Source of the DNA: Methylotenera sp.
GTDB lineage: Bacteria; Pseudomonadota; Gammaproteobacteria; Burkholderiales; Methylophilaceae
Direction: 5' to 3'
Length of the DNA stretch: 64,000 nt
Assembly (NCBI GenBank): GCA_030652995.1
Contig: JAUSAG010000046.1
Location: 1 to 64,000 of the forward strand
Shown here: positions 1 through 64,000 of the stretch, one piece after another
How positions within the stretch are numbered: the first letter of the stretch is position 1
Layout of the letters: every line of letters begins with the position of its first letter
Program-made: the position numbers and the translations under genes
The notes under the pieces: generated by a model
The model's database searches: none
What the model saw: the letters and a program-made list of their open reading frames with translations, nothing else
What the model was told of the DNA's origin: nothing

Positions 1-74
1 TGGATGCACAAGGTACGATGGAGCATGGAAGAAAATCAGAAACTAAAAAACTAAAATCAAAACCGCCCGCTTGA
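1..74 (+). CDS. possible 3' end of an unknown gene (partial)
   Basis: One frame (from base 3) stays open from the window edge to a TGA at 72-74, giving about 23 residues ending in a lysine-rich tail (..KKLKSKPPA). The other two frames stop by about base 54. A basic, low-complexity C-terminus is plausible for a real protein, but the stretch is too short to identify or even to be sure it is coding. The strand is inferred only from this open frame. Confidence 0.2.
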   Translation, partial: DAQGTMEHGRKSETKKLKSKPPA

Positions 75-131
75 CCCACCTCTTGCCTCAAAGCTGGTTC
101 GGAATTCGGCTAAGAGGGGGAATGCGCGGGC
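65..131. other. long imperfect hairpin upstream of pilB
   Basis: Three nested stems can be drawn: GCCCGC (65-70) with GCGGGC (126-131), CCTCTT (79-84) with AAGAGG (112-117), and AGCTG (92-96) with CGGCT (107-111, one G-T pair). They form one long rod with internal loops. No T-run follows on either strand, so it is not a standard intrinsic terminator. It could be a REP-like palindrome, a 3' UTR structure or a structured RNA. I do not recognise a known riboswitch class. Confidence 0.35.
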
Positions 132-398
132 AAATGTTCAAACACCTAAACATATTTATAAGTTGGATTTATGCTGATGTCAAGCGGTAAATTGTGATAT
201 TTTACTCAATAAAACCCCTCCGTTTACAGCCTATAAGGTGGGAGAATTGACGGAAAGTTACTTAAACTGACATAATTTGCGCCTAATAAGACTTAAAGTC
301 TTTACAAAAAAAAGTGTAAAGTGCATTATTGACTTGATAAATAATAACTATAAAAATAAACAGGATAGCTCCATAAGCTAATTTAAAATCACTATTAT
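132..398 (+). promoter_or_regulatory. AT-rich region upstream of pilB with candidate promoter
   Basis: No gene is visible here. Two small inverted repeats are present: AAGACTT-A-AAGTCTT (288-302) and CTTTACA (300-306) with TGTAAAG (315-321). A TTGACT hexamer at 329-334 followed by AT-rich DNA is a possible sigma70 -35 element, but no convincing -10 lies at the ideal spacing. Type IV pilus genes may instead use other sigma factors. The pilB start has no clear Shine-Dalgarno sequence. Confidence 0.3.
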
Positions 399-2123
399 AT
401 GGTAACAACTCAGAATACTAAACTAAGCGGTCTAGCGCGCACCTTAATCCAAATGAACCTGCTTTCTGAGGATGAGGCACGCGCCATTGAAGCGCAAGCC
501 TACACGTTAAAAACACCCTTTATTGCACAACTGATATTAAGCAAAAAGCTTAGTGCGCAAGTGGTTGCCGAAGCGGCTGCTAAAGCTTTTGGTTTCCCAT
601 ACTTCAACATGGATGCGTTTAACCAGGATTATCTACCTCCTAAAAAAATTGATGCCAAACTAATGCAAGCCAGCCGAGTAATGGCATTGCAAGTACGCAA
701 CAATATACTTTTTGTTGCCATTTCCGACCCCACCAACATTCAGGCACTAGACAGCGTTCAATTTCAAATGGGCATGACTATATCGCCTATTGTTGTTGAA
801 GATGACAAACTTGGGCGCTGGATAGATAAAATAATAGCGGCAAGCGACACCGGGCTTAAATCGCTAAATGGTGATGCTGGTGATGACGATGAGTTTGGCT
901 TAGATGAAGGTAGTCACATTGAGGAGCATGAGCCACAAGAATCAGAAGTTGACGATGCACCTGTTGTAAAGTTTTTAAACAAAATGCTACTGGATGCGAT
1001 TAACATCGGCGCTTCTGACTTGCACTTTGAGCCTTATGAAAAATTCTACCGCGTACGCTATCGTGTGGACGGTATACTTCGTGAAATTACACAGCCACCG
1101 CTTGCCATTAAAGAGAAGCTTGCTTCCCGCATTAAAGTAATATCCAGCATGGATATCTCAGAAAAGCGCATACCGCAAGATGGTCGCATGAAGCTCGTCA
1201 TATCAAGAACACGCACCATAGATTTTCGGGTAAGCACACTGCCCCTGATTTATGGTGAAAAAATCGTAATGCGTATTTTAGACCCAAGTAGCGCCACGCT
1301 TGGCATTGAGGCGCTAGGCTATGAGCCAATCCAAAAAGAGCGCTTATTAAGTGCTGTTAGTCGTCCGTATGGTTTGGTGCTGGTCACTGGGCCCACTGGC
1401 TCGGGTAAAACCGTTTCGCTATACACTTGCCTAAATATCTTAAATAAACCTGATGTTAATATTGCAACAGCAGAAGATCCCTGCGAAATACCGCTGGCAG
1501 GCATCAACCAAGTCAATGTCAATGACAAACAAGGCCTTACATTTGCAGTTGCATTAAAGTCATTTTTACGCCAAGACCCTGACATTATAATGATTGGTGA
1601 AATCCGTGACTTAGAAACCGCAGACATGGCCATCAAGGCCGCCTCTACTGGCCACATGGTGCTTTCAACCTTACATACCAATGACGCACCCTCCACCCTA
1701 ACACGCTTACTAAATATGGGGGTTGCTCCGTTTAATATTGCTTCCGCTGTATCACTGATTACGGCACAAAGATTGGCAAGGCGTTTATGCAAGCACTGTA
1801 AAATCCCCATAGATGCGCCTAAAGAAGCTTTATTAAGTGTAGGTTTCATTGAGGAGGATTTTAATGAAAAATGGCAACTCTATAAACACAACCCAGAAGG
1901 CTGTGAATTGTGCAATGCCGGCTACAAAGGCCGTGTTGGTATTTATCAAGTGATGCCAGTGACCGACGCTATTAGCCGCATCATTATGCAAAATGGTACC
2001 GCACACGATATCGCAGACCAAGCTAAACGAGATGGCGTTAATGATTTGCGTCGTTCTGGGGTTCTTAAGGTGATGCAAGGCTTAACCTCGATAGAAGAAG
2101 TAGAGGCTTGTACCAATGAATAA
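399..2123 (+). CDS. pilB: type IV pilus assembly ATPase PilB
   Basis: Cytoplasmic hexameric ATPase that powers pilus extension. The 574-residue length is normal for PilB. An N-terminal GspE/MshEN-type domain (about 10-150) is joined by an acidic linker (about 160-190) to the motor domain. Walker A GPTGSGKT is at 331-338 and the Walker B region (IIMIGEIRD) at about 396-404. The zinc-binding tetracysteine motif of PilB/GspE proteins is present as C464/C467 and C502/C505. pilC follows after 55 bp, an order typical of pilB-pilC-pilD clusters, although pilD is not next here. The four cysteines and the pilC neighbour favour PilB over PilT or GspE. Confidence 0.95.
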   Translation: MVTTQNTKLSGLARTLIQMNLLSEDEARAIEAQAYTLKTPFIAQLILSKKLSAQVVAEAAAKAFGFPYFNMDAFNQDYLPPKKIDAKLMQASRVMALQVRNNILFVAISDPTNIQALDSVQFQMGMTISPIVVEDDKLGRWIDKIIAASDTGLKSLNGDAGDDDEFGLDEGSHIEEHEPQESEVDDAPVVKFLNKMLLDAINIGASDLHFEPYEKFYRVRYRVDGILREITQPPLAIKEKLASRIKVISSMDISEKRIPQDGRMKLVISRTRTIDFRVSTLPLIYGEKIVMRILDPSSATLGIEALGYEPIQKERLLSAVSRPYGLVLVTGPTGSGKTVSLYTCLNILNKPDVNIATAEDPCEIPLAGINQVNVNDKQGLTFAVALKSFLRQDPDIIMIGEIRDLETADMAIKAASTGHMVLSTLHTNDAPSTLTRLLNMGVAPFNIASAVSLITAQRLARRLCKHCKIPIDAPKEALLSVGFIEEDFNEKWQLYKHNPEGCELCNAGYKGRVGIYQVMPVTDAISRIIMQNGTAHDIADQAKRDGVNDLRRSGVLKVMQGLTSIEEVEACTNE

Positions 2124-2178
2124 GATCAATCAATGAGTTTTGACATCACAAATATAGTTAATCACCAAGGGAATCGCC

Positions 2179-3396
2179 ATGGCAGCTGCTATTAAAGCCA
2201 CCAAAGAAGTCACCTACGCATGGGAGGGTATAGACAAAAAAGGTAAGCGCGTCAAAGGTGAAATGAAGGCCTCTGGTGAGTCCTTCGTCAGCGCTACACT
2301 GCGCCGTCAAGGCATTACAGTTAAAAAAGTTAAAAAACAAAGTGGCTTTACCAGTAAAGGTTCGGTTTCTGATAAAGACATCACTCTATTTACCCGCCAG
2401 CTTGCAACTATGATGAAATCTGGCGTGCCATTACTACAGTCATTTGATATTGTTGGCAAGGGGCATAGTAACCCGGCCGTTTCCAAGCTTTTAGCTGACA
2501 TTAAATCTGACGTAGAAACTGGCAGTAGCTTAAGCACCGCGTTCAGAAAATACCCACTCTATTTTGATTCACTATTTTGTAATTTGATTGGTGCTGGCGA
2601 ACAAGCAGGTATTCTAGACACACTGCTCGACCGCCTAGCTACTTATAAAGAAAAAATTCTAGCCATTAAGTCAAAAATAAAATCGGCACTGTTTTATCCT
2701 ATCTCTATTATCGTGGTCGCATTTGTCATTACTGCCGTCATCATGATTTTTGTCATCCCTGCATTTAAGGAATTATTTAGTAGCTTTGGTGCTGACCTGC
2801 CAGCACCAACATTGATTGTCATGTCTATTTCTGATGTTTTTGTAGAATGGTGGTGGGCAATATTTGGCTCAATTGGCTTTGCCTTATGGTTTTTCTTCTA
2901 CACCTGGAAGCGGTCTTTAGCCATGCAATCCACCATGGATAGACTGATTCTTAAAGTGCCAGTATTTGGGGATCTTATACGCAAAGCAACAATCGCACGG
3001 TTTGCACGCACAATGTCCACCATGTTTTCAGCGGGCGTTCCCTTGGTTGAAGCGCTGGATTCCGTAGCTGGTGCATCTGGCAATAGAGTCTATTATGATG
3101 CAACCAAAAAAATCCAAAGTGAAATTAGTACGGGTACCAGCTTAACTGTTGCAATGCAAAATGCTGAGGTTTTTCCTAACATGGTATTGCAAATGACGGC
3201 TATTGGCGAAGAGTCTGGCGCTTTGGACTCCATGCTAAGCAAAGTTGCAGATTTTTATGAAGCTGAAGTAGATGATGCTGTGGATGCGCTCGCCAGCCTG
3301 ATGGAGCCGATCATCATGGTGGTACTCGGAGTGCTCATTGGTGGGCTTGTCATTGCAATGTACCTACCTATTTTCAAACTCGGCCAAGTTGTTTAG
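2179..3396 (+). CDS. pilC: type IV pilus inner-membrane platform protein PilC
   Basis: Polytopic inner-membrane protein that couples the PilB motor to the pilin-assembly platform. The 405-residue sequence has the two repeated T2SSF domains of the PilC/GspF family. The first carries FTRQLATMMKSGVPLLQSFD and is followed by a membrane segment near 175-195. The second carries FARTMSTMFSAGVPLVEALD. A further membrane segment lies near 225-245 and one at the C-terminus (about 377-400). It follows pilB in the same direction and is probably cotranscribed. The start ATG at 2179 lies behind AAGGGAA with reasonable spacing. Confidence 0.95.
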   Translation: MAAAIKATKEVTYAWEGIDKKGKRVKGEMKASGESFVSATLRRQGITVKKVKKQSGFTSKGSVSDKDITLFTRQLATMMKSGVPLLQSFDIVGKGHSNPAVSKLLADIKSDVETGSSLSTAFRKYPLYFDSLFCNLIGAGEQAGILDTLLDRLATYKEKILAIKSKIKSALFYPISIIVVAFVITAVIMIFVIPAFKELFSSFGADLPAPTLIVMSISDVFVEWWWAIFGSIGFALWFFFYTWKRSLAMQSTMDRLILKVPVFGDLIRKATIARFARTMSTMFSAGVPLVEALDSVAGASGNRVYYDATKKIQSEISTGTSLTVAMQNAEVFPNMVLQMTAIGEESGALDSMLSKVADFYEAEVDDAVDALASLMEPIIMVVLGVLIGGLVIAMYLPIFKLGQVV

Positions 3397-3436
3397 GCCA
3401 AAATCACAAAACCTAGGCCATTAAACTTAGATAATC

Positions 3437-3474
3437 TATCTGTCATGAAACACCTGTGTACTTCATGACAGATA
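3437..3474. terminator. 13-bp-stem hairpin between convergent pilC and dsbC
   Basis: TATCTGTCATGAA (3437-3449) is followed, after a 12-nt loop, by its exact reverse complement at 3462-3474. It sits 40 bp after the pilC stop and 78 bp after the dsbC stop, so it could end transcription from both sides. Neither flank has a strong T-run. It may therefore be a mRNA-end stabilising hairpin or a protein-binding palindrome rather than a canonical terminator. Confidence 0.5.
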
Positions 3475-3552
3475 CTGTTACAAACCCAGTAAGAGGGCGT
3501 TGACTAGACTACAAACACCCGCCTTCCGACGCGTTACGGTTGGGGGGTTAGC

Positions 3553-4272
3553 CTACTTCTTTGCCGCCTCAGTCAGCATACGTTCAATTTCTTTATAAGG
3601 TTGTGCACCCAACATACGCTTACCATCCGCAAAAATTAGAGTTGGTGTGCTACTCACGCCAATTTTTTTGGCTAGCTGACCTACTTTTTCGATTGGCACA
3701 TCACATGTAGCCGCAGTACTTGGCAACTGATCTCTTAAAATCCAATTGTCCCATGCTTTTACGCGATCTTTAGCGCACCAGATCAGTTTAGATTTATTCG
3801 CGGCATCAGGGTGTAACTGCTCAATTGGATACAAAAATGTATAAACTGTGACATCAGTAATGTTGGCAATTTCGTTACGCTCCAAGCGCTTGCAATAGGG
3901 GCAATCCACATCAGAAAACACCACTAGTTTACGGCTACCATTGCCTTTCACTACTTTAATGGCTTGATCAAGCGGCAAGCTGGAAAAATCTATTTTTGTA
4001 AGCTCCTCCAAGCGTTCACCTGTAATATCTTTTTTAGTTTTTGGGTCAACTAAGCGACCCTCGGCGATTAAAAAAGTCAGCTTTTCATCTGTATAAATAA
4101 TCTGTCCACCCATAAATACTTCATACAAACCTGCATAAGGGGTTTTGGTTACTTTTTCTACTTTAAATTTTGGATAAGCCGCTTCTACTGCCTTTTTAAC
4201 ACTGGCTTCATCTGCAATTGCCAGCGTTGAAAACGCACCCATTAAAGCAATACTGATTATTTTTTTTAACAT
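3553..4272 (-). CDS. dsbC: periplasmic thiol:disulfide isomerase DsbC
   Basis: Disulfide isomerase/reductase that corrects wrong disulfides in periplasmic proteins. From the start chosen here (ATG at 4272, AAGGAA five bases upstream) the protein has 239 residues. It has a signal peptide with likely cleavage after STLAIA, an N-terminal dimerisation domain (about 21-85) and a thioredoxin-fold domain with CPYC at 124-127. The cis-Pro region SSTPTLIF is also present. A longer reading frame to 4305 exists, but its extra 11 residues are not part of a signal peptide. It is a single gene, convergent with pilC. LptD and other cysteine-containing envelope proteins are plausible substrates. Confidence 0.93.
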   Translation of the reverse strand: MLKKIISIALMGAFSTLAIADEASVKKAVEAAYPKFKVEKVTKTPYAGLYEVFMGGQIIYTDEKLTFLIAEGRLVDPKTKKDITGERLEELTKIDFSSLPLDQAIKVVKGNGSRKLVVFSDVDCPYCKRLERNEIANITDVTVYTFLYPIEQLHPDAANKSKLIWCAKDRVKAWDNWILRDQLPSTAATCDVPIEKVGQLAKKIGVSSTPTLIFADGKRMLGAQPYKEIERMLTEAAKK

Positions 4273-4384
4273 TAACTTTCCTTTAAGTAATACTTGCCTG
4301 TACAAACCGGTTGAAATAAATTACGCCAATTAAACCAAAAAACTTCCTATAGACGCCTAAAAGCCAAGCTTAGAGAATACAAGG

Positions 4385-5572
4385 CTAAAGCGCAACTGCA
4401 TTGGCCACCAACATTTTTTTAATTGGCTGTTGGTTAGTCGCAGACAATCCCCAATTCCTTACTTTTTTAACTACACCATTTTGGTTTTCAAAAAGATGAT
4501 ACAAGCCATTGGTTAAGGCTAGCATGGTCAGTAAATCTGTTTTTCTTGCACGACTATATTGCTTTAACAAACTAACGTCATTGATGTGTTGATACTGATG
4601 TTTGCTTGCCAAAATTTGCAACAAATCAATCACATCTCTGAACCCTAGGTTTACACCTTGCCCAGCCATCGGGTGCACTCGATGTACAGCATCGCCCACT
4701 AGGACTACTGAATTTCGGCTTAATTCATTCGCCGTTTTCAACGTGAGCGGAAAAGCCGCTGTATCACCCATTAACGTTAATTCACCCAAAGTAGAATGTC
4801 CAACTGCCATGACCTGCTGTGCAAATTCACTAGCGCTAAGCTTCAACAAAAAATCAGCATATTGTGTTGGCGCGGACCACACAATTGAAATTTTATTCCT
4901 GGGTAACGGCAACCACGCCATAACGCCACTTCTACCCGCTTCATCTTGTGTAAACCATTGCCTTGCAATGTTGTCGTGCGTTTTTTCAGTGACAAAATTC
5001 GCCACTATGGCCGTTTGATGATACGGTTTTTGCTGGTTGATAATGCCCAACTGCTGGCGCACCCATGAGTTTGCACCGTCAGCCGCCAGCAACAGCGTGC
5101 TTACTATGCTTTGCTGATTTTCTAAATGCAATATGGCTTGGTGCGCACTCGCGTTAAGTGAGTCACACGCATGACCAAATAACGTAGTTATACCACTAGC
5201 TTGCACCTGCGCCATGAGGGCTAACTTTAAAGCACGTTCTTCTACAATAAAGCCCAGGTTGTCAGCATTCACATCGTCAGCTAACAATTGCAACGGTTCT
5301 GGCGTAGCATCGCCCCATACCTCCATTGCGTGCATCTCGGTCACCCGGCTTGTATCTAATCGTTGCCAAACGCCTAATCGCATCAACCACTGTGCATTTT
5401 TCGGGCTAATCGCGTATATGCGTTGATCCCACTCAGTTAGATTCTCGTTCGACGGAGGCGTCTGGCTATCAACCAACACCACTTCATAGCCGGCTTGATT
5501 CAAGGCAACCGCCGCTGCTAACCCAACCAAACCAGCGCCTACAATCGTCACATCCACTTTTAGTGTACTCAT
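4385..5572 (-). CDS. FAD-dependent ubiquinone-biosynthesis hydroxylase (UbiH/UbiF/VisC family)
   Basis: Flavin monooxygenase of the UbiH/UbiF/UbiI family, which hydroxylates the aromatic ring during ubiquinone synthesis. The 395-residue protein has the N-terminal FAD-binding fingerprint VGAGLVGLAAAVAL (about 11-24), the DQRIYAISPKN segment (about 49-59) typical of this family, and the second FAD motif LVGDAVHRVHPMAGQGVN in the C-terminal half. It overlaps the upstream UbiH-like gene by 4 bp, so the two are translationally coupled. Which ring position it attacks (C1, C5 or C6) cannot be read from the sequence, so no gene symbol is given. Confidence 0.85.
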   Translation of the reverse strand: MSTLKVDVTIVGAGLVGLAAAVALNQAGYEVVLVDSQTPPSNENLTEWDQRIYAISPKNAQWLMRLGVWQRLDTSRVTEMHAMEVWGDATPEPLQLLADDVNADNLGFIVEERALKLALMAQVQASGITTLFGHACDSLNASAHQAILHLENQQSIVSTLLLAADGANSWVRQQLGIINQQKPYHQTAIVANFVTEKTHDNIARQWFTQDEAGRSGVMAWLPLPRNKISIVWSAPTQYADFLLKLSASEFAQQVMAVGHSTLGELTLMGDTAAFPLTLKTANELSRNSVVLVGDAVHRVHPMAGQGVNLGFRDVIDLLQILASKHQYQHINDVSLLKQYSRARKTDLLTMLALTNGLYHLFENQNGVVKKVRNWGLSATNQQPIKKMLVANAVAL

Positions 5573-6735
5573 TTACCGAAACTCATTTTGCTCACCAAGT
5601 GCCGTTTGATGGGGGTGACTAAATCAAACAAACCGAGGCCTGCACTTCTTAATGCAGAGATGCCTAGAATATCATTAGAAAATATATTCACTAAAAAATC
5701 GGTAAATAACAGGCCATTTTTAGTGTCCGTTTTACGGCTGGCACGATACGCCGCAAGCATCTCCTGGCTACCCAAGTCAGCACTCGCATTCACTATCTGT
5801 CGTGCCAACACTTCTGCATCACGCAAACCCACATTAAAACCCTGGCCGGCTACGGGGTGCATGGTCTGGGCGGCGTTACCGATCACCACCAAATGCGGCG
5901 TGCTACTTTCGGCCAGTTGCGATAACTTTAACGGAAAGGTCATGCGCTTTTCTACACTGACAAAACGCCCGACTCTATCACCAAATTGCGCATGAAACTG
6001 CGCTAAAAATTCAGCATCACTGAGCGTCAGCAATGGTGCAATCAATTCTTTTTTGCCTGTCCACACCAATGAAAAATCATGCTCGCCATTCGGCAACAAC
6101 GCCATCGGTCCGTTAGCCGTAAAGCGCTCATAAGCAATGTTATTATGTGGCAGCTCTGCGCGCACTTTGCTAATCAACGCATCATGTCCATATTCTTTGG
6201 TATCTCGTTTTAGCCCCGCCACGGCTTCTAAGCTACGACCGCCGTCAGCCAGCACCGCCAGCGCACTTTCTAACTGGTATGATTTTCCGTATCGAGCATA
6301 GCGCACAGTAGCATGGTTTTCATCATGCGTAATCGCTTCGGCTTCAGCTTCATCAATGACATAAATAATTGGAAATTGCGCTAATTCTGCATTTAGCACG
6401 CTACATAATGCGCCATAAGACAGCACATAACCCAAGGCCTCTTGATTGTAGTCATGCGCATGTAAAACACTGCGGCCAATGCTACCTTTTTGCGAAACAT
6501 GAATGGTGTTGATGGCAGTAGCATGAGGCGCTAACGGTTGCCAAACACCAAGCTTTTGTAAAATACGCCTAGTACCAAAAGACAACGCTAATGCACGCGT
6601 GTCTTGATTAGCAGCACCTTGCCTACGCGCCTCTAATAGCGTGCTGCCAATATTTTGTTTTGCCAGTAACAAAGCTAACACCATCCCTACCGGGCCGCCG
6701 CCTACAATCACAATATTTTCAAGTTTGCGCATCAT
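5569..6735 (-). CDS. ubiH: FAD-dependent ubiquinone hydroxylase, UbiH-like
   Basis: Second family member, 388 residues. It has the Rossmann FAD motif VGGGPVGMVLALLLAK near the N-terminus, the DTRALALSFGT signature characteristic of UbiH (2-octaprenyl-6-methoxyphenol hydroxylase), and VIGNAAQTMHPVAGQGFN for FAD/ribose binding. It overlaps pepP by 4 bp upstream and the second hydroxylase by 4 bp downstream. The pepP-ubiH-ubiI order is also known in gamma-proteobacteria. Assignment as UbiH rests on the DTRALAL signature and this context. The exact regiospecificity is inferred. Confidence 0.85.
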   Translation of the reverse strand: MMRKLENIVIVGGGPVGMVLALLLAKQNIGSTLLEARRQGAANQDTRALALSFGTRRILQKLGVWQPLAPHATAINTIHVSQKGSIGRSVLHAHDYNQEALGYVLSYGALCSVLNAELAQFPIIYVIDEAEAEAITHDENHATVRYARYGKSYQLESALAVLADGGRSLEAVAGLKRDTKEYGHDALISKVRAELPHNNIAYERFTANGPMALLPNGEHDFSLVWTGKKELIAPLLTLSDAEFLAQFHAQFGDRVGRFVSVEKRMTFPLKLSQLAESSTPHLVVIGNAAQTMHPVAGQGFNVGLRDAEVLARQIVNASADLGSQEMLAAYRASRKTDTKNGLLFTDFLVNIFSNDILGISALRSAGLGLFDLVTPIKRHLVSKMSFGK

Positions 6736-8042
6736 GCCTTCATCAAATTTTCAATATCCGCCACCGCTTTAACCGCACTGGCAGTCAGCACTTCACAGCC
6801 ATGTTGTGTCACTAACACATCATCTTCAATTCTAATGCCAATGTTCCACAAGTGCTGCGGCACATTGTCTGCGGGGCGAATATAACAGCCAGGCTCCACG
6901 GTGAGCGTCATCCCGGCTTGTAACATACGCCAATCGCCATGCTTATCTTTATATTCACCCGCATCATGCACATCCAAACCTAGCCAATGACCGGTGCGGT
7001 GCATGTAAAACTGGCGGTAAGCACCGCTTTCCAACACAGCCTCTTTACTGCCTTGGCACAGTTTTAAATCAATAAAACCTTGTGCTAACACGTCCAGCGC
7101 TGCGTCATGTGGCGCATTCCAGTGGTTGCTTGGATTTACTTGTGCAATCGCCGCCGCCTGCGCCGCCAGCACCAGCTCATATACATCTTTTTGCGCCGCA
7201 CTGAACTTGCCGCTCACCGGAAAAGTACGCGTAATGTCAGAGGCATACCCATCCAACTCACAACCTGCATCGATCAATAGCAAATCTCCGTCTTTTAATT
7301 CACAATTATTCGCGTTGTAATGCAAGGTGCAAGCATTGGCACCGCCTGCAACGATACTGGGATAAGCTGGTGATTGAGCGCCTTTACGATAAAACTCATG
7401 TAAAAATTCCGCCTCGATTTCATATTCCATTTTGCCAGCACGTACCTTTTGCATGGCACGATTATGCGCAGCAGCAGCAATATCCGCTGATCGGCGCATT
7501 AAATCGATCTCATCAGGTGACTTATAAAGCCGCATTTCATCCATTAATTTACGCACATCGACAATGTAATCCGGCGCGCTCACCCCAGAACGAGCTTGCG
7601 CTTTCACTTGATTCAGCCAGTCTGTAACACGTACATCCCAACTGACATCTGCACCTAGGCTAAAAAATAGTTTTTCTTGATTACTCAAGAGGTTTGGCAT
7701 CATTTCATCTAACTGCTTAAAACTATAAGCTTCATCAAAGGAAAATAGTGTTTTTGCGGCATCCGCTCCGTAGCGAAAGCCATCCCAAATCTCGCGCTCC
7801 ACGTCTTTATCACGGCAAAAAAGAATACTTTTAGGCGCTTTACCCGCAATTAACACTAGCACCGCCTCAGGCTCTTTAAAACCTGTGAGGTAATAGAAGT
7901 AACTATCAAACCGATATGGGTAATGACTATCGCGATTACGGACAACTTCGGGCGCGGTGGTAATAATGGCAATGCCATTGCCCATCGCCTGTATCAGCTG
8001 CTGACGGCGACCCTTAAATTCATTACTATTTAAACTTGTCAT
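6732..8042 (-). CDS. pepP: Xaa-Pro aminopeptidase PepP
   Basis: Cytoplasmic dimetal (Mn2+) aminopeptidase that removes N-terminal residues ahead of proline. The 436-residue length is typical. An N-terminal AMP_N domain (about 1-135) is followed by a pita-bread M24 domain. Metal ligands are visible in order: Asp in LLIDAGCELDGYASDITRTF, His in MHRTGHWLG, and Glu in TVEPGCYI and GIRIEDD. It heads the tight pepP-ubiH-hydroxylase run (4-bp overlaps). The linkage to ubiquinone genes is conserved in many proteobacteria without a clear functional reason. Confidence 0.95.
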   Translation of the reverse strand: MTSLNSNEFKGRRQQLIQAMGNGIAIITTAPEVVRNRDSHYPYRFDSYFYYLTGFKEPEAVLVLIAGKAPKSILFCRDKDVEREIWDGFRYGADAAKTLFSFDEAYSFKQLDEMMPNLLSNQEKLFFSLGADVSWDVRVTDWLNQVKAQARSGVSAPDYIVDVRKLMDEMRLYKSPDEIDLMRRSADIAAAAHNRAMQKVRAGKMEYEIEAEFLHEFYRKGAQSPAYPSIVAGGANACTLHYNANNCELKDGDLLLIDAGCELDGYASDITRTFPVSGKFSAAQKDVYELVLAAQAAAIAQVNPSNHWNAPHDAALDVLAQGFIDLKLCQGSKEAVLESGAYRQFYMHRTGHWLGLDVHDAGEYKDKHGDWRMLQAGMTLTVEPGCYIRPADNVPQHLWNIGIRIEDDVLVTQHGCEVLTASAVKAVADIENLMKA

Positions 8043-8079
8043 ACACTCTAATTGTTTTTAACCTTATTTAAGTTTTAGC

Positions 8080-9830
<1,751 letters not shown>

Positions 9831-10072
9831 GACTATCTTTCTAAACGTTTAAGTTTCTATATTTTTAGCGCTTTATCCAAGTATAATTTGGTCTTAAATT
9901 TTAGCTTGAGTTAAATCTTAAAACACCTGTTTAAAGAGGCTCATTTCGATTTATTGATTGCCAAAAAATACATTTTATGAGATTTTATCATTGATAAAAT
10001 AAAACCGTTTGCCTATATACCCGTGCCCTTAACTTCAACGCTCCATCTTGTGCTTATTTCAATGGTAATTGC
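9831..10072. promoter_or_regulatory. divergent amgK/lptD intergenic region with perfect palindrome
   Basis: This 242-bp AT-rich region holds the divergent promoters of amgK and lptD. A perfect 19-bp inverted repeat, ATTTTATCA-T-TGATAAAAT, spans 9982-10000, about 73 bp before the lptD start. It could be an operator or part of a promoter. No other gene is visible. Confidence 0.45.
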
Positions 10073-12475
10073 ATGCTAAAAACTCGTTTTTTAGCTGGCG
10101 TTACTGCGGCTTTATTAACGCACAGCTTAACTTCATTCGCAGATGAATTTGTGGAGACAGGTGAAGCGCAAACGCAACCGTTGGAAATTACTGACACGCT
10201 AAATGACGGCATCATCATTGACGGCGACAAGCTTGAATTGCACCTTGATAGAAAAATGCGTGCTATCGGCAATGCGGCTATTCACCGCGGCAAGCAACAT
10301 GCTTATGGTGACGTTATTGAGTACGACGTCCGGAATGATGAGTTACACATCCTCGGCAACGTACGCATTGAGTTGGGCAACTCAAAGTTAGCGGGACCGG
10401 AACTACGCATGCAGCTGTCAGAAAGCATCGGCGAGATGCGCGACGCCTCTATCAGTATGACAAAACCAAGCGAAGCCAGTCTGCAACAAAGACGGGCCAT
10501 CAGTTCAGAAACATTCTCCAAACGGCTCGGTAATTTACAAAGCCCGCAAATCGGCAGTGCTGACACCCTCCTTCTTAATAACGCCGGCATTGAAGATCAA
10601 CAGCCGTTAGCCGTTAGCGCTGTACCGCAATCGACAAAAGCTCGCGTCGATGCTAAAGCAATTTTTTTTGAAGGTAAGGATAAAAAGCGTTTAACCGACG
10701 CGCGCTTCACCACCTGCGCCGCTGATGTAGATGATTGGTATATTAAAGCCAGTGAAATTAAACTCAATGATTACACCGATTCCGGCTCGGCAAAAAATGC
10801 CTATATCGAATTTAAAGGCGTGCCTATACTTTATACACCATGGATTAGCTTCTCATTTAACGATCAGCGCAAAAGCGGCTTGCTTGCCCCCACTATTGGC
10901 AGTACCAGCCGGAGCGGATTTGAGGTATTAGCGCCGTACTACTGGAACATCTCCCCTAACAAGGATGCCACGCTCGCCGTTCGTGCATTAAGTAAACGCG
11001 GCGTGCAACTACAAGGTGAATTTAGATATTTAGAAGAAAATTTCTCTGGTATTGATAGCCTTGAATATCTACCAAGTGACAGCCTCACCCAGACCGATCG
11101 TTACTACGCCAATTTGAAACATCAGCACCGCTTAGGTAATGGCTGGTCAGCGGGTTATAGCCTTGAAAAAGTATCTGATAATCAGTATTTTTCTGAGCTA
11201 TCAACACAGATTGTCACCACCAGCCGCATTAACTTGCCACAACAGTTTAATGTGGACTATGCCGATGACACCTGGCGCTTTAATGCCATTGCTCAAAAAT
11301 TTCAAACCCTAGATGAAATTTCTTACCCGTATGAACGTTTGCCGCAAATGACGCTATCCGGCAACAAATACTACGGTGACGCTAACGTCAATTTATATAC
11401 CCAACTAGTCGCTTTCGATACCAATAGAAACGCATCTATTAGACCAACCGGCACACGCTTTACTGCATATCCAAGTGTCAGCGTTCCGTTTAATAAACCT
11501 TATGGCTTTATCACGCCCAAGTTTGGCATTCATCACACCAGCTATAGCTTAAACAATGTTGCTAATAATCTGGAATCGCAACAACGCACGCTACCAATAT
11601 TTAGCTTGGATAGCGGCTTGTATTTTGATCGCGACTTTAAAATCTCCAGTCGTGATTATTCACAAACCATAGAGCCGCGCTTATTTTATGTGTATATCCC
11701 TGAAAGAAATCAGTCTGACATTCCAATTTTTGACACCAGTGAATCTGACTTAAACTTCGGTACCCTTTTTAATGAAAATCAATTTACCGGTAACGACCGC
11801 ATCAATAATGCCAACCAATTAAGCTTTGCACTCACTACACGTTTTATTGAAAGCAGCACTGGCACGCAACGCTTATCAGCCTCTATTGGCCAGCGCTATT
11901 ACTTTGCAGACCAAAAAGTGGCACTACCAGGTGTTGATTACCGTAAAAGCAACAGCTCAGACATCATTGCCGGGCTTAGCACGCATTTAAAAACCAACTG
12001 GAATATCGACGCTTTTTGGCAATACAACACTGACGACTCACGCCCGGTACGTACAACGCTGACTAGCCGTTTTAACCCAGAGCCTGGCAAAACCCTTAAT
12101 CTTAGCTACAGCTATCGGCGTGACGCATCAAGCATTACTTCTAACGGCATAAACCAATTTGATATATCGGGTCAGTGGCCATTAGGCAAAGGCTGGTATG
12201 GCGTTGCTCGCACCAACTACTCTCTACGCGAAAACCGCATCATCGAAACGTTGGCAGGATTGGAGTATGATGCAGGTTGCTGGCAAGCAAGGTCTGTTAT
12301 GCAGCGTGTCACCACCGCAACCGCCGATGCGAACTATGCGTTATTTTTCCAACTCGAACTTGGCGGGTTAGCTTCAATCGGCGCCAATCCGCTAGCAGTC
12401 ATAAAACGTAACATTCCGGGCTATGTCAGCTCAGGTTTGATTCCTGATACTTATCAACAACCTTATTACGAGTAA
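10073..12475 (+). CDS. lptD: LPS-assembly outer membrane protein LptD
   Basis: Outer-membrane translocon that inserts lipopolysaccharide into the outer leaflet together with LptE. The 800-residue protein has a signal peptide (cleavage likely after SLTSFA), an OstA/LptA-like jellyroll domain (about 45-190) and a long C-terminal beta-barrel. Only two cysteines are present (C215 and C736), against four in E. coli. They fall where an N-terminal domain to barrel disulfide would form, so a single inter-domain disulfide is expected. surA follows after 5 bp, a conserved lptD-surA-pdxA-rsmA operon order. Confidence 0.95.
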   Translation: MLKTRFLAGVTAALLTHSLTSFADEFVETGEAQTQPLEITDTLNDGIIIDGDKLELHLDRKMRAIGNAAIHRGKQHAYGDVIEYDVRNDELHILGNVRIELGNSKLAGPELRMQLSESIGEMRDASISMTKPSEASLQQRRAISSETFSKRLGNLQSPQIGSADTLLLNNAGIEDQQPLAVSAVPQSTKARVDAKAIFFEGKDKKRLTDARFTTCAADVDDWYIKASEIKLNDYTDSGSAKNAYIEFKGVPILYTPWISFSFNDQRKSGLLAPTIGSTSRSGFEVLAPYYWNISPNKDATLAVRALSKRGVQLQGEFRYLEENFSGIDSLEYLPSDSLTQTDRYYANLKHQHRLGNGWSAGYSLEKVSDNQYFSELSTQIVTTSRINLPQQFNVDYADDTWRFNAIAQKFQTLDEISYPYERLPQMTLSGNKYYGDANVNLYTQLVAFDTNRNASIRPTGTRFTAYPSVSVPFNKPYGFITPKFGIHHTSYSLNNVANNLESQQRTLPIFSLDSGLYFDRDFKISSRDYSQTIEPRLFYVYIPERNQSDIPIFDTSESDLNFGTLFNENQFTGNDRINNANQLSFALTTRFIESSTGTQRLSASIGQRYYFADQKVALPGVDYRKSNSSDIIAGLSTHLKTNWNIDAFWQYNTDDSRPVRTTLTSRFNPEPGKTLNLSYSYRRDASSITSNGINQFDISGQWPLGKGWYGVARTNYSLRENRIIETLAGLEYDAGCWQARSVMQRVTTATADANYALFFQLELGGLASIGANPLAVIKRNIPGYVSSGLIPDTYQQPYYE

Positions 12476-12480
12476 CTATT

Positions 12481-13779
12481 TTGCGTACTTTTATTCAATT
12501 TATATTTAGCACTCTGATTATTTTCAGTCACTTCAATGCACCGGCAGCTGAAGTGGTCAAACTTGACCGTATCGTTGCCATTGTTGACCAAACCGCTATC
12601 ACAGAGCAAGAGCTTGAGAACCGCATTCTCACCGTAACAGCTCAACTAGCAAAACAAGGCACCGAGCTACCTCCGCAGGAAATTCTGCGTAAGCAAATTT
12701 TAGAGCGCCTAATTTCAGACACACTCCAATTACAATTCGCCGCACAAACTGGGCTTAAAGTTGATGACAATCAGCTTGATAAAACCATTGAACGAATTGC
12801 GGAACAAAACAAAATGACGCTTAGCGAATTTGCTGAAGCATTGAGTGCCGATGGCATTAGCATGCGCAAGTTTAGAGCGGACATTCGTAGTGAAATCACC
12901 ATTTCTCGCTTACGTGAGCGCGAGGTAGAAAGCCGCGTTAACGTCACTGAATCTGAAATTGATAACTTTTTAACGACTCAGGCCTCCAGCAATGAAAGTA
13001 CCGATGAATTTGAAATATCACATATTTTAATTCGCACGCCAGAAGAAGGCGCCACTGAAGACGTTCAAAAAGCAAAAGTAAAAGTAGATGAAGCAGTCAA
13101 AGCGCTGCAAGAAGGCACCAGTTTTGCCAAAGTGTCTGCCAGCTTTTCAGATGCCCCTAACGCATTAGAAGGCGGCAATTTGGGTTGGAAAACCAGTACG
13201 CAATTGCCAGCCCTGTTTTTAGATGCACTCAAAACCATGCAGGCGGGCGATGTTTCTGCCGCACTCCGCAGTCCCAATGGCTTCCATATTTTAAAGCTCA
13301 CTAATAAACGTGGTGGCAACTCGCCTTTGGTGATTGAACAAACGCATGCGCGCCACATTCTTATCAAGCTTTCAGAAATTATGTCTGAAGCCGAGGGAAA
13401 ACAAAAAATAGATGGCATTAAAGAGCGCCTCGATAACGGCGATAAATTTGAAGTGCTGGCACGCCAATTTTCAGAAGATGGTACCGCCTCTAATGGTGGC
13501 GACTTAGGTTGGGTAAACCCTGGCGACACAGTGCCACAGTTTGAAAAAGCCATGAACGAACTTGAAAATAACCAAATCAGCGAACCTATCCGTAGCCCAT
13601 TTGGCTGGCATATTATTCAAGTGCTTGAGCGCCGTAAGCAAGACATGAGTAAAGAAGCGGCACGCCTTAAAGCGCGTCAGGAAATTCGCACCAGAAAGGC
13701 AGATGAAGCCTACCAAGACTGGGTGCGTGAATTACGCGACCGTGCATATGTAGAGCTTAGACTAGAAGATAAGTTTTAA
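12481..13779 (+). CDS. surA: periplasmic chaperone/peptidyl-prolyl isomerase SurA
   Basis: Periplasmic chaperone for outer-membrane proteins, including LptD. The 432-residue protein starts at a TTG codon 5 bp after lptD. It has a signal peptide (cleavage near FNAPAAE), an N-terminal SurA domain (about 25-165) and two parvulin rotamase domains beginning at FEISHILIRTPEEG and THARHILIKLSE. Both parvulin domains keep the GGNLGWKT/GGDLGWVN motif. The overall layout matches E. coli SurA (428 residues). Confidence 0.95.
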   Translation: MRTFIQFIFSTLIIFSHFNAPAAEVVKLDRIVAIVDQTAITEQELENRILTVTAQLAKQGTELPPQEILRKQILERLISDTLQLQFAAQTGLKVDDNQLDKTIERIAEQNKMTLSEFAEALSADGISMRKFRADIRSEITISRLREREVESRVNVTESEIDNFLTTQASSNESTDEFEISHILIRTPEEGATEDVQKAKVKVDEAVKALQEGTSFAKVSASFSDAPNALEGGNLGWKTSTQLPALFLDALKTMQAGDVSAALRSPNGFHILKLTNKRGGNSPLVIEQTHARHILIKLSEIMSEAEGKQKIDGIKERLDNGDKFEVLARQFSEDGTASNGGDLGWVNPGDTVPQFEKAMNELENNQISEPIRSPFGWHIIQVLERRKQDMSKEAARLKARQEIRTRKADEAYQDWVRELRDRAYVELRLEDKF

Positions 13780-13804
13780 TCCCTTATCTAACGCACTCAA
13801 TCTT

Positions 13805-14803
13805 GTGAATAACTCGCTATCCCGTATTGTTATTACCGCTGGCGAGCCTGCCGGTATTGGCCCTGATTTATGCGTAATGCTGGCGCACCAACCCCTTAAT
13901 GCGCAACTGGTGGTTATTGCAGATAGCAATATGCTGCAAGCGCGGGCTAAAGCGTTAAATTTAACACTTCAAACCAATACTTACGATGCGCAGGTTACGC
14001 ACACCCACCTTGGTGATGGCTCATTAACGGTGTTACACCTTGCGCTAAATCATCCAGTTGTTGCTGGCCACTTAGATGCTAGCAATAGCGCGTACGTGCT
14101 AGAAACACTAAAGGTAGCTGCTTTAGGCTGTTTGGAAAATAAATTTGATGCCATGGTCACAGCGCCCGTTCATAAAGGCATTATTAACGAGGCTGGCATT
14201 GCCTTTAGCGGCCATACTGAGTTTTTAGCAGAATTAACCAACACGCCACAAGTGGTGATGATGTTAGTTGGCGGCGGCATGAGAGTCGCTCTTGCCACCA
14301 CGCACTTGGCACTTAAAGATGTGCCGCAAGCTATTACGCGCAACAGTCTTGAAACCACCATTCGTATTTTGCACCATGATTTAACGGTTAAATTTGGTAT
14401 CAAAAACCCGCGCATTCTGGTGGCTGGTCTTAACCCACATGCAGGAGAAGACGGCTACTTAGGCCGTGAAGAAATTGAAGTGATTAACCCGGTATTAGAA
14501 AAATTACGATCAGAAGGCATGCAACTCATTGGTGCGCTACCCGCAGATACGCTATTTGCCAAACATCATTTAAGCCAAGCCGACGCTGTGCTCGCAATGT
14601 ATCACGACCAGGGCTTACCTGTGCTCAAGCATGCCAGCTTTGGTGAAGGCGTCAATATCACACTTGGGCTACCTATTACCCGCACCTCGGTTGACCACGG
14701 CACCGCATTAGACCTAGCTGGTACAGGTAATATCGAAATTGGCAGTTTGCTAGCAGCCATCACATTAGCCATAGAACTTACACACGCAAAAAATAAACAA
14801 TGA
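13805..14803 (+). CDS. pdxA: 4-hydroxythreonine-4-phosphate dehydrogenase PdxA
   Basis: NAD-dependent enzyme of pyridoxal 5'-phosphate synthesis (DXP-dependent route). The 332-residue protein starts at GTG and carries ITAGEPAGIGPDL near the N-terminus, the metal-binding GHTEFLAE, and the C-terminal YHDQGLPVLKH motif with its metal-ligand His. It overlaps rsmA by 4 bp (ATGA) downstream. The surA-pdxA-rsmA linkage is conserved across proteobacteria. Confidence 0.95.
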   Translation: MNNSLSRIVITAGEPAGIGPDLCVMLAHQPLNAQLVVIADSNMLQARAKALNLTLQTNTYDAQVTHTHLGDGSLTVLHLALNHPVVAGHLDASNSAYVLETLKVAALGCLENKFDAMVTAPVHKGIINEAGIAFSGHTEFLAELTNTPQVVMMLVGGGMRVALATTHLALKDVPQAITRNSLETTIRILHHDLTVKFGIKNPRILVAGLNPHAGEDGYLGREEIEVINPVLEKLRSEGMQLIGALPADTLFAKHHLSQADAVLAMYHDQGLPVLKHASFGEGVNITLGLPITRTSVDHGTALDLAGTGNIEIGSLLAAITLAIELTHAKNKQ

Positions 14804-15594
14804 AACATATCGCAAAAAAACGCTTCGGCCAAAACTTCCTCACAGATCAAAGCGTGATTGCCAGCTTAGTAGATGCCATTTCACCTAAGCCGGATGATCT
14901 CATGGTTGAAATTGGGCCAGGTTTGGGCGCTCTAACCAAACCGCTATTGCAAAAACTGAATCTGCTACATGTGGTAGAAGTTGATCGAGATATTATTGCG
15001 TGGATGCAGCAAGAATACGTGAAATCAAGTTACGGCAAACAAAATAACATCAACATACACAATGCCGATGCCCTGAAATTTGACTTTTCTAGCTTGGGTG
15101 ATCATTTGCGCGTTACGGGCAATTTACCCTACAACATCTCTACGCCTATTTTATTTCACCTGCTCGATAACGTTTCACATATTACTGACATGCATTTTAT
15201 GTTACAAAAAGAAGTCGTTGAACGCATGGTTGCTGAGCCTTCAACCGCAGCCTATGGTAGGCTCAGCGTGATGTTACAGTATCGTTTACAAATGGAATAT
15301 CTATTCACCGTGCCGCCTGAGGCCTTTAGCCCCGCGCCAAAAGTAGAATCAGCCTTTGTGCGCTGTGTGCCGCACGCTACATTGCCCTTTATTGCCTCGG
15401 ATGAAGCTTTATTTGGTAAAGTGGTACTAGCAGCATTTGGCCAGCGCCGAAAAACATTACGCAACACACTTAAAGGCATGCTTGATGATGACGGCTTTTC
15501 CGCGCTCAATATTAACTCACAGCAGCGCGCTGAAAATTTAAGCGTGGCTGACTTTGTTACTATTGCCAACTATTTAGCTCATACCACTCACTAA
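14800..15594 (+). CDS. rsmA: 16S rRNA (adenine1518/1519-N6)-dimethyltransferase RsmA (KsgA)
   Basis: Dimethylates two adjacent adenines in helix 45 of 16S rRNA late in 30S assembly, using S-adenosylmethionine. The 264-residue protein shows the family start RFGQNFLTD, SAM motif I VEIGPGLGALT, the acidic ribose-binding region VVEVDRD, and the catalytic NLPYNIS motif. Its start overlaps the pdxA stop (ATGA), which indicates translational coupling. Confidence 0.96.
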   Translation: MKHIAKKRFGQNFLTDQSVIASLVDAISPKPDDLMVEIGPGLGALTKPLLQKLNLLHVVEVDRDIIAWMQQEYVKSSYGKQNNINIHNADALKFDFSSLGDHLRVTGNLPYNISTPILFHLLDNVSHITDMHFMLQKEVVERMVAEPSTAAYGRLSVMLQYRLQMEYLFTVPPEAFSPAPKVESAFVRCVPHATLPFIASDEALFGKVVLAAFGQRRKTLRNTLKGMLDDDGFSALNINSQQRAENLSVADFVTIANYLAHTTH

Positions 15595-15693
15595 GCGAGC
15601 GCTGCACTCAGCTTAACAAGCTATATTTTATTGAATTTAATCGTTAATTTTTAATCACAGACTTATTGTACGAACAGAACACTAGGGAACAAC

Positions 15694-16035
15694 ATGCCAC
15701 AAATCATTATTTTGCCACACGTAGAACTCTGCCCTGAAGGCACCGCGATTGAAGCCAACACAGGAGAATCAATCTGCGATGTGCTATTAAAAAACCATAT
15801 CGACATCGACCATGCTTGCGACCAGGCCTGCGCTTGCACCACCTGCCATGTGATTGTGCGCGAAGGTTTTAAATCACTCAACCCGTCGAGCGACCAAGAA
15901 GATGATTTACTCGATAAAGCCTGGGGCTTAGAGCCTAATTCACGGCTTTCATGCCAAGCCCTTGTTGGCAAAGAGGATCTAGTGGTAGAAATTCCTAAAT
16001 ACAGCATTAACATGGCGAAAGAGGGCCACCGCTAA
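15694..16035 (+). CDS. fdx: ISC-type 2Fe-2S ferredoxin (Fdx)
   Basis: Adrenodoxin-type ferredoxin that donates electrons in iron-sulfur cluster assembly. The 113-residue length is typical. Cluster ligands follow the pattern C42-X5-C48-X2-C51 with C87 in RLSCQA. C46 is an additional cysteine, as seen in E. coli Fdx. The iscSUA/hscBA genes it often accompanies are not in the window, so it is a stand-alone gene here, convergent with dabB. Confidence 0.93.
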   Translation: MPQIIILPHVELCPEGTAIEANTGESICDVLLKNHIDIDHACDQACACTTCHVIVREGFKSLNPSSDQEDDLLDKAWGLEPNSRLSCQALVGKEDLVVEIPKYSINMAKEGHR

Positions 16036-16062
16036 ACCAGCAGCAGCCCAATTCATACTATA

Positions 16063-17931
16063 TCAAGAAGAGCGATATGCAATAGGATGCGTATGCTTTT
16101 TATGTGGCCCAAGATACACTCTGGCATAAATACGTAGCGCCGCGAGCTCAAGGAATATAAAGCCAACACCCGTGAGTGCAACCAATCCATATTGATGCGC
16201 GTGAATCTGGGTAAACATCAAGTCAATCGCAATAAAAGTAGGCGTAAAGGGAAACCCGACCAATGCCATGCTACAGATCAGAAAAATAATCGCCAGATCT
16301 GGTCGCTCCTGCACATAGCCATGATATTGGTTAAGGCTGATATCTTTATCTATATGATAAGTATTGTGCAGGCAGAACATCCCCATCACGGCGGCAGAAA
16401 TGGTGGTGGTCAAATAAATCCAGACATGTGCAGACTCAACGTGCACGTTCAATGACACAGCCAGCACAATCAGCAACTGGCTCATAATGATTTTCCACCA
16501 TGCGCGCATGGGGCTACCACGGCTAGCGAGTGCAGCCAAAATACACATGAGAGACAGTGTTGCATAGACCAAAGGCAAATGCTGACTGATATGAGCAGGT
16601 AGCGTAAACATGCTTAAATCCATCATGATGCCCAACACGATTAGTAGCATCAAAACTACCTGACTGGTTATTGTTTCAAGCCAGATAAAGCGCTTACCCA
16701 GCCACTTGAATGGAAGCCAGAGGCACTTTTGCTGGAACGTATCCAGATGCCATTCTTTAATACTCAGCATATACAGACTATTGCGTAAACGATTACTGAG
16801 AATTGCTGCATTCACCGGCTTGGCCTCATATTCAAAAAACTGGTTATGAATCATATACCCTAGGGTTGAAGGAGAAACAAGCAACTGATAAGCCCGTAAG
16901 CAGGCGTGTCCTGCAAAGTGAACTAATGCCAACCCATGCCAGCCCATGCCAATTTCAATCAGCATCAGACCCATCTGCGTAATAGCACCATACGCAATCT
17001 GCGTTTTAATCGTTGATTGAACTTTAGCCGTCATGGATGCAAACAAAGCTGTCACAAATCCCAACAGAATTATTGCAATATCAAAACCTGCTATTGCTTG
17101 CCATAGTGGCGATGTTCTCAACAAGAGAAACACGCCCAGATGCGCAGACAATGCGCCATAGAAAATTGCACTAGATGTGGTTGGTCCTTCCATTGCGCGC
17201 GGCAGCCAACTTGAGAAAGGAAACTGTGCAGATTTCACCGCCGCAGCGATCAACACCATCATGACGATAAACAGAAGCGGCCCAGCATATATATCAACGT
17301 TAAAAGTATTCAGCCAATCAGGCTGAGCTAACTCAGTAAAAGTAATGTTGGTATGAAAAATATGATGCGCCATCCACATCGCCAGTATCAGACACACATC
17401 TCCCAGACGGTAAAGAGACAATACTTTAAAGGCATTCTTAACAGGCAGATATCGATCGCGATAGTAGCCAATCAATAAAAATGAGGTGAAACCAAATATT
17501 TCCCAGCCGATGAATAATGTCTCGAAATTTCCTGCGAATATGGCGAAACTATACCCTACGTAGAACAAAAGCAAGCTATTAAAATAGCGCTTGAACCCAT
17601 CGTCCCGATGCATGTAATACTGGCTAAATACAATCACCAGTAGCGTAATAAACGCACCCACCAACGCAAATACAGCAGTGATTCTGTCAAAATAGAAATC
17701 CAGAATAAACCTGAATCCTTCATGCTCGAACAACAGCCAGTACTTAAGATTCTGCGACTCCATACCATGCGTGGCCCAGTCATACACCCCATAAATAATG
17801 AGGATAAAATGTAGCCCGACTGTTGTCAACGCAATCGATGTAATGGCGCGTTCTTGCGTACGGCTAAAAAATAAACTTAGAAAAAACCCTAAAAGCGGGA
17901 CAAATACATAAAGCGGCATCAATGATTGCAT
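16063..17931 (-). CDS. dabB: DabB: NuoL/MrpA-like membrane subunit of the DAB inorganic-carbon pump
   Basis: Membrane protein of the proton-conducting transporter family (NuoL/M/N). The 622-residue protein has about 14-16 hydrophobic segments and the core WLPRAMEGPTTSSAIFYGA, which matches the lysine/histidine proton-path region of the family. It lies 12 bp downstream of dabA, and no other complex I genes are near, so it is the DAB subunit rather than part of a NADH dehydrogenase. In DAB systems this subunit is proposed to use the cation gradient to drive one-way CO2-to-bicarbonate conversion by DabA. The activity here is inferred from family and context. Confidence 0.88.
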   Translation of the reverse strand: MQSLMPLYVFVPLLGFFLSLFFSRTQERAITSIALTTVGLHFILIIYGVYDWATHGMESQNLKYWLLFEHEGFRFILDFYFDRITAVFALVGAFITLLVIVFSQYYMHRDDGFKRYFNSLLLFYVGYSFAIFAGNFETLFIGWEIFGFTSFLLIGYYRDRYLPVKNAFKVLSLYRLGDVCLILAMWMAHHIFHTNITFTELAQPDWLNTFNVDIYAGPLLFIVMMVLIAAAVKSAQFPFSSWLPRAMEGPTTSSAIFYGALSAHLGVFLLLRTSPLWQAIAGFDIAIILLGFVTALFASMTAKVQSTIKTQIAYGAITQMGLMLIEIGMGWHGLALVHFAGHACLRAYQLLVSPSTLGYMIHNQFFEYEAKPVNAAILSNRLRNSLYMLSIKEWHLDTFQQKCLWLPFKWLGKRFIWLETITSQVVLMLLIVLGIMMDLSMFTLPAHISQHLPLVYATLSLMCILAALASRGSPMRAWWKIIMSQLLIVLAVSLNVHVESAHVWIYLTTTISAAVMGMFCLHNTYHIDKDISLNQYHGYVQERPDLAIIFLICSMALVGFPFTPTFIAIDLMFTQIHAHQYGLVALTGVGFIFLELAALRIYARVYLGPHKKHTHPIAYRSS

Positions 17932-17943
17932 ATTAAACCTTCA

Positions 17944-20481
17944 TTATTGATTCAAATAAACTGGCAGGTTTTCCTGCGTAGCTTCTGGAAGATGATTGGT
18001 ACGCATTGATTTTGCCTGCTCCAATAACAAATTGATGTCGGTAAAGTCCGGCAATGACTTTGTCAACGTTTGGTACGCTACAAACGCACCTTGCCTGAAG
18101 TAATAAATGTCATGTGATTCAGGATGAATCACCGACAGATGAACCCATTCATTAATAAACCACTCGTACATTTCCGGGGTAGACTGTATCGCCTGCAACA
18201 CAACCTGTGGAAAATGCTCCACGACAATCAATAGACGTAATGGATCATGCACCTCCACCATTTGCCATGGCAAGCCTGGCCTAAGGTCGCCATCACTACT
18301 GTTAGCAACACCAAACAGCCCAACCACGTTATGTGGTAGCTTAGTACCCGCCCCTAATTTATAGTTATCCACCCGAGAGAAATAGTACTCAAGATTGATA
18401 CCTCCACATACTGGTCCTAATGGTTTCATGATGTTAGCCAGCAACTTACCCTCAAGATCAGTGCTGTAATCATAAGAGTTCATAAATGCACGACGATCAA
18501 GAAATAGATCTTTGGTCAACGCGCGCCGACCGACAATACATAATGTATTAGTCCCGTGCCCCAACTCTGGCCGGGGCTCAAATAATGATACAGAACGCGC
18601 TTTGATCGCCTGCCTGATTTTACCGATTTGCGCTTTCGTATTAATAGAGGCAAAGCGGCGAGAGCGCTCTTTCGCATTCAAATCACATGCACGCTCAAAT
18701 GTAATGATATTTGCTTCATGACGTTGCGCGTTTTCAGCATTTAAAAAATGCACGTCATAAAACTCGATTTCATCAGCAGCGGTATCATGCATCCCTCCCA
18801 CAAATTGTGTTGATTCAGTAATATGAATGCCCACGTTCTGTAGCACTTTACGTACATCCGGATGATTCGCCATTGTCGCCACCACTCTGGCATTCACTGC
18901 ACCTGGTCGACCACTGCACGCGCCGCAATCATGTGCACCATGATGCGGGTTATTGGCGCTGCTGCTACCATGCGCAATCAGATAAACAATGGGCGCAAAA
19001 TCTTTGGTGAGCGCAATGCCACTTAATAAACTAAGCACCCGGGCCGCCATCTCATCCACTGTGAATCCGATTTGCAAGTCATTTTCACGATCATCTGGAT
19101 GCGCATTGACAACCGTCAGTTGCCCTTCACTTTGCATCACAGAAAATGCATTGGAAATAGCAGGCGCCATTTTCGGTCTGAATAGATTTTGCACCAATCT
19201 CAAGGCCGCCCAGAACCCGAAAGTAAAAGTACATAAAAACCCTGTAATCGCCTGATGGGTTTTAGGCGTATAAAAAACATCATGCGCACGTGAGGCTGTC
19301 ACATTGAATTCTTTAATCAAGTACTTGGGCGTCACTGGTGCTGGACAAAGTTTTTCATAAAATTTGCCGTTTTGTGGCAGAAAAAAGAACTCCGCACTAA
19401 AAAAACCTGGTGTACCGAACGTTTCGGCATACTGGTCAGCATGTTCGACATGCCGGCGAATACTGCACTCCCGCTCATCTATACAAAACAATGCCTGAAA
19501 ACTTTTATTTGTTTCAAGCGCAGACTGGGTCTTAAGTTTGCCACTGCATATTTGAATCCCTGCCAGCACATGGTCGTAATAACTCCACTCAAACGCATCC
19601 TGCCATATTTTTAGCACTTCGTTTAGTTCAGAATAAGGTAAGTCAGCAAAGAAATCTGTCGGTGGCGTTGAAACATCATGTGCGATAGGCTGCCACTGCA
19701 CCAACAAGCCATCCAGATAGTCAATCTCCAGCAGAAGCTCTACTAAAATAAAATCTTTCAGTGAAATTTCTTTTCTATCCAACATCACGTTCGGGCTGGT
19801 TTCTACCGTTGCAACCATTCCACTCCAGCCACGATGACCGAACTGCTGATCAAACAGATATTGCTCATAATAAGCTTCGTTGCCTACAACCATATTTAAT
19901 AACTTGGCGATTGATAAGTCTTGACTTAAAAGTAGCTCTTTTGCACGCTTGGTTTTAAACAAACTGACATAACTATGTTGCTCTAAGTGTCTTACTGCCT
20001 GCAACAAGCCAGCATTTGCCTGAGGAAACTGCCACATGGCAACACCTTGGTCCAGATAGTGCCCCAATAACCTGAACAATAAAGGCTGAACTGCATTGTC
20101 CATATCAATCTGATATTGGCTTTTCCAAAGCGCTCTAAGCCTTCCTACTCTTGATTCCACATGTTCGTTATAACTTTGGACCAGGGCCTTTTCGCGCCAT
20201 AGCGCCACATTCCCCTCACCCTGACGCTGCGCAATCACACGATTGAGTACCTGGTCATCAATACGGCCATTGGCATACATTTGCCTGAAGTCATTCAGTG
20301 GCGTAGTGGCCTGAAAACCAAACATCTTGGAAGCTTTAAAAATGGCCTCATAAAACTTTAGATTCTGAAAAGCATGTAAAGAGTTGTGATGAATAAAATC
20401 CTTCAGCGGTGACTGTGAAGGAAGATAGTGCCTCAATAAGTGCAACGCATGTTGTTCATCAAAGGTATGGGTATGCATCAT
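17944..20481 (-). CDS. dabA: DabA: DUF2309 zinc beta-carbonic-anhydrase-like subunit of the DAB pump
   Basis: Large cytoplasmic subunit (845 residues) of the DAB energy-coupled inorganic-carbon accumulation system. The four residues described as zinc or active-site ligands in Halothiobacillus DabA (C351, D353, H524, C539) align with C333 and D335 (in LFCIDERE), H504 (in LIAHGSSS) and C519 (in AHDCGACSG). The internal spacings 2 and 15 are identical, so the protein looks active. It starts with two ATG codons (20481 or 20478). It lies just after an intrinsic terminator that separates it from the carbonic anhydrase gene. Confidence 0.92.
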   Translation of the reverse strand: MMHTHTFDEQHALHLLRHYLPSQSPLKDFIHHNSLHAFQNLKFYEAIFKASKMFGFQATTPLNDFRQMYANGRIDDQVLNRVIAQRQGEGNVALWREKALVQSYNEHVESRVGRLRALWKSQYQIDMDNAVQPLLFRLLGHYLDQGVAMWQFPQANAGLLQAVRHLEQHSYVSLFKTKRAKELLLSQDLSIAKLLNMVVGNEAYYEQYLFDQQFGHRGWSGMVATVETSPNVMLDRKEISLKDFILVELLLEIDYLDGLLVQWQPIAHDVSTPPTDFFADLPYSELNEVLKIWQDAFEWSYYDHVLAGIQICSGKLKTQSALETNKSFQALFCIDERECSIRRHVEHADQYAETFGTPGFFSAEFFFLPQNGKFYEKLCPAPVTPKYLIKEFNVTASRAHDVFYTPKTHQAITGFLCTFTFGFWAALRLVQNLFRPKMAPAISNAFSVMQSEGQLTVVNAHPDDRENDLQIGFTVDEMAARVLSLLSGIALTKDFAPIVYLIAHGSSSANNPHHGAHDCGACSGRPGAVNARVVATMANHPDVRKVLQNVGIHITESTQFVGGMHDTAADEIEFYDVHFLNAENAQRHEANIITFERACDLNAKERSRRFASINTKAQIGKIRQAIKARSVSLFEPRPELGHGTNTLCIVGRRALTKDLFLDRRAFMNSYDYSTDLEGKLLANIMKPLGPVCGGINLEYYFSRVDNYKLGAGTKLPHNVVGLFGVANSSDGDLRPGLPWQMVEVHDPLRLLIVVEHFPQVVLQAIQSTPEMYEWFINEWVHLSVIHPESHDIYYFRQGAFVAYQTLTKSLPDFTDINLLLEQAKSMRTNHLPEATQENLPVYLNQ

Positions 20482-20497
20482 TTCTATTCACTCATAA

Positions 20498-20524
20498 AAA
20501 ATAAGCCGCCCTTCTAGGGCGGCT
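20498..20524 (-). terminator. intrinsic terminator/attenuator between carbonic anhydrase gene and dabA
   Basis: On the minus strand AGCCGCCCT and its exact complement form a 9-bp GC-rich stem (20504-20512 with 20516-20524) with a 3-nt loop, followed by a T-rich run (TATTTTTTATG). It ends 16 bp before the dabA start and so should partly or fully separate SulP-CA expression from dabAB. No space remains for a separate full promoter between it and dabA. Confidence 0.8.
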
Positions 20525-20539
20525 ATAAAAAACACTCAC

Positions 20540-21184
20540 CTAGCCGATATAAGTATCTTCAAGGAAATTTACCTTGCCAGTTGCCAAATCATAAATCCCA
20601 CCGACAATGGCGATCTGCTTTTCTTTAAGCATTTCATCCACGATATCACTTTGACGAATAATGGTATCAATCTGATGTCGCACATTAAGCTCATTAATTT
20701 TCTCAACAAAGTCTGCATTTTTTGAAGATCGATCCGCTTTGTTCACTACGGTTGTCTCATGACGGATAGAAGGCTTAATGAAATTAATGATTTCGCCTAT
20801 ATGGCCATCTCTAAAATCATCACATGCCGCCTTTACCGCGCCGCAACCGGTGTGACCCATCACAACAATAAGCTTAGCCCCTAAGTATTTGGTACTAAAT
20901 TCAAGACTGCCAATAGCTTTATCTGATGCAATATTTCCGGCAAGCCGCACGCTAAAAATATCACCGAGAGCTTGGTCAAAAAGCAATTCAGTCGGTGCAC
21001 GTGAATCGCTGCAGCTCAAAATAGAAGCAAATGGGTGCTGTTTATCCTTAGTGATCTGAACCAGACTTTGAAAGTCTTTATCACTTTGATAATTGTTCAG
21101 AAAACGTTGATTACCCTCAACCAGAATATCAAGCGCTTCCTTAGGGGTCATTTTATCTCTATCGATCAATGGGTGTTTATACAT
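20540..21184 (-). CDS. beta-class carbonic anhydrase
   Basis: Zinc enzyme interconverting CO2 and bicarbonate. The 214-residue protein has the beta-class ligands C58, H111 and C114 with the catalytic dyad D60/R62 (SCSDSRAPTELLFDQ and GHTGCGAVKAA). It lies 18 bp downstream of the SulP transporter gene and upstream of dabA, and has no signal peptide, so it is cytoplasmic. Together they look like a bicarbonate import and interconversion module. Confidence 0.94.
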   Translation of the reverse strand: MYKHPLIDRDKMTPKEALDILVEGNQRFLNNYQSDKDFQSLVQITKDKQHPFASILSCSDSRAPTELLFDQALGDIFSVRLAGNIASDKAIGSLEFSTKYLGAKLIVVMGHTGCGAVKAACDDFRDGHIGEIINFIKPSIRHETTVVNKADRSSKNADFVEKINELNVRHQIDTIIRQSDIVDEMLKEKQIAIVGGIYDLATGKVNFLEDTYIG

Positions 21185-21202
21185 GGTATTTCTTCCTTAA
21201 TA

Positions 21203-22759
21203 TTAATGTGTAAGTAAAGATTTAGGTGGTTCGAAATTAATTGTTTCCACCGTAATGTTTTTTAATTTGGCATGTAGCGGATAATCGTGAATGTACTCCT
21301 GCACATCGTACGAAATCGACTTGCTATTCGTGCAATCAATAATGACTTTTGAATTGGGCGGGATAGCTTCAAGTGCCGCAATAATACTAGCCTTGTTGAA
21401 AAAGGACACTTCTTCAGCCAATGCAAGGCGATGAAGCATTAAACCGCCATCAGTCGTGACTGTACGCTTCAAATGATATGAATTACGATAACTGTGATGC
21501 AAGGTGAAGAACAATGCAACTACTAAACCAATCGCAATACCTGTCAATAGATCCGTCAATATAATCGCCACAACCGTCGCGAAAAATGGTCCAAACTGCT
21601 CCCAGCCCAAGCCATAGATTTGTTTGAACAACGCAGGTTTTGCAAGCTTGTAGCCAACAACAATCAGAATCGTTGCCAAACTTGCTAGCGGAATCATGTT
21701 CAGCAAATTAGCAATCGTCAACGCGCACAACAGCAGAAAAACCCCATGCAAAATAGCAGATAATTTGGTTTTAGCACCAAATGATATATTGGCTGAACTA
21801 CGCACAATCACCTGCGTAATGGGCAAGCCACCTATCAGGCCAGAAATCATGTTGCCCACCCCTTGCGCCTTAAGCTCCTGGTTGGTAGGCGTAACACGTT
21901 TCAACGGGTCTATCTTATCTGTTGCCTCGACACACAACAACGTCTCCAAACTCGCAACAATAGCCATCACAACAGCGACTTTATATATTTCAATATTTGT
22001 CCACTGACTAAAATCCGGGTATGTAAATAAGTTTGTAAAGCCTGCAATACCTTCAGCTACAGGCAACTGTACAAGCTGATCTTCTGCGAGACTAAAATTA
22101 AGTACACCACTGGTAAATAGATAATTAATGGCAATACCAAGAAATACGACAACGATTGGACCTTGAAGTATCTGGAACAATCGATGCTTCTTTGTCAGAT
22201 AAAGATCCCATAGAATCAGAATAGCCAAAGAAATTGCAGCGATTAATACTGCGCCAGGTGTCAAGAAGTCCCATGCGGCCACAATAGAAGTAAACGTGTT
22301 TCCACCGTCCGCTTGCGCAAAAGACTCACTGCCCTCATAGTCAGAGATATATCCCAATGCATATGGAATTTGCTTAAGTATGATTAACAGGCCAATACCT
22401 GTTAGCATACCTTTGATTACAGAAGAAGGCACAAAATATGCAATAAAGCCTGCTTTAAAAAAGCCTAACAGATATTGCAATACCCCCGCCAAAACCACCG
22501 CAAACAAAAAAGCCTCAAATGAACCTAAAGTTGCAATTGCAGTAAGTACAATAACGGCAAGACCGGCAGCAGGTCCGCTCACGCCCAACTGAGAACCGCT
22601 CATCATCCCAACGACAATCCCGCCTACAACGCCTGCAATCACCCCCGAAAAGAGTGGCGCCCCGGAGGCCAAGGCAATGCCAAGGCACAACGGCAATGCA
22701 ACAAAAAATACGACAATACTGGCCGGTAAGTCACTTTTAAACTCTTTGAATATATTCAT
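21203..22759 (-). CDS. SulP family anion (probable bicarbonate) transporter
   Basis: Inner-membrane transporter of the SulP/SLC26 family. The 518-residue protein has about 12-14 hydrophobic segments and a STAS-like C-terminal domain (about 440-518, with KVIIDCTNSKSISYDV). The family includes sulfate and Na+/bicarbonate (BicA) transporters. Linkage to carbonic anhydrase and dabAB argues for bicarbonate, but substrate cannot be read from sequence alone. Start ATG at 22759 has AAGGAG 12 bp upstream, rather distant. It is the first gene of the minus-strand carbon cluster. Confidence 0.88.
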   Translation of the reverse strand: MNIFKEFKSDLPASIVVFFVALPLCLGIALASGAPLFSGVIAGVVGGIVVGMMSGSQLGVSGPAAGLAVIVLTAIATLGSFEAFLFAVVLAGVLQYLLGFFKAGFIAYFVPSSVIKGMLTGIGLLIILKQIPYALGYISDYEGSESFAQADGGNTFTSIVAAWDFLTPGAVLIAAISLAILILWDLYLTKKHRLFQILQGPIVVVFLGIAINYLFTSGVLNFSLAEDQLVQLPVAEGIAGFTNLFTYPDFSQWTNIEIYKVAVVMAIVASLETLLCVEATDKIDPLKRVTPTNQELKAQGVGNMISGLIGGLPITQVIVRSSANISFGAKTKLSAILHGVFLLLCALTIANLLNMIPLASLATILIVVGYKLAKPALFKQIYGLGWEQFGPFFATVVAIILTDLLTGIAIGLVVALFFTLHHSYRNSYHLKRTVTTDGGLMLHRLALAEEVSFFNKASIIAALEAIPPNSKVIIDCTNSKSISYDVQEYIHDYPLHAKLKNITVETINFEPPKSLLTH

Positions 22760-22850
22760 TTTTTATTCTAACTCCTTGTATAAAAATGATGGTACTAAGC
22801 TAACAAGCTTGAGGATGCTCGATACGACTATATTAAACTACTACTAGCAT

Positions 22851-22881
22851 AAAAGCCCTGCCATTAAAATAATGGCAGGGC
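22851..22881 (-). terminator. intrinsic terminator of the KRPY small-protein operon
   Basis: GCCCTGCCATTA (22855-22866) pairs perfectly with TAATGGCAGGGC (22870-22881) around a 3-nt loop. On the minus strand a TTTT run follows. It lies 35 bp beyond the stop of the last small-protein gene and before the SulP gene, so it closes the small-protein unit and insulates the carbon cluster. Confidence 0.85.
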
Positions 22882-22915
22882 AAGGGTAAGAAGCTAATGT
22901 GACACTTGAATGACA

Positions 22916-23185
22916 TTAGTCAGTGTTCTTCTCCGCATATGGTCGTTTACCTAACATATTCAAACGCATTTGCTTGTGTTTTCCATCAACTTCAGCATTT
23001 TCATTAATCAATGTTGCGCCTTCAAAGTTTTCTTTCTTGTTAGCTGACTCAGCAGGCACTTGCTGATAGGGACGCTTAGAAAGATTTTGTTTATTGATGT
23101 GTTTGTAATCTTCGTCTGCAAACACAGAGCCAGCGGCTAATAAAGTTGCTGCAGAAAGTAAAGTCACTAAATATTTGCTTTTCAT
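22916..23185 (-). CDS. small secreted protein with two KRPY motifs (copy 1)
   Basis: Unknown function, about 89 residues from the ATG at 23185 (GGAG seven bases upstream; the frame is open 18 bases further but without an RBS). A signal peptide MKSKYLVTLLSAATLLAAGS with cleavage after VFA leaves a mature protein of about 65 residues. It holds two copies of a N-L/M-x-S/G-K-R-P-Y motif (NLSKRPYQQV and NMLGKRPYAE) separated by a variable, charged linker with EGATLI. It is the last and most divergent of three tandem paralogues. I do not recognise a named domain. Confidence 0.75.
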   Translation of the reverse strand: MKSKYLVTLLSAATLLAAGSVFADEDYKHINKQNLSKRPYQQVPAESANKKENFEGATLINENAEVDGKHKQMRLNMLGKRPYAEKNTD

Positions 23186-23247
23186 GATAAATCTCCAATT
23201 CATTTTTAATTGATGTCTAATACTGCTTTTAAGTAAGGTACGGCTTC

Positions 23248-23511
23248 TTAGTAAGGACGTTTGCTTAACATATTCAGGCGCAATGCTTTACGATCATTTA
23301 ACACGACATCTTCCGATGTTTGATCAGCGATCAATGTTGCGCCTTCCCATTGCTGATCTTTTTTCTGAGCGCTATTTTCAACGACTTGTTGAAACGGGCG
23401 CTTAGATAAATTCTGTTGATTGATATGTTTGTAATCTACTTCTGCATATACAGAACCAGCGGCTAATAAAGTTGCTGCAGAAAGTAAGGTAACTAAATAT
23501 TTGCTTTTCAT
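23248..23511 (-). CDS. small secreted protein with KRPF/KRPY motifs (copy 2)
   Basis: Unknown function, 87 residues from ATG at 23511. The RBS region and first 20 codons are almost identical to copy 1, indicating tandem duplication. After the signal peptide (cleavage near SVYA) it has NLSKRPFQQV near the N-terminus of the mature chain, a QWEGATLIADQ core, and ends exactly at NMLSKRPY. Its C-terminal half is nearly identical in DNA to that of copy 3, suggesting gene conversion. It is preceded by copy 3 and followed by copy 1 on the minus strand. Confidence 0.75.
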   Translation of the reverse strand: MKSKYLVTLLSAATLLAAGSVYAEVDYKHINQQNLSKRPFQQVVENSAQKKDQQWEGATLIADQTSEDVVLNDRKALRLNMLSKRPY

Positions 23512-23555
23512 GATAACTCTCCAATTCATTTTCAGTGATGTCTCAATACTGCTTT

Positions 23556-23825
23556 TTAGTAAGGACGTTTGCTTAACATATTCAAGCGCAATGTTTTATG
23601 ATCATTTAACGCGACATCTTCCGATGCTTGATCAGCGATCAATGTTGCGCCTTCCCATTGCTGATCTTTTTTCTGAGCCTTATTTTCAACCACTTGTTGA
23701 AACGATCTTTTAGAAATAAAATTCTGGTTGTGTGCATTGTTTTTCAAACTAACATCAGCATGTGCGGCACCACTCATCAATAACACTGCTGAAGAAACAA
23801 CTGCTACTAAATTTAACACTTTCAT
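23556..23825 (-). CDS. small secreted protein with KRSF/KRPY motifs (copy 3)
   Basis: Unknown function, 89 residues, first gene of the tandem set. Its signal peptide (MKVLNLVAVVSSAVLLMSGA, cleavage near AHA) differs from the other two, while the mature part shares ISKRSFQQVVENKAQKKD, QWEGATLIADQ and a terminal NMLSKRPY. The mosaic of unlike leader and near-identical tail points to recombination between copies. An RBS (AAGGAG) precedes the ATG. It is divergent from the LuxR-type regulator with 133 bp between the probable starts. Confidence 0.75.
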   Translation of the reverse strand: MKVLNLVAVVSSAVLLMSGAAHADVSLKNNAHNQNFISKRSFQQVVENKAQKKDQQWEGATLIADQASEDVALNDHKTLRLNMLSKRPY

Positions 23826-23924
23826 TCTGTTCTCCTTTTGAGATTACTTAACCTTCGTTTCAGGTTTTTTATTGCTTTGTTGATGGAATGCATTATGAAC
23901 GGCCTTAGTCAACTAAAAATCTAC

Positions 23925-23950
23925 CAGTATAGGTATAACGGTGTATACTG
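23925..23950. promoter_or_regulatory. inverted repeat at the luxR-like gene start
   Basis: CAGTATA (23925-23931) and TATACTG (23944-23950) form a perfect 7-bp inverted repeat with a 12-bp spacer containing a -10-like TATAAC (23934-23939). This is a candidate operator for the adjacent LuxR-type regulator or for the divergent small-protein operon. Its overlap with the upstream GTG codon argues that translation begins at the later ATG (23959). Confidence 0.4.
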
Positions 23951-23958
23951 ATCAGCAT

Positions 23959-24720
23959 ATGCCGAATGACCTACAAGACAATCAAAGCCAACCTACTAGT
24001 GCTCGTGCGCTTCGTCAAAGCTTGAAAGAGTCACAAGCAAACGACACGCATCTACGCCTTTACCTTAACTTTGGTCAGCAATTATTTAGCCACGGCTGGA
24101 ACATGGGCGCAGCGAACACCCTGCTAAACTCATTGTGCAACCTAGTGTCTGCTCAGCATGCCTTATTGGCTATTGAAAACTCCGGGAAACTGATCATCTT
24201 CACCCAAATTGGACAAACACTCCCTGTTGGCGCGAGAATCCCCATGATGGGGATATTAGCGATGATGCTAAAAAACCCAGTGCAATTCTCTGTGTATGAG
24301 AATAAAAATACCCAGCTATGGACGCATGGTGACGCTAGTCATCATGAATGTTTGATTCCTATTGCCTTAGCACAGCATGGCAAAGGTATACTTGCGCTAT
24401 CTGGTAAAAAACTCATGTTAAGCCAACCGGAGCGCGAAGCCTTGCATGCGGTTTCAGGGCTAATTGCGCTGGCTATTTCGCAACATCAAGGTCCGGCGCG
24501 CACAGAAGCAGACTTGTCAATTTTAGAAACATTAACGCCAAGAGAACGAGAAATACTCGCACTGCTCCCTGCTGGCTTAAGTAATAATGAATTAGGTGTC
24601 AAGCTAGGTATTGCATCGGGAACGGCTAAAATACATGTGGAACGCGTTTTAAATAAACTTGGTGTTAAAGATAGAACACAGGCTGCGGTTAAAGCAGTTG
24701 AGCTAGGCTATAAATCTTAA
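23959..24720 (+). CDS. LuxR-family transcriptional regulator with GAF-like N-terminal region
   Basis: DNA-binding regulator of about 253 residues. The C-terminal LuxR helix-turn-helix runs through LTPREREILALLPAGLSNNE and KIHVERVLNKLGVKDRTQAA. The N-terminal 170 residues look GAF-like (sensor fold) and lack an obvious autoinducer-binding signature or a phosphoacceptor aspartate. The frame is open to a GTG at 23941, but an inverted repeat and -10-like hexamer overlap that codon. It is followed after 46 bp by a hybrid histidine kinase in the same direction and is divergent from the KRPY small proteins, which are its most likely targets (inference). Confidence 0.85.
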   Translation: MPNDLQDNQSQPTSARALRQSLKESQANDTHLRLYLNFGQQLFSHGWNMGAANTLLNSLCNLVSAQHALLAIENSGKLIIFTQIGQTLPVGARIPMMGILAMMLKNPVQFSVYENKNTQLWTHGDASHHECLIPIALAQHGKGILALSGKKLMLSQPEREALHAVSGLIALAISQHQGPARTEADLSILETLTPREREILALLPAGLSNNELGVKLGIASGTAKIHVERVLNKLGVKDRTQAAVKAVELGYKS

Positions 24721-24766
24721 ATTAGCAATTAATCTTAACGCTAATAAATTAACGCCAAGAAAAATT

Positions 24767-26746
24767 GTGATGAAGACTAAACAGTTACCCCCAAATAAAC
24801 CAGAAAAAACTCATCTGCTGCACCTGATAGCGCAGGCCTGGCAAAATTTACCTCTGGGGTTTAAAGGCGTGTTTGTGATAACACTGCCGCTCGCTGTGTT
24901 GCTCGCTTCACTAGGTTCACTCTACATACGTGAGTTAGAGTCCACAAAGCTTGAGAACCAACTAAAGCAGGCGCTACAAAATCAGCGTGACATTCAAACA
25001 GTGCATACCCAACTGCTTGAGGCGTCAACAGGTGTAAGAGACTACCTACTCACAGGAGATAAACACTTTTTGAACATTTTTTTTGAAGCTGAAAAAATGT
25101 TGCCTAAAATTCTTGCCACGCTGGAAGATCGCTTAGAAACTGATCATCAAAAACAGCGATTGTCGGTAATTTCTCCACTTGTAGCCAAGAATCTGGAAGA
25201 TCTGCAAGCACTTTCAACCAATGAAGCAGAAATAGCTTCTGATAGATTGATCGCACAATTCAAGTCACAGGTTGAAACGCTAGATAGACTTAGAAGTGAA
25301 ATTGAAGCACTCAATGCAGAAGAGGCATTACTTGTTGAGCAAGACCAGCAGGAAATTTTCATACAACGTCAGCAAAACCTTGTCGTAACCCTGATTGCCA
25401 CCGTCGCAGGCATCATCGGCTCACTCATGGCAGTATGGATATTTTCACGCACAATTGTAAAGCGCGTACGCCTGCTACGTGACAGCGCAGGACATTTAGC
25501 ACGTGCAGAAGCGCTTGATTTACCCTCAAGTAGCCGAGATGAACTGGGGCAATTGTCAGATGAACTGGATCATGCATCACAACTACTTGCCAAAAACATT
25601 AGCGATGCCTTGCAGGCAAGACAGGAAGCCGAGGAAGCAAGCGCATCAAAAAGCATGTTTTTATCTCGCACCAGTCATGAGCTAAGAACACCGCTAAACG
25701 CGATTTTAGGTTTTGCCCAGTTGTTAGAACAAGATTTACCCGCCGGAAAACAATTAAATAGTGTGCTACTGATTAAGGGCGCAGGCCTGCATTTACTCAA
25801 GTTAATCAATGAGGTGCTTGAAATTGCAAGAATAGAATCAGGCGAAACCTCACTGGAGCTGGCACCAACCTTGATCAATGACCTTCTGGAAGAAGCCACG
25901 CACTACATCGCGCCCTTAGGAAAAATACGGGACATTGAAATCAAATGTGACGCCACGCCTGATCTGTGGGCAATGGCAAACAGGCAAAAGTTATTACAAG
26001 TGATATTAAACTTGCTATCCAATGCCCTTAAATACGGGCCGGTTAGCTCAGTTGTTCAATTAAATGCTTATCGTCGAGATGACATTATTGTGATTGAAGT
26101 GCAAGATTCTGGGGCGGGCATTCCAATTACGCTAAGAGAAAGATTATTTACACCGTTCGATAGGCTGGGTGCAGAAAATACCAAAGTTGAGGGCACTGGC
26201 CTTGGCTTGGCATTGTCGAAACAAATCATGTTGGCAATGCACGGAAGTATCGATCTTTCTGAAGAAAAAAGTTTATTCTGGATAGAAATTGCAGCGTGCG
26301 AGCCTAATATTAGGCCCTTAGCGTTAACGCCAGAAGTCAAAAAATCAAAATATGTGAATCTTTCAGACAAGCATTCGATTCTCTACGTAGAAGATAACAT
26401 GAGCAATCGCGCATTGGTTGAAGCGATTATTTTACGTCAGCGAGATTTACGCATTCATTGTGTCTCTACAATTAAAGATGCCAAACAGTATTTAGCTGAA
26501 GTAGTGCCCTCCTTATTGTTGATTGATTTGAATCTGCCCGACGGCTCGGGTGAGAGCCTAGTACATTATGTAAATGCTGATCCTCGATTAAAGAACACGC
26601 CTATGATGATTTTAAGTGCTGACGCACTGCCGGACACAATCAGCCGCTTACAAGCGGCAGGGATAACGCATTACATGACTAAGCCATTGGATGTTGCTAT
26701 TTTTAATAAACAAATCAGAGAGCTCATTCACTATGAGCAAGAATAA
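24767..26746 (+). CDS. hybrid sensor histidine kinase (CHASE3-HAMP-HisKA-HATPase-REC)
   Basis: Inner-membrane sensor kinase, 659 residues. A membrane segment (about 34-54), a periplasmic CHASE3-like helical domain (about 60-200) and a second membrane segment (about 205-227) are followed by HAMP (about 228-280). HisKA carries the phosphoacceptor H304 in SRTSHELRTPLN. The ATPase domain has NLLSNALKYG, DSGAGIP and GTGLGLAL boxes. A C-terminal receiver domain (about 536-655) has phosphoacceptor D587 in LLLIDLNLPDG and Lys in MTKPLD. Start is GTG at 24767 or the next ATG. It lies between the LuxR regulator and a REC-only protein, so a phosphorelay is likely. The signal is unknown. Confidence 0.9.
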   Translation: MMKTKQLPPNKPEKTHLLHLIAQAWQNLPLGFKGVFVITLPLAVLLASLGSLYIRELESTKLENQLKQALQNQRDIQTVHTQLLEASTGVRDYLLTGDKHFLNIFFEAEKMLPKILATLEDRLETDHQKQRLSVISPLVAKNLEDLQALSTNEAEIASDRLIAQFKSQVETLDRLRSEIEALNAEEALLVEQDQQEIFIQRQQNLVVTLIATVAGIIGSLMAVWIFSRTIVKRVRLLRDSAGHLARAEALDLPSSSRDELGQLSDELDHASQLLAKNISDALQARQEAEEASASKSMFLSRTSHELRTPLNAILGFAQLLEQDLPAGKQLNSVLLIKGAGLHLLKLINEVLEIARIESGETSLELAPTLINDLLEEATHYIAPLGKIRDIEIKCDATPDLWAMANRQKLLQVILNLLSNALKYGPVSSVVQLNAYRRDDIIVIEVQDSGAGIPITLRERLFTPFDRLGAENTKVEGTGLGLALSKQIMLAMHGSIDLSEEKSLFWIEIAACEPNIRPLALTPEVKKSKYVNLSDKHSILYVEDNMSNRALVEAIILRQRDLRIHCVSTIKDAKQYLAEVVPSLLLIDLNLPDGSGESLVHYVNADPRLKNTPMMILSADALPDTISRLQAAGITHYMTKPLDVAIFNKQIRELIHYEQE

Positions 26747-26760
26747 GTTAAGGACATAAA

Positions 26761-27243
26761 ATGAACGAGGCGGAAATTTTAAATGCCAAAATACTCATTG
26801 TGGATGACGCAGAAGCCAATTTAAAACTATTAGAAGATTTGTTAGCAAGAGAAGGCTTTAATCAGATTATTAGCACGGCAGACTCTACCCGCGCACTTGA
26901 TTTATTTAAAGCCTTTGAGCCTGATCTGATATTGCTTGATTTAATGATGCCGGAACTGGATGGATATGCTGTGCTTGAAATGTTATCACGGCATATTCCA
27001 AAAGATGAGTATTTGCCAGTATTAATCCTCACTGCAGATGCCACCATCGGAGCGAAAAGAAAAGCTTTGGCCCTGGGTGCCAAAGACTTTTTAACCAAAC
27101 CGTTTGATACGATTGAAGCAATGCTACGTGTATGGAACTTGCTTGAAACTCGCGTTTTGTATCGCCACCTGAAGTCACTCAACGCTGCAATGAAACCCCC
27201 AGTACATGTGCCCCAAACATCTGAAAAAGGCGCTACTGAATAA
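26761..27243 (+). CDS. single-domain response regulator (REC with C-terminal tail)
   Basis: Cytoplasmic receiver protein of 160 residues. The acidic pair D15/D16 (LIVDDAEAN), phosphoacceptor D60 (ILLDLMMPELDG), Thr in LILTADAT and Lys in FLTKPF are all present. A short C-terminal extension (about 130-160) has no recognisable output domain. It may signal by protein-protein contact, or be the remnant of an HD-GYP/RpfG-like regulator that lost its output domain. It follows the hybrid kinase by 14 bp and converges on the protease gene with a 5-bp gap. Confidence 0.85.
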   Translation: MNEAEILNAKILIVDDAEANLKLLEDLLAREGFNQIISTADSTRALDLFKAFEPDLILLDLMMPELDGYAVLEMLSRHIPKDEYLPVLILTADATIGAKRKALALGAKDFLTKPFDTIEAMLRVWNLLETRVLYRHLKSLNAAMKPPVHVPQTSEKGATE

Positions 27244-27247
27244 TAGG

Positions 27248-27278
27248 CTTAATCAGTTAACAATGCTAACTGATTAAG
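27248..27278. terminator. 12-bp-stem hairpin between convergent response-regulator and protease genes
   Basis: CTTAATCAGTTA (27248-27259) pairs exactly with TAACTGATTAAG (27267-27278) around a 7-nt loop. It covers the last ten codons of the protease gene on the minus strand and lies just after the response-regulator stop on the plus strand. No T-run follows, so it may be a shared weak terminator. Confidence 0.5.
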
Positions 27279-28235
27279 TGCAACATTAGCGCGTGCGGTT
27301 TTTTCAGCAATTTTATTCAAGTATTCAATCGCCTGACGATGCTCACTGTTGAGTGACAGTGCTTTTTTAAAGTGATCTTCAGCTTTATCATAAGCTTTTG
27401 TTTCATATTCAGCTGCAGCTAAATAAAACCAAGATTCAGCGGCATCAGGCTCAGTAGCAACCCACGCTTTAGAAACGGTTAATAAAGACTTCCAGTCTTT
27501 TGAAACAAAGGGTTGCACTACTTGCATAAAGTACGGTCTTTTTTCTTCGCTTGCCGCCCAAAATGGCTTTTCACTTTTCATACCCAAAACCTGAGCAGGT
27601 CTATTCATTAAAGCCTGTACCCACTCTACTGGCATATAAAAATACTGCGCTTGGTTGCCACGGCTTTTTAGCGTGATGATGCCAACCAAAGTGCCTGACT
27701 CATCAAATACGCCACCGCCACTCGCACCTAACCTGAACGGGCTGGTTGCACGTATCACAACACTATCATCCATCGGGAACATCCCCTTAACAACGCCAAA
27801 TGTATTCACTGGCTCTGTTGCTTTATCAGGATATCCAACGGTAAAAACTGCAGTTTCATATTTCAAATTTTCACTAGCGCCCATTTTTGCAATAGGCGCA
27901 TCTAAATGTTCTACGGTCAAAACGCACAGATCATGATGCCAATCAGGTTTAATCGCAGTAGCTACATGTGCAACACCGTTTACCATCACTTCAACATCAC
28001 GTGCATCAGTCACCACGTGGCAATTGGTCACCACTTGATCTTTTGCGATCACCACCGCTGAGCCAAAACCATGACTACCATTATTATGTTTGACTTGCAC
28101 CCGCAACACTTGTGCATTCAACTCACGCACCATTTCATCAGCAGGCATCGCCCACACATGATTAGTTAAACATCCAATAAAAAATGTCGAACTTAATATC
28201 ACTAGGTTAAATACTCTCAGATAATGTTTCATCAT
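27249..28235 (-). CDS. exported trypsin-like (S1-fold) serine protease with C-terminal TPR-like region
   Basis: Secreted or envelope protease of about 328 residues. The catalytic triad is visible as H73 (VVTNCHVV), D102 (HHDLCVL) and S172 (GASGGGVF), with the oxyanion motif intact. It lacks a PDZ domain, unlike DegP/DegQ. Instead the C-terminus (about 245-315) has a TPR-like pair of helices (AESWFYLAAAEYETKAYDKA.. then A-L-S-L). An N-terminal hydrophobic segment ends in FIGC or HVWA, so either signal peptidase I cleavage or a weak lipobox is possible. It is convergent with the kinase/response-regulator genes. Substrates are unknown. The KRPY proteins are nearby candidates (speculative). Confidence 0.82.
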   Translation of the reverse strand: MMKHYLRVFNLVILSSTFFIGCLTNHVWAMPADEMVRELNAQVLRVQVKHNNGSHGFGSAVVIAKDQVVTNCHVVTDARDVEVMVNGVAHVATAIKPDWHHDLCVLTVEHLDAPIAKMGASENLKYETAVFTVGYPDKATEPVNTFGVVKGMFPMDDSVVIRATSPFRLGASGGGVFDESGTLVGIITLKSRGNQAQYFYMPVEWVQALMNRPAQVLGMKSEKPFWAASEEKRPYFMQVVQPFVSKDWKSLLTVSKAWVATEPDAAESWFYLAAAEYETKAYDKAEDHFKKALSLNSEHRQAIEYLNKIAEKTARANVALNQLALLTD

Positions 28236-28362
28236 TGCTTGCCTCGCTAAACCATGTTGAACGTTGCTTACAATGAATACATTGCAATTACCGTTCCAAC
28301 TAGTAAAAATTTGGCATAACCTGGCCTGAAACCCTCTATAAATAAGGTTAGCAACAATATTA

Positions 28363-28397
28363 AAAAAAGAAAAAGGCCTCTAAAATTTAAAGGCCTT
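28363..28397 (-). terminator. intrinsic terminator downstream of the porin-like gene
   Basis: AAGGCCT (28373-28379) and AGGCCTT (28391-28397) form a stem, continued inward by AT pairs across TAAAATTTA. On the minus strand the stem is followed by a T-rich run (TTTTCTTTTTTTA). It ends transcription of the two outer-membrane-protein genes upstream. An open frame over this stretch (28268-28453) is an artefact. Confidence 0.8.
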
Positions 28398-28474
28398 GGA
28401 AGAAAATTCTGCACATTATCAGTGCGTTTGATATTTAATAGTGCATATTGCACCTTTGATTGAAACGCTGTGGA

Positions 28475-29563
28475 TTAGAAAGCAAAGATAATGGCCGTTG
28501 TGGCAATCAAGTTGTTTTGACTTGGCTGGTCATTATTCAGATAGATTTTATCTTTACTGTGAAATTTTCTTAATTCTGCTCGCAAAGTGACATTACTTAA
28601 CACCTTGAAGTCAGCATTTGCAGAATAACTCATCGTTCTGAAACCAGATGGCGTGCCTGTATCAACAATTACTCCGTTTTTATCCTGATAGTATTCTGCT
28701 CTTAGCGAGAAGCCTAACTTGTCAGAATAGCGATATCGAGCAATAGCTATAGGCGTAAACCATAAATTGTAGTGGCTACTGCCTCTCGCTTTTTGTTCTG
28801 CACCAATATCAAATCCAGCAATTAAACTCCAATCCTCATTTAGCTGATATTGCCCGTAAAAATTATGAAAATAACGCATCTTCCGGTTTTGATCCGACTT
28901 ATCGTTACCAATAAATGAACTGCTATTAAGTGTAATCTTGGAGTTCGGTTTGTAAGTGAGTTGATGCCCGATTGATGGCATCGTGCTACCGTCTGACCGC
29001 TGGATGCGTTGCCAGCCGTTTAACAATAATCCGCTGGCATACCACTTACCATCTTCCGAAGTATACGAAACTCTCAAACCCGTCTCGAAATAGGGCGAAT
29101 TATCGGCAAGAATACTTCTAGTCAACGTCCAATTCTCTGCCCCAATCGCACTTTCAAAACCGATATGAGAGGGCAATACGCCCGCATCAAGCCACAGGTT
29201 ATATTGGTCAGACAATTTAAGACCAACGTTTGCCTCAAATACTTTTTGCAAATCATCGGGCTCCAAGGCATAGTTGGCTCTCATATAAGAACCTGAACCT
29301 AGGGCAAGATTTGCTCTGATATTTTCAGACTCCAGCTTTACTTTTATAATTGCCAGATTGATACTAGGCGCCCCTAACCTATTATGGCTATAGGCAAAAC
29401 TTGGGCGTGTGTTACTTGAGCCGTGATCAAAATCATGGATATAGTAAGTTTCAAGATATCCACCCAAACTTAAAGCATGCTTTTCCTCCTGCGACGTTTC
29501 GCTTGCCAACGTAGCGCCAGAAAAAACAAATGCTGTTATCAGAAAGAATAACTGATCTTTCAC
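28475..29563 (-). CDS. outer-membrane beta-barrel, putative porin-2 (OmpL-like/BBP2) family
   Basis: Probable porin of 362 residues. It has a signal peptide (cleavage near GATLAS), many alternating hydrophobic/polar beta-strands, and a C-terminal phenylalanine (ATTAIIFAF), the hallmark of BAM-assembled barrels. The sequence GGYLETYYIHDFDHG and the general pattern resemble the putative beta-barrel porin-2 family. It lies 9 bp downstream of a DUF2490 gene in the same direction, and both are closed by the terminator at 28363. Substrate is unknown. Confidence 0.7.
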   Translation of the reverse strand: MKDQLFFLITAFVFSGATLASETSQEEKHALSLGGYLETYYIHDFDHGSSNTRPSFAYSHNRLGAPSINLAIIKVKLESENIRANLALGSGSYMRANYALEPDDLQKVFEANVGLKLSDQYNLWLDAGVLPSHIGFESAIGAENWTLTRSILADNSPYFETGLRVSYTSEDGKWYASGLLLNGWQRIQRSDGSTMPSIGHQLTYKPNSKITLNSSSFIGNDKSDQNRKMRYFHNFYGQYQLNEDWSLIAGFDIGAEQKARGSSHYNLWFTPIAIARYRYSDKLGFSLRAEYYQDKNGVIVDTGTPSGFRTMSYSANADFKVLSNVTLRAELRKFHSKDKIYLNNDQPSQNNLIATTAIIFAF

Positions 29564-29572
29564 ATTAACCCC

Positions 29573-30280
29573 TTAAAAAGTAAGCATTAGCGTAGTGGAT
29601 AGCACGTGATTTTCCGTGTCACTATTCTTATGCAGATTCACGTATTGATTTAGATACCCAATCTCTAACTTAGCATTAGGATTAAACGCCCAATTACCCC
29701 CTATAAAAGCTCTATTTTGATCAAACCCTTTTTGGGTGCCAAAATCCGTATCATTCAGATTAACGAAATATTCATCATAAAGTACCCACTGCAACTGAGG
29801 ATTAAGACCGCTGGGTAAGGTGAAGCGAAACATCTGACGCAGTTTAAAGCTAGTATCTACTGAGTTCTCAATAAAGCGCTGCTCGTAACGCGTGCGGCTT
29901 TGAATGTTAAGTGAATGAATAGGAGAAAAATTGTACAAGAACTGTTGCCAGAGGCGGTTTTCTTCAAAAGCCGACTTGCCCGCAGGGTGCGTTATCACAT
30001 AAGCGTAACCCAACCATACACTGGCCTGTTTTGAAAGCGCATAAGAAACTGCTGGGCGCACAAGCACCTGATCAAGGTGCTCGCCTTCTTGCCGCCAGCG
30101 CGGCTGAAGTTCAGCATACCAGCGCCAGTTTTCCAGTGGCATTGCCCCAGTGGCGTTTACATTGAACCAAAAGCGGCCATCTTCTTCTGTGTTATCTGCA
30201 TAAGTTGGCAGACTGGTGAAGCACAACATGGCAAGAAAAACCACAACTACAAAATGCATTATTATATTTCTTCTCATCAT
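29573..30280 (-). CDS. DUF2490-family outer-membrane beta-barrel protein
   Basis: About 235 residues from the ATG at 30280. The frame is open to a TTG at 30298, and a later ATG at 30259 would also leave a complete signal peptide (cleavage near LPTYA). Sequence such as WRWYAELQPRWRQEGEHLDQ and LRPAVSYAL..WLGYAY and the C-terminal TTLMLTF match the DUF2490 pattern of small barrels. Function is unknown. It forms an operon with the downstream barrel protein, so the pair may make one envelope system. Confidence 0.7.
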   Translation of the reverse strand: MMRRNIIMHFVVVVFLAMLCFTSLPTYADNTEEDGRFWFNVNATGAMPLENWRWYAELQPRWRQEGEHLDQVLVRPAVSYALSKQASVWLGYAYVITHPAGKSAFEENRLWQQFLYNFSPIHSLNIQSRTRYEQRFIENSVDTSFKLRQMFRFTLPSGLNPQLQWVLYDEYFVNLNDTDFGTQKGFDQNRAFIGGNWAFNPNAKLEIGYLNQYVNLHKNSDTENHVLSTTLMLTF

Positions 30281-30373
30281 ATAAAATCTAATGTCCAAAA
30301 CGTAAATGTATCACAACAGGCATGGTCGGCATGCTTCACTGTTTACCCTGAACGTTTGCGATATTAATGACGT

Positions 30374-30398
30374 AAAAAAACCCCGCAATTGCGGGGTT
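30374..30398 (-). terminator. intrinsic terminator of the OprO/OprP-like porin gene
   Basis: AACCCCGC (30379-30386) pairs with GCGGGGTT (30391-30398) over a 4-nt AATT loop. On the minus strand it is followed by a run of seven T residues. It lies 27 bp after the porin stop codon. Confidence 0.9.
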
Positions 30399-30424
30399 AA
30401 AGACATTACTAATCAATTCATTAA

Positions 30425-31906
30425 TTAGTAATTGAACTGCAGTTGCATACGGATTGCATCAGCACTAAATGTTTCATAATCAGCATTTGGGCCACCAAGA
30501 TTTGCTGTTGTTTGTGATGCGCCAACTACCAAGTTCGAACGCTTCATGCGGTGGTAGTAAGCCACAAACTCAACTTCTGGGGCAATTTGCCACTCGGCAC
30601 CAACCTCCCAATCATTCACACGGTTTTGGGCTGCGTTTGATTCAGCCTTATTGTAACCATCAAAATACTGCCATTTAATAAACGGAATTAAAGTACCATT
30701 GGTGCCCAAAAATTTGAAGTTATCAATTTGATACATCGCCTGTACGTAACCACCATTCAAACTTTCGTTTTTAATAGTATTTGTAGCGAGATCCAACCCT
30801 GGTGTTTTACCCCAGTTCCATTCACCCTGCAGGCCAAACGGTTGTGGATACATCATAAAGCTCACACCAATACGCTCATCGTCAAACCCATTTCTTTCAG
30901 CCAGTCTAGGTGTACAAGTGGCAAAGTTGGTTGTTGTAGCCGCAGTACCACAACCCAATGCCGCAGCAGTACCAGTACTACCAGCAGTTAAGGTTCGACC
31001 AACGTTATTACGATAAGCTCCTTGTGAAACAGGAACGTAATCACCTTTATAGGCTTGAATGCCCGCTTCAAAAATTTGACCAGTTTGTGTTTTCCAAGGA
31101 TGTGTGTAACGCGCTACAACATGGTAGTTATCATTCTGCTCACGATTATTGGCACCTTGACCGTTATACGCACCTAAAGCGAATTGACCATAATTGCCGG
31201 AGTGTTTTAAACCTAACTCAGCAATCTCTTTAAATAAGGCTTGCGTTGTTTCCGGTGTGTAGTAATAAAAAGCGCCTAAATCACGCTCATCTTTTACTGC
31301 ACTGTTGAAAGCATCCGCACGATCCAAAGCTAAACGATTCTGTGAAGATTGCAGGTTCTCAAAACCATAAGGCACTTTAGACTGACCTACACGAATACGA
31401 TGAACTTTATCTTTTGTTAAGTAAAAATCGCCATAAAAATCTCTTAATTGACCTAGATTGCCAGTAGTACCTGCAGATGAAGCGAAATCTGGTTGAATAT
31501 AAATACCCAAATGATCTCCTACATCGCCCGAAATTACTACACGCGCACGGCGAATCAAAAAGTTTTTATCTTGATCACCAAGCGAGCGATCATTACCGAC
31601 AGAACGATCTGAAAACAAGTTTACACCTACGTCATCACCGCCCACCATCGCTGTATTACGTGTTTGCAAGTAGCCACGAATTGACAGTTTGTTTGACCAT
31701 TGTTTTTTTTCTTTTTTCTTTTGACTTTCAGCTTCTGCACTACGACCCTTGGTTAACAATTCCCCTTCTTCTTCTGTCAACACCCCTTTTGATACCAATG
31801 CATTGACGATATCTGTCGTAGAGTCAGCAGATGCCTGTGTACCAAAGCCCATCAGAACTGAACCTGCAAGCGCTGCTGCCAACATGCCACGTAGTTTGTA
31901 GTTCAT
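30425..31906 (-). CDS. phosphate-selective porin (OprO/OprP-like)
   Basis: Outer-membrane porin of 493 residues. It has a signal peptide (cleavage near ASA), a charged coiled segment (about 50-70, KKKEKKQWSN) typical of OprO/OprP-type porins, then beta-strand-rich sequence with LSIRGYLQTR and FLIRRARVVISGDVG. It ends in QLQFNY, a normal barrel terminus. A Pho-box-like site lies 69 bp upstream of the start, with a -10-like CAAAAT ten bases after it. This links it to phosphate starvation and to the pst genes at 44-48 kb. Selectivity for phosphate over other anions is inferred. Confidence 0.85.
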   Translation of the reverse strand: MNYKLRGMLAAALAGSVLMGFGTQASADSTTDIVNALVSKGVLTEEEGELLTKGRSAEAESQKKKEKKQWSNKLSIRGYLQTRNTAMVGGDDVGVNLFSDRSVGNDRSLGDQDKNFLIRRARVVISGDVGDHLGIYIQPDFASSAGTTGNLGQLRDFYGDFYLTKDKVHRIRVGQSKVPYGFENLQSSQNRLALDRADAFNSAVKDERDLGAFYYYTPETTQALFKEIAELGLKHSGNYGQFALGAYNGQGANNREQNDNYHVVARYTHPWKTQTGQIFEAGIQAYKGDYVPVSQGAYRNNVGRTLTAGSTGTAAALGCGTAATTTNFATCTPRLAERNGFDDERIGVSFMMYPQPFGLQGEWNWGKTPGLDLATNTIKNESLNGGYVQAMYQIDNFKFLGTNGTLIPFIKWQYFDGYNKAESNAAQNRVNDWEVGAEWQIAPEVEFVAYYHRMKRSNLVVGASQTTANLGGPNADYETFSADAIRMQLQFNY

Positions 31907-31974
31907 TTAAATTTCCTCTTAGTTTTAATGATTTTTACTGCGTTTTTAAACAGAGGCGATTTTGATAGCTCTGT

Positions 31975-31992
31975 ATTACAGTTTGATGACAA
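31975..31992 (-). promoter_or_regulatory. Pho box upstream of the porin gene
   Basis: Minus-strand TTGTCATCAAACTGTAAT matches the E. coli Pho-box consensus (CTGTCATAWAWCTGTCAY) at 15 of 18 positions by my count. Exactly ten bases after it comes CAAAAT (31964-31959), at the spacing used in PHO promoters where PhoB replaces the -35 contact. Confidence 0.7.
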
Positions 31993-32038
31993 GGAATCAT
32001 TTAGTAAGAACTAAGACGTGAGTGTTGTTTTTAGGCAA

Positions 32039-32085
32039 CAAAAAACCGCTCGCTAAAATTAACTAGCCAAGCGGTTCTTGTTTTG
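32039..32085. terminator. bidirectional terminator downstream of lysS
   Basis: AACCGCT (32045-32051) pairs with AGCGGTT (32070-32076), with an inner GCTA/TAGC pair. An A-run on one side gives T residues on the minus strand, and TTGTTTT follows on the plus strand. It most likely ends the prfB-jet-TA-lysS transcript. Confidence 0.7.
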
Positions 32086-32091
32086 GACTAC

Positions 32092-32151
32092 GTTCCCTGA
32101 GCTTACCGAAGGGGCATGCTCACTAACCAAGCTTGCCGAACTGCAGGAAAC
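32092..32151. repeat. REP-like palindromic repeat (copy A), 3' of lysS
   Basis: Element starting GTTCCCTGAGCTTACCGAAGG and ending CCGAACTGCAGGAAAC, with the internal block GGCATGCTCACTAACCAAGC. The same internal block with one change, and the same GTTCCCT...GGGAAC type ends, recur at 41590-41663 upstream of prfB. The CTTCGACAAGCT-type core is a common dispersed palindrome in proteobacteria. Confidence 0.7.
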
Positions 32152-32167
32152 ATCGCTTCTTTTAGAA

Positions 32168-33715
32168 TTAACTTTCTGCGCGCATATGCGGAAACAGAAT
32201 CACATCTCGAATACTGGCACTATCAGTAATCATCATCACTAGTCGATCAATGCCAATACCACAGCCGCCGGTAGGAGGCATACCATATTCCAAAGCACGA
32301 ATAAAATCAGCATCATAGTACATCGCCTCATGATCGCCAGCTTCTTTGGCTTTCATCTGCGCATGGAAGCGTGCCGCTTGGTCTTCTGCATCATTCAACT
32401 CACTGAAACCGTTAGCAATTTCACGCCCACACACAAAGAGCTCAAAACGCTCAGTGATTTCAGGGTTTGCATCTGAAGCCCGCGCTAGCGGTGAAACTTC
32501 AACCGGGTAATCAATAATGTAAGTTGGCTCCCATAACTGGCTTTCAGCAGTTTCTTCAAACAATGCTAATTGCAATGCCCCTAAGCCAGCATGGTCGAAT
32601 GGCTTAGTGCCGAATTTAAGAATTTCTGCACGCAGAAATGCCATGTCGCTAAGTTGCTGAAGGGTATATTGCGGTGCGTATTTCTGTATCGCCCCAACAA
32701 TGGTCAAACGTTGAAATGGTTTGCTCAAATCCAACTCACGACCTTGGTACTGCAATACTGCCGAGCCGGTAGCTGCAATTGCCGCAGTACGAATACAGCG
32801 TTCGGTAAAGTCCATTAGCCACAGATAATCGGTGTAAGCCGCATAAAACTCCATCATGGTAAATTCAGGGTTATGACGAACGCTTAAACCCTCATTGCGG
32901 AAATTGCGGTTAACTTCAAACACGCGCTCAAAGCCACCCACTACCAACCTTTTCAAATAAAGTTCAGGTGCAATACGCATGAACATTTGCATATCCAAAG
33001 CGTTGTGATGTGTAATAAAAGGCTTGGCCGACGCCCCGCCTGGAATCGGGTGTAACATTGGCGTTTCAACTTCTAAAAATTGATTATCCAACATAAAGCT
33101 ACGAATCGCCGACACTACTTTGCTACGCGCAATAAAGGTTGCACGTGTTTCTTCAGACACAATTAAATCAACATAGCGCTGACGATATTTCACCTCTTGG
33201 TCTTGCAGGCCATGAAACTTTTCAGGCAACGGACGCAGTGACTTGGTCAGCAGGCGTAGTGCAGATACTTTTACTGAAAGCTCGCCGGTTTTGGTTTTAA
33301 ACAACACACCTTCTGCGGCAACAATATCGCCCAAATCCCAATGCTTGAACGCATCGTAAATAGCCTCGCTGTCAGCAGAGGTCAGATTATCTTTTGAAAT
33401 AAATAACTGAATGCGACCAGTGCTATCCTGTACCGTCGCAAAGCTGGCCTTACCCATGACGCGTTTCAGCATCATACGACCGGCGATGCTGACGCGTACG
33501 GCCTTCGGATCGAGAACTTCGTTATCAAACCCGCCAAACTCAGCATGCAATAATGCCGCTTGAGAGTCAGGCTTGAAATCATTTGGAAAAGCGACGCTGC
33601 CATTTAATTTAGCGCTTTCGCGCAGTGCTTTTAGCTTCTCACGGCGTTCGGCGATGACATGGTTTTCGTCTTGTGGAACAGCATCATTGGCTTGGTTTGT
33701 GTGTTTTTCAGTCAT
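32168..33715 (-). CDS. lysS: lysyl-tRNA synthetase (class II)
   Basis: Attaches lysine to tRNA-Lys. The 515-residue protein has an N-terminal OB-fold anticodon-binding domain (about 60-170, [20 protein letters not shown]) and a class II catalytic core. Motif 2 lies in [20 protein letters not shown] and motif 3 in [13 protein letters not shown]. In E. coli it directly follows prfB. Here seven kilobases of defence genes separate the two, yet the vapC stop and the lysS start are only 1 bp apart, so lysS appears to depend on read-through from upstream or on a promoter inside the island. Confidence 0.96.
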
Positions 33716-33716
33716 A

Positions 33717-34175
33717 TTATTGTGTCAGTGAATTATTAAAATAATGCGTGCTAAAGTGAAGCGATTGCGCCACCGTCGCCATTTCTTTATCTGCCGTGGC
33801 TAAGCGTTTAATCTGCGCTTTTTTGGCAATCGTTAAGTGCATTGCGTCTAGACTTCTAAGTGATAAAGGGGCAACGCTATCTATCAATAGCTTAGCTTCT
33901 TTAAAAACTTGCATTGAAATCGGCGTTAATTGAAACCACGCTTCTTGCAATTGTAGTGCTAAGGTTTTTTCTGTTTGCAAGCGGTAAGCATTTGTAATGG
34001 CCCCACTTCTTTCCATACGCCTAAGCGAGCAGTCCAGCTCAAGCAAAACAAGCTCACTCAAAATAAGTGGGCTACCTTGATTGAAAAATTCAACGACATC
34101 CTGAGTGTAAGCCTCAATCACAAACCATTTTACCAATACGCTAGTATCAATATAAATTGCGTCACTATCAGGCAT
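33717..34175 (-). CDS. vapC: VapC-type PIN-domain toxin
   Basis: PIN-domain ribonuclease of about 152 residues (ATG at 34175, or 34184 with three more residues). The acidic metal-binding residues appear in [30 protein letters not shown] and LATADKEM, so the active site looks intact. It overlaps the Phd-type antitoxin gene by a few bases, the classical toxin-antitoxin layout. Target RNA is unknown. It ends 1 bp before lysS. Confidence 0.88.
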
Positions 34176-34407
34176 TGCGCTCATCTTGAATATATTTGTC
34201 GGTGCCCTCTTCTAACATGGGCATTTGATCATGCAACCATTGCATTGAAATCGGCTTACGCTTTGGCTGCTCCGCTGGGGCTTCATAAGGCACCACCCGC
34301 GCAAACGGCTTACCGTGATTGGTTAAAATCACCTCACCCGCCTCTAACAAAGCTTCTGCCAGTACGCCACTACTAGCGCGAATTTCGCGCATGCCTAATG
34401 TTTTCAT
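34168..34407 (-). CDS. Phd/YefM-family antitoxin
   Basis: Small DNA-binding antitoxin (79 residues). The N-terminal Phd/YefM fold is seen in MREIRASSGVLAEALLEAGE and VILTNHGKPFARVVPY. The C-terminal part is charged and probably disordered, as expected of the toxin-binding arm. A strong RBS (AAGGAG) lies seven bases before the ATG. A perfect 9-bp inverted repeat sits 34-61 bp upstream and is its likely autoregulatory operator. Its stop overlaps the start of vapC. Confidence 0.88.
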   Translation of the reverse strand: MKTLGMREIRASSGVLAEALLEAGEVILTNHGKPFARVVPYEAPAEQPKRKPISMQWLHDQMPMLEEGTDKYIQDERNA

Positions 34408-34440
34408 GTCATCGCTCCTTATTCACACTTAGATGTATAT

Positions 34441-34468
34441 TGTGACACAAATTGAAAAATGTGTCACA
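34441..34468. promoter_or_regulatory. perfect inverted repeat, probable antitoxin operator, overlapping the jetD stop
   Basis: TGTGACACA (34441-34449) and TGTGTCACA (34460-34468) are exact reverse complements with a 10-bp spacer. The upper arm includes the jetD stop codon (34464-34466). The position just upstream of the phd start and the palindromic form fit Phd/YefM binding. Confidence 0.7.
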
Positions 34469-35651
34469 AATATCCTTCTTGCTCGCCTTTTTTCTGATGC
34501 ACTTTCATGTAATCCGCCAACACTTTTAATTCAGTTGGTAAGGTTTGTTTTAACAATCCTGCAAGTTGTTGATTATCAAACTCTGAAAGCGGTTTTTTGC
34601 TAGTTAAACTTTCTAACGCTTCTACGCTCATTTTCCAGGCAACAGCTTCATTGCCCGTTTCGTAACATAAGGCAATTGCACTTAACGCGATTGCAATACC
34701 TGCCGGGTCTGGGTCGCAAGCGATTTTTGCGGGAGCTGGTGCGATATTTATTACATGTTTAACCGCTTCTTTCCACCAACTGGGCGGATAACCTGGCAAC
34801 CAAATGACACCTTCTTCAGCTTGCCGATTTCTCGCCACACGCTCAAAACTGGTGCGGTTTTCTACCAAAATCCAGGTGGTGACAGTGCTATTTGCAGACC
34901 GTATGCTTTTCACCGTTGCTGGCGTTAAGGCGGCAAAATCTGGCATGGCACTCAAGTGAATGTCACCTAAGCTGGTGTGCAAAACAATATTGGCTGAAAG
35001 CAACAATAAAGGCGTATGACGCTCAATATTTAACTCAGCTAAATCAAAATGTGCATCTAACCAAGCCCATTCTGTTTTGCTGATTTCTTTTGTGGCGGCG
35101 CGGGCAAACAGTGAGAAATCGCGATATGTGCCTACACGTTCATCTGTACGCCAAGCCAATAAAGACCGTACCAATGTAGCGCGATAAATAGCGCGGCTTA
35201 TAGGCATGGCATCTAAGGCACTTAACGTTGTAAGCAAAGATGCGTTATCTTCCGCATTAACTTGTAGCTCAGCACGTAAATTTTGCCATTGTGTTGCTAC
35301 ATCATCCATATCTGGCAAACCAAGCTGATTGCGCAAGGCTTTCAGCGCACGTAACTCAACGCGATACGGCCACCAATCACCGTGCTTGCGCTCCTCATCC
35401 ACTATTGCCCAGCCGTTGCTTAAAAGCCAATCAAGCAAGGTTTCGGCGCTGATTTTTTTGGTTAACCCTGCTTTTTTAAGCAAAGTCTCCCAGCGACTAT
35501 TGCCACCAAGGCGCAACCACTGCTCTAATAGTTCGCGCCATTCTGTGGGGATAGCTGCAAGTGAAGTAGGCGAAACATCAGCATAACGCCTACGTTTCTT
35601 TGGTAAACGCAGTTTATCCAGATATTCAATTTTTAAGGCATTGCTCGACAT
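34464..35651 (-). CDS. jetD: Wadjet nuclease subunit JetD (TOPRIM, DUF2220/DUF3322-like)
   Basis: Nuclease component of the Wadjet plasmid-defence complex, 395 residues. An N-terminal domain (about 1-170) precedes a winged-helix/TOPRIM-like C-terminal half. The TOPRIM glutamate is E264 in WILVENRTSF and the DxD pair is D313/D315 in ACDPDPAGIA, so catalytic residues look complete. In Wadjet systems JetD cleaves circular DNA after loop extrusion by JetABC. It follows jetC by 3 bp. The final codon overlaps the antitoxin operator. Confidence 0.88.
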   Translation of the reverse strand: MSSNALKIEYLDKLRLPKKRRRYADVSPTSLAAIPTEWRELLEQWLRLGGNSRWETLLKKAGLTKKISAETLLDWLLSNGWAIVDEERKHGDWWPYRVELRALKALRNQLGLPDMDDVATQWQNLRAELQVNAEDNASLLTTLSALDAMPISRAIYRATLVRSLLAWRTDERVGTYRDFSLFARAATKEISKTEWAWLDAHFDLAELNIERHTPLLLLSANIVLHTSLGDIHLSAMPDFAALTPATVKSIRSANSTVTTWILVENRTSFERVARNRQAEEGVIWLPGYPPSWWKEAVKHVINIAPAPAKIACDPDPAGIAIALSAIALCYETGNEAVAWKMSVEALESLTSKKPLSEFDNQQLAGLLKQTLPTELKVLADYMKVHQKKGEQEGYL

Positions 35652-35654
35652 TAA

Positions 35655-38426
35655 CTACGACTTTTCACGCACCAACACACCCACACGTGGCGCCCATTGT
35701 GCCTCTGCTTTCTTTTTAGAAGTCACCAATGTCAACATGGAAGGGTCATATACATTCACATTATGCGTCACAGGCGTAGTGAGCAAATACTGCGCTTTGG
35801 TTGCCTGTAAAAAGCTGGCCACGCGTTTGATATTAAAAATATCCAAATGTGCAAACGGCTCATCAATAAACACAAAGCCGCCAGGGCGTGAATCTTCCAT
35901 CATGAGTGCCACCAGCAAAATAAGTGACTTCATCACTTGCTGACCACCCGAGGCATCACCGTCATTCATGCCAGCAAAGCCTTTGTCATCAAAACCAAAA
36001 CGCACCACCAAGCCTGCTTGCGAGAGACTGACATCATCGGCAGAAAGCATCACGGCTTCGTGTTCAACAGCAATGCCTGCCATATCACCCAGCACTTTGA
36101 GGTTTTTAGTGTAACGCCCCACCGTGTGACGCAACACTTTAATGTATTGTTCACGCGCGGCATCTGTTTGGCTACGTGCAGTGTCGTTATCGCGACAGCG
36201 TATTTCTAAATCTTTTGATTGCGTTTCAAAATCGGCTTTAATTTTGTTGCGTAGCGCAATCACGGTTTCGTCTTTTTCCCATGATTCCGTCTCAAAACGG
36301 CGTTCAATTTCGCTGACTTTAATATCAATGAGCTTTGCGCTTTCCCATTTTTCAGCAAGCTGTTTATTGTCATCAGCATTTTGCCAAGCTGGTGATAGTT
36401 TGCGTTTGTCGTGCCGCAAGCGTAATAAGCGCTTGACCTGGTCAGCCCGACCTTCACGGTTTTCTTTTTCTGCAATTTCACGGTCTAAACGCTCTAAATG
36501 TACTGAAAGTTTTTGTAGCGCGTTTCTTGCATCACCTAAATCTTGTTCTAGTTGCTTCCTAGCCTCGGTCGCCGAGTAAGATTTTTCACCAATTGCGCGA
36601 CGTTCCGCTATCAAAGCCTCATATTGCAAACGCGCTTCTGCAAACTCGGCACTGCGACTGGCGAGTTGCACAGTGGCATCCACGCCTGCCAATCGTGCTT
36701 TAATCGCTTGAATATCAGCATTGACAGGTTTTAACTGCGCCTGTAAATCTAGCGATTGTTTTTGTAAAGCTGCTAGCTGTGTACGCAAAGCATCAATCCG
36801 CGCGCGCCCAAACCGTGGTTGGTCAGGTGCGGCAAAGCGTCCGCCACGCCGCTCGCGTAAATAACCTTGCCGCGTCACCCAATCTTCACTGCGAGGCAAG
36901 CTCGCGCCTATTTTTGCATCTTCCACGCGAGTAATACCTGCCAGCATTCGCGTAACCCACTCTGGTACATCGCGTGAGAATTTAACAATTTCAAGCAAAG
37001 AGCCTTTAGGTGCAAGGGGCGGTGGCGCACGTTCAGGCACAATATAATGTCGATATTTAAGTTGTTCACCCAAGCTTAACGCCCGTGCTTCATCTTTTTT
37101 ATCAGCCAGCAATACAATATGGGAAGATGACGACAACACCGCCTCCACCGCTGCCTGCCAGTTGGTGTCGGTAATTTCGACCAAATCAGTGAGTAAATCA
37201 TGTTTAATGCCCGCTTTGTCTAATGCTTGCCTAAAGTTACTCACATCAAACGGGTCGGCACGTCGTCCATTGGCTAGATTCTCTAGCGTTTCATTGATTT
37301 GTGCTTCCTGTGCATTTAAGCCCGCATTTTTTTGACGTAAAACATCACGCTGATTTTCTAACACGTCTAAATTATGCGCATCTGTATTGCTGTCTGTGCC
37401 TGCTTCATTCGCTTGTTTTAGCAAGGCATCTTGCTGCTCAACAATCACTTCTACACGGCCTAATAATTTATTCACTTCGCCAAGTTTTTTATTGATGCCA
37501 GCTTCAGTCTGCTCTGCCACAACCTTACGTGTTTCAAACGCGGTAATTTCAACTTGCTTTTGCATTTGTAGATTGTTAACCGCAGCGCGCTCTTGTCGCT
37601 TAGTAAACCAATCGCGCTTAGAGGCTTGCAATGTACGACTGGCACGCTCAGACTCTTCTGTCAGCGCATAAAACTCTAGGCGCGGCTTAAACTCGCTGAT
37701 TAACACGGCTCGCTCTTGGTTGAGGTTTTGCCATTCCAGATAGCGATTCACCCGCGCTTCATAAGCTTGCAAGTGATTTTCTTGCGCGTTAAGATTATTT
37801 TCAGTATCTTGCAACTCACGCATGGTTTGCTCTTGATGATGCCGCGCTTCTTGGTAGCGGACGAGGACTTCTTCATCGCCAAACACTTCAAATACCAACT
37901 TTAATAACTCACGTTCCGAAAGCTCGCACAGCTTATCAGTTTGACCTTGCTCTAAAGACAACACCTTGGCAATTGCGGGTGATAACCCAGCCGCGTGTAA
38001 CTGTCGCTGAAAATCTTTAACGCCAAATACCTGACCTAAAGATTCAATCTGTTCAATACTCACTTCGCCTTCGGCTATCCAGTATTTGCGCTCCCAGTCA
38101 CCGCCTTTCTTATCGATACGGCAAGCTAAGGTGATTTTATCGTGGCTATAAGGCAAACCAAATGGTCGTTTGCTACTATTGACAGGGCGACTGTTGTCCA
38201 CCACGCCACGCAACCACGCAAAGCTCTCGCCATTGCGCCGCACATAACGTTTGTAATCACGTTTTTTTGAGCAATCCAGCGCTAATAATGTGCGGAGTGC
38301 ATCTAACAGCGTGGTTTTGCCTGAGCCGTTCGGCCCCACAATGGTGACAATGGAAGCATCCAGCGGCAAAGTAAAACGTTGCCAGTAATCCCAATGAATC
38401 ACTTCTAAGTTGGTGAGCCTAAACAT
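35655..38426 (-). CDS. jetC: Wadjet SMC-like ATPase JetC
   Basis: SMC/MukB-like motor of the Wadjet defence system. From the ATG at 38426 (AAGAGG nine bases upstream) it has 923 residues; the frame is open to 38450. Walker A GPNGSGKT is at 31-38. Long coiled-coil arms flank a central hinge-like region. The ABC signature DASGGQQVMKS and Walker B FVFIDEPFAHLD lie near the C-terminus. The start overlaps the end of jetB by 8 bp. The arms are shorter than in most chromosomal SMC proteins, as usual for JetC/MksB. Confidence 0.92.
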   Translation of the reverse strand: MFRLTNLEVIHWDYWQRFTLPLDASIVTIVGPNGSGKTTLLDALRTLLALDCSKKRDYKRYVRRNGESFAWLRGVVDNSRPVNSSKRPFGLPYSHDKITLACRIDKKGGDWERKYWIAEGEVSIEQIESLGQVFGVKDFQRQLHAAGLSPAIAKVLSLEQGQTDKLCELSERELLKLVFEVFGDEEVLVRYQEARHHQEQTMRELQDTENNLNAQENHLQAYEARVNRYLEWQNLNQERAVLISEFKPRLEFYALTEESERASRTLQASKRDWFTKRQERAAVNNLQMQKQVEITAFETRKVVAEQTEAGINKKLGEVNKLLGRVEVIVEQQDALLKQANEAGTDSNTDAHNLDVLENQRDVLRQKNAGLNAQEAQINETLENLANGRRADPFDVSNFRQALDKAGIKHDLLTDLVEITDTNWQAAVEAVLSSSSHIVLLADKKDEARALSLGEQLKYRHYIVPERAPPPLAPKGSLLEIVKFSRDVPEWVTRMLAGITRVEDAKIGASLPRSEDWVTRQGYLRERRGGRFAAPDQPRFGRARIDALRTQLAALQKQSLDLQAQLKPVNADIQAIKARLAGVDATVQLASRSAEFAEARLQYEALIAERRAIGEKSYSATEARKQLEQDLGDARNALQKLSVHLERLDREIAEKENREGRADQVKRLLRLRHDKRKLSPAWQNADDNKQLAEKWESAKLIDIKVSEIERRFETESWEKDETVIALRNKIKADFETQSKDLEIRCRDNDTARSQTDAAREQYIKVLRHTVGRYTKNLKVLGDMAGIAVEHEAVMLSADDVSLSQAGLVVRFGFDDKGFAGMNDGDASGGQQVMKSLILLVALMMEDSRPGGFVFIDEPFAHLDIFNIKRVASFLQATKAQYLLTTPVTHNVNVYDPSMLTLVTSKKKAEAQWAPRVGVLVREKS

Positions 38427-39132
38427 CGGATGCGTCCTCTTGTTGCGCATGATCGCTGCTTATATCAGCACCAAAATCAGCGTCACCATCGTCTTCCTGC
38501 AATGGTGCGATACCATTTTGTGCGCGAATTAAATCACCAATGGCACCGTTAATAATGCGCGGTGCCATTTCGGCGTAATCAAACACTAAATCTAACAGTG
38601 GTCCCTCACAAATCACTTTGTTGCGCCGTTCAATTAAGCCTAAACGCGACAACTGTGGCAACATAAAGTTAATTCGTCCCTTGCCGCCTAATAATTTACC
38701 AAAATCTTCCAGCAACACATTTTCAGCAATACCGCGTGAAACATCCTCGCCCACGGCTTTGATGATATTGCCAAACATATCGCCTTGCCCATCTTCCACC
38801 TCTCGTCCCAACTGACGCTCTCGCTTAGGCAAAATAATCAATGCCCACAACACCACCAGCAACGCAATGGCATCTTTTGGCAGGCCTATATTGCTACTTA
38901 GCCACTGCTCGCCATCATCAAATGCGGCACCTTCGGTTTCACGTAGCAATGCCACAGCAACATGCGCAGCAAACGGGTGATCTAACAAACGTAAGCCGCA
39001 AGCGGCTAAATTTGCTTCCACTTCCTGGCGAAAGCCTAAATCCACTAATAGCCTTCGTACCGTATGATCACCACGCAGCAAGTAGCGGCTAGCGATGAGT
39101 CTGGCGGTGAATTGTTGTGGGCTAAACTCCAT
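38419..39132 (-). CDS. jetB: Wadjet subunit JetB (MukE/MksE-like, DUF4194-type)
   Basis: Small partner (237 residues) that bridges the kleisin and the SMC ATPase. The sequence is rich in winged-helix-like segments (LRETEGAAFDDGEQWLSSNI and INFMLPQLSRLGLIERRNK) and ends in an acidic tail. Identification depends mainly on its place between jetA and jetC and on size. It overlaps jetA by 11 bp and jetC by 8 bp, so the operon is tightly coupled. Confidence 0.82.
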   Translation of the reverse strand: MEFSPQQFTARLIASRYLLRGDHTVRRLLVDLGFRQEVEANLAACGLRLLDHPFAAHVAVALLRETEGAAFDDGEQWLSSNIGLPKDAIALLVVLWALIILPKRERQLGREVEDGQGDMFGNIIKAVGEDVSRGIAENVLLEDFGKLLGGKGRINFMLPQLSRLGLIERRNKVICEGPLLDLVFDYAEMAPRIINGAIGDLIRAQNGIAPLQEDDGDADFGADISSDHAQQEDASDV

Positions 39133-40402
39133 CTAGCTTGCTCCGTGCAGGGTTGTTAATAGGCTTAATCGTGCCTGATGTCATTAAGGCGACCTCATTT
39201 TGATGGACAACCTGCAAAACCGACGTATCCTCATGCAGAACCTCAACAGACTGCTCTGCCAATGCCGCTAAGTCAGCATCCACATTTTGCTCACCCAAAA
39301 ATGTGAGTAATGAATAACGGTATGAAGCCGCACTAAAATCGCCGCCGACCACGATGTCGGCCAATGTAGTGCTACGCTCAATGCGTGCCAGCATATTGGT
39401 TAAACCTTGCAACTGTGATGGATATTCAAACGGTACATCCTGCGTTTCTTCTACTTCGGCAGGAGGCGGCATTGTGGACACTTTTTTATCGGCAATGTCG
39501 CGTTCTAAAAATGTCTCGGCAACATCTACCATCACGTCTGGCAAAGCGAAAAACGGCTCAGGTGTTAACGCTATTTGGTTCGCACACACATCGGCAAGCT
39601 TTTCGATTGATAGTGATTTTAGCCAAGCAGCTAATTCAGATGAGCTCAAACCACCGTCAGACAACATCACACGCTGCCGCGAGATTTTTGCCAGTTCATT
39701 TTGAAACACCGAAGTCATACGCATCATACGCGATTGGCTATCACCAATTTTTTGTGCAATGCGCCAGCTAGCATCATCGGCAAAGCCATTTGCACCCAAA
39801 TTTTGCAGAATTTCCGTACCGCGTGCCATCCATTTTTGTGCTGCATCTAAACGGCTTTGCGCCGCTTTTAATTTAAATTCTGAGCCAGACTGTACGGCCT
39901 GTGAAAAAAAACTTTCAAGCTCATTTAAACGCGCCAATAAATTAGTGAGTGTTTCGGAGTTCAATTGTCCAACAGCATCGCCCGCTGCAATTTGCGAGAA
40001 TAAAAATCCTAATTCGTCATCTTGATTACCAAAACTCACCAGATTTGACAGTGACGACAATATCATGCGTGCCAAGCCAGATAGCTGATACAGTCTGCGC
40101 TCGCCATCCCACAGCAATAAATCATGTTCACGCAAGCGTTTAAGCACGGTTTCTAATTTGGTATTATCAATAAAACTTAAGTGATTTTGCAGCTGTTGCG
40201 GCGTCCACTCTGGCGCATCAGCACGCGCAGCGATTTCACGCAACACTGCAAGGCGTATCATCACCTCTTCACCACCACCACGAAACAGCGCAATTAAGGC
40301 CTGAATGACGTTAGCAGATTGCAATAACGGGAAAAGCGCATCCACATCGCGCGGCACCACCCCTGGTGCTAAAAAAGCTTCAAAAGCATGATCATCAATC
40401 AT
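39122..40402 (-). CDS. jetA: Wadjet kleisin-like subunit JetA (MukF/MksF-like)
   Basis: Kleisin-type subunit (about 426 residues from ATG at 40402; a TTG at 40408 gives two more residues). It has an N-terminal winged-helix region (about 1-130), a helical centre, and a proline/glutamate-rich linker (about 325-345) before a C-terminal part that would contact JetC. Assignment is by operon position, size and pattern, and I cannot determine the Wadjet type (I, II or III) by eye. It begins only 10 bp after the prfB stop, with a weak RBS inside prfB. Confidence 0.82.
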   Translation of the reverse strand: MIDDHAFEAFLAPGVVPRDVDALFPLLQSANVIQALIALFRGGGEEVMIRLAVLREIAARADAPEWTPQQLQNHLSFIDNTKLETVLKRLREHDLLLWDGERRLYQLSGLARMILSSLSNLVSFGNQDDELGFLFSQIAAGDAVGQLNSETLTNLLARLNELESFFSQAVQSGSEFKLKAAQSRLDAAQKWMARGTEILQNLGANGFADDASWRIAQKIGDSQSRMMRMTSVFQNELAKISRQRVMLSDGGLSSSELAAWLKSLSIEKLADVCANQIALTPEPFFALPDVMVDVAETFLERDIADKKVSTMPPPAEVEETQDVPFEYPSQLQGLTNMLARIERSTTLADIVVGGDFSAASYRYSLLTFLGEQNVDADLAALAEQSVEVLHEDTSVLQVVHQNEVALMTSGTIKPINNPARSKLDGV

Positions 40403-40412
40403 AGACAAAATA

Positions 40413-41517
40413 TTACACGCCTAACTTCAAACTTTCAGTAATAAATGGATCAAGGTCGCCATCCAATACGCCTTGGGTATTGCCAATTTCCACATTAGTG
40501 CGCAAATCTTTAATGCGCGATTGATCCAGCACATAAGAGCGGATTTGATGCCCCCAACCAATGTCGGTTTTGGCATCTTCCAGCGCTTGTTTGTCCGCAT
40601 TGCGTTTGTTCAACTCCAAGTTATACAATGCGCCTTTGAGCATACTCATGGCTTCATCTCTATTGCGATGTTGCGAGCGGTCATTTTGGCACTGCACTAC
40701 AGTGTTGGTGGGAATATGCGTAATACGCACCGCGGAATCGGTTTTGTTAATGTGTTGGCCGCCCGCACCGCTGGCACGATAAGTATCAATGCGTAAATCA
40801 GCAGGGTTAATGTCGATTTGAATCGAATCATCGACTTCAGGAAAAATTTGTACACTGGCAAAACTAGTGTGGCGTTTGGCGTTACTGTCAAACGGCGATT
40901 TACGCACTAATCTATGCACGCCATTTTCAGTTCTTAAAGTGCCGTAAGCATAGTCACCAGTAATTTTGATGGATGCGCCTTTAATGCCAGCGACATCACC
41001 ATCAGACAATTCCAACACCTCAACTTTAAAGCCTTTACGCTCGCAATAGCGCAAATACATGCGGAGCAACATATTGCACCAGTCTTGCGCTTCAGTGCCG
41101 CCACTACCTGATTGAAACTCGATAAAGCAATTATTAGCATCCATCGGCTGCGAGAACATGCGCTTGAATTCCATATCGGCGATTTGTTTTTCCAGTGCTT
41201 CAGAATCTGCCGCAACACTTAATAAAGTATCATCATCATTTTCTTCACGCGCCATCTCAAACAGCTCTTGTGCATCTTTTAAGCCAATTTTTAGGCTGCT
41301 TAAAGACTCTACAATTAAGCCTAACTCACGTTTTTCTTTGCCTAACGCCTGGCTTTTTGCATTATCGTTCCAGACTTTTGGGTCTTCTAATAAGCCGTTG
41401 ACTTCTTCTAGGCGTTGAGATTTGGTTTCAATGTCAAAGATACCCCCGAAGGGCGTTGTTGCGCTCGCTTAAATCAACCAGACGATTAGCGATAATATTG
41501 AGTTGTTCAGCTTCCAT
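40413..41517 (-). CDS. prfB: peptide chain release factor 2 (programmed +1 frameshift)
   Basis: RF2, which releases peptides at UGA and UAA. The coding region is split. The first 27 codons (ATG at 41515-41517) end at an in-frame TGA at 41434-41436, within TATCTTTGAC behind CGGGGG. This is the classical RF2 autoregulatory slip site with its internal Shine-Dalgarno-like stretch. A +1 shift at CTT-T gives a full protein of about 367 residues. The SPF recognition tripeptide ([11 protein letters not shown]) and the catalytic GGQ ([14 protein letters not shown]) are intact. The prominent frame alone (40413-41255) is only the C-terminal part. Confidence 0.95.
41433..41450 (-). promoter_or_regulatory. 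RF2 programmed +1 frameshift signal
   Basis: On the minus strand, CGGGGGTATCTTTGAC: a purine/G-rich internal SD-like element, then CTT in the P site, stop codon TGA and a following C. This closely matches the E. coli prfB frameshift site. Low RF2 lets the ribosome slip +1 and make more RF2. Confidence 0.93.
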
Positions 41518-41589
41518 GGCTTGGTCTATGCTTCTAATGATGTATTTCTAAAAAACGCCATTATACAGCAAAGGCTTGTGTGCTTTTAT

Positions 41590-41663
41590 GTTCCCTGCAG
41601 TTCGGCATGCTTACTAACCAAGCTTGTCGAAGGGTGCGCGCTGCTTCGACAAGCTTAGGGAAC
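41590..41663. repeat. REP-like palindromic repeat (copy B), upstream of prfB
   Basis: Begins GTTCCCTGCAGTTCGGCATG and ends CTTCGACAAGCTTAGGGAAC. It holds the shared block GCATGCTTACTAACCAAGC also found 3' of lysS (32092-32151). An inner inverted repeat AAGCTTGTCGAAG...CTTCGACAAGCTT makes a strong hairpin. The two copies bracket the prfB-jet-TA-lysS block. Confidence 0.75.
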
Positions 41664-41689
41664 GGGAATAAGAGAACGGCGATTCGGGG

Positions 41690-42097
41690 TTAAATTGCTT
41701 TTACTACTTCGCCATCCTCTTTCACAAAATCACCGATAGTCGAGTTTTCCAAAATATCTAACACCAGCTCAGATGGACGGCATAACTTAACGCCTTTTGT
41801 AGTCACTACTATCGGACGGTTAATTAAAACTGGGTGTTGCAACATGGCGTCAATCAGGGCATCTTCAGACAGACTAAGCTTATCTAACCCGAGCGCAGCA
41901 AAAGGTGTGCCTTTTTCACGTAATAAAGCACGTGCGCCCCCACCCATTGCGCTAATTAGCTGCACTAACTTATCACGTGTTGGCGGCGTTTTTAAATACT
42001 CAATCACATCAGGCTCTACGCCGCTGGCACGAATCATCGCCAACGCATTACGTGACGTGCCACAAGCTGGATTATGATAGATAGCGACTGCGTTCAT
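41690..42097 (-). CDS. arsC: arsenate reductase-family protein (ArsC, glutaredoxin-dependent type)
   Basis: Thioredoxin-fold protein of about 135 residues (ATG at 42097; the longer frame to 42136 has no RBS and a poor N-terminus). The catalytic cysteine is in YHNPACGTSRN, with RPIVVTTKGVKLCRP downstream, as in ArsC/YffB-like reductases. No arsenic efflux gene is adjacent, so an arsenate role is by family only. It is divergent from the DUF47/pit pair. Confidence 0.85.
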   Translation of the reverse strand: MNAVAIYHNPACGTSRNALAMIRASGVEPDVIEYLKTPPTRDKLVQLISAMGGGARALLREKGTPFAALGLDKLSLSEDALIDAMLQHPVLINRPIVVTTKGVKLCRPSELVLDILENSTIGDFVKEDGEVVKAI

Positions 42098-42175
42098 GAT
42101 GTTAAACCTTAATCTGTATTTAAAAATGTCATACAAATTTTAACCGCAAATAAACCACATCACCTTAAAAAGTTA

Positions 42176-42195
42176 AGTTTTAATCGATTAAAACT
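42176..42195. promoter_or_regulatory. 20-bp perfect palindrome between arsC and the DUF47/pit genes
   Basis: AGTTTTAATCGATTAAAACT is an exact 20-bp palindrome in the 179-bp divergent intergenic region, 81 bp before the DUF47 start. It is a candidate operator for either side. It does not resemble a Pho box. Confidence 0.45.
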
Positions 42196-42276
42196 CTCGC
42201 AGATTTAAGCCTGTACGGTTAAACTTATCAAAATCATAAAAATGCAATAAAACTGTAACAATTAGGGAGATAAAAC

Positions 42277-42933
42277 ATGGCTAACGCTATACTTGGTCGA
42301 TTGATGACTGCAATCACACCGCGTAACGACAATTATTTTGTACTATTTAACAACTTGGCAGATTGCTCCGTACGCGGCTCAAAAGTACTAGCCATGATGA
42401 CGGCCATCAGTGATGCAGATAAATTTGATGATCACTTTGCCCAAATTCGAAAAATTGAATCTGAAGCTGACGAATACACCAAAGAAATTCTACTCGCCCT
42501 GCATAAAACCTTTATCACCCCGTTTGATCGCCGCGAAATCCGCGAACTTGCGATGGCGCTAGATGACATTATTGACTACATGGAAGACATTCCACAGAGT
42601 GCAAAAATCTACGGTCGCTCTAGCTTTACCCCTGAAATGGTGGCGTTGGCACAAATTTTATTGCGCGCCACAGAAAAAGTAAGAGAAACCGTGCACATGT
42701 TGTCTGACATGAAAAATGCCGAGCGAATTTTACACAACTGCCAAGAAATCAGCCTTATTGAAGGTGAGGGAGACCATGTAATGCGTGCTGGTATGCAGCG
42801 CTTGTTTGCTGAAGAATCTGATGCACGTACACTGATCCGCTCAAAAGAACTTTATGACTTGTTTGAAGAGGCGATTGACAGCTGTCAAGACGTCTCTGAT
42901 GTAATTCATGGTGTTGTGTTAGAGCGCATCTAA
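42277..42933 (+). CDS. DUF47 (PhoU-like) phosphate transport accessory protein
   Basis: Helical cytoplasmic protein of 218 residues related to PhoU. It has the acidic metal-cluster motif ESEADEYTKEIL and ALDDIIDYMED, repeated in the C-terminal half as EGEGDHVMR and FEEAIDSCQDVSD. Such proteins regulate or support the low-affinity phosphate transporter encoded just downstream (12-bp gap). RBS AGGGAGA precedes the ATG. Confidence 0.9.
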   Translation: MANAILGRLMTAITPRNDNYFVLFNNLADCSVRGSKVLAMMTAISDADKFDDHFAQIRKIESEADEYTKEILLALHKTFITPFDRREIRELAMALDDIIDYMEDIPQSAKIYGRSSFTPEMVALAQILLRATEKVRETVHMLSDMKNAERILHNCQEISLIEGEGDHVMRAGMQRLFAEESDARTLIRSKELYDLFEEAIDSCQDVSDVIHGVVLERI

Positions 42934-42945
42934 GGGGTTACAAAC

Positions 42946-43941
42946 ATGGATCACGCAATTCTTATCATAGTGTTGCTAGTGGTGGTAGCGCTCATATTTG
43001 ACTTTATGAATGGCTTTCACGATGCGGCGAACTCTATTGCACTCATGGTTTCTACACGTTTACTCACGCCGCGAGCCGCAGTGTTGTGGGCAGCATTTTT
43101 TAACTTTATTGCTTTTTTAATTTTTGGCACCGCCGTTGCCAAAATGGTCGGTTCCGGTATTATTTCCAAAGAGACCATAGACAATGCCGTGGTATTTGGC
43201 GCACTTAGCGGGGCGATTGCGTGGAACCTGATTACTTGGTGGTTCGGTATTCCGTCATCATCTTCGCATGCACTGGTAGGCGGCTTGGTAGGCGCCGGTG
43301 TCGCTAAAGCGGGTACAGGCGCTATTGTCGCAGCAGGGCTCATTAAAACCTCAGCAGCGATTATTCTTTCGCCCTTATTTGGGATGTTGCTCGCGCTACT
43401 ACTGATGGTAAGCGTACTTTGGTTATTTGAAAAATCATCCCCTTACCCTGCTGAAAGAAGATTTAACAAACTGCAATTTGTTTCAGCCTCATTTTACAGC
43501 TTAGGCCATGGTGGGAACGATGCGCAAAAAACCATGGGAATCATCACCGCACTGCTATTTGCTAATGGTTACCAAGCTGATTTTGAAATAAAAACTTGGG
43601 TTATTCTTTCATGTCACGCCATGATGGCATTAGGCACGCTATTTGGTGGCTGGCGCATTGTGCGCACCATGGGAATGGGCATTACACGCATTCGTCCATC
43701 GGGCGGCTTCTGCGCGCAAACCTCTGGTGCCATTGCATTATCACTTGCCACTGCATTAGGCATTCCTGTCTCTACCACACACACCATAACCGGCGCGATT
43801 ATTGGCGTGGGCTTGTCTCGACGCGCCTCTGCCGTACGTTGGGGTTTAGCTTCTCGTATTGTGTGGGCATGGGTGCTGACCATTCCATGTGCTGGGTTAA
43901 TGGCTGCTGTGGCTTATCACTTTGGACGTACTTTTTTGTAA
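42946..43941 (+). CDS. pit: low-affinity inorganic phosphate transporter (Pit family)
   Basis: Inner-membrane phosphate/proton symporter with about 9-10 membrane segments (331 residues). The two Pit signature repeats are present: DFMNGFHDAANSIA near the N-terminus and GHGGNDAQKTMG in the middle. GIPSSSSHALVGG and GIPVSTTHTITGA are the second pair. It is cotranscribed with the DUF47 gene and closed by a strong terminator. Confidence 0.93.
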   Translation: MDHAILIIVLLVVVALIFDFMNGFHDAANSIALMVSTRLLTPRAAVLWAAFFNFIAFLIFGTAVAKMVGSGIISKETIDNAVVFGALSGAIAWNLITWWFGIPSSSSHALVGGLVGAGVAKAGTGAIVAAGLIKTSAAIILSPLFGMLLALLLMVSVLWLFEKSSPYPAERRFNKLQFVSASFYSLGHGGNDAQKTMGIITALLFANGYQADFEIKTWVILSCHAMMALGTLFGGWRIVRTMGMGITRIRPSGGFCAQTSGAIALSLATALGIPVSTTHTITGAIIGVGLSRRASAVRWGLASRIVWAWVLTIPCAGLMAAVAYHFGRTFL

Positions 43942-43966
43942 TCGATTAGTATTTTAGCACGCCAGT

Positions 43967-43993
43967 AAAAGGTCTCTGAGGAGACCTTTTTTT
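43967..43993 (+). terminator. intrinsic terminator after pit
   Basis: AAAGGTCTC and GAGACCTTT form a stem with a short TGAG loop, followed by seven T residues on the plus strand. It separates pit from the pst operon. Confidence 0.9.
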
Positions 43994-44004
43994 GATTTAA
44001 GCTT

Positions 44005-44022
44005 TTGTCATAAACCTGTCAT
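44005..44022 (+). promoter_or_regulatory. Pho box of the pst operon
   Basis: TTGTCATAAACCTGTCAT matches the E. coli Pho-box consensus at 16 of 18 positions by my count. A -10-like TAAAAT starts exactly ten bases later (44033-44038), the canonical PHO-promoter spacing. The pstS ATG is 60 bp further on. Confidence 0.88.
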
Positions 44023-44082
44023 ATTTGGTATTTAAAATCCACATCAGTTTAAGAAAGAACTTTTAATCCTGATGGAGATTGT

Positions 44083-45081
44083 ATGAATACGATGTTAACC
44101 AAATCCATGCGAATTGCCGCTTTAATTGCAACTACTTTCGCAACAACACATGTACTAGCTGCAGATAAAATCATCAAAATTGATGGCTCAAGTACGGTTT
44201 ACCCGGTCACTGAAGCTGTGGCAGAAGAGTTTCAAAAAGCTACAAAAACAAAAGTGACTGTAGGCGTTTCAGGCACAGGTGGTGGATTTAAAAAATTCTG
44301 CCGTGGTGAAACTGATGTACAAAATGCTTCACGCCCTATTTTGCAAAAAGAAATTGATGCCTGTAAAGAAGCTGGTGTTCAGTTCATTGAACTGCCAATC
44401 GCTTACGACGCCCTAACCGTAGTGATTAACCCCAAAAATGAATTTGCAAAAAAAATGACAGTAACTGAGCTGAAGAAAATTTGGGAGCCATCGGCACAAG
44501 GTAAAATTAAAACTTGGAATCAAGTGAACCCTGCATGGCCAAATACGCCACTAAAATTGTTTGGGCCTGGTGCTGACTCTGGTACATTCGACTACTTTAC
44601 TGAAGCGGTTGTAGGCAAATCAAAATCAAGCCGCGGTGACTTCACTGCTTCTGAAGATGACAATGTCTTGGTTAAAGGTGTAGTGGGTGATGTAGGTGGT
44701 TTAGGCTATTTCGGTTATGCCTATTATGAAGAAAACCAAGAGAAACTGACCGCAGTAGCGATTATTGATAAGGCTGGCAAACCAGCGGTATTGCCTTCAA
44801 AAGCAACGATTGAAGATGGTACATACCAACCGCTAGCGCGCCCAATTTTTATTTATGTCAACGCAACTGCTGCCGCTTTCAAGCCTGAAGTCAAAGCTTT
44901 TGTAAACTACTACTTAGAACAAAGCAAACCATTGATTGAAGAGGTGAAATATGTCGCCTTACCAGATGCCGAGCAAAAAGCGGTCATCAAACATTGGAAA
45001 GCATTAAAACCTGGTTCAGGCTTTGGCGGCAAAGCTGAAGTCGGTGTAAAAATTGAAGAGTTATTAGCTCGCATTAAGTAA
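44083..45081 (+). CDS. pstS: phosphate ABC transporter periplasmic binding protein PstS
   Basis: High-affinity periplasmic phosphate-binding protein of 332 residues. It has a signal peptide (cleavage near HVLA-ADK), the phosphate-loop residues in [14 protein letters not shown] and [14 protein letters not shown], and [13 protein letters not shown]. No lipobox is seen. It is preceded by a Pho box and followed by a long stem-loop before pstC. Confidence 0.95.
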
Positions 45082-45098
45082 TGTGCGCTAACTGATTT

Positions 45099-45137
45099 AG
45101 GCTTGTTAAGCGCTAAAATTAATCACTTAACAAGCCT
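45099..45137 (+). terminator. stem-loop between pstS and pstC
   Basis: AGGCTTGTTAAG (45099-45110) pairs with CTTAACAAGCCT (45126-45137). The following T-stretch is weak. Such a hairpin can stabilise the pstS end of the message or partly stop transcription, so that binding protein is made in excess over the membrane subunits. Confidence 0.6.
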
Positions 45138-45180
45138 TTAGTCTTTCTAAAATCCGCTACAATAAGCTGGTGTACTCAAC

Positions 45181-46128
45181 GTGAATACGGTAAATCAAGT
45201 GCTAAATAACCCTATAAATCTTCAAGTTAGTGATCGTCTTTCCAAGAACTTTACCCGGCATTTTAAAGAACGTGTCATTGAGTTTGTGTTAATGCTGGCA
45301 GCGCTTTCTGCAGTCTTTACCACTTTGGCTATTGTGGGCATTTTGTTGTATGAATCTTACAGTTTTTTTGAGCATGTCGCGCTTAAAGACTTTTTAACTG
45401 ACACCATGTGGACGCCGCTATTTGAAAATCCGCGCTACGGCATATTGCCATTAGTATCGGGTACACTCACAATCACTGGCGTTGCGCTCCTAATTGCTAT
45501 TCCAATTGGTACAATCAGTGCAATTTACCTATCTGAATTTGCTTCTCATAAGGTGCGCGAAACAGTCAAGCCCATACTAGAGCTTTTAGAAGGTGTGCCA
45601 ACCATTGTGTTCGGTTTCTTTGCCCTGTTGCTGGTAACACCTTTGTTACAAAAAATATTTCCTGGATTACCCACGTTTAATATGCTAAGTCCAGGCATTG
45701 TAGTGGGTATTATGATTATTCCTTACATTGCATCAGTGTCTGAAGATGCCATGCGCGCCGTGCCTATGAGTATGCGCGAGGGCTCTTACGCCATGGGGGC
45801 AACACGCTTTCAAACTGCTGTGCGCGTGGTAACGCCAGCTGCTACTTCTGGCATTGTTGCGGCTTATATTTTAGGTATATCACGTGCCATTGGCGAAACC
45901 ATGGTGGTAGCGATTGCCGCAGGTCAGCAGCCTAACCTGACCTTTAATCCGATGGAGTCGGCCGCTACGATTACTGCTTACATTGTGCAAGTGGCCATGG
46001 GAGATTTGCCGCATGGCAGCATTGGCTATCAAAGTATTTTTGCCGCAGGCTTGGTGTTAATGCTGATGACGCTCACTTTGAATATTATTGGCCATATGAC
46101 ACGCAAGAAATTTAGCGAGAGATATTAA
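45181..46128 (+). CDS. pstC: phosphate ABC transporter permease PstC
   Basis: Inner-membrane permease of 315 residues, starting at GTG. It has six membrane segments and the ABC-permease EAA-type loop (MRAVPMSMREGSYAMGATRF). The following LGISRAIGETMVVAIAAG is typical of PstC. It is followed by pstA after 1 bp. Confidence 0.94.
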   Translation: MNTVNQVLNNPINLQVSDRLSKNFTRHFKERVIEFVLMLAALSAVFTTLAIVGILLYESYSFFEHVALKDFLTDTMWTPLFENPRYGILPLVSGTLTITGVALLIAIPIGTISAIYLSEFASHKVRETVKPILELLEGVPTIVFGFFALLLVTPLLQKIFPGLPTFNMLSPGIVVGIMIIPYIASVSEDAMRAVPMSMREGSYAMGATRFQTAVRVVTPAATSGIVAAYILGISRAIGETMVVAIAAGQQPNLTFNPMESAATITAYIVQVAMGDLPHGSIGYQSIFAAGLVLMLMTLTLNIIGHMTRKKFSERY

Positions 46129-46129
46129 A

Positions 46130-47077
46130 ATGAATCCGCAACCACAAACAAACACACTTAAAAATCTTGATGAAGTGCGCGCCATGATTAAGCGCCACAA
46201 GCTTAATGATTATATTTTTTCAATTATCGGCTTACTTTGTTTAATGGTAGGCTTACTCACCCTACTGACGCTGTTTATAGATTTAATTCTATCGGGTTAC
46301 CCCAAATTACTTTCAGCCAGTTTTTATACTGATTTTCCTTCCCGCCGTGCCGCTAGCGCGGGTTTGTTGTCGGCTTTGGTCGGCTCTTCTTTGGTGATGC
46401 TGGTAACGTTTTTTTCAGCTGTACCCATGGGCGTCATGGCTGCCATTTATCTTGAAGAATACGCACCTAAAAACTGGTTCTCCGATTTAATTGAAATCAA
46501 TGTCTCCAATCTTGCAGCAGTGCCTTCTATTATTTATGGTTTATTGGCACTCGGCCTATTTGTGTATATTCTGGATTTTGGTCAGAGCATACTCACGGCT
46601 GGCTTAACACTGGGTTTGTTAATTTTGCCAGTAGTGATTGTGGCCACACGTGAAGCGATACGTAGCATCCCGATTGCAATTCGTGAAGCAGCCTACGCGG
46701 TAGGTGCCACCAAATGGCAAGTGGTGTACGACCACGTGATTAAATATTCCTTCGGTGGCATTCTCACTGGTGTCATCATTGGCATGGCACGTGCAATCGG
46801 TGAAACCGCCCCAATTATCACCATTGGTGCACTCACGTTTATCGCATTTTTGCCGCCATCCCCTATCACAACAGCGCCGCCATTTCTTAACTTTGAGTGG
46901 TTGTCTTCTGGCTTTACTGTATTACCTATTCAAATGTTCAGTTGGCTTTCCAGACCAAGCGAGGCGTTTCATGTCAATGCAGCAGCAGCAGGTGTAATCA
47001 TTATTCTAGTCACATTATTGATGAATGGTTTTGCCATCAGAATGCGCTACAAAATGCGTAAAAACATCAAATGGTAA
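46130..47077 (+). CDS. pstA: phosphate ABC transporter permease PstA
   Basis: Second permease (315 residues), with six membrane segments, the EAA loop REAIRSIPIAIREAAYAVG and a GMARAIGETAPIITIG segment diagnostic of PstA. It starts 1 bp after the pstC stop. Confidence 0.94.
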   Translation: MNPQPQTNTLKNLDEVRAMIKRHKLNDYIFSIIGLLCLMVGLLTLLTLFIDLILSGYPKLLSASFYTDFPSRRAASAGLLSALVGSSLVMLVTFFSAVPMGVMAAIYLEEYAPKNWFSDLIEINVSNLAAVPSIIYGLLALGLFVYILDFGQSILTAGLTLGLLILPVVIVATREAIRSIPIAIREAAYAVGATKWQVVYDHVIKYSFGGILTGVIIGMARAIGETAPIITIGALTFIAFLPPSPITTAPPFLNFEWLSSGFTVLPIQMFSWLSRPSEAFHVNAAAAGVIIILVTLLMNGFAIRMRYKMRKNIKW

Positions 47078-47119
47078 TCGCACATCACTTAATATCTATA
47101 TAACGGGAATATATTTCAT

Positions 47120-47899
47120 ATGATAACAACAACTACGCCAATAAAGGCTGAAGCCCGCAACCTCAGCTTCTTTTATAACGGTGGCAACCATGCAGTAAAA
47201 GGCGTTACTATGCCTTTATATGAAAATAAAATTACAGCACTGATCGGGCCTTCAGGCTGTGGTAAATCAACATTTCTGCGCTGCTTTAACCGCATGCATG
47301 ACCTATACCCTGGGAACAAATATGAGGGGCAAATCGTCATGCACCCCGACAATACCAACATTTTGGAAAAAAGCGTTGATCCGATTGAAGTACGTATGCG
47401 CATTAGCATGGTGTTTCAGAAGCCCAATCCGTTCCCTAAATCCATTTACGAAAATGTGGCTTACGGTCTGCGTGTACGTGGTGAAAACAACAAACGTATG
47501 TTGGATGACAAAGTAGAAGAAGCCCTTAAAGGGGCTGCATTATGGAATGAGGTCAAAGACCGCCAGCAAGACTTAGCTTTTAATTTATCAGGTGGCCAAC
47601 AACAACGTTTATGTATTGCACGCGCCTTGGCAACAGACCCTGAAATCATGCTGTTTGATGAGCCAACCTCGGCACTTGACCCGATTGCTACCGCCAACAT
47701 TGAAGAGCTAATGAGTGAGCTTAAAAATAAACTCACTATTTTAGTGGTGACCCACAATATGCAACAGGCCGCACGTATCTCGGATTACACAGCTTATATG
47801 TATTTAGGTGAATTGATGGAATACGGTGATACTGATATGATTTTTACACGCCCGACGCGTAAAGAAACTGAGGATTACATTACCGGTAAATTTGGTTAA
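47120..47899 (+). CDS. pstB: phosphate ABC transporter ATPase PstB
   Basis: Cytoplasmic ATPase of 259 residues. Walker [13 protein letters not shown] signature [15 protein letters not shown] and Walker [14 protein letters not shown] are intact. No phoU gene follows. The operon is closed by a terminator, so the PhoU role must lie elsewhere in the genome or partly with the DUF47 protein. Confidence 0.95.
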
Positions 47900-47931
47900 A
47901 CTGGCTAGCTAATGTCTCTGTAACCACTAAT

Positions 47932-47964
47932 AAAACAGCTAACGTAAAGTTAGCTGTTTTATTG
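47932..47964 (+). terminator. intrinsic terminator after pstB
   Basis: AAAACAGCTAAC (47932-47943) pairs with GTTAGCTGTTTT (47949-47960), followed by ATTG. The stem ends in a T-run. It closes the pstSCAB operon. Confidence 0.85.
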
Positions 47965-48043
47965 TATGTAACGAATGTTTACCTACCCCATTTATTAAAG
48001 TATCAATCTAAAGCCAATAATTTACCTTAGCTGTAAAAACTGC

Positions 48044-49264
48044 TTAAACGCTCAATTGCTGACGCGTACTTTTAGCTTTAGGTACTTGAACCTCTTGCTG
48101 AACGGTAAGCTGGTTATTCTTCAATTGACTATAAAACTTCAACATGCGCTCCGCTTGCAATTTGGCGGTCCATTTCGCTAACACATAAGCTTTAGCGCGA
48201 TGTCCTAGCTCAAACCTTTCTTCAGGGTTAAGCAACAATTGATACACTTTTTCAGCAAATTGGGCTATGTTGTCCGGCGCAATTAACGCGCCTTGCCCTT
48301 CTATTAAAATTGAAGCCGTGCCTAATTCCGCAATCGCCACTACCGGCGTGCCTTGCGCCATGGCTTCTAATAACACCAAACCTTGCGTCTCGCTTTTAGA
48401 TGCAAATACAAATACATCGGCCGCCTGATAACATGCATTTAGCTCTTTATGTCGATCTAAATATCCAATAAATTTGATATTATTTTCTAGTCTAAGATTT
48501 TTTGCCAATTTATGTAAACTTGCCTCTGCGGGGCCTTCACCAGCCACAACCAAAAGCACGTCCGGGCGCTGCTCAATTAAAGCCTTGGTCATGTCCAGTA
48601 AAAAGCTGATGTTTTTCTCAAAGGCAACTCGCCCCACGTATAGCAACATGGGCCGATCTACAGCAATGCCATACTTTTCTCTAAACGCTTTACCATCAGC
48701 CACTTTAAAACTATGTGCCTGCAATCCAGTTGGAATCACATCTGAGCATACTTTTACACCGTAACCGCGCAACACCTCCAACATAGGCTGCGATGGTGCA
48801 ACAATCGCATCGACTGCATTACATTGGCGCTTAGAGATCATTCTTGCCATGGCGCGCGCCATCATCTTAGGTATCCAAGGTAGGTAGTGATGCAAATAAT
48901 CTTCAAAAAAGGTGTGGTAGGTTTCTACACAAGGCACGTTTAATTCACGTGCTAATTTAAGCCCCAGATAATGCGCTACAAAAGGGGTATGCACATGCAC
49001 AATGTCGTAATTTTCTAGGCGCAACTCTGGCAGGCGATTGACCACCTCACCATATTTCATCAATTTATCTTCTGGATCAAAGTAAATGCTTCGCGCTGAG
49101 ATGCGCTTAATCCATGACTCATCTTGCGTTGGAATACCGTAATCCGGGGCAATCAAATGTACCACATGCCCCAAATTTTGCATCTGCTCTACAAAAGTTC
49201 TAATTGACGTTGACACCCCATTGATACGCGGGAAATAGACATCAGATATAAATAGTATTTTCAT
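48044..49264 (-). CDS. GT4-family glycosyltransferase (probable lipid glycosyltransferase)
   Basis: GT-B fold glycosyltransferase, about 406 residues from ATG at 49264, where the typical opening MKILFISDVYFPRINGVSTS begins. The GT4 catalytic glutamates appear in FVFASKSETQGLVLLEAM (EX7E). LLYVGRVAFEKNI is the nucleotide-sugar domain motif. It resembles enzymes of the diacylglycerol/phosphatidylinositol glycosyltransferase type (MGS/Agt/PimB-like). A Pho-box-like promoter precedes it, and it is divergent from a phospholipase C-like gene, so glycolipid synthesis during phosphate starvation is likely (inference). Confidence 0.82.
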   Translation of the reverse strand: MKILFISDVYFPRINGVSTSIRTFVEQMQNLGHVVHLIAPDYGIPTQDESWIKRISARSIYFDPEDKLMKYGEVVNRLPELRLENYDIVHVHTPFVAHYLGLKLARELNVPCVETYHTFFEDYLHHYLPWIPKMMARAMARMISKRQCNAVDAIVAPSQPMLEVLRGYGVKVCSDVIPTGLQAHSFKVADGKAFREKYGIAVDRPMLLYVGRVAFEKNISFLLDMTKALIEQRPDVLLVVAGEGPAEASLHKLAKNLRLENNIKFIGYLDRHKELNACYQAADVFVFASKSETQGLVLLEAMAQGTPVVAIAELGTASILIEGQGALIAPDNIAQFAEKVYQLLLNPEERFELGHRAKAYVLAKWTAKLQAERMLKFYSQLKNNQLTVQQEVQVPKAKSTRQQLSV

Positions 49265-49309
49265 TGGTATGGTCGGCCTCATCATTAAATAAATCAACAA
49301 GATAGGCAA

Positions 49310-49343
49310 AATATAACCATGCAATGTGACAATTTAATGAATA
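49310..49343 (-). promoter_or_regulatory. Pho-box-like promoter of the glycosyltransferase gene
   Basis: Minus-strand TATTCATTAAATTGTCAC (49343-49326) matches the Pho-box consensus at only 13 of 18 positions, but a good -10 (TATATT, 49315-49310) follows exactly ten bases later, as at the other PHO-type promoters here. That would give a leader of about 39 nt. Confidence 0.55.
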
Positions 49344-49400
49344 TGACATTTATATGCATACTGAGCTGATGCAATAAACAAACATCTCGTCTACAGGCTA

Positions 49401-49440
49401 CCGTCATCAAACTATCATGATGCTGTCATGTTTTATTCAT
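49401..49440 (+). promoter_or_regulatory. tandem Pho-box half-sites upstream of the phospholipase gene
   Basis: Four half-sites are repeated every 11 bp: CCGTCAT (49401), CTATCAT (49412), CTGTCAT (49423) and TATTCAT (49434). The first pair matches the consensus at 15 of 18 positions and the second at 13. The 11-bp repeat is the mark of PhoB arrays. It extends beyond an apparent upstream ATG of the downstream gene (49428), so that ATG is probably not the start. Confidence 0.72.
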
Positions 49441-49463
49441 GCGTTACTGGCAAAGTCACGGGC

Positions 49464-50315
49464 ATGCAAGTACCCAACCTTATCAAAAAGTGTTACTGGT
49501 GGCTGCCATGCTGCTTATATTCTGCAGATGCAAGCGCATGGGGGCTGGTCACACACCTTTATTTCGCACAGTCACTGCTTTGGGCAATGCCATTGCTTGA
49601 TCCTCGGCTACAAAGGGCAATCAAACAGTTTCCTGATTTAGTCATGGCGGGAGCATGCTTGCCAGATTTAGCGATTATCAGCCATCGTTTTCGCCATACC
49701 CACTTATGGGAAAATGCTCACCATCTGCTAAACATCGCACAAAATGATGAAGAAGTAGCCATCGCAATTGGCTACGCTAGTCATTTATACATTGATGTGA
49801 TTGCTCACCATCACTTTGTACCTGCACATGAAGCCATGTGGCTAAAAAGCACTATGTTTACCCATATCACTTCCGAATGGGCTATGGATGCACATTTAGC
49901 ACCACTATTAAACACATCGCCAGGAAAACTATTACGCGAGCATCAAGCATTGTTGGCTAGATTTATATCGCCACATTTCAGATGTTCGGAAAGCGTGACC
50001 AATATAGCACTAAAACGTCTAGCACTTGGAGACAGCGTATTAAGACGCATTAAGTTGCCGCATCTTATTTATGGCATCGTGCGTTTTCTTGACAAACGCA
50101 TCAGCAAACACTTTGTGTACTATATAGCAAAAACACAGGTTGCCATCGCAGATATCGGAGAAGTCCTGAATGGCAGTAAACCAGTGTTTGAGCCAGAGCT
50201 AAAGAATATCAGCGTAGAGCAATTAGATAAATGGCGTGATGAGTGCCTAAACCACCTGAACTTGATGCATCCAAAACCGATTCAATATTTTGTCGGTCCT
50301 AAATACAAACTTTAG
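49464..50315 (+). CDS. zinc-dependent phospholipase C-family protein (secreted)
   Basis: Member of the zinc-dependent PLC (PF00882-like) family, 283 residues from the ATG at 49464. A signal peptide with KK, a hydrophobic core and ADASA ends just before a tryptophan. In clostridial alpha-toxin the mature N-terminal Trp is a zinc ligand, and WGLVTHLYFAQ here has the same Trp-His spacing pattern. Further His/Asp zinc ligands are in GACLPDL, ENAHHLLN and ASHLYIDVIAHHHFVP. A frame open to 49428 overlaps Pho-box half-sites. The role is probably phospholipid turnover to save phosphate. Confidence 0.78.
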   Translation: MQVPNLIKKCYWWLPCCLYSADASAWGLVTHLYFAQSLLWAMPLLDPRLQRAIKQFPDLVMAGACLPDLAIISHRFRHTHLWENAHHLLNIAQNDEEVAIAIGYASHLYIDVIAHHHFVPAHEAMWLKSTMFTHITSEWAMDAHLAPLLNTSPGKLLREHQALLARFISPHFRCSESVTNIALKRLALGDSVLRRIKLPHLIYGIVRFLDKRISKHFVYYIAKTQVAIADIGEVLNGSKPVFEPELKNISVEQLDKWRDECLNHLNLMHPKPIQYFVGPKYKL

Positions 50316-50364
50316 TTGATATACGTAGACAAAACCCAAGCAGTTAACTGTCGGGTATAGTGAT

Positions 50365-50901
50365 TTATACGAAAAGAAAAGACAATCCGCCGATCAGCGA
50401 ACCAAGTAGCGCCCCTGCAATGACATCACTTGGATAATGCAACCCCAATACCACGCGTGACAACGCCACCATTAATGTGAATGGCACCAAAAAAAACGAC
50501 AAGTGAGGAAAGTAACTAAGCGCCACTACAGTAAACACGACTGCGTGCAAAGTATGCCCTGAAGGAAAACTGAATTTATCCAGCGGTATACCTGTTAAAT
50601 AGATGTCCTGTCGCACTTGGTAAGGGCGTGGTCTTAAAGTTTTACCCTTCAGCCACTTATAAAGCAAGGTGCCCACCAAGCCCGCAGACGCCATATGGAT
50701 GACCGATGTTAGCCCTTCTGTGCCTTTAAAAACCAGCACACCCAACATAAGTGCATACCAAAATATCCCATCACCCAACCGACTGGCGATTCTGAAACTA
50801 TCACGAATCAACCTGTATTGACTGGTATGATTCACTGCAACGCATACATTGCTATCCAACTGATGCATGCGGTGCATATATAAGCGCATATTAAATGACA
50901 T
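50365..50901 (-). CDS. PAP2-family membrane phosphatase
   Basis: Membrane-bound lipid-phosphate phosphatase of 178 residues. The three signature motifs are visible: KWLKGKTLRPRP, FPSGHTLHA and SRVVLGLHYPSD. Several membrane helices are present. It converges on the PLC gene and has a good RBS (GGAGG). It could dephosphorylate phosphatidate, lyso-phosphatidate or undecaprenyl pyrophosphate. Its position beside the lipid genes suggests diacylglycerol supply, but no Pho box is seen. Confidence 0.88.
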   Translation of the reverse strand: MSFNMRLYMHRMHQLDSNVCVAVNHTSQYRLIRDSFRIASRLGDGIFWYALMLGVLVFKGTEGLTSVIHMASAGLVGTLLYKWLKGKTLRPRPYQVRQDIYLTGIPLDKFSFPSGHTLHAVVFTVVALSYFPHLSFFLVPFTLMVALSRVVLGLHYPSDVIAGALLGSLIGGLSFLFV

Positions 50902-51155
50902 CTTTCACCTCCAATTGACTTTAATTGAGGCTAGCTTGTCATTTAAAAATGAATATTTAATGAATTAAATATGAAGGTTTGTTGAATTAGACGTAGCGGC
51001 AACTATCGTCATGGATAGCGCTCGACGCATCAAAATTTTTGATGCATATTAACAATTCTCAGTAATTGCCAATTTAACTCACCTGGAGCGGTCAGTGATC
51101 ATTAGAATTGTTCACATTAGGCCAACCTAAAAATAGTTATTGGCATCAAAAGTTT
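50902..51155. other. intergenic region with inverted repeats between PAP2 and glmM
   Basis: No gene is seen. A palindrome GCATCAAAA-TTTTTGATGC lies at 51027-51045. AACAATTCT (51051-51059) is the reverse complement of AGAATTGTT (51104-51112). The latter pair could be the ends of a decayed mobile element, or chance. No T-run makes a clear glmM terminator. Confidence 0.35.
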
Positions 51156-52514
51156 TTAACGAGCGGCTTGCGCCACCACATCAGCAATTTTCTGTGCTAA
51201 TGCTTTTACCTGCACCTCGTCTTCACCTTCTACCATCACGCGAATTTTAGGCTCGGTACCTGATGCTCGGAGCAATACCCGTCCCGTGTCTTTTAGGTCC
51301 GCCTCGGCTGATTTAACTGCATTTTGAATATCACAATGTGCGTTTAAATCAATTTTCTGTTGCGTAGTCACGTTAATTAACACTTGCGGATATAGCGTCA
51401 AACCTGCACTTAACTGGCCTAATGTTTTTTGACAAAGAATCATCGCATGTAGTACCTGCAAGGCGGCAATAATGCCATCGCCACTGCTGTGCTTATCAAG
51501 CGTTAATATATGTCCGGAGTTCTCGCCACCTAATTGCCAGTTATTTTGATTAAGCAACTCCAGCACGTAACGATCACCCACTTTAGCGCGAGCAAAAGGA
51601 ACATGCATAGCGGCAAGTTTATGTTCCAAGGCCAAGTTCGTCATTAGCGTGCCAACTACACCGCCTTGCAACAAACCACTTTGTTGGCGTGCCGCTGCAA
51701 TGATATAAAGTAGCTGGTCACCATCCAGCAAGTTACCTTCAGCGTCCACCATCATCACTCGGTCACCATCGCCATCAAACGCAATACCTAAATCGGCTTG
51801 ATGCTCAACCACCGCTTTCTGCAAGGCTTGCGGATGCGTAGAACCAACCTGTTCGTTAATGTTTAGGCCATCTGGTTTGTTACCAATGGCGATTACCTCG
51901 GCACCTAGCTCATGAAACACGGGTGGCGCGACATGGTAAGTGGCGCCATGTGCACAATCTAAAACGATTTTTAGTCCACGCAAGTCAAGCTGACTGGGGA
52001 ATGTGCTTTTACAAAACTCAATATATCGTCCAGCAGCATCATCAATACGGCGCGCTTTACCTAACTTAGCCGACTCCATCACCTGCATAGGCTCATCAAG
52101 CGCTGCCTCAATGGCATGCTCCACTTCATCGGGTAATTTAGTGCCGAGACTTGAGAAAAATTTTATGCCGTTATCGTAAAAAGGATTATGCGAGGCAGAA
52201 ATAACAATGCCCGCCTGTGCGCGCAGGGCGCGAGTAAGATAAGCTACTGCAGGCGTAGGCATTGGCCCTGTTAATAACACGTCAACACCGGCAGCCGAAA
52301 GTCCAGCCTCCAGCGCAGCTTCAAGCATGTAGCCAGAAATTCGCGTATCTTTACCAATCAGCACGGCAGGATGTGCGCCCTTCGCTAAATGACTATCCAA
52401 CCCGGTCAGCACACGTCCTGCGGCATAACCTAGGCGCATCATAAAGTCTGGGGTAATCGGTGTATCACCAACACGACCACGAATACCATCTGTGCCAAAA
52501 TATTTCTTACTCAT
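51156..52514 (-). CDS. glmM: phosphoglucosamine mutase GlmM
   Basis: Converts glucosamine-6-phosphate to glucosamine-1-phosphate for UDP-GlcNAc and peptidoglycan synthesis. The 452-residue protein has the phosphoserine loop [15 protein letters not shown] (Ser108), the metal-binding [10 protein letters not shown] and the sugar-binding GGENSGH. The C-terminal phosphate-binding [11 protein letters not shown] is present. folP lies upstream. Confidence 0.96.
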
Positions 52515-52571
52515 GCTTTATCCTTGATTAAACGCTACGATGCAACTTCATTGATTTTTAGAAAATTATAA

Positions 52572-53423
52572 TTACCCAATCAAAATCGCGGTCACTACTT
52601 TGAGCGCATCGACAGTTGCTTTTACATCATGCACCCGTACTATTTTCGCACCTTTCATGGCAGAGATGACTGAAGCGGCAAGCCCTGCATGCAATCGTTG
52701 TGACTCATCACCCCCCGCTATTTTCCCTAACACCGCCTTACGAGAAAGCCCCACCAAAAGTGGTGGTCCAATATTGGCTAAATCATCTAAATGTTGGATC
52801 AACGCAACATTATGCGCAGTTGTCTTTCCAAAACCAAAACCAGGGTCAAGCAAAATACGCTCGCGAGCGATGCCATGCGCTATTGCGGCATGCAACCTAT
52901 CCGTTAAAAACCGTTTAACCTCACTCACTACGTCACTATAGCTTGGGTTTAATTGCATTGTTTGCGGTGTGCCTTGCATATGCATTAAACATACACCAAC
53001 ATGGCTATTAGCAACAATTTCAAGCGCGCCGTCTTTGCCAGCGCCTTCTTGCAGGGCTCGGACATCATTTACAATATCAATACCTGCTGCAATGGCCGCG
53101 CGCATCACCTCAGGCTTATAAGTATCAATTGAAAGTGGTATGGTTGATACCGCACTCAACGCTTCAATGACTGGAATCACTCGGCTTAACTCTTCACCCA
53201 AGCTCACAGCAGTGGCGCCAGGTCGGGTTGATTCCCCACCAATATCCAAGATATCAGCACCTTCATCGATCAACTTAAGCGCATGCTCAATGGCTAATGC
53301 AGTAGAGGCGTACCGACCACCGTCAGAAAATGAATCTGGGGTTACATTGACAATACCCATGACATGCGGCCGATTTAGATTGAGTCGGTATTGTCCACAA
53401 ATAAATTGAGAGTGAGCATGCAT
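52572..53423 (-). CDS. folP: dihydropteroate synthase FolP
   Basis: Joins p-aminobenzoate and pterin pyrophosphate in folate synthesis. The 283-residue protein starts with the usual 20-residue lead before VMGIVNVTPDSFSDGG and has DIGGESTRPGA (the pterin/PABA loops) and LLDPGFGFGKT. The start at 53423 lies only 5 bp after a perfect TATAAT (53434-53429) and lacks a Shine-Dalgarno sequence, suggesting a leaderless or nearly leaderless message. Confidence 0.95.
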   Translation of the reverse strand: MHAHSQFICGQYRLNLNRPHVMGIVNVTPDSFSDGGRYASTALAIEHALKLIDEGADILDIGGESTRPGATAVSLGEELSRVIPVIEALSAVSTIPLSIDTYKPEVMRAAIAAGIDIVNDVRALQEGAGKDGALEIVANSHVGVCLMHMQGTPQTMQLNPSYSDVVSEVKRFLTDRLHAAIAHGIARERILLDPGFGFGKTTAHNVALIQHLDDLANIGPPLLVGLSRKAVLGKIAGGDESQRLHAGLAASVISAMKGAKIVRVHDVKATVDALKVVTAILIG

Positions 53424-53428
53424 GCGTC

Positions 53429-53434
53429 ATTATA
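53429..53434 (-). promoter_or_regulatory. TATAAT -10 immediately before folP
   Basis: A perfect TATAAT on the minus strand ends 5 bp before the folP ATG. Transcription would begin at or next to the start codon. The -35 region falls inside the ftsH terminator hairpin and is weak. Confidence 0.5.
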
Positions 53435-53437
53435 CTT

Positions 53438-53470
53438 AATAAAAAGGGCTAGAAATATCTAGCCCTTTTG
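53438..53470 (-). terminator. intrinsic terminator after ftsH
   Basis: AAAAGGGCTAGA (53442-53453) pairs with TCTAGCCCTTTT (53458-53469), with a T-run on the minus strand and a longer T-rich stretch on the plus strand. It separates ftsH from folP. Confidence 0.88.
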
Positions 53471-53493
53471 TGTTTTTTAAAAATCGAAAAAAA

Positions 53494-55398
53494 CTAAGTT
53501 TTAGCTGCTGGTTGCGGTGCTGGTGTAGCACTAGCATCTGCATCTGCATCTGACGAGCCAGTATCTTTTGTAGGTGTTATCTTACTTTGCCTAGGTTTAG
53601 GCACACGCACTGGCAACCCAGCCATGATGTCATTGATTTGATCAGCATCTATCGTTTCATACTCCATCAAAGCCGCAGTCATTGCCTCAACTTTGTCACG
53701 ATTGTCTTCAAGCAATTTGCGTGCAACACCATATTGTTCATCCAAAATACGGCGAATTTCGGCATCTACTTTCTGTTGCGTGGCTTCAGACACAGTTTTA
53801 GAACTCATGCTGCCAAAAAAAGAGTCCTGCTCACTGCCTGTATACACCATGATACCCATGGCATCGCTCATGCCGTAACGCGTGACCATGTCGCGAGCTA
53901 ACTTTGTTGCACGCTCAAAATCATTAGAAGCACCCGTTGACATTTGATGCATAAAAATTTCTTCAGCGATTCGTCCGCCAAACAAAATAGAAATTTCTTC
54001 TAGCATTTTATCTTTGTAGTTACTGATGCGATCAAACTCAGGCAATTGCCAAGTTAAGCCCAACGCCCAACCGCGTGGCATGATGGTAACTTTATGCACC
54101 GGATCAGCTTTAGGTAGCAACTTCGCAACTACTGCGTGACCCGACTCATGGTATGCGGTACTACGACGCTCTTCATCTCGCATCACCATCGACTTACGCT
54201 CAGGGCCCATAAAGATTTTATCTTTTGCATCTTCAAAATCTTGCATATCAACAGTGCGTTTATTACGACGTGCCGCAAATAAAGCAGCTTCGTTCACTAA
54301 GTTGGCCAAATCAGCACCACTGAAGCCCGGCGTACCACGTGCCAGAATATCGGCTTTTACGTCTATATCAATAGGCACCTTACGCATGTGCACCAACAGA
54401 ATTTGCTCACGGCCTTTGATGTCTGGTAAGCCTACCATTACTTGACGGTCAAAGCGGCCTGGACGTAATAAGGCTTTATCCAGCACATCAGCTCTATTGG
54501 TGGCAGCAATCACAATCACGCCTGAATTTGCTTCAAAACCATCCATTTCCACCAACATTTGGTTGAGTGTTTGTTCACGTTCATCGTTACCGCCACCAGT
54601 GCCAGCGCCTCGACTACGACCTACAGCATCAATTTCATCAATAAAAATAATGCACGGGGCATTCTTTTTAGCGGTTTCAAACATATCGCGGACACGAGAT
54701 GCACCTACACCGACAAACATTTCGACAAAGTCGGAACCAGAAATCGTAAAAAATGGTACTTTAGCTTCTCCCGCAATTGCACGCGCGATTAAGGTTTTAC
54801 CTGTACCAGGTGGGCCTACCAGCAGAACACCACGTGGAATACGTCCCCCTAGCTTCTGAAATTTTGTAGGCTCGCGCAAAAACTCAACTAGCTCAAACAC
54901 CTCTTCTTTTGCCTCATCGCAACCGGCAACGTCAGCAAAGGTTGTTTGATTGCTACCTTCATCCAATTGACGTGCCTTGCTTTTACCAAACGAGAATGGG
55001 CCGCCACCCTTGCCGCCACCTTGCATTTGACGCATAAAAAACACCCAAACACCAATGAGCAAAATCATCGGAAACCATGAAACGAAAATACTCATAAGAA
55101 ACGACTGTTCCTCATCTGGCTTAGCTTCAACCACCACGTTATTTTTAAGCAAATCTGAGATCAGCCACGGATCAGACGGCGCATAAGAAGTAAATTTTTT
55201 ACCATCTTGCGTAGTGCCGCGTAGTACGCGCCCATCAATTTGAACTTTAGCAATACGTCCGTCTTTAACTTCTTGAATAAATTGAGAATATACAACTTGA
55301 TTGTCAGTGCTAGTTTTAACGCCAGACAAGTTGAATACCGCCATCAATATCATGGCAATGGCTAACCAAATGGCTACATTCTTAAATACATTATTCAA
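53494..55398 (-). CDS. ftsH: ATP-dependent zinc metalloprotease FtsH
   Basis: Membrane-anchored hexameric AAA+ protease that degrades membrane and regulatory proteins. The 634-residue protein has two membrane segments (about 5-23 and 103-122) around a periplasmic domain. Walker A GPPGTGKT is at 195-202, Walker B/SRH includes [11 protein letters not shown], and the zinc site HESGH is at 417-421. The C-terminal tail is rich in Ala/Pro/Ser. It follows rlmE, the usual rlmE-ftsH pairing. Confidence 0.97.
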
Positions 55399-55477
55399 AA
55401 TTTATTTCCTTTTTCAACATCACTTGCGATAATTAGACTGGGTGTTCATAGAACTTTTTAGTAGATTAACCCAATTT

Positions 55478-56098
55478 TCAAGGTTTGCGACCTAGCCCCA
55501 ACAAATAAACTTCACTGCTTCTATCGCGCGATGCTTTGGGTTTACGTGTGACGACTTTATCAAACATTTGACGCATGTTTTTTATGATCTCATCAAAACC
55601 TGCGCCTATAAATACTTTGACTAAAAAATTGCCACTTGGTTTCAACTGCGTTCGACTAAAGTCTAGCGCCAACTCTGTCAAGTAAGCCGCACCCGCCTGA
55701 TCCACATCCTTAACACCACTGATATTGGGGGCCATGTCTGCTATTACAAGGTCAACTTGAACATTATTTAACGCTTCCTCCAACAGTCTTAGTACCGACT
55801 CCTCACGAAAATCACCTTGAATAAAGGTTACGCCGCCAATGGGTTGCATATCTAAAATGTCTAGCGCAATGACTTTTCCGTGACCTTTTAAACGTTGCAC
55901 CGCAACTTGCGACCAACTGCCTGGGGCTGAACCTAAATCTACTATCGTCATGCCAGGTTTGATGAGTTTGTCTTTATCATCAATTTCCATTAATTTGTAG
56001 GCAGCACGCGCGCGATAGCCGTCTTTCTGCGCAAGTTTTACATAAGGATCATTCAGATGCTCTAGCATCCAAGCTTTACTGGTACGTGTTGGTTTCAT
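55478..56098 (-). CDS. rlmE: 23S rRNA (U2552) 2'-O-methyltransferase RlmE (FtsJ)
   Basis: Methylates U2552 in the A-loop of 23S rRNA. The 206-residue protein has the SAM-binding motif VDLGSAPGSWSQVA and the K-D-K-E residues spread over YRARAAYKLMEID, VIADMAPNISG and FLVKVFIGAG. It is divergent from yhbY with 90 bp between them and lies upstream of ftsH. Confidence 0.96.
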   Translation of the reverse strand: MKPTRTSKAWMLEHLNDPYVKLAQKDGYRARAAYKLMEIDDKDKLIKPGMTIVDLGSAPGSWSQVAVQRLKGHGKVIALDILDMQPIGGVTFIQGDFREESVLRLLEEALNNVQVDLVIADMAPNISGVKDVDQAGAAYLTELALDFSRTQLKPSGNFLVKVFIGAGFDEIIKNMRQMFDKVVTRKPKASRDRSSEVYLLGLGRKP

Positions 56099-56188
56099 AG
56101 TTAGATACTTTTTATGACTGATATGACGTCATCCAATAAACATTGCTTCGTGTTAAAATGTATTACTATTTAATTATGTAAGAATATA

Positions 56189-56497
56189 ATGAAACTAAGC
56201 ACTAAACAAATCGCACACTTACGAGGCCTTGCTCACAGCCTAAATCCAGTGGTAATGATAGGTAATAACGGGCTCACTGAAAATGTCATTAAAGAAATTG
56301 AGCTTAATTTAAACTCACATGAACTGATTAAAGTTCAAGTTGCTGGTGACGATCGTGTTGCACGTAAAGCTATTTTTGATGAAATTTGTAGCAAAACCAG
56401 CGCTATTGCTGTGCATCACATTGGCAAACAGTTGGTATTTTATCGCCCAAGTAGCACCATCAAAGAAAGTGCGAAAGTGCTAATACCAAAAATTTAA
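56189..56497 (+). CDS. yhbY: CRM-domain ribosome-associated RNA-binding protein YhbY
   Basis: Small (102-residue) CRM-domain protein linked to 50S ribosome assembly. The GNNG loop appears in VVMIGNNGLTENVIKEIE, with the core motif HELIKVQVAGDDR. It is divergent from rlmE, a common arrangement near ftsH in proteobacteria. Confidence 0.93.
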   Translation: MKLSTKQIAHLRGLAHSLNPVVMIGNNGLTENVIKEIELNLNSHELIKVQVAGDDRVARKAIFDEICSKTSAIAVHHIGKQLVFYRPSSTIKESAKVLIPKI

Positions 56498-56523
56498 AGC
56501 GTATGCGCTTTTTTTAAAATAAA

Positions 56524-56961
56524 TCAGCGCGCTTTTAACACCATGACGACTGCCAGCATGCATTCAATTAAATAAGCCATACTCGCCACACCATGCCAGG
56601 TTTTAAATCGGTCAGCAAATACGCTTTGCATCACATCTGCGGGTAGTGCCTGTGCTTTTAGGCCTTGTAAAATATGTTGGATGCCAAAGTGACCAGCAAG
56701 CACCAATAGCAACATAAAAAATACTGCCCAAAAAAATGATTGTTTTAACGCTGGCGTACCAAATTGCACCAAGCGGTAAACTAGTAGATAAAATGCACTG
56801 ACCAAACCAATGTAACTTACTACAGTAAATAGCTTACCTGCGAGGCTACCTGCCAACTGTTTATCTTGCAGGCTATCAAATAGCACATAGGCGCTGACCC
56901 CTGTAGTCCAAAGCGCACCGGCCCATAGGGCGATAATGATCAGTGAGAGTCTATAAGCCAT
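56524..56961 (-). CDS. DUF4149 domain membrane protein
   Basis: Unknown function, 145 residues with four hydrophobic segments and an N-terminal ALWAGALWTTGVSAYVLF typical of DUF4149. The protein is found next to yhbY/greA in many betaproteobacteria. It follows greA by 32 bp on the minus strand and converges with yhbY. Confidence 0.82.
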   Translation of the reverse strand: MAYRLSLIIIALWAGALWTTGVSAYVLFDSLQDKQLAGSLAGKLFTVVSYIGLVSAFYLLVYRLVQFGTPALKQSFFWAVFFMLLLVLAGHFGIQHILQGLKAQALPADVMQSVFADRFKTWHGVASMAYLIECMLAVVMVLKAR

Positions 56962-56993
56962 ATTTGTATACCAAGTCAGATGATAAATAGCGT

Positions 56994-57476
56994 TTAAATA
57001 TACAGCACATCAAGTACTTCATATTCTTTAATGCCACCAGGGGCTGCAATTTCTGCAATGTCACCCACCGATTTACCAATCAATCCGCGCGCGATTGGTG
57101 AGCCTATCGAAATTTTACCGCCTTTAATATCAGCCTCATCTTCACCTACAATTTGATAGGTTTTATTATCGCCAGAATCTAAATCTTCAATATTAACCGT
57201 TGCACCAAATACAACGCGACCTTCAGCATTTAAAGTATGTGGATCAATCACTTGCAAATTAGATAACTTAGCTTCCAACTCGTTAATACGTCCCTCAATG
57301 AAGCTTTGACGCTCTTTTGCTGCTTCATACTCTGCATTTTCAGACAAATCACCCTGTGCACGCGCCTCAGCAATTGCTTGAATAATATAGGGTCTATCCA
57401 CACTGCGTAAACGTAACAATTCTTCTTTTAGCAACTCTGCACCACGAACTGTTACTGGAATTTGACTCATTGCCAT
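56994..57476 (-). CDS. greA: transcription elongation factor GreA
   Basis: Rescues backtracked RNA polymerase by stimulating transcript cleavage. The 160-residue protein (ATG at 57476 behind GAGGG) has an N-terminal coiled coil with the catalytic acidic tip [15 protein letters not shown], then a C-terminal FKBP-like domain ending DVLYI. A longer frame to 57512 exists but would cross the T-run of the upstream hairpin. Just before the RBS lies an intrinsic terminator. Confidence 0.95.
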
Positions 57477-57491
57477 ATTGCGCCCTCTAAT

Positions 57492-57526
57492 AAAAAAACA
57501 AACCACACTCACATGAGCGTGGTTTG
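57492..57526 (-). terminator. intrinsic terminator between carB and greA (greA leader)
   Basis: CAAACCAC (57499-57506) pairs with GTGGTTTG (57519-57526), with an inner CTCA/TGAG pair, and seven T residues follow on the minus strand. The greA RBS begins about six bases after it. It ends carAB transcription or attenuates greA. Confidence 0.85.
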
Positions 57527-57585
57527 CAATGGTAAAAATTAATTTCTTTAAATTAAACTGTTTTGTGAATTAGCTTAAGTTTATT

Positions 57586-60500
57586 TTAGCTGAGTAGTTT
57601 ATGCAAGTTTTGTAATGACTCTACCGTAATCTCTTGCATATGCGCCATACCGACACATGCGGCTTTTGCACCTGCAATCGTGGTGTAATAAGTCACTTTG
57701 TTTTGTAGTGCACTACGGCGAATTTCATAAGAGTCAGCTACGGCACGTTTATCCTCAGTGACATTTACAATAAAGCTGATGTCGCCGTTTTTAATCATAT
57801 CCACAATGTGTGGACGACCTTCAGCCACTTTATTCACGGCTTGCACTTTTAAACCGCGTTCTGTTAACGCTGCGGCTGTGCCTTTAGTCGCCACCAATTC
57901 AAACCCTAACTGATGTAATTGCTGTGCGATTTCCACCACTTTTGGATAGTCTTCTTTTCGTACGCTAATAAAGGCTCTACCACCCTCTGGTAGTTTGGCT
58001 GAAGCACCAAGTTGGGACTTCAAAAAAGCTTCCGCAAATGTACTGCCTACACCCATCACTTCACCCGTTGATTTCATTTCCGGGCCTAGAATCGTATCTA
58101 CACCAGGAAACTTGATGAATGGAAACACCGCTTCTTTTACTGAGTAGAATGGCGGAATAATCTCGCGCGTCACATTTTGTGATGCCAGCGATTGCCCTAC
58201 CATGCAACGTGCCGCCACTTTAGCCAATTGCAAACCACAGGCTTTAGAAACAAACGGCACAGTACGTGAAGCGCGTGGGTTTACCTCTAATACAAATACG
58301 GTTTCACCTTGAATCGCAAACTGTACGTTCATTAGCCCCACCACACCCAAAGCCCTTGCCATCTGCTTGGTTTGATCACGCAATTCATCCTGCAACTTAG
58401 CTGACAAACTATAAGGCGGCAGTGAGCATGCTGAGTCACCTGAATGCACTCCGGCCTGTTCAACGTGCTCCATAATGCCGCCAATAATCACATCACCCGT
58501 GTTATCGCATAACGCGTCGACATCAACCTCAAGTGCATCATTTAAGAATCTATCCAGTAACACCGGCGACTCATTTGAAACTTTTACTGCTTCACGCATG
58601 TAACGTTCAAGCTGGCTTTGTTCTTGCACAATTTCCATCGCACGACCGCCCAGCACATAACTTGGACGTACTACTAACGGGTAACCAATTTCCAGCGCCA
58701 ATCGAATGGCATCTTCCGGCGTTCTGGCCGTGCGGTTTGGCGGTTGTTTTAAACCTAACTCCTGCAACATTTTTTGAAAACGTTCACGGTCTTCGGCTTT
58801 ATCAATCGCATCCGGGGTTGTACCAATAATTGGCACGCCGGCTTTTTCTAAATCACGCGCTAATTTAAGCGGCGTTTGTCCACCGTATTGTACGATCACG
58901 CCGATTGGTTTTTCCAGCGCTACAATTTCCAGCACGTCTTCCAGTGTCACTGGCTCAAAATACAAACGGTCTGACGTGTCATAATCGGTAGAAACGGTTT
59001 CAGGGTTACAGTTCACCATAATGGTTTCATAGCCATCTTCGCGCATAGCAAACGCAGCATGTACACAACAATAATCGAACTCAATGCCCTGCCCGATACG
59101 ATTTGGTCCACCGCCCAGCACCATAATTTTCTTTTTGTCGGTTGGCTGCGCTTCGCATTCTTCTTCATAGGTTGAATACATATACGCCGTATTGGTTGCA
59201 AACTCAGCCGCACAGGTATCCACGCGCTTATACACAGGACGCACCTGCAACGCTTGCCTGTAGGCACGCACCGCATGCTGATCAGTATTGAGCAGTGTCG
59301 CTAAACGGCGGTCTGAAAAACCGCTACGTTTGAGTTTAAGTAAAGCCTGCTTATCTAAATCAGCAATCTGCTTACCTTTAAGCGCCTGCTCCCGATCAAT
59401 AAGGTCTTTAATTTGCACTAGGAACCAAGTGTCGATCTTTGAAATATCGAACACTTCAGCAACAGTCATGCCCATTCTAAAAGCATCACCCACGTACCAA
59501 ATACGCTCAGGTCCCGTCACACCAATCTCTTTGGTAATCGTGTCTAGGTCTGTGGTTTTTTCATCCAAACCATCTACGCCAACTTCAAGTCCGCGCAGTG
59601 CTTTTTGGAATGACTCCTGGAACGTACGGCCAATGGCCATCACCTCACCGACAGACTTCATCTGTGTGGTTAAGCGTGAATCTGCCTGCGGAAATTTTTC
59701 AAAAGCAAATCTTGGTATTTTGGTAACCACGTAATCGATACTTGGCTCAAACGACACGGGGGTTGCACCACCGGTGATCTCATTACGTAACTCATCTAAA
59801 GTAAAGCCCACAGCCAATTTAGCCGCCACTTTAGCAATCGGGAAGCCGGTAGCCTTTGAGGCAAGCGCAGATGAACGCGACACGCGCGGATTCATCTCAA
59901 TCACAATCATACGACCATCGTCTGGATTAATGGCAAACTGTACGTTTGAACCACCAGTATCCACGCCGATTTCACGCAATACCGCCAATGAGGCGTTACG
60001 CATGATTTGATATTCTTTATCCGTCAGCGTTTGTGCAGGCGCCACCGTAATCGAGTCGCCAGTATGCACCCCCATCGGGTCCAGGTTCTCTATTGAGCAA
60101 ACAATGATGCAGTTATCAGCTGAGTCACGCACCACCTCCATCTCATACTCTTTCCAACCGAGCAAAGATTCTTCAATCAACAACTCACTGGTAGGTGAGG
60201 CATCTAAGCCACGCTCGCAAATCGTAATGAACTCCTCACGGTTGTAGGCAATACCACCGCCGCTGCCGCCCATGGTAAATGACGGGCGAATAATCGCTGG
60301 GTAGCCTATGCTCACCTGTGCTTGCAACGCCTCTTCCATGCTATGGGCAATCATTGAACGCGCAGAACCCAAACCGATTTTCGTCATCGCTTCTTTAAAC
60401 TTCTGACGATCTTCAGCTTTATCAATCGCCTCTTTAGAAGCGCCAATGAGCTCAACATTATATTTTGCCAGCACGCCGTGCTTATCTAAATCCAGCGCAC

Positions 60501-60792
60501 AATTCAAAGCAGTTTGTCCACCCATAGTAGGCAATAAGGCATCCGGGCGCTCTTTTTCGATAATCTTTTCAACCACTTGCCAAGTGACGGGTTCGATGTA
60601 CGTCGCATCCGCCATCTCAGGGTCAGTCATGATAGTAGCAGGGTTAGAGTTCACCAAAATCACACGATAACCTTCTTCACGTAGCGATTTACACGCCTGC
60701 GCACCAGAATAGTCAAACTCGCAAGCTTGACCGATTACAATCGGACCTGCGCCAATGATTAAAATAGATTTAATGTCGGTACGCTTAGCCAT
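57586..60792 (-). CDS. carB: carbamoyl-phosphate synthase large subunit CarB
   Basis: Makes carbamoyl phosphate for arginine and pyrimidines. The 1068-residue protein has two homologous ATP-grasp halves, each starting with a [21 protein letters not shown]-type segment (first: [20 protein letters not shown]), an oligomerisation domain between them, and a C-terminal allosteric MGS-like domain ([15 protein letters not shown]). Its start overlaps the carA stop by 1 bp (TAATG). Confidence 0.97.
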
Positions 60793-61955
60793 TAGCCAAC
60801 CTTTCTTTCTTCTGTCTTATGTGCTTGCATCATGCTAATGAAGCGATCAAACAAATAACTCATTTCAGTGGGCCCCGGGCTCGCTTCAGGGTGCCCCTGG
60901 AAGCTAAACGCGGGTTTATCGGTACGTGCAATGCCTTGCAAACTGCCATCGAACAAAGAAACGTGTGTCACTTTGACATTAGCTGGCAAAGTTGCGGCAT
61001 CTGCAGCAAAGCCATGGTTTTGACTTGTAATATAAACACGATTGGTTTCAAGGTCTTGCACTGGGTGATTTGCGCCGTGATGGCCGAATTTCATTTTGAG
61101 TGTTCTTGCACCACTTGCCAGTGCTAACAACTGATGCCCTAAACAAATACCAAAAGTTGGAATACCCTGATCAACGATAGCTTTAATGGCTGTAATTGCA
61201 TAACCGCAAGGCTGCGGATCGCCAGGGCCGTTAGATAAAAATACGCCATCAGGCTTATATGCTAATGCTTCTTCGGCCGTTGTCTGCGCTGGCAATACCG
61301 TCACCTTACAACCACGTGAAACCAACATACGCAAAATATTACGTTTAACACCATAATCAAACGCAACCACATGAAACTGCTCCGTAGGGGCTTTCGCAAA
61401 GCCTAGACCTAGCGCCCACTCACCTTCAGTGAATTGATAGGGCTTATCACACGTCACCACTTTAGCTAGATCCATGCCATTCAAGCCAGGGAAGTCAGCT
61501 ATCGCAGAGGCGGCTAACGACAACACTTTGGCTTCATCAGCCTCGCCAGCTACGATTACACCTGTTTGCGCACCTTTTTCGCGCAAGATACGCGTCAATT
61601 TACGTGTATCAATATCGGCAATCGCCACCACCTTGTTAGCCACAAGGTATTGTGACAAAGACTGTGTGTTTCTGAAATTGCTGTGCGTTAAAGGCAAATC
61701 ACGAATAATCAAACCGCTTGCATACACCTGACCGGACTCTACATCCTCATCATTCACACCGTAATTACCAATATGCGGATAAGTGAGCGTTACAATTTGC
61801 TTGGTGTAAGATGGATCAGTGAGTATCTCCTGATAACCTGTCATGGAAGTATTAAACACAACCTCGGCTACTGCATGTCCAGCAGCGCCAATTGATGTGC
61901 CACGAAACACGGTTCCATCTGCTAATACAAGCATGGCGGGCAGATTTTGTGACAC
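60792..61955 (-). CDS. carA: carbamoyl-phosphate synthase small subunit CarA
   Basis: Glutaminase subunit that delivers ammonia to CarB. The 387-residue protein starts at GTG behind AAGGAG. The catalytic cysteine is in [14 protein letters not shown] and the His/Glu dyad in [11 protein letters not shown]. It is coupled to carB by a 1-bp overlap. Confidence 0.96.
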
Positions 61956-62057
61956 GGCAACTCCTTTAGTTTTGACTTTTTAGATCAAGTATTGATATTT
62001 AATCAACAACATTTAAGTATTTTTATTGTCCATCATGAGCAGATGGCAGATATGCAA

Positions 62058-62089
62058 AACGGGAGGAGTGTCGAATACTCTTCCCGTTT
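62058..62089. terminator. hairpin between carA and the DUF2238 gene
   Basis: AAACGGGA (62058-62065) pairs with TCCCGTTT (62082-62089), extended by AGT/ACT. On the minus strand TTTTGC follows. It would end transcription of the DUF2238 gene before carA. The T-run is short. Confidence 0.6.
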
Positions 62090-62132
62090 CAGAATTAACG
62101 AATTATAGCGAAAAAAAAGCGACTAATCAATG

Positions 62133-62744
62133 TCAACGTTGCAATTGCACCATCTGCCTGTCATGTATTTTTGCCAAAAACACCTGTGCAAAAATGGCCC
62201 CCAATAGTGCCAGAAACATATCCCATTGCGTATCCCATACATCGCCTTGCGTAGCAAGAAAAGCAACCGCATCGCTGCCTGAGGCCAATGCCACCCACCA
62301 CTCGATACATTCATAAAAGGCGCTAATGGCCAGACAAATACAAACGACTATAAAGAATAGCCATTTACCTGTTTTGAGTGGTGATGTCCGCAATAAAATC
62401 TCACGCGCAATAATAGCTGGTACAAAACCTTGTGCCACATGACCTAAACGATCATAGTAGTTACGGTCTAACCCATAATAATCTCGAAGCCAACTAAACA
62501 GCGGCATTTCAGCATAAGTATAGTGCCCGCCCACCAATAAAATGATGGCATGTAGCAAAATCAACGCGTAAACCAAACGGGTAAGTGGAAATTTAGCATA
62601 AGTCACCATAAGCAATGGCAAGCCGACGAGCACAGGAAACACTTCAAGAAACCAGATGAAATAATCATGCGGTTGAATTGCAGACCAAACAAAAACTGTA
62701 GCGAAACATACAAGTAACCATGTTAAATACTGACGATCATTCAT
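62133..62744 (-). CDS. DUF2238 (YjdF-like) membrane protein
   Basis: Unknown function, 203 residues with about six membrane helices and conserved ALILLHAIILLVGGHYTYAE, RLGHVAQGF and SAFYECIEWW motifs of the DUF2238/YjdF family. A T-Q-G-D-V-W-D-T-Q-W-D motif lies near the last helix. It stands alone between the Mg2+-ATPase remnant and carA. Confidence 0.85.
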   Translation of the reverse strand: MNDRQYLTWLLVCFATVFVWSAIQPHDYFIWFLEVFPVLVGLPLLMVTYAKFPLTRLVYALILLHAIILLVGGHYTYAEMPLFSWLRDYYGLDRNYYDRLGHVAQGFVPAIIAREILLRTSPLKTGKWLFFIVVCICLAISAFYECIEWWVALASGSDAVAFLATQGDVWDTQWDMFLALLGAIFAQVFLAKIHDRQMVQLQR

Positions 62745-62782
62745 AATAAGACAACCTCATTAATCAAAGCCGAAACGCCTTA

Positions 62783-63224
62783 TCAGATAAGTTTTAACCA
62801 TCCGCGTAAGGCCCAAATATACCACCAGGATAAAGATGCCTTTGTGCTCACTATGGCACGCAGGCTTTTGGCGGCCTTACTTGATCGGTATTCCTGAACA
62901 AAAGCCAAAGTTGTCGACAAAAACACCATCAGCGCAATGCCCTCTGCACCCCTAATCTCTCTGGTATAAATCGCGACTAATGATAAGTCTAGCAACAGCC
63001 AGAGGTAATGGACTGATGAAATAACTCAGAAATCGAAGAAAAAGCTGCTTCTGCTTCTCACTTGCCACAACATTGAGACCAAATTTCGCAAGCCTGTTTT
63101 TGGCCTTAAGCGCTAAAAGTCCACCAAGAGAGGAGTTGAGCTCGAATAATAGATCTGAAGTCTCAAGGTTAGCGTAATGGTGCAACTGGTTCAAAGTTTC
63201 GGACTCATTAAGTCTAAAGGGCAC
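62783..63224 (-). pseudogene. decayed P-type Mg2+-ATPase (MgtA/MgtB-like) N-terminal remnant
   Basis: Two overlapping frames on the minus strand read as consecutive parts of one protein. The first (62952-63224) has a cation-ATPase N-terminal domain (LNSSLGGLLALKAKNRLAKFGLN). The second (62783-62995) continues with EGIALMVFLSTTLAFVQEYR and SSKAAKSLRAIVSTKASL, which match the first membrane region of MgtA-type pumps (ALMV..S..LNFVQE.RS.KAA..L..MVS). A shift of frame occurs near 62960-62990, and the protein stops before any phosphorylation (DKTGT) motif. The rest of the roughly 900-residue pump is absent. Confidence 0.8.
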
Positions 63225-63258
63225 CTACCCTTGAGTACAAACCTCTGCGTATTATTGC

Positions 63259-64000
63259 TTAACGCAGACCCAGCACGTCCCGCATATCGAACAAACCGAC
63301 ATTTTTGTCCGCTAAAAATTTTGCGGCACGCAAGGCGCCTAGAGCAAATGTTGCCCTGCTGCTGGCTTTATGCGTCAACTCCACGCGCTCACCGATACCT
63401 GCAAACATCACTGTGTGGTCGCCGACTACATCACCGCCACGCAATGTGGCAAAGCCTATCTTTCCGGCCTCGCGCTCACCAGTAACTCCTTCACGTGCAT
63501 AAATAGCGCAATCTTTAAGATCTTGTCCAAGGCCTTGCGCGGCCGCTTCACCCAAACGCAATGCCGTGCCTGACGGCGCATCCACCTTGTGGCGATGATG
63601 CATTTCAACCACCTCGATATCATAACCATCGCTTAGCACTTTAGCGGCTTGCTCTACCAAGTTAATCAGCAAAGTGACCCCTACGCTCATATTAGGCGCA
63701 AAGACAATCGCAATATTTTTAGAGGCAACTTGAATTGCAAGCTTCTGCTCGGCAGAAAACCCAGTAGTGCCTATAATCATTTTGACATGATGTTTTTGGC
63801 AGGTTGCAAGGTATTGAATGCTGGCTTCTGGCCGGGTGAAATCTACCAATACATCGGCATTTTTTAACGCTTCATCAACATCAGCCACCACTTTAACACC
63901 CGACAACTTACCTAATTTCTCGCCAGCATCGCGACCTAACTGAGGATTGTCTTCGCGGTCTAGTGCGCCGTGCAACACCAGCTCGGGGTCTGCAAATACA
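63259..64000 (-). CDS. dapB: 4-hydroxy-tetrahydrodipicolinate reductase DapB (5' end beyond window)
   Basis: Lysine/diaminopimelate pathway reductase. The visible part (about 247 residues) lacks only the N-terminal Rossmann start (GxxGxMG), which lies beyond base 64000. An internal GTG at 63978 is not the start, since the frame continues with VFADPEL. VDFTRPEAS, IIGTTGF, APNMSVGV, the catalytic EMHHRHKVDAPSGTA and the C-terminal GLFDMRDVLGL are all present. In relatives it precedes carA. Here a pseudogene and a DUF2238 gene intervene. Confidence 0.95.
   Translation of the reverse strand, partial: VFADPELVLHGALDREDNPQLGRDAGEKLGKLSGVKVVADVDEALKNADVLVDFTRPEASIQYLATCQKHHVKMIIGTTGFSAEQKLAIQVASKNIAIVFAPNMSVGVTLLINLVEQAAKVLSDGYDIEVVEMHHRHKVDAPSGTALRLGEAAAQGLGQDLKDCAIYAREGVTGEREAGKIGFATLRGGDVVGDHTVMFAGIGERVELTHKASSRATFALGALRAAKFLADKNVGLFDMRDVLGLR

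Follow-up and report, generated by a model that had tools for sequence, protein, structure and literature searches.

Bacteroidota-related dabAB genes of a class other than DAB2 beside a native SulP-carbonic anhydrase locus in a Methylophilaceae bacterium without a RubisCO match

In this study, we relate the DAB system of a methylotroph to the characterised DAB2 pump and to the locus in which it is found. Within the window, the whole 64,000-nucleotide stretch analysed, sequence comparison places the dabAB pair in a class other than that of DAB2, and the four-gene block to which it belongs is by its gene trees a mosaic, with SulP and carbonic anhydrase (CA) genes native to Methylophilaceae and dabAB related to those of Bacteroidota. 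The reading that we favour, with moderate confidence, is that dabAB would encode a membrane CA pump of this second class, coupled through DabB and supplying bicarbonate at low CO2 in a RuMP methylotroph that lacks RubisCO. The order SulP, beta-CA, dabA and dabB on the minus strand was as given in the original prediction, whose coordinates were all correct:

15694..16035, plus strand: fdx, ISC-type 2Fe-2S ferredoxin (TIGR02007, 188.9 bits); convergent, right-hand border of the insertion
16063..17931, minus strand: dabB, 622 aa, antiporter-like subunit of NuoL length (PF00361/PF00662, Proton_antipo_M/N)
17944..20481, minus strand: dabA, 845 aa, Bacteroidota-type (Pfam PF10070, 707.6 bits)
20504..20524, minus strand: terminator-like hairpin between CA and dabA (9 pairs, 7 of them G-C, T-rich tail)
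20540..21184, minus strand: beta-carbonic anhydrase, 214 aa (Pfam PF00484, Pro_CA, 139.1 bits)
21203..22759, minus strand: SulP-family anion transporter, 518 aa, native Methylophilaceae type (Pfam PF00916, 195.8 bits)
22916..23825, minus strand: tandem array of three small paralogues (95, 93 and 89 aa); native locus, copies in relatives
23941..24720, plus strand: LuxR-type regulator (GerE, PF00196); native locus
24767..27243, plus strand: CHASE3 hybrid histidine kinase and receiver protein (Pfam); native locus, conserved beside LuxR

Class residues of the DAB pair

The window encodes a PF10070 DabA with a complete zinc site, C333/D335/R337/H504/C519 (Cys2His ligands and Asp-Arg dyad), and an adjoining PF00361 antiporter-like DabB. 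Alignment of C333, D335, H504 and C519 with C351, D353, H524 and C539 of Halothiobacillus DabA2 confirms that these four active-site residues are kept, while their spacing, said to be the same, is close rather than exact (gaps of 2, 169 and 15 here, 2, 171 and 15 in Halothiobacillus). Elsewhere the two systems part. We use H-class as a name coined here and L-class for the characterised DAB2 class, with sites numbered as in DAB2. None of the L-class residues (Leu658; Glu444; DabB H260, K347 and non-Glu 151) is found in the window: by sequence alignment, DabA has His642 at the Leu658 site and Phe419 at the finger-tip Glu444 site, and DabB has Glu144, Tyr258 and Arg346 at the Ile151, His260 and Lys347 sites, with an ion-pair quartet of E144/R175/D178/K233.

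These differences recur among homologues. Our residue survey retained 97 of 133 first-hit DabA frames (780-930 aa, repeats removed) and 103 of 122 DabB frames (440-680 aa), a length filter that excluded most long DabAs of the order. All 69 Bacteroidota-type DabA rows have His at 658, and E151, Y260 and R347 occur together in 66/66 Bacteroidota-type DabB rows; the finger segment is without any acid in 59 of the 69 DabA rows and has one somewhere in the remaining 10. When residues were paired by locus (79 loci with both rows), 68 were H/E/Y/R, 10 were L/not-E/H/K and one was Y/E/C/R. In row L160, position 658 is Tyr and the dyad Arg is replaced by Gln. Eight long DAB systems of the same order all carry His658 and the same DabB residues, three of them with Asp at the 444 site. 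The L-class set (L658, E444, H260, K347, non-Glu 151) was seen in seven systems carried on plasmids of haloarchaea, alpha- and gammaproteobacteria and in two Methylophilaceae systems, and a Staphylococcus pettenkoferi homologue also has L-class residues. A tree of 40 DabA cores, from which the alignment columns near 444 and 658 were removed, separates the classes with 100/100 support. Behind the class signature stands a single phylogenetic split and not a series of independent changes. The equation of this system with the Halothiobacillus pump is unsupported by residues, locus pairing and tree alike. H-class systems are common among Bacteroidota and occur also in Nitrotoga and in the methylotroph of the window; to our knowledge, no member of the class has been assayed.

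Beta-CAs have Gln or His at the position equivalent to DabA2 Leu658, a residue reported to be strictly conserved in 150 DabA2 homologues. As far as the accessible text of the 2026 DAB2 structure paper goes (PMC13144422), latent activity is tied to Leu658, and coupling is put down to Glu444 together with a complex-I ion pair that is broken in DAB2; H260A, K347A and E444A/Q impair or abolish activity, I151E halves growth yield, and L658 can be changed without loss in vivo, L658Q supporting growth with no in vitro activity. By the last result, the presence of His642 does not have to mean free CA activity. A DAB of the ordinary kind, working as DAB2 does with interchangeable class residues, would accord with this dispensability of L658, with the kept family and zinc site, and with the retained equivalents of DAB2 S256, K310, H339, H343, R182, D185 and K235; we nevertheless consider it unlikely, since H-class rows differ from DAB2 at the very sites where E444A/Q, H260A, K347A and I151E do harm (PMC13144422, accessible text). 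Because H260, K347 and E444 are altered here, pumping may have been lost, but conservation across the H-class argues against decay. Complete complex-I-style pairs (E144-R175, D178-K233), together with the missing finger-tip acid, instead suggest coupling through DabB and not through a residue at Glu444.

The AlphaFold2 model of DabB has a mean pLDDT of 86.3, and complex I NuoL/ND5 chains fill the 50 structural matches listed for it; the absence of 9rd0 among those 50 has no bearing on the fold. Over rows spanning model residues 1-450, NuoL H254 and K342 correspond to Tyr and Arg in the window DabB, and NuoL K399/D400, considered as a DabB stand-in for Glu444, are unmatched in the alignment.

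Mosaic origin of the gene block

The four genes do not share one history. In its tree, the window SulP is sister to that of Methylophilaceae bacterium S06.Bin152 (support 98) within an all-Methylophilaceae set of 18 rows (98); 20 rows carry that label, the two outside being a second SulP (L208_1) and one from another family of the order (L222). The CA likewise falls among Methylophilaceae CAs (13-row set, 95; 25-row branch, 88), and the labelled rows outside the 25, out of 32, are six of another CA type and L227. DabA (99, 96) and DabB (98) are nested inside Bacteroidota. Transfer of the whole block from Bacteroidota is ruled out for SulP and CA by their own trees.

The dabAB pair sits between the terminator-like hairpin of the native locus and fdx, which borders CA in relatives' loci. 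A comparable hairpin lies between CA and fdx in 9/9 SulP-CA loci inspected by eye, two of which were folded, and the hairpin at 20524-20504 occupies the position of that 3' of CA in native loci. The original prediction had missed this hairpin, the separate origins of SulP/CA and dabAB, and the change of further DAB2 residues known from experiment to be important. We found no compositional signs of recent transfer, GC and codon use of dabAB matching their neighbours, and no direct repeats above chance at the insertion borders.

With its T-rich tail, the hairpin leaves a single transcript for the block unassured, and dabAB may be poorly expressed because of it; the two genes could be read at a lower level by transcription through the hairpin, or have their own promoter. 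Carried further, this would make dabAB a barely transcribed, cryptic passenger behind an active SulP-CA pair, as in relatives that lack dabAB: among 18 relatives' loci found via LuxR, 15 have CA and SulP and none shows dabAB at this place (L211 ends at a contig edge). We hold this to be improbable, as both frames are open with class residues intact, their composition resembles that of the neighbours, and the SulP-CA-dabAB block is also kept in S06.Bin152, which is of another genus group. LuxR matches at E up to 1e-15 occur in 41 of 150 Methylophilaceae genomes; a strict link of the LuxR-kinase-receiver block to DAB was rejected on the same 0/18 count.

Read by eye, the beta-CA contains the motifs CxDxR and HxxC and lacks an obvious signal peptide, and the products of the small paralogous genes start with a signal-like N-terminus; for the latter, searches of Pfam and NCBIfam at E 0.001 gave no match. 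SulP scores 125 of the 880 bits needed for the BicA model (NCBIfam NF050096) and so falls short of that assignment, although other SulP proteins may still carry bicarbonate.

Host carbon metabolism and proposed function

The host genome, a Methylophilaceae assembly of 99.96% completeness, suggests by its genes a life on one-carbon compounds. A profile search of the whole genome, window included, returned no RubisCO large subunit, which answers the RubisCO part of the check proposed in the original prediction and leaves out the RubisCO of a CO2-concentrating mechanism; PEPC likewise had no match. Two hexulose-6-phosphate-synthase matches above cut-off point to RuMP-cycle genes, a biotin carboxylase gene is followed by a carboxyltransferase/biotin subunit in a pyruvate-carboxylase-type pair, and the only Pro_CA match is the beta-CA of the block. 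This gene content fits the earlier suggestion of a non-autotroph in which bicarbonate would serve anaplerosis and biosynthesis. The implied oddity of a DAB without RubisCO did not hold: it is ordinary in Methylophilaceae, where 16 of 20 DabA-bearing genomes in the 150 sampled have no RubisCO match, and a DAB-RubisCO link was rejected (Fisher p = 1.0).

In the pump that we favour, membrane energy would drive the DabA-DabB complex to convert CO2 to bicarbonate in the cytoplasm, with protons coupled via DabB residues instead of Glu444, the site altered relative to DAB2. His642 may have the stabilising role in hydration that Gln or His plays in ordinary beta-CAs. SulP would import bicarbonate and the soluble CA equilibrate the pool, from which pyruvate carboxylase, acetyl-CoA carboxylase and carbamoyl-phosphate synthase could draw at low CO2. 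A soluble CA next to a pump can waste energy. Co-expressed with a soluble CA, DAB2 still improved E. coli growth (PMC9894237, accessible text), and in staphylococci CA together with MpsAB brought no benefit (PMC8552792, accessible text). A bolder version, which we think improbable, is that the H-class is a mechanistically distinct energy-coupled CA with a complex-I-type gate, a canonical transition-state His and no finger-tip acid, perhaps tightly coupled and reversible; if so, it might run backwards in CO2-producing heterotrophs and conserve energy from bicarbonate dehydration. Least probable is a sodium-bicarbonate symporter with SulP and CA as accessories, on the sodium use proposed for MpsAB (as reported in the accessible text of PMC13144422), given that the Staphylococcus homologue belongs to the other class and that the carbonic-anhydrase zinc ligands are complete here.

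As the H-class differs at each of the sites to which the DAB2 paper ties latent activity and coupling, it offers natural swap experiments for the coupling model, and at the present locus an H-class DAB has been added to the native SulP-CA operon of a RubisCO-free bacterium.

Comparison with known systems

DAB2 of Halothiobacillus neapolitanus (PDB 9rd0) has in common with the window the PF10070 family, the C/D/R/H/C zinc site and an antiporter-like DabB; it rescues CA-deficient E. coli, and in its model CO2 hydration is driven by membrane potential (PMC13144422, accessible text). Identity over aligned columns is 24% for DabA and 21% for DabB, and dabA precedes dabB in the window whereas dabB comes first in the L-class pairs retrieved. 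The window order is that of clade C of COG3002/YbcC (COGNAT, PMC5700660), with ybcC (dabA) upstream of a NuoL homologue and, as frequent neighbours, a SulP-type permease (COG0659), as here, or NuoM (COG1008). By this gene order and these neighbours, clade C is very probably the H-class. A DAB clade with a SulP neighbour was probably already known in 2017, and the accessible text gives neither function nor class residues for it; clades A (LysR) and B (PII) appear to match L-class loci. The residue contrast with DAB2 was not met with elsewhere: titles and abstract openings, with most subscription papers out of reach, mentioned neither these class residues nor a Methylophilaceae DAB.

The nearest DabAs, from Bacteroidota loci such as that of Flavobacterium laiguense, are 66-68% identical and agree at the class residues. 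In 16 of the 47 Bacteroidota loci long enough to judge, dabA is preceded by both SulP and CA genes, yet by the trees the window's SulP and CA do not derive from these. In S06.Bin152, the same four genes likewise lie at the fdx-LuxR locus and in this order (identities of 75% for DabA, 78% for DabB, 85% for CA and 82% for SulP), with LuxR and histidine kinase only 45% identical; its genome has RubisCO, unlike that of the window host. MpsAB of Staphylococcus belongs to the same two families, rescues an E. coli CA mutant (PMC6689103, accessible text) and supplies bicarbonate to a non-autotroph, and its probable place in the other class is read from the S. pettenkoferi homologue.

The four genes and their host

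The four genes of the module proved real, and all lie on the minus strand with the Pfam families that the original prediction had named:

22759-21203, minus strand, SulP transporter, expected family
21184-20540, minus strand, beta-carbonic anhydrase (CA), expected family
20481-17944, minus strand, dabA, expected family at 707.6 bits
17931-16063, minus strand, dabB, expected family

The four named active-site residues of DabA align with C351, D353, H524 and C539 of DabA2. Their spacing, claimed to be the same, agrees for the outer gaps and is two residues off in the middle one (2-169-15 in the window, 2-171-15 in DabA2). Judged by its family and zinc site, the window DAB would be a CO2-hydrating pump. 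A structure model of DabB (mean pLDDT 86.3) resembles E. coli NuoL across about 400 residues.

Consistent with the prediction, the host lacks RubisCO genome-wide, with no large-subunit match in the whole genome (2.66 Mb, 48 contigs, 99.96% complete), which is not surprising in this family. Of 150 Methylophilaceae genomes sampled, DabA is matched in 20 (interrupted in one), RubisCO in 28 and both in 4, showing no association (Fisher p = 1.0, the genomes not being independent); to carry DAB but no RubisCO is thus commonplace in this family. The host has one DabA and one Pro_CA, the latter being the CA of this locus, and two hexulose-6-phosphate synthase matches above cut-off. No PEPC match was found in its genome; its one PYC_OADA protein is taken as pyruvate carboxylase, since it immediately follows the end of a biotin-carboxylase subunit. 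From reading of the ORFs, candidate carAB genes for carbamoyl-phosphate synthase, a bicarbonate consumer, lie at 57586-61955. A soluble CA next to such a pump had been predicted to be wasteful of energy, and in the species studied it is rare for MpsAB and CA to occur together (PMC8552792). In one E. coli strain, however, growth still benefited from having both DAB2 and CA, which is attributed to the need for bicarbonate (PMC9894237), and a review places such genes in autotrophs and heterotrophs alike (PMC10880623).

Residues that separate two DAB classes

For DAB2, the structural account describes Leu658 of DabA as strictly conserved in 150 homologues, replacing the Gln/His of beta-CAs, membrane-finger Glu444 as essential, and Ile151 of DabB as breaking a complex-I ion pair (PMC13144422). 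In DAB2 numbering, we found His at 658 in all 69 Bacteroidota-type DabA rows of our alignment (all from the fetched loci L002-L077), and Glu151, Tyr260 and Arg347 in 66/66 DabB rows of this type, which include two loci from other families of the host's order (L222, L223). Site 444 varied among the 69 (Leu 27, Gln 19, Phe 13, Ile 4, Met 2, Tyr 2, Asn 2), and the finger segment had no acid in 59 and one acid in 10. We refer to the window type as H-class (His658) and to the DAB2 type as L-class (Leu658).

The 28 other DabA rows carried Leu (18), His (9) or Tyr (1) at 658; of the nine His rows, two (L143, L144) represent the L222 and L223 genes, and the remaining seven derive from long open frames within the host's order. 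The 37 other DabB rows were mixed (Glu151 in 15, Tyr260 in 14, Arg347 in 15). When rows were paired by locus (n = 79), sites 658/151/260/347 read His/Glu/Tyr/Arg in 68, Leu/not-Glu/His/Lys in 10, and Tyr/Glu/Cys/Arg in a single locus, L160, whose dyad Arg is moreover replaced by Gln. Leu658, Glu444, His260 and Lys347 without Glu151 were found in seven plasmid-borne and two Methylophilaceae systems, and likewise in one Staphylococcus pettenkoferi system. When 40 DabA cores, with the columns around 444 and 658 removed, were placed in a carefully built tree, the two classes separated at 100/100. The split is thus one event on the tree, and the shared residues mark a class rather than repeated convergence. 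These residues suggest that coupling may be altered in H-class DAB.

All eight long systems chosen have His658 and the H-class DabB residues, with Ala (4), Asp (3) or Ser (1) at 444. In three loci, the gene for a long H-class DabA (about 1090 aa) is accompanied by that for DabB and by genes for three additional antiporter subunits of PF00361:

L240, 4255-13682
L242, 983-10413
L245, 3564-13000

By gene content, such clusters would form a multi-antiporter CO2-hydrating complex; NuoM neighbours of ybcC are already mentioned in the text of a 2017 paper (PMC5700660).

Insertion site and mosaic origin of the block

A LuxR match was found in 41 family genomes, 18 of whose loci were fetched first and two later. 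CA and SulP, with the native regulator block, adjoin LuxR in 15 of the 18, the small genes being matched in fewer than all 15; in L214 and L216 both SulP and CA are absent from view. None of the 18 showed dabAB beside LuxR, L211 ending at a contig border, and contig ends cut the two later loci, L228 and L229 (which has SulP). In the window, this block (22916-27243) comprises small exported paralogues, a LuxR regulator, a CHASE3 hybrid kinase and a receiver protein, and is a candidate inorganic-carbon-responsive regulon. Between the small genes and SulP, a hairpin of 12 pairs followed by a T-rich tail (22881-22855) is probably a terminator of the former or a SulP attenuator.

By eye, a hairpin lies between CA and the ferredoxin gene (fdx) in 9/9 SulP-CA loci with the junction in view. 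In the window and in Methylophilaceae bacterium S06.Bin152 (G101), a hairpin separates CA from dabA, which places dabAB in the interval from the old terminator to fdx. In the host's closest relatives by RsmA (G084 and G169 at 95%, G117 at 91%), fdx is adjoined by CA only (67-68% identity), with no SulP, DAB or LuxR block.

Scanning genome contigs with the window DabA gave 76 loci, the best being that of G101 (L002, 75%); most others are Bacteroidota (43-68%), along with Nitrotoga (52-53%), two records titled as Saccharibacteria, two as "uncultured bacterium" and one as Planctomycetota. The remaining uninterrupted Methylophilaceae DabAs sampled, that of G101 excluded, share 26-31% identity with it in tblastn. 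The following trees are quick trees without bootstrap. In the DabA tree (75 rows), the window is paired with L002 (100) inside an otherwise Bacteroidota set plus one unnamed row (99, then 96); in the DabB tree, the two belong to a set of 30 rows, 27 of them from Bacteroidota (98). The SulP tree gathers 18 Methylophilaceae rows into a single set (98) with the window next to G101 (98), and the window CA shares a branch (88) with 24 further CAs from Methylophilaceae, containing a 13-row set at 95. Unlike dabAB, SulP and CA thus stay with the family, and the block is of mosaic origin. The composition of dabAB is in line with that of its neighbours. The nearest outsider to the SulP set is one Bacteroidota SulP (100), from a SulP-CA-dabAB cluster (L028); this position points to gene exchange in one direction or the other.

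The window SulP is closer to G101, of another genus group (82%), than to eight genus mates (76-79%), whereas its LuxR shares 84-86% with five genus mates, 76% and 45-48% with three others, and 45% with G101. Because of these opposite affinities, the SulP-CA-dabAB block may have moved as a unit between genera; CA is undecisive (85% to G101, 77-85% to genus mates, open fork). Within G101's genus group, an L-class dabB-dabA pair occupies the far side of CA, SulP's place in other genomes, in G059, G106 and G116, with a LysR gene between CA and dabB in G059:

L106, 6563-12335, L-class dabB-dabA at the fdx-CA locus
L224, 8805-14565, the same
L225, 403-6186, the same

In G137, of the host's genus, dabA matches with stops lie in two overlapping pieces alongside a dabB match (L104, 1-6117); this dabA looks decayed or misassembled.

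Gene order and known clades

Of 75 other DabA loci, 28 were too short to judge gene order. Among the remaining 47, SulP and CA both lie upstream of dabA in 16, SulP without CA in 10, SulP only downstream of dabB in 14, and neither in 7. Of the 16, 11 have an upstream CA of a near type and 5 one of a distant type (<40%); since both types occupy this slot, it would appear to have been filled more than once. In the nitrite oxidiser Nitrotoga, an autotroph, H-class dabA-dabB is followed by SulP (L050, L053, L073, L077).

The 2017 paper describes a clade with ybcC (dabA) ahead of a NuoL homologue, often adjoined by SulP or NuoM genes, and reverse-order clades with LysR or PII genes (PMC5700660). 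Our L- and H-classes very probably correspond to its YbcC clades; the clade itself is already in print. What makes the module interesting is the block's mosaic origin and, above all, how the residues of H- and L-class differ, a contrast that bears on two explanations offered for DAB2 and is simple to test.
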